Translations under genes and position numbers: made by a program
NCBI GenBank assembly: GCA_947624095.1
Contig: CANQIR010000030.1
Span: 1-10,363 of the forward strand
Origin: an uncultured Bacilli bacterium
GTDB lineage: Bacteria; Bacillota_I; Bacilli_A; RF39; UBA660
DNA: 10,363 bases
Direction of reading: 5' to 3'
Shown here: piece by piece, positions 1 through 10,363 of the stretch
How the letters are laid out: each line of letters starts with the position of its first letter
Numbering within the stretch: position 1 is the first letter of the stretch
The notes under the pieces: model-generated
The model's database searches: none
Seen by the model: the letters and a program-made list of their open reading frames with translations, nothing else
What the model was told of the DNA's origin: nothing

Positions 1-2
1 AA

Positions 3-491
3 GAAGAAACTTTTACCGGAGTAAACGGTACTACTGCTTATCATATTATTAAAGCAGCTCAACAATATGGCTTCGATAGCATCGGATTAAAAGTAGAAAA
101 TTTAAACGACCCAAGAATCCTCTTACCAGCCATCGCTCACGTCCATTTAGCTAATTCCTTAGATCATTTTGTTGTTATCTATGCAATTAACAAAAATACC
201 GTAACTCTAATGGACCCAAGTTGCGGTAAAAAAGTTATCAGTCTCGATGAGTTTTTAAGTATGTGGACCAATGTCATTATTAACTTTACCCCCAAAACTC
301 CAATCTTAAAGTTAAAACAGACGCGTCCCTTAAAATCTCTCATTCAAAATCTAATTAACGACAACAAAAAAATCTTTCTTCATTTGTTACTAGGTAGTAT
401 TTCACTATCCGTTGTTTCCATTATTGCTAATTACTTCTATGAAGTAGGTATGAAAGCTATTGAAAAACGTAGTGAAATCCTCCTATATTAA
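3..491 (+). CDS. C39 peptidase/bacteriocin ABC exporter, N-terminal half (5' truncated, ends at an in-frame stop)
   Basis: The reading frame is open from the left edge (first full codon at 3), so the true start and the catalytic Cys lie outside the window. The visible part is the second half of a peptidase C39 domain. The sequence LDHFVV supplies the catalytic His (165-167) and MDPS the Asp (213-215). A linker and a first membrane helix (IFLHLLLGSISLSVVS) follow. Proteins of this family cut double-glycine leaders on the cytoplasmic side and export the mature peptide. The frame stops at TAA 489-491, but the same frame continues without a gap into the rest of the membrane domain and the ATPase. 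This is therefore one half of an interrupted gene and not a free-standing peptidase. The two GG-leader peptide genes downstream fit as its substrates. The family call is firm; whether a working protein is made is doubtful. Confidence 0.85.
   Translation, partial: EETFTGVNGTTAYHIIKAAQQYGFDSIGLKVENLNDPRILLPAIAHVHLANSLDHFVVIYAINKNTVTLMDPSCGKKVISLDEFLSMWTNVIINFTPKTPILKLKQTRPLKSLIQNLINDNKKIFLHLLLGSISLSVVSIIANYFYEVGMKAIEKRSEILLY
489..491 (+). other. In-frame TAA interrupting the exporter gene
   Basis: Codons on both sides are in one frame. The product reads ...SEILLY, stop, IIFVLTIITILK..., and the run after the stop is the second membrane helix expected at this point in C39 exporters. No residue seems to be missing or added around the stop, so a single base change (for example from TTA, CAA or AAA) would restore one continuous protein. 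No Shine-Dalgarno sequence lies between the stop and the next possible start (TTG at 522). Confidence 0.85.
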
Positions 492-521
492 ATTATCTTT
501 GTTCTCACCATCATAACTATC

Positions 522-1955
522 TTGAAAGTCATATTTAATTCTTTAAGAGAATACTACCAGATTTACCTTCATAAAAATATTGACTTCAAAATTTATGATG
601 AATTTATTACTCATACCATAAATCTTCCTCTAAGCGTAGTTAAAAGTAGAACTAGCGGTGAAATCTTAAGTCGTCTTCAAGACTTAAAAGAAATCAAGTA
701 TTTAATCAGCGAAATTCTTATTTCTTTATTCATCGATGCTACCTTAGCTACCGTATCAGCATTTCTTCTTTATCGAAATAACGCCAAACTATTTTTTATT
801 CTTTGCTTAGTTTTGCTTATTTACTTCACCCTAAGTCTAATATTTACTAAAGCAACCTTCCAAAAAGCTTTAAAAAATATTGAAGAAGAAACCAATTTTA
901 ATGCTGATATCTTAGAGAAATTAGAAAATATCGAATCTATTAAAAATACTAATACCTCCGCTATTTTTCTAAAAGGTCTCAAAACTAGTATGGCAACCTA
1001 TTTAAGTGATAACTTCTTTTTTTCCAAGACTTACCTTTATCAAAACATTACCCAAAATACAATTAGTGAAGTTGGTTTATTTAGTCTAACAAGTTATGCC
1101 TTTATCTTAATCTTTCAAGGTAATTTAAATATTGCTTCATATCTTACCTTTAATGCTTTTATTGTTTACCTTCTTCAACCTATGAAAGATACCATTAATT
1201 TGTTGCCTAAATATAATTATATCAAAGCTTTACTAATTAAACTAAACGAATATCTAGCCCTTCATGAAGAAAATCTATTTACTTATGAAGAAAACTTTCA
1301 AAATGGCCTAATTGAATTTCAAAATATTAGTTATAGCTTTAATAATTATCATAACGTTCTAGATAATACCAACATTACTATTGACTCTGGTAGTAAAGTT
1401 TTCTTAAAAGGTCCAAGTGGTAGTGGTAAATCAACATTGTGTAAGTTATTATTTCGACACCTAAATCCTAATAATGGTAATATCTTAATTGGAGGGGTAA
1501 ATATCCAAGATTACCATTTAAATACTATTAGAGATAATATAACTTATGTATCGCAACACGAAGAACTCTTTAATGATACTCTACGTAATAATATCACTAC
1601 TTATCAAAGCTATAGTCTTGAAAAAATTAACCAAGTCATTCAAATATGTGAACTAAATCCAGTTGTTGAACATTTGCCATATCGTCTTGACTCTTTAATC
1701 ATTAAAGACGCCCAAAACCTTAGTGGTGGTGAAAAACAACGTTTAGTTCTTGCCCGTGCCCTAATTCAAGATAAACCTATATTGATTTTAGATGAAGCTT
1801 TAAGTGAAGTAAGCTTCAGTCAAGAAAAGTCGATTATTCAGCGTATTCAAGATGCTTATCCAAGCAAAACAATAATTTATGTTAGTCACAAAAACGTCTC
1901 AAACCTATTTGAAAAAACAATATCTATTGGAGGAACAAATGAGTGTAAATGCTAA
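522..1955 (+). CDS. Bacteriocin ABC exporter, C-terminal half: membrane domain and ATPase
   Basis: This continues the C39 exporter in the same frame after the TAA at 489-491. Residues are counted from TTG 522, the first start-like codon; it has no ribosome binding site, and coding similarity extends back to 492. Residues 1-240 are the rest of the ABC membrane domain, with helices near 65-85, 88-109 and 185-220. The nucleotide-binding domain has Walker A GPSGSGKST (297-305), Q-loop SQ (344-345), signature LSGGEKQ (400-406), Walker B ILILDEA (420-426) with catalytic Glu 425, and switch His 456. The D-loop reads SEVS, where SALD is usual. ATP hydrolysis would drive export of the leader-cleaved peptides. 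Its last 17 bases overlap the next gene. Alone, this half lacks the peptidase and first helix, so function would need readthrough or reinitiation. Confidence 0.8.
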   Translation: MKVIFNSLREYYQIYLHKNIDFKIYDEFITHTINLPLSVVKSRTSGEILSRLQDLKEIKYLISEILISLFIDATLATVSAFLLYRNNAKLFFILCLVLLIYFTLSLIFTKATFQKALKNIEEETNFNADILEKLENIESIKNTNTSAIFLKGLKTSMATYLSDNFFFSKTYLYQNITQNTISEVGLFSLTSYAFILIFQGNLNIASYLTFNAFIVYLLQPMKDTINLLPKYNYIKALLIKLNEYLALHEENLFTYEENFQNGLIEFQNISYSFNNYHNVLDNTNITIDSGSKVFLKGPSGSGKSTLCKLLFRHLNPNNGNILIGGVNIQDYHLNTIRDNITYVSQHEELFNDTLRNNITTYQSYSLEKINQVIQICELNPVVEHLPYRLDSLIIKDAQNLSGGEKQRLVLARALIQDKPILILDEALSEVSFSQEKSIIQRIQDAYPSKTIIYVSHKNVSNLFEKTISIGGTNECKC

Positions 1956-2346
1956 ATTCTTACAACCTAAACCAATAATCTATTTCCCAATGCTTATCTT
2001 TATTGGTTGTCTTATTTATATGCTCACCTTCAAAACTCACAATTATTACCAAACTAAGACCCTAGTTTCTTGTCAAAATGAATGTCAGTTCGATATTAAT
2101 TTCCTCGATTTACAGAATACGCCTAAAATAAATTACCTTATAATTGATAATCAAAAGTACTCCACACCAAACATAACTTTTGCCAAACCAATTTATAACG
2201 AACAGTATATGGCTATGACCCAAGCTGCCCATATAACTTTAGATCTCGATGAATCTTATAATAATCAATATACTACGGTTACCATTGTCGCTGATGAGCA
2301 AAGAATAATCCAAAAAATCTTTAAAATTTTAAAAATATTTCAATGA
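1939..2346 (+). CDS. Small one-pass membrane protein, probable minimal exporter accessory factor
   Basis: The start is ATG 1939 because GGAGGA (1929-1934) sits four bases before it; an upstream in-frame ATG at 1879 has no such site and lies deep in the exporter gene. The 135-residue product has a short cytoplasmic N terminus, one membrane helix (about 12-30, IIYFPMLIFIGCLIYML) and an outside domain of about 100 residues with two Cys (45 and 49). The C terminus (YTTVTIV followed by a basic helix) recalls the end of HlyD-type membrane-fusion proteins. Position between an exporter and its peptides is where the HlyD-like accessory gene usually lies, but those proteins are normally 400 or more residues with a long coiled coil, which is absent here. 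The accessory role is inferred from position and topology; an immunity function is the main alternative. Confidence 0.55.
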   Translation: MSVNAKFLQPKPIIYFPMLIFIGCLIYMLTFKTHNYYQTKTLVSCQNECQFDINFLDLQNTPKINYLIIDNQKYSTPNITFAKPIYNEQYMAMTQAAHITLDLDESYNNQYTTVTIVADEQRIIQKIFKILKIFQ

Positions 2347-2357
2347 AAGGAGCAAAT

Positions 2358-2501
2358 ATGAGCCAATTAAGTAGTAATGAATTACTAAATATAACAGGAG
2401 GAGGTATCGGTAAAGGCATAGCTTTAGGTCTTGTTGCTTTTGGCATCCTTGTCATCGGTATTATCGATGGTTATCTTCGTCCTTCGGCTTGTAATAAATA
2501 A
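2358..2501 (+). CDS. Class II bacteriocin precursor, peptide A (double-glycine leader)
   Basis: This short gene encodes 47 residues. AAAGGAG (2346-2352) lies five bases before ATG 2358. Residues 1-15 (MSQLSSNELLNITGG) are a textbook double-glycine leader of the LSxxELxxIxGG type, cut after Gly15 by C39 exporters. The predicted mature peptide has 32 residues: a glycine-rich hydrophobic helix with overlapping GxxxG spacing (GIGKG, GIALG, GIIDG), then a polar tail RPSACNK with one Cys. GxxxG-bearing helices are typical of two-peptide (class IIb) bacteriocins, in which they pack against a partner in the target membrane. The gene lies 11 bases after the accessory gene and 2 bases before a second GG-leader gene, so it is almost certainly in one transcript with both. 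It could instead be a signalling peptide, but the long hydrophobic mature part favours a membrane-active role. Confidence 0.88.
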   Translation: MSQLSSNELLNITGGGIGKGIALGLVAFGILVIGIIDGYLRPSACNK

Positions 2502-2503
2502 TT

Positions 2504-2668
2504 ATGGAATTAAAAAATAATGATTTAATCCTAGTTCAAGGAGGGGCCTTTGCCTTTGAATCACCAATGATTAATGCAATTTGTAATGGCATCGAAACCA
2601 TCTTTAATTTAGGCAGAAGTATTGGCAGTTCACTAAGAAGAATCTTTTCTAAGAACCTATGCTTTTAG
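2504..2668 (+). CDS. Class II bacteriocin precursor, peptide B (double-glycine leader)
   Basis: This short gene encodes 54 residues. ATG 2504 follows the stop of peptide A by two bases and has no Shine-Dalgarno sequence, which suggests translational coupling and near 1:1 synthesis. Residues 1-14 (MELKNNDLILVQGG) form a shorter double-glycine leader. The predicted mature part has 40 residues: an amphipathic segment SPMINAICNGIETIF, then LGRSIGSSLRR with a GxxxG motif and a basic patch, and the end SKNLCF. Mature Cys 13 and Cys 38 could form a disulfide. A hydrophobic glycine-rich partner next to a cationic amphipathic one is the pattern of two-peptide bacteriocins. A strong terminator follows at once. 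The leader and pairing are seen in the sequence; activity is inferred. Confidence 0.85.
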   Translation: MELKNNDLILVQGGAFAFESPMINAICNGIETIFNLGRSIGSSLRRIFSKNLCF

Positions 2669-2672
2669 TAGT

Positions 2673-2702
2673 AAAAAGAAAGCCTTGTGCTTTCTTTTTC
2701 TA
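2673..2702 (+). terminator. Rho-independent terminator of the bacteriocin operon
   Basis: AAAAAGAAAGC (2673-2683) pairs perfectly with GCTTTCTTTTT (2689-2699) around a five-base loop, an 11-bp stem whose 3' arm ends in a T run. It lies four bases after the stop of peptide B. Confidence 0.88.
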
Positions 2703-2731
2703 TTGAGAAATTTCCCACAATAAGCTATACT
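2703..2731 (+). promoter_or_regulatory. Sigma-A-type promoter of the pilin-like gene
   Basis: TTGAGA (2703-2708) and TATACT (2726-2731) are separated by 17 bases, directly after the bacteriocin terminator and 19 bases before the next ATG. AGGTGA (2741-2746) serves as ribosome binding site. Confidence 0.75.
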
Positions 2732-2750
2732 AATCATAGTAGGTGATAAT

Positions 2751-3491
2751 ATGAACAAGCAAAAAGGCTTTATCTCGATGTCTGTAATCTATTCTTTCTT
2801 TTTGATTTTTATAACTGTCTCTGCTATTATCATTGCTAATTATACTCATAACCGTTTACTTATAAGAGAAACAAATAAAGACATTAAAAATGAATTATCT
2901 AATGCTGGTAATGCCAAACTAGCCACCTTTACCAATCTTTTATCGAATGGTAATATGGAAACTAGTTTAGCCTGGACTTTTTCCGATTCTTCTGCTAAAT
3001 TCAATAGCAAACTATATACTTCCAGTTCTCGTTCCATTGAATTAGCCAATCCCGCTTCTAATCGTGAAGTTCGAGTTAGTCAAAGTCTTATTACTAGAGT
3101 CGTCCCAGGCCATACCTATTATGTTCGATATATGATCTATGCTCCTGCAATTACTAGTGGTTCTAGCTCATCAGTTACCTTAAGAAATTCTTCTCGAACT
3201 TATACATTTTCTGGTTTAAGCTTATTAGGTAATCATCGTACTTGGCAAGTTCAAGGTACCACTTTAAATATTCCCTCTTCTGCTCCATCAACCGGTACAT
3301 GGCAATTAGTTTTTCAAGAAACTTCCAAAACTGGCGGACCAACTTATATAGATGATGTAGTCTTAATCGATTTGACGGCTGCCGTTGGTAATGATTTACC
3401 TACCACCACTTGGCTCAATAATAATATTACTTATTTTAATGGCACTACGATGTTTAACCGAACATATAGTTATGACCACCTAACGTCATAA
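2751..3491 (+). CDS. Pilin-like membrane-anchored protein with a jelly-roll-like ectodomain
   Basis: This 246-residue protein starts at ATG 2751 behind AGGTGA. The N terminus, MNKQKGFISMSVIYS, is short and basic, then Gly-Phe, then a hydrophobic helix (about 7-29), as in type IV prepilin-like proteins. The Glu expected at mature position 5 is Ser (residue 11), so classic cleavage and assembly are uncertain and it may simply be a membrane anchor. Residues 64-210 look like a carbohydrate-binding-type beta sandwich: NLLSNGNMET at the start, a conserved Trp, GHTYYVRYMIY in the middle and YIDDVVLIDLTA at the end. The tail LPTTTWLNNNITYFNG resembles what follows such modules in phage and surface proteins. 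The gene is alone between its own promoter and a terminator that overlaps its last codons. A surface or adhesion role is inferred. Confidence 0.65.
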   Translation: MNKQKGFISMSVIYSFFLIFITVSAIIIANYTHNRLLIRETNKDIKNELSNAGNAKLATFTNLLSNGNMETSLAWTFSDSSAKFNSKLYTSSSRSIELANPASNREVRVSQSLITRVVPGHTYYVRYMIYAPAITSGSSSSVTLRNSSRTYTFSGLSLLGNHRTWQVQGTTLNIPSSAPSTGTWQLVFQETSKTGGPTYIDDVVLIDLTAAVGNDLPTTTWLNNNITYFNGTTMFNRTYSYDHLTS

Positions 3492-3500
3492 CTATTTTTC
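3466..3500 (+). terminator. Terminator overlapping the end of the pilin-like gene
   Basis: ATAGTTATGAC (3466-3476) pairs perfectly with GTCATAACTAT (3485-3495) around an eight-base loop, followed by TTTTT (3495-3499). The stop codon (3489-3491) lies inside the 3' arm, so the last eight or so residues are encoded by the hairpin. Confidence 0.82.
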
Positions 3501-3513
3501 TTATCTAAATTAC

Positions 3514-3542
3514 TTGTCAAAGGCTTTTAGTAGTGTTATAAT
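3514..3542 (+). promoter_or_regulatory. Sigma-A-type promoter of rpsU-yqeY
   Basis: TTGTCA (3514-3519) and a perfect TATAAT (3537-3542) are 17 bases apart, 28 bases before the rpsU start. A strong site suits a ribosomal protein gene. The same two hexamers and spacing recur before the glycine T-box. Confidence 0.88.
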
Positions 3543-3570
3543 TTGAAATAGTGATGAAGGGAGGGAAATT

Positions 3571-3756
3571 ATGACTAAAGTAGTGGTAACAAACGGCAAT
3601 ATTGATAGTGCTTTAAGAAAATTTAAAGTCAAAGTTGCAAGAAGCGGTGTCCCTTCAGAATTAAAAAAAAGAAAACACTATGAAAAACCTGGGGTAAAGA
3701 AACGTAACGAAAAGAAAGAGCAAATTAAAAATGCTCGTCGTCACAAGAGAGATTAA
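3571..3756 (+). CDS. rpsU: Small ribosomal subunit protein bS21
   Basis: This 61-residue, strongly basic protein of the 30S subunit starts at ATG 3571, six bases after GGGAGGG (3559-3565). The N-terminal VVVTNGNIDSALRKFKVKV and the Lys/Arg-rich second half (LKKRKHYEKPGVKKR, then RRHKRD) are diagnostic of bS21, and the length is normal. In the family it binds near the 3' end of 16S rRNA and helps initiation on mRNA. It is the first gene of a two-gene unit; yqeY begins nine bases after its stop. The rpsU-yqeY pair is conserved across Bacilli. Confidence 0.97.
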   Translation: MTKVVVTNGNIDSALRKFKVKVARSGVPSELKKRKHYEKPGVKKRNEKKEQIKNARRHKRD

Positions 3757-3765
3757 GGTGAACTT

Positions 3766-4212
3766 ATGACAATTGTTGAACAAGTAAATAATGAAATGGT
3801 TAGAGCAATGAAAGAAGCTGATAAATTTACTTTGTCAGTCCTTCGAATGTTAAAGAGTGCTCTCCAATTAGAAAAAATTAATAAAAAGCACGATCTAACC
3901 GATGAAGAAGCAATTGCAGTAATTAAAAAACAAGTAAAAATACGTAAAGATAGTATCGAAGAATATACTAAATATAATCGTCAAGACCTAGTCGATAACT
4001 TAACAAAAGAAGTAACTGTTTTAAGTAAATATCTTCCGGAAGAATTATCTGAAAGTGAAATCATTAAAGTTCTTGATGAAATATTTACTGAACTAAATCC
4101 AACTGGTCCAGAATCTATTGGTGCCATAATGAAAAAAGCTACTGAAAAGTTTGCTGGGCGTGCCGATATGAAACTAGTAAACACTCTAGTTCGTGAAAAA
4201 CTAACAAAGTAA
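3766..4212 (+). CDS. yqeY: GatB/YqeY domain protein
   Basis: This 148-residue cytoplasmic, helical protein is the usual full length for the stand-alone YqeY family. The start is supported by AAGGTGA (3755-3761), which overlaps the rpsU stop. Family features are visible: the opening helix with FTLSVLRMLKSALQ, the middle helix EAIAVIKKQVKIRKDSIEEY, the LSKYLPEELSE segment, and the GAIMKKATEKFAGRADMK loop near the C terminus. The fold matches the tail domain of the GatB subunit of the tRNA amidotransferase, which touches the tRNA. The exact role of the free protein is not settled; a tRNA-related function is inferred from family. It ends at a terminator that begins in its own stop codon. Confidence 0.93.
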   Translation: MTIVEQVNNEMVRAMKEADKFTLSVLRMLKSALQLEKINKKHDLTDEEAIAVIKKQVKIRKDSIEEYTKYNRQDLVDNLTKEVTVLSKYLPEELSESEIIKVLDEIFTELNPTGPESIGAIMKKATEKFAGRADMKLVNTLVREKLTK

Positions 4213-4236
4213 GAAGGCTAAACAAGCCTTCTTTTT
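4211..4236 (+). terminator. Rho-independent terminator of rpsU-yqeY
   Basis: AAGAAGGCT (4211-4219) pairs perfectly with AGCCTTCTT (4225-4233) around a five-base loop, with TTTTT at 4232-4236. The 5' arm overlaps the yqeY stop codon. Confidence 0.88.
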
Positions 4237-4258
4237 CATATGATTTAATGGTGATTAT

Positions 4259-4504
4259 ATGAAGTTATTTCCAAATATTAAAAACTATCTTTACGATAAT
4301 GAATATTTTATTGATATTACTAATAACTATACCCACATTTATAACTATCAGTCTTTAGAAAGTCTTTCTGAAACTTTTATCTCTCTCAAATTCGCCAATT
4401 TTATTATGCATATCGAAGGTGAAAACTTAAAAGTGACTAAAGTCTTAAGTAATGAAATGCAAATAATTGGTACTATTGTAAAGGTTTGTTTTATCAATGC
4501 GTAG
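4259..4504 (+). CDS. yqfC: YabP/YqfC-family sporulation protein
   Basis: This 81-residue protein is slightly shorter than the Bacillus YqfC. The start is ATG 4259 with GGTGAT just upstream. The pattern is that of the family: a short helix and NEYFID lead, then a beta-rich run with IYNYQSLESLS, FANFIMHIEGENLKV and a final IIGTIVKVCF strand. Sequence conservation is low, so much of the call rests on size, beta pattern and the overlapping yqfD gene. In Bacillus this gene is expressed in the mother cell under sigma-E. Only 22 bases separate it from the upstream terminator, and no convincing promoter of any class is visible there. Confidence 0.78.
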   Translation: MKLFPNIKNYLYDNEYFIDITNNYTHIYNYQSLESLSETFISLKFANFIMHIEGENLKVTKVLSNEMQIIGTIVKVCFINA

Positions 4505-5645
4505 TATCTATCTCGAAACCAAAAAACATTATCTTAAAGTACGTTTCCCATCATCCAATCACCTTAAAGACTTAAAATTAATCGCCTCCTTAAACATCAA
4601 TCTTTATGAAATCCAAACCAAATCTAATTATGTCTATCTAAAAATAACTAAATCCGATTACAAACGTTTAAGTAAATATCTCAAATTAGAAAAAATCCAA
4701 GATTATGGTATTTATAAACTACAAAATGAAATCAAAAATCATATTTTATCTATCTACCTTTTTGCAGCTTCTCTTATCTTTATCTTTTTAATTAGTCATC
4801 TCACTGCTAATGTTTATGTCATTCATTCTAATCCTATCTTAAGAGAAACTATCACTGAAGAATTAGCTGGGTTAGGTATTAAGAAATTTTCTATCCAAAA
4901 AGATTATGCCACTCTCCAAAAAATTAAAGAAACCATTTTAAATAAATATCCTGATAGTTTAGAATGGCTAGAAATAATTCCTATCGGGATGAATTACGAA
5001 GTCCGTTTGCAAGATAAAGTTTTAACTAATACTACTGAAACTAATAAATACTGTCATATTGTGGCTGCCAAAGAAGGAATGATAACGAGAATAATCTCCT
5101 CTGATGGTGAGATTATTAAAAATGTCAATAACTATGTTAGAGTAGGAGATATTATCGTCAGTGGTGCCATTACCTTTAATGAAGAAGTTAAAAACAACGT
5201 TTGTGCTAATGCCAAAGTCTATGCTGAAACTTGGTATACCATCTCCGTTACAATGCCCAAAATTAAAACTATCAAAACCTATACTGGTAACGAAAGAAGC
5301 AACTTCCTACTTACTACTCCAACTGACCAATATAAAATTCTTCGTTCAAGATTAAATCCTATCGATAGTGAAAATAAACTTCTCTTAAAAGTAGGTGATT
5401 ATAAATTCTATTACCAAAAAGAAAAAGAATATACCATTGAAAAAGTCAACTTAACTGATGAAGAAGTCCTCAAAGCTATCGATCAAGAAATTCAAAATAA
5501 GCTTTCCATTAAACTCAAAGATGATTGCCAAATTTTATCACAAAAAGTTTTGAAAAAAACTATAAATGATAGTACAATATATGTAGAAGCTTTCGTAACA
5601 GTCGAAGAGCAAATAGGTAAAGAACAAATCTATATACCAGAATAA
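4497..5645 (+). CDS. yqfD: Sporulation protein YqfD
   Basis: This 382-residue membrane protein is close to the usual length. The gene overlaps the end of yqfC by eight bases. An N-terminal cytoplasmic domain (1-80, with FPSSNHLKDLKLIASLNIN) precedes one membrane helix (about 82-101, ILSIYLFAASLIFIFLI), then a large domain with the family run ETITEELAGLGIKKFSI, a segment ending WLEIIPIGMNYEVRL, and CHIVAAKEGMITRIISSDGE, where a repeating beta fold and VRVGDIIVSGAI are conserved. In Bacillus it acts in the mother cell at the engulfment stage of sporulation. Its presence with YqfC suggests that this organism, or its recent ancestor, sporulates. The ribosome binding site (AAAGG, 12 bases upstream) is poor, consistent with coupling to yqfC. 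Confidence 0.92.
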   Translation: MRSIYLETKKHYLKVRFPSSNHLKDLKLIASLNINLYEIQTKSNYVYLKITKSDYKRLSKYLKLEKIQDYGIYKLQNEIKNHILSIYLFAASLIFIFLISHLTANVYVIHSNPILRETITEELAGLGIKKFSIQKDYATLQKIKETILNKYPDSLEWLEIIPIGMNYEVRLQDKVLTNTTETNKYCHIVAAKEGMITRIISSDGEIIKNVNNYVRVGDIIVSGAITFNEEVKNNVCANAKVYAETWYTISVTMPKIKTIKTYTGNERSNFLLTTPTDQYKILRSRLNPIDSENKLLLKVGDYKFYYQKEKEYTIEKVNLTDEEVLKAIDQEIQNKLSIKLKDDCQILSQKVLKKTINDSTIYVEAFVTVEEQIGKEQIYIPE

Positions 5646-5662
5646 AAAGCGGGGCGATATAT

Positions 5663-6292
5663 ATGTTTAGTAGAGCACTATATAGAACATTATCAGGAGC
5701 ATGGCCAATGGTTTTCATCTTTTGTATTATTCTCGTTACCGTTCGTATTTCATATTTAAGAATTAATCATCAAAAATTTAGTCTATTTAATGAAATATAT
5801 ACCCTGATATTTTTAATTTATATTTTATTATTATTTGAATTAGTAACTAATACTGAATCAGGCGGTTCTGGCTTAAACTTAATGCCATTCAAAGAAATAA
5901 CTCGTTATACATTTGGTTCACCTTTATTCATCTATAACGTTTTAGGTAATATTCTAGCCTTTGTACCATTTGGTTACTTTGTTTCTAGCTACGTCAAAGC
6001 TAAAAGAGTAGGGGAAATGACGATAATTACTCTAATTACTAGCTTAGCTATCGAATTAGTTCAATACCGTATTGGTCGAACTTTTGATATCGATGATATC
6101 ATCCTTAATGTTGCGGGTGGCATTATTGGTTTTCTTATCTATATTGCCATTACTGCTATTCAAAAGCATCTTCCATCCTTATTTAAAAGCGACTTATTCT
6201 ATAATATATTAAGTATCATCGTCATCGTAATAATCATCGCCTACATTAGTCAATTTGTTGGCTTTGGTTGGTTAAATGGAGTGATAAAATGA
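5663..6292 (+). CDS. VanZ-family membrane protein
   Basis: This 209-residue protein starts at ATG 5663 with a GGGG-type ribosome site. It has five or six membrane helices (near 15-33, 44-62, 93-110, 119-137, 148-168, 180-198). The VanZ core is clear: NVLGNILAFVPFGYF, then SLAIELVQYRIGRTFDIDD, then ILNVAGGIIGF. VanZ proteins are known from low-level teicoplanin resistance loci, but most chromosomal members have no assigned role; an envelope role is the safest guess. It occupies the place where Bacillus has phoH and pgpH between yqfD and ybeY. Its stop codon overlaps the ybeY start (ATGA), so the two are translationally coupled. Confidence 0.88.
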   Translation: MFSRALYRTLSGAWPMVFIFCIILVTVRISYLRINHQKFSLFNEIYTLIFLIYILLLFELVTNTESGGSGLNLMPFKEITRYTFGSPLFIYNVLGNILAFVPFGYFVSSYVKAKRVGEMTIITLITSLAIELVQYRIGRTFDIDDIILNVAGGIIGFLIYIAITAIQKHLPSLFKSDLFYNILSIIVIVIIIAYISQFVGFGWLNGVIK

Positions 6293-6732
6293 ACGAATAC
6301 ACAATAATTGATAATAATTTATATACTAATTATACTTATCTATACGATGTACTAGATTACACATTAGAACACGAGAAAGTTAAAAATGCAATCTTCTCCG
6401 TCATCTTTGTTGATGAAGACCAAATACAAGAAATAAACCGTGAATACCGTCACATCGATCGAGTAACCGATGTTATTTCATTTGCATTTGAAGATAATGA
6501 AGATATGGTGTATAATGAACAATGTAGAGTTTTAGGAGATATTTATGTTTGTATTCCTAAAATGATTAGTCAAGCTAAAGAATATGCCCATAGTGAAGAA
6601 AGAGAATTATCCTTTCTTTGTGTTCATGGTTTATTGCATTTACTAGGCTATGACCATATGAATAAAGAAGAAGAGAAAGTTATGTTTGCATTACAGGAGT
6701 TGATTTTAGATGCCAAAAATATCACGCGATGA
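6289..6732 (+). CDS. ybeY: Endoribonuclease YbeY (16S rRNA maturation)
   Basis: The chosen start is ATG 6289, which overlaps the vanZ-like stop as ATGA and has GGAG (6278-6281) upstream; a TTG at 6268 in the same frame would lengthen the protein by seven non-conserved residues. The product has 147 residues, normal for the family. The zinc site HGLLHLLGYDH (113-123, His 113, 117 and 123) is complete, and the conserved TDVISFAF (60-67) and LGDIYVC (82-88) segments are present. YbeY trims the 3' end of 16S rRNA and takes part in ribosome quality control. The last 23 bases overlap dgkA. Confidence 0.96.
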   Translation: MNEYTIIDNNLYTNYTYLYDVLDYTLEHEKVKNAIFSVIFVDEDQIQEINREYRHIDRVTDVISFAFEDNEDMVYNEQCRVLGDIYVCIPKMISQAKEYAHSEERELSFLCVHGLLHLLGYDHMNKEEEKVMFALQELILDAKNITR

Positions 6733-7111
6733 AATAAAAGTAAGAGGGTTTAAAAGATTTGTTAAAAGTTTCGGCTATAGCATCGATGGTTTAAAATACG
6801 CTTATAAGTACGAACAAAGTATGTTAATTCATGTGATAGCTACTATATTTGCTATCATAATGGGTCTTATATGTCATATAAGCATTAGTGAGTGGGCTTT
6901 AATTGCCGTAGCTATAGGTATCGTTCTTGCTGCCGAATTAATTAATACTGCTATTGAAGCGGTTGTCGATTTAGTAACCTTAGAAATTCATCCTTTAGCA
7001 AAAATTGCCAAAGATTGTGGAAGCGCTGCCACCTTTGTCTTATCTATCGTTGCTGCCATCATCGGTTGTCTAGTTTATATTCCTCATCTTATTGAAATGT
7101 TAGGACTTTAA
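6710..7111 (+). CDS. dgkA: Diacylglycerol/undecaprenol kinase family protein
   Basis: This 133-residue integral membrane protein starts at ATG 6710, ten bases after GGAG (6696-6699), and overlaps the end of ybeY. The family signature is complete: ELINTAIEAVVDLV (76-89) with the catalytic Glu region, followed by KIAKDCGSAATFV (98-110). Three membrane helices are visible (about 37-57, 60-80, 108-128), behind a cytoplasmic amphipathic N terminus (GFKRFVKSFGYSIDGL). In Gram-positive bacteria this enzyme mainly phosphorylates undecaprenol, feeding the lipid carrier pool for wall synthesis. The Bacillus neighbour cdd is missing here, and era follows after three bases. Confidence 0.94.
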   Translation: MPKISRDEIKVRGFKRFVKSFGYSIDGLKYAYKYEQSMLIHVIATIFAIIMGLICHISISEWALIAVAIGIVLAAELINTAIEAVVDLVTLEIHPLAKIAKDCGSAATFVLSIVAAIIGCLVYIPHLIEMLGL

Positions 7112-7114
7112 CCT

Positions 7115-7999
7115 ATGAAAAGCGGTTTTGTCAGTATAATTGGTCGTCCCAACGTTGGTAAAAGTACTCTTCTAAATAGTATCACCGAACATAAAATAGC
7201 CATCACTTCTAATAAAGCTGGTACTACCAGAAATATTATCCAAGGCATCTATAACGAACCTAATACCCAAATCGTCTTTGTCGATACCCCAGGTATTCAT
7301 AAACCAATTAATAAACTCGGAAAAATTCTCAATAAACAAGCCAATGCTTTTACCAAAGATATTGATGTTATTTTATTTATCGTCGATGCCTATGAAGGTG
7401 TAGGCAAAGGTGATCGATATATCATTGAAACTCTAAAAGGTAATGATGTACCTGTCATCCTTGTCTTAAATAAAATAGATCAATTATCTAAAGAACAACT
7501 AATTAATAGAATAAATGATTATAAAGATTTATTCCCTTTCGTCGAAATAGTTCCTATTTCTGCTAAAACTAATGATAATATTGAACGTTTAATTGAAGTC
7601 ATCAAAAAATATCTAACCGATAATGTCCGTTATTTTGAAGATGATACTATTACTACGAATAGTACTAAATTTATGATTAGTGAATACGTTCGAGAAAAAT
7701 TATTAAATCTTACCGAACAAGAAATACCTCATAGTATCACCTGTGTTACTACCGAATATGAAGAATTACCTAATATTGTCAATATTGTTGTTGAAGTAAT
7801 CGTTGACCGTGATTCCCTTAAGAAAATAGTTATTGGTAAAAATGGAGCTCTTTTAAAAGAAGTCGGCATCCAAGCACGGCAAGATATCGAAGAACTCTTA
7901 GGTAAACAAGTATTCCTTGAGTTATATGTTAAAACTATTAAGAACTGGCGCGATAAAGAAAAATATCTAAATGAATTAGGTTTTAAAGATTTTGAATAA
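7115..7999 (+). CDS. era: GTPase Era
   Basis: This full-length protein has 294 residues. Its GTPase domain shows G1 GRPNVGKS (10-17), the G2 region AGTTRN (35-40), G3 DTPG (57-60), G4 NKID (119-122) and G5 SAK (149-151). A C-terminal KH RNA-binding domain has the loop GKNGALLKEVGIQAR (241-255). Era binds the 3' end of 16S rRNA and couples GTP state to 30S assembly, working in the same pathway as YbeY three genes upstream. The start lies three bases after the dgkA stop, with TAGGA inside the dgkA end as the only ribosome site, so coupling is likely. Confidence 0.97.
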   Translation: MKSGFVSIIGRPNVGKSTLLNSITEHKIAITSNKAGTTRNIIQGIYNEPNTQIVFVDTPGIHKPINKLGKILNKQANAFTKDIDVILFIVDAYEGVGKGDRYIIETLKGNDVPVILVLNKIDQLSKEQLINRINDYKDLFPFVEIVPISAKTNDNIERLIEVIKKYLTDNVRYFEDDTITTNSTKFMISEYVREKLLNLTEQEIPHSITCVTTEYEELPNIVNIVVEVIVDRDSLKKIVIGKNGALLKEVGIQARQDIEELLGKQVFLELYVKTIKNWRDKEKYLNELGFKDFE

Positions 8000-8010
8000 A
8001 AATTAATTTT

Positions 8011-8049
8011 ACAGCCCATTATATAAGTAAGAGAGGATGGGTTGTTTTT
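8011..8049 (+). terminator. Terminator-like hairpin between era and the yqzL-like gene
   Basis: ACAGCCCAT (8011-8019) pairs with ATGGGTTGT (8037-8045) over nine base pairs, one of them G-U, around a 17-base loop. TTTTT (8045-8049) follows and abuts the next ATG. The only purine-rich ribosome-site candidate (GAGAGG, 8031-8036) lies in the loop. It may be a leaky terminator or attenuator before yqzL-recO; the large loop lowers confidence. Confidence 0.5.
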
Positions 8050-8139
8050 ATGAATAAGAAAGAAGCCTGGGAAAAATTTAAAAAAACCGGTAAAATAGAA
8101 TATTATTTAGAATATAAAAAACAAGAAAAGAAGGGATAG
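8050..8139 (+). CDS. yqzL: YqzL-like small protein
   Basis: This 29-residue gene lies between era and recO, exactly where Bacillus has yqzL. The product MNKKEAWEKFKKTGKIEYYL (then EYKKQEKKG) keeps the family pattern W-x-x-F-x-x-T-G-x-I-x-x-Y-L-x-Y, with Trp 7, Phe 10, Thr 13, Gly 14 and Tyr 22. The Bacillus protein is longer (about 47 residues), so this is a minimal form that ends soon after the motif. Function is unknown. The ribosome site is poor, since the U tract of a hairpin lies directly before the ATG. Its 3' end carries the AAGGGA that serves recO two bases downstream. Confidence 0.75.
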   Translation: MNKKEAWEKFKKTGKIEYYLEYKKQEKKG

Positions 8140-8141
8140 TC

Positions 8142-8873
8142 TTGTTAAAGAAAGTAGAAGGAATCATCTTAACTGAAACACCTAGCGGAGATAGTTCACG
8201 AATATTAAATATTCTCACTAGAGAATATGGCTTAATAGGAGTGATGGCCAAAAACGTCAAAAGCCTTAAAAGTCCACTTCGCACTAAGACCACAAAATTT
8301 ACTTATGGTCTCTTTTATCTTGATTACTATGAACAAAAACTTTCTAAATTAACCGATGTTGATATTATCGAACCCTTTAAAAATGTTCGCCAAGATATCA
8401 TTTTACTAAGCTATGTTTCTTATATTTGTGAATTAACCTACCAAGTCGTTAAACAAAATTATAACTATACCATCTTTGATGATTTTATTGCTACTTTAAA
8501 AAAGATTGATGAAGGTTTTAATCCCTTAGTAATGACTAATATCTTAGAAATTAAATATCTCGATTATCAAGGCATTGGCTTAAATCTTGACTGCTGTCTT
8601 CGTTGTGGATCTACTAAAAATATCATTACTATTGATCCTGATGAAGGTGGTTATATTTGTCAAAATTGTTACACTAACGAACCCATCTATAATGCTAAAA
8701 TTGTTAAACTATTAAGAATGTATTACTATATTAAAATTAATAGTATTACTTCCTTAGATATCAAACCTGATATCGCCTCGATGATTAACGAATTTATTAA
8801 TCGTTACTATGACCGATACGCTGGTTTATATCTGAATAGTAAAAAATTCTTACAAGAACTTGTCAAAAATTAA
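8142..8873 (+). CDS. recO: DNA repair protein RecO
   Basis: This 243-residue protein is normal in length. The TTG start at 8142 is favoured by AAGGGA (8131-8136) and gives the typical opening LKKVEGIILTETPSGDSSRI followed by LTREYGLIGVMAKNVK, the N-terminal OB fold. The helical C-terminal part carries a zinc site with two CxxC pairs (Cys 152/155 and Cys 173/176, in CLRCG and CQNC). RecO loads RecA onto SSB-coated DNA with RecR in gap repair. The last codons contain the -35 box of the downstream T-box promoter. Confidence 0.95.
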   Translation: MLKKVEGIILTETPSGDSSRILNILTREYGLIGVMAKNVKSLKSPLRTKTTKFTYGLFYLDYYEQKLSKLTDVDIIEPFKNVRQDIILLSYVSYICELTYQVVKQNYNYTIFDDFIATLKKIDEGFNPLVMTNILEIKYLDYQGIGLNLDCCLRCGSTKNIITIDPDEGGYICQNCYTNEPIYNAKIVKLLRMYYYIKINSITSLDIKPDIASMINEFINRYYDRYAGLYLNSKKFLQELVKN

Positions 8874-8888
8874 AAATTAGTATATAAT
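8860..8888 (+). promoter_or_regulatory. Sigma-A-type promoter of the glycine T-box/glyS unit
   Basis: TTGTCA (8860-8865, inside the recO end) and TATAAT (8883-8888) are 17 bases apart, identical in hexamers and spacing to the rpsU promoter. The predicted transcript starts near 8895. Confidence 0.88.
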
Positions 8889-8894
8889 GTAGTA

Positions 8895-9017
8895 CATACA
8901 AGTGATGAAGAGCGTGGCAAACTCGGAGCTATATAAAAATAAAGAGTGATTTCGTCTAGAAATAAGTAGGGTGGAACCGTGCACTAGCACCCCTACAAAT
9001 TATTTCTAGACGTTTTT
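8895..9017 (+). promoter_or_regulatory. Compact glycine T-box riboswitch leader
   Basis: The T-box core AGGGTGGAACCGTGC (8968-8982) is a clear match. It folds as an antiterminator: GTAGGG (8966-8971) with CCCTAC (8991-8996), the seven-base bulge UGGAACC, then GUGC (8979-8982) with GCAC (8987-8990). UGGA in the bulge would pair with a tRNA ending UCCA, as tRNA-Gly does. A GGC triplet followed by A (8916-8918) is a candidate specifier. Uncharged tRNA-Gly is expected to favour readthrough into the synthetase gene. Only about 55-60 bases lie between the transcript start and the stem III position, so a full-size stem I of around 100 bases cannot fit. Confidence 0.85.
8953..9017 (+). terminator. 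Terminator hairpin of the T-box leader
   Basis: CGTCTAGAAATAA (8953-8965) pairs perfectly with TTATTTCTAGACG (9000-9012), 13 bp, followed by TTTTT (9013-9017). The arms enclose the whole T-box antiterminator element. The 5' arm can alternatively form a small hairpin, ATTTC with GAAAT (8949-8963). Confidence 0.85.
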
Positions 9018-9045
9018 AAATTTTAGCCAAAGAAGGAGAATATTT

Positions 9046-10363
9046 ATGGAAAATTTAAAAATGGAAGACTTAGTCAATTATTGCAAACAATATGGTTATA
9101 TATTTCAAGGAAGTGAAATTTACGGTGGCCTTGCTAATACTTGGGATTATGGACCATTAGGAAGTCGTCTTAAAAATGCTGTTAAAGATTGCTGGCGTAA
9201 ACGCTTTATTCAAGAAAGACCTAATGCTTACGAAGTAGATGCAGATATTCTAATGCATCCAAGAGTATGGGAAGCTTCTGGTCACGTAGCTAGTTTCTCT
9301 GATCCATTAATCGATTGTAAACATTGTAAAATGCGTCATCGTGCTGATAACTTAGTTAATGACTTTAACCCAAACGCTCATGCCGATGGGATGTCTCACG
9401 AAGAACTTATGGCCTATATTCGTGAACACCAAATACCTTGTCCTAAATGTGGTGCTTGTGACTATACCGATATTCGTGAATTTAATTTAATGTTTGAAAC
9501 CCAAAGAGGGGTAGTCAAAGATGCCAAAAATATTGTCTATCTTCGTCCCGAAAATGCTCAAGGTGAATACGTAAACTTCTTAAATGTTCAAAGAACAATG
9601 CGCGCCAAATTACCATTTTCTATTGGTCAAATAGGTAAAGCATTCCGTAACGAAATCACGCCTGGTAACTTTACTTTCCGAACTATTGAATTTGAACAAA
9701 TGGAATATCAAACATTCTGTAAAGAAGGAACAGATCAAGAATTATATGACTACTTTAAAGATTATGGTAAACACTTCTTTATGGACTTAGGTTTACCCGA
9801 AAATAAACTTCGTTTTCACGATCACGAAAAACTTGCTCACTATGCCAAATCTGCTTGTGATATCGAATACGAATTCTGTTTTGGTTGGGGAGAAATTAAT
9901 GGTACCCATAATCGTACTAATTATGATTTATCTCGTCATCAAGAATATTCTAGTGTATCCCAAACCTATCTAGATCCTGAAACCAACGAAAAATATATTC
10001 CTTATATTATCGAATCAACTTATGGTCTAGACCGTACTATCTTAGCTTTATTAAATGAAGCTTATACCGAAGAAACTCTAGATAATGGTGAGACAAGAAC
10101 TGTATTAAAATTAAAACCATTCCTTGCTCCTTATAAAGTAGCTATTCTTCCTCTAATAAAGAAAAATCATAGTGCTAAAGCTCTAGAAATATACAACGAA
10201 TTAGCTAAACATTTTATGACTTCTTATGATGAAGCTGGTAATATTGGTAAACGTTATCGTCGTGCTGATGCTATTGGTACTCCATTTGCTATAACAATCG
10301 ATGATAACACCTTAGAAAAAGGCGAAGTAACCGTTAGAGAAAGAGATACAATGGATCAAATTA
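9046..10363 (+). CDS. glyS: Glycyl-tRNA synthetase, single-chain type (3' end cut by window)
   Basis: ATG 9046 follows AAGGAG (9033-9038). There are 439 full codons in the window; the family is about 460 residues long, so only the tail is missing. This is the homodimeric class II GlyRS, not the GlyQ/GlyS two-subunit type of Bacillus. Visible features are YGGLANTWDYGPLG (26-39), a probable zinc site with CKHC (91-94) and CPKC (132-135), the RPENAQGEY segment (167-175), the motif 2 region FRNEITPGNFTFR (200-212) and motif 3 ESTYGLDR (323-330). The anticodon-binding domain starts near 358 (PFLAPYKVAILPL). The enzyme charges tRNA-Gly with glycine and is controlled by the T-box upstream. No other gene shares its promoter within the window. 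Because both subunit activities sit in one chain, the name glyQS is also used. Confidence 0.96.
   Translation, partial: MENLKMEDLVNYCKQYGYIFQGSEIYGGLANTWDYGPLGSRLKNAVKDCWRKRFIQERPNAYEVDADILMHPRVWEASGHVASFSDPLIDCKHCKMRHRADNLVNDFNPNAHADGMSHEELMAYIREHQIPCPKCGACDYTDIREFNLMFETQRGVVKDAKNIVYLRPENAQGEYVNFLNVQRTMRAKLPFSIGQIGKAFRNEITPGNFTFRTIEFEQMEYQTFCKEGTDQELYDYFKDYGKHFFMDLGLPENKLRFHDHEKLAHYAKSACDIEYEFCFGWGEINGTHNRTNYDLSRHQEYSSVSQTYLDPETNEKYIPYIIESTYGLDRTILALLNEAYTEETLDNGETRTVLKLKPFLAPYKVAILPLIKKNHSAKALEIYNELAKHFMTSYDEAGNIGKRYRRADAIGTPFAITIDDNTLEKGEVTVRERDTMDQI

Follow-up and report, generated by a model that had tools for sequence, protein, structure and literature searches.

The closest described systems are the class IIb bacteriocins, such as lactococcin G, cerein 7B/lactobin A and carnobacteriocin XY, in which two adjacent small genes encode precursors with double-glycine (GG) leaders and lie next to a gene for a peptidase-containing ABC exporter (PCAT). 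In the excerpts of PMC8538875 and PMC6957408 considered here, the presence of GxxxG, or of a motif like it, in both mature peptides is given as a criterion for this class. Short immunity proteins are described as well, including BrcI (53 aa), EnkIaz (52 aa), AbpIM (55 aa) and CbnZ, which has 42 aa and one membrane segment and is encoded immediately downstream of the peptide genes, and the mechanism of class IIb immunity is called still a mystery in the same excerpt (PMC6957408). A further system, Cdz of Caulobacter crescentus, combines two small glycine-zipper proteins, a type I exporter and a small membrane immunity protein, according to the excerpted text of PMC5380434.

The locus analysed here shares with class IIb systems the two adjacent small genes, the GG leaders, the adjacent PCAT and the GxxxG motif of both mature peptides; many relatives also have, just downstream, a gene for a small membrane protein, as those systems do. 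It differs from them in that none of the curated class IIb families is clearly matched by its mature sequences, a C-terminal cysteine is fixed in both peptides, the pair is almost universal in one bacterial family, and the downstream gene, where found, resembles peptide 2. Cdz, compared here by its description, differs in that its proteins have 84-86 aa and are retained on the surface of the producer, an alphaproteobacterium (excerpt of PMC5380434). The class IIb-like architecture of the pair is well supported, and we consider it probable, with real room for doubt, that the pair is a vertically inherited, class IIb-like two-peptide bacteriocin of the family, which would act by killing. The system is new in being family-wide, in its paired cysteines and in the peptide 2-like third gene of many relatives.

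The window, i.e., the whole stretch of 10,363 nucleotides that was analysed, is the entire contig C30 of a draft assembly (G000; 927 kb, 127 contigs, 77% complete). The family in which the pair is near-universal is, as we take it, GTDB family UBA660 of the order RF39. The two peptide genes are the last of an operon that runs from the PCAT exporter through an accessory protein to peptides 1 and 2, and the features are as follows.

3..491, + strand: N-terminal piece of the PCAT, with the C39 peptidase domain (Pfam PF03412, E=1.3e-20) and the start of the membrane domain
522..1955, + strand: C-terminal piece of the PCAT, with membrane and ATPase domains (Pfam PF00664, PF00005), from the first listed start after the stop
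1939..2346, + strand: accessory protein, 135 aa, with one membrane helix, a small beta domain and a C-terminal helix
2358..2501, + strand: peptide 1 precursor, 47 aa (ATG at 2358, TAA at 2501), a leader and a 32-residue hydrophobic mature part
2358..2402, + strand: peptide 1 leader, 15 residues, GG at residue 15
2504..2668, + strand: peptide 2 precursor, 54 aa (ATG at 2504, TAG at 2668), a leader and a 40-residue cationic mature part
2504..2545, + strand: peptide 2 leader, 14 residues, GG at residue 14
2664..2707, + strand: hairpin 3' of peptide 2, a probable transcription terminator by its fold energy

An earlier note on this DNA had proposed a new two-peptide bacteriocin encoded by two adjacent short genes. 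Both frames are present as described, with 2 bases between them, and the lack of protein conservation among relatives that the note had named as grounds for rejecting the proposal was examined; conservation was found, and the proposal is not refuted on that ground. The leaders of 15 and 14 residues could likewise be read in the window, and their GG is invariant or nearly so in relatives. By direct reading, AAAGGAG lies upstream of the peptide 1 ATG and no Shine-Dalgarno-like run was seen upstream of the peptide 2 start, in agreement with the statement that peptide 2 lacks its own ribosome site; the layout fits translational coupling, by which peptides 1 and 2 would be made together. The GxxxG spacing that had been pointed out is present, and indeed occurs in both mature parts, each of which combines G-x3-G (GRSIG in peptide 2) with a C-terminal cysteine. 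As for the terminator assigned after the pair, the hairpin at 2664-2707 is strong (-17.7 kcal/mol, z -5.6, folding against 200 shuffles), but the consensus terminator scan listed none there. The remark that such genes are easily missed by gene callers holds only in part: 386 relatives of peptide 2 and 166 of peptide 1 are already catalogued as proteins (E<=1e-3). That account left out the exporter and the in-frame stop codon that interrupts it, as well as the accessory gene, the family-wide presence, the paired cysteines and the third gene. Its central proposal of a two-peptide bacteriocin is favoured by the pairing, GG leaders, GxxxG motifs, coupling layout and adjacent PCAT, but the killing remains presumptive and signalling and housekeeping roles have to be weighed against it.

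Every one of the 59 genomes in the first family set gave a C39 match, and in each exactly one match was strong (E<1e-20); six extra weak matches (E of at least 2.5e-6) were also recorded, four of them marked above the Pfam cut-off. The exporter was present in 56 of the 59 fetched loci and absent from two at contig ends (L087 and L142) and from L141, which carries peptide 2 of G016 away from the peptide 1 and exporter of that genome (L099). The C39 domain of the adjacent PCAT would cut the GG leaders during export of the mature peptides. In the window, the exporter is broken, a fact that counts against the bacteriocin reading: the N-terminal piece, truncated at its 5' side where the contig begins, runs into an in-frame TAA (489-491), and the second piece follows in the same frame. 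The latter gave its best NCBIfam match to TIGR01193, the model for a peptide cleavage/export ABC transporter (E=2.7e-77), with 260.9 bits against a cut-off of 523.85 set for the whole protein. Because of the in-frame stop, secretion in the species of the window is doubtful. That the system is decaying in this species, with the exporter a pseudogene and the peptides unsecreted, is a serious prospect to which we give a little less than even weight, and it is compatible with a bacteriocin at the level of the family. Decay is favoured by the finding of another, different in-frame TAA in the corresponding exporter region of the sister species G001 (L084, C28), with an intact copy of 685 aa in the congeneric G002, and by the lack of a second C39 match in the 77% complete G000 assembly. 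Nevertheless, the window peptides are intact and their pN is well below pS, though over a long divergence; in addition, the stop may be an error of the draft assembly, or the split may be tolerated, with two separately translated exporter pieces still assembling.

The accessory protein was predicted by AlphaFold2 with a pLDDT of 87.6. Its fold gave no Foldseek match at E<=0.001, and a second structural comparison returned middling Z values, the best being 6.5 for viral DNA polymerases and 5.3 for HlyB/D. It weakly matches the NCBIfam family MAG1140 (NF045999; E=0.012, 15.7 bits, below the curated cut-off of 35), and 10 of 38 aligned members among its relatives match the same family at E<=0.1. 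The Mbov_0121 and MAG1140 families (NF045998 and NF045999), presumably a mycoplasma transporter and its partner, are alike in combining a PCAT with a small accessory-like protein, with weak profile matches to the proteins studied here. They differ in that the scores obtained here are far under the curated cut-offs, and in that the peptide 2 matches in groups f4 and f15 cover only model positions 1-35. Relatives of the accessory protein were detected in only 37 of 59 loci, which rules it out as an essential part of the system, and in several other loci the exporter and peptide 1 genes nearly abut. It is possibly a partner of the exporter, and would then be an optional one. No supported link between the accessory gene and the third gene was found on the exporter tree, where independent pairs are few.

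Single-sequence queries against 98 relatives found peptide 1 in 54 of 59 same-family genomes (five matches being weak, E 0.07-0.18) and peptide 2 in 58 of 59, with peptide 2 also matching four times beyond the family (E 0.09-0.21). Since such searches recover the frames in 54 and 58 of the 59 genomes, the peptide frames are real and not due to chance. A profile search extended peptide 2 to 357 of 386 family genomes and 144 of 150 genera, mostly with one locus per genome, and to 242 of the 252 family genomes of good quality. In a class-wide sample of 395 genomes, the peptide 2 profile matched 51 of the 54 family members listed, and weakly matched 26 genomes outside the family (best E 5e-6). All except one of these outside matches (25 of 26) are confined to model positions 1-35, which span the leader and the start of the core; the remaining one (G703) spans positions 21-51 within a long frame. 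Similarly, in a search of 296 genomes, peptide 1 was found in 35 of the 38 family members listed, and its six matches outside the family all fall inside model positions 1-30. The relatives include MAGs from goat rectum and sheep rumen and those labelled 'Lapin', as well as Candidatus Faecisoma merdavium (one scan, 80 loci kept); NCBI places Candidatus Faecisoma in the phylum Mycoplasmatota. A plasmid or phage origin was dropped, as a distant DNA search with window positions 1-3540 gave no plasmid match and a tblastn search with peptide 2 of the relative L128 gave none in plasmids or phages. The family may have inherited the pair largely vertically. In the small-genome groups f4 and f15, perhaps mycoplasmas, frames mostly of 67-141 aa (two have 319 and 331) match positions 1-35 of the peptide 2 profile; these frames, e.g., G061:C1:578344-578430, are possibly other GG-leader cargo.

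Bacteriocin genes are usually patchy or scattered in distribution, strain-specific and fast evolving. The near-universal occurrence of this pair and its low dN/dS within the genus therefore count against the bacteriocin reading. Within the genus, pN of the peptides was 0.14-0.30 and pS 0.61-0.85, the latter near saturation, which makes the ratios rough; in unsaturated cases, dN/dS was 0.09-0.22, no higher than the 0.27 of the single YqeY comparison. An alternative is that the secreted pair has a housekeeping or self-directed role, such as envelope maintenance, kin lysis or colony behaviour, in which case the third protein would be a membrane partner rather than a source of immunity. The mostly single locus per genome, present almost everywhere, and a purifying selection that resembles that of a housekeeping gene fit this alternative, as do the presence of rpsU, co-oriented and less than 1 kb downstream, in 29 of 59 loci and the scarcity of the third gene in the 15-row group of the exporter tree that includes the window (12 without it, one with it and two unscored). 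We nonetheless find it unlikely, since two GG-leader GxxxG peptides with a PCAT and a small adjacent membrane gene make up the architecture of class IIb, and we know of no housekeeping system built from these parts. If the pair is a bacteriocin, its presence in 357 of 386 genomes would make it a core trait of a large, mostly uncultured family, and it could be tested why a weapon of this kind is so seldom lost from a lineage with small genomes.

After removal of duplicates, 142 distinct adjacent pairs of peptides 1 and 2 were obtained from 170 loci. In most loci, peptides 1 and 2 are encoded side by side, the exceptions noted being G016, L100, L221 (where they lie about 1.9 kb apart) and contig ends. 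In G016, peptide 1 and the exporter are found at L099, and peptide 2 with the third gene on another contig (L141), not near a contig end, so that the pair can be split. Conversely, a tandem duplication in L129 copied both peptide genes together, which supports their being a unit. Between peptides 1 and 2, L100 contains an inserted open frame at 6208-6922, methyltransferase-like by eye, and L253 (genus g106) contains at 1347-1466 an extra short GG-leader frame without cysteine.

GxxxG was found in 140 of the 142 distinct peptides 1 and in 141 of the 142 peptides 2. In alignment A6 (56 rows), G-x3-G, a proline and the C-terminal cysteine of peptide 1 are each kept at at least 90%, and in alignment A7 (58 rows), G-x3-G of peptide 2 is invariant and its C-terminal cysteine is kept at at least 90%. 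Both members of 137 of the 142 pairs have a cysteine within the last 14 residues, and exactly one cysteine occurs in 129 mature peptides 1 and 131 mature peptides 2 out of 142 each. Five pairs depart from this pattern: the cysteine is missing from both peptides in L254 and L262; it is also missing from both, as judged by eye, in the second pair of L129, where a mid-peptide cysteine was counted for peptide 1; in L240, peptide 1 is odd; and L257 probably reflects mispairing with an additional short GG frame like that of its genus-mate L253. The peptides tend to lose the C-terminal cysteine together (Fisher p 0.0018, ignoring kinship), and this joint loss suggests a disulfide between peptides 1 and 2. 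In the mechanism that we propose, the two hydrophobic helices would pair outside the cell via their GxxxG faces, would possibly be held together by a disulfide that links their C-terminal cysteines, and would insert as a pair into the membranes of competitor bacteria. The paired cysteines offer a concrete and inexpensive way to test for a covalent two-peptide bacteriocin.

Mature-only scans lost the class IIb matches and gave no support for homology between these peptides and the class IIb cores already described, which also counts against the bacteriocin reading. The newness claimed earlier has to be qualified in part, as 3 of the 120 listed peptide 1 relatives are named 'class IIb bacteriocin, lactobin A/cerein 7B family'; among the listed peptide 2 relatives, the names shown are 'hypothetical protein' and most rows are nameless. 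At full length and E<=0.01, 44 of 57 peptide 1 members matched the class IIb family TIGR03949, the window peptide scoring 19.5 bits, below the cut-off of 21.5. With mature parts only, none of 56 matched it at E<=0.1, bearing in mind that short queries lose power. The cerein 7B name therefore rests largely on the leader, and automatic names of this kind should be read with that warning. The same caution about the leader applies to the matches of full-length peptide 1 to Pfam Bacteriocin_IIc, a GG-leader family (23 of 57). The TIGR03949 matches of peptide 2 likewise fell from 11 of 58 at full length to 0 of 58 with mature parts, and membership of a curated family by full-length match was set aside after these control scans. 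The comparison of mature sequences with bacteriocin collections that the note had recommended, made here with curated families, yielded one weak lactococcin G-beta match (one peptide 1 of 56, E 0.019) and no clear class IIb family; one other mature peptide 1 of 56 matched the PncF immunity family (E 0.003). A PDB sequence search with mature peptide profiles returned nothing meaningful. Among the papers listed on two-peptide bacteriocins, their immunity proteins, intermolecular disulfides and RF39, no report of the pair was seen, and no paper turned up that links Faecisoma with bacteriocins or the immunity proteins of two-peptide bacteriocins with molecular mimicry; the IIBacFinder gut atlas may hold these peptides.

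Of 117 distinct loci that extend 200 bases or more beyond peptide 2, 75 carry a third small gene that overlaps the 3' end of peptide 2 or lies directly against it, its start lying 6-15 bases ahead of the last base of peptide 2 in 65 of the 75. It was picked by place, size and hydrophobicity alone, and encodes a hydrophobic protein of 34-62 aa without a GG leader, the N-terminal 18 residues of which have a mean net charge of +2.8. GxxxG occurs in 75 of 75 third proteins, compared with 16 of 989 other frames from these loci that are similar in size and hydrophobicity, and GxxxGxxx[RK] in 63 of 75 compared with 5 of the 989; 45 of 75 have a cysteine among the last 8 residues. Indeed, the third protein resembles the C-terminal half of peptide 2. 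In hhalign comparisons, 55 third proteins matched peptide 2 with probability 95.3 (E 2e-8) and mature peptide 2 alone with 95.5, whereas against peptide 1 the probability was 0.2, with no match. Twenty third proteins recruited by the peptide 2 profile were left out of this set as biased; three control sets were unaligned mixtures of frames and hence weak, the motif counts being the better control.

In 42 of the 117 loci, among them the window, no third gene was found, which rules it out as a universal immunity gene and leaves immunity unexplained in those loci, a further point against the bacteriocin reading. A search of the 59 genomes returned, for those without a third gene, peptide 2 itself or weak hits (E of at least 0.003) among the matches listed, which extend to about E 0.3. 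On the exporter tree (52 rows, 47 scored), a quick tree with some long branches, the presence of the third gene changes 8 times, compared with 16.0 in shuffles, none of 500 of which was as low. Since short class IIb immunity proteins are known, the natural guess is that the third protein is a candidate immunity protein in relatives. BrcI, EnkIaz, AbpIM and CbnZ, at 42-55 aa, are near it in size, and CbnZ also has one membrane segment and lies just downstream; the third protein differs in being recognisably related to peptide 2, and the likeness is drawn from published descriptions (PMC6957408, excerpt), not from sequence.

In many relatives, then, a non-secreted membrane protein that appears to copy the end of peptide 2, with GxxxG..R and often the cysteine, would probably protect the producer by occupying peptide 1 or a shared target. 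More specifically, and as a tentative proposal that we hold to be the less probable outcome, the system would be vertically inherited and would define the family, the two peptides would be disulfide-joined via their C-terminal cysteines, and the immunity protein would derive from a copy of peptide 2, serving as a membrane decoy that captures peptide 1. If this is true, the decoy keeps GxxxG..R and often the cysteine and traps peptide 1 in the producer membrane. The peptide 2-like third gene offers a possible explanation of class IIb immunity that can be put to the test.

Secreted GG-leader peptides might also be signals, and a pheromone system, in which a histidine kinase senses one peptide or both, as it does ComC or bacteriocin induction factors, was considered. 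PF14501, which we take to be the AgrC/ComD-type kinase domain, was matched in 51 of 59 family genomes (49 above the cut-off); peptide 1 members weakly match ComC and the EntF induction factor (1 of 57 each), and 1 of 58 peptide 2 members matches the pheromone VP1. Among the listed PF14501 matches, however, none lies within 5 kb of the peptide locus, the nearest being about 7 kb away in G014, and eight genomes, all with peptide 2, gave no match in this search for PF14501-type kinases (G000, G001, G007, G034, G036, G037, G056 and G057). Moreover, the fixed pairing and the GxxxG in each peptide would fit helix pairing better than recognition by a receptor. We judge a pheromone role improbable and retain the class IIb-like bacteriocin as the preferred reading.

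Elsewhere in the window, positions 8880-9045, upstream of glyS, look T-box leader-like by eye, with no Rfam match at the gathering threshold. Downstream of peptide 2 lie a pilin-like gene, rpsU and yqeY. The first of these (2751-3491) is pilin-like by eye, with a hydrophobic N-terminal segment after MNKQKGF, and has a weak CBM_4_9 match (E=0.009); pilin-like relatives are found between peptide 2 and rpsU in L084, L108 and L132, and after peptide 2 in L113.
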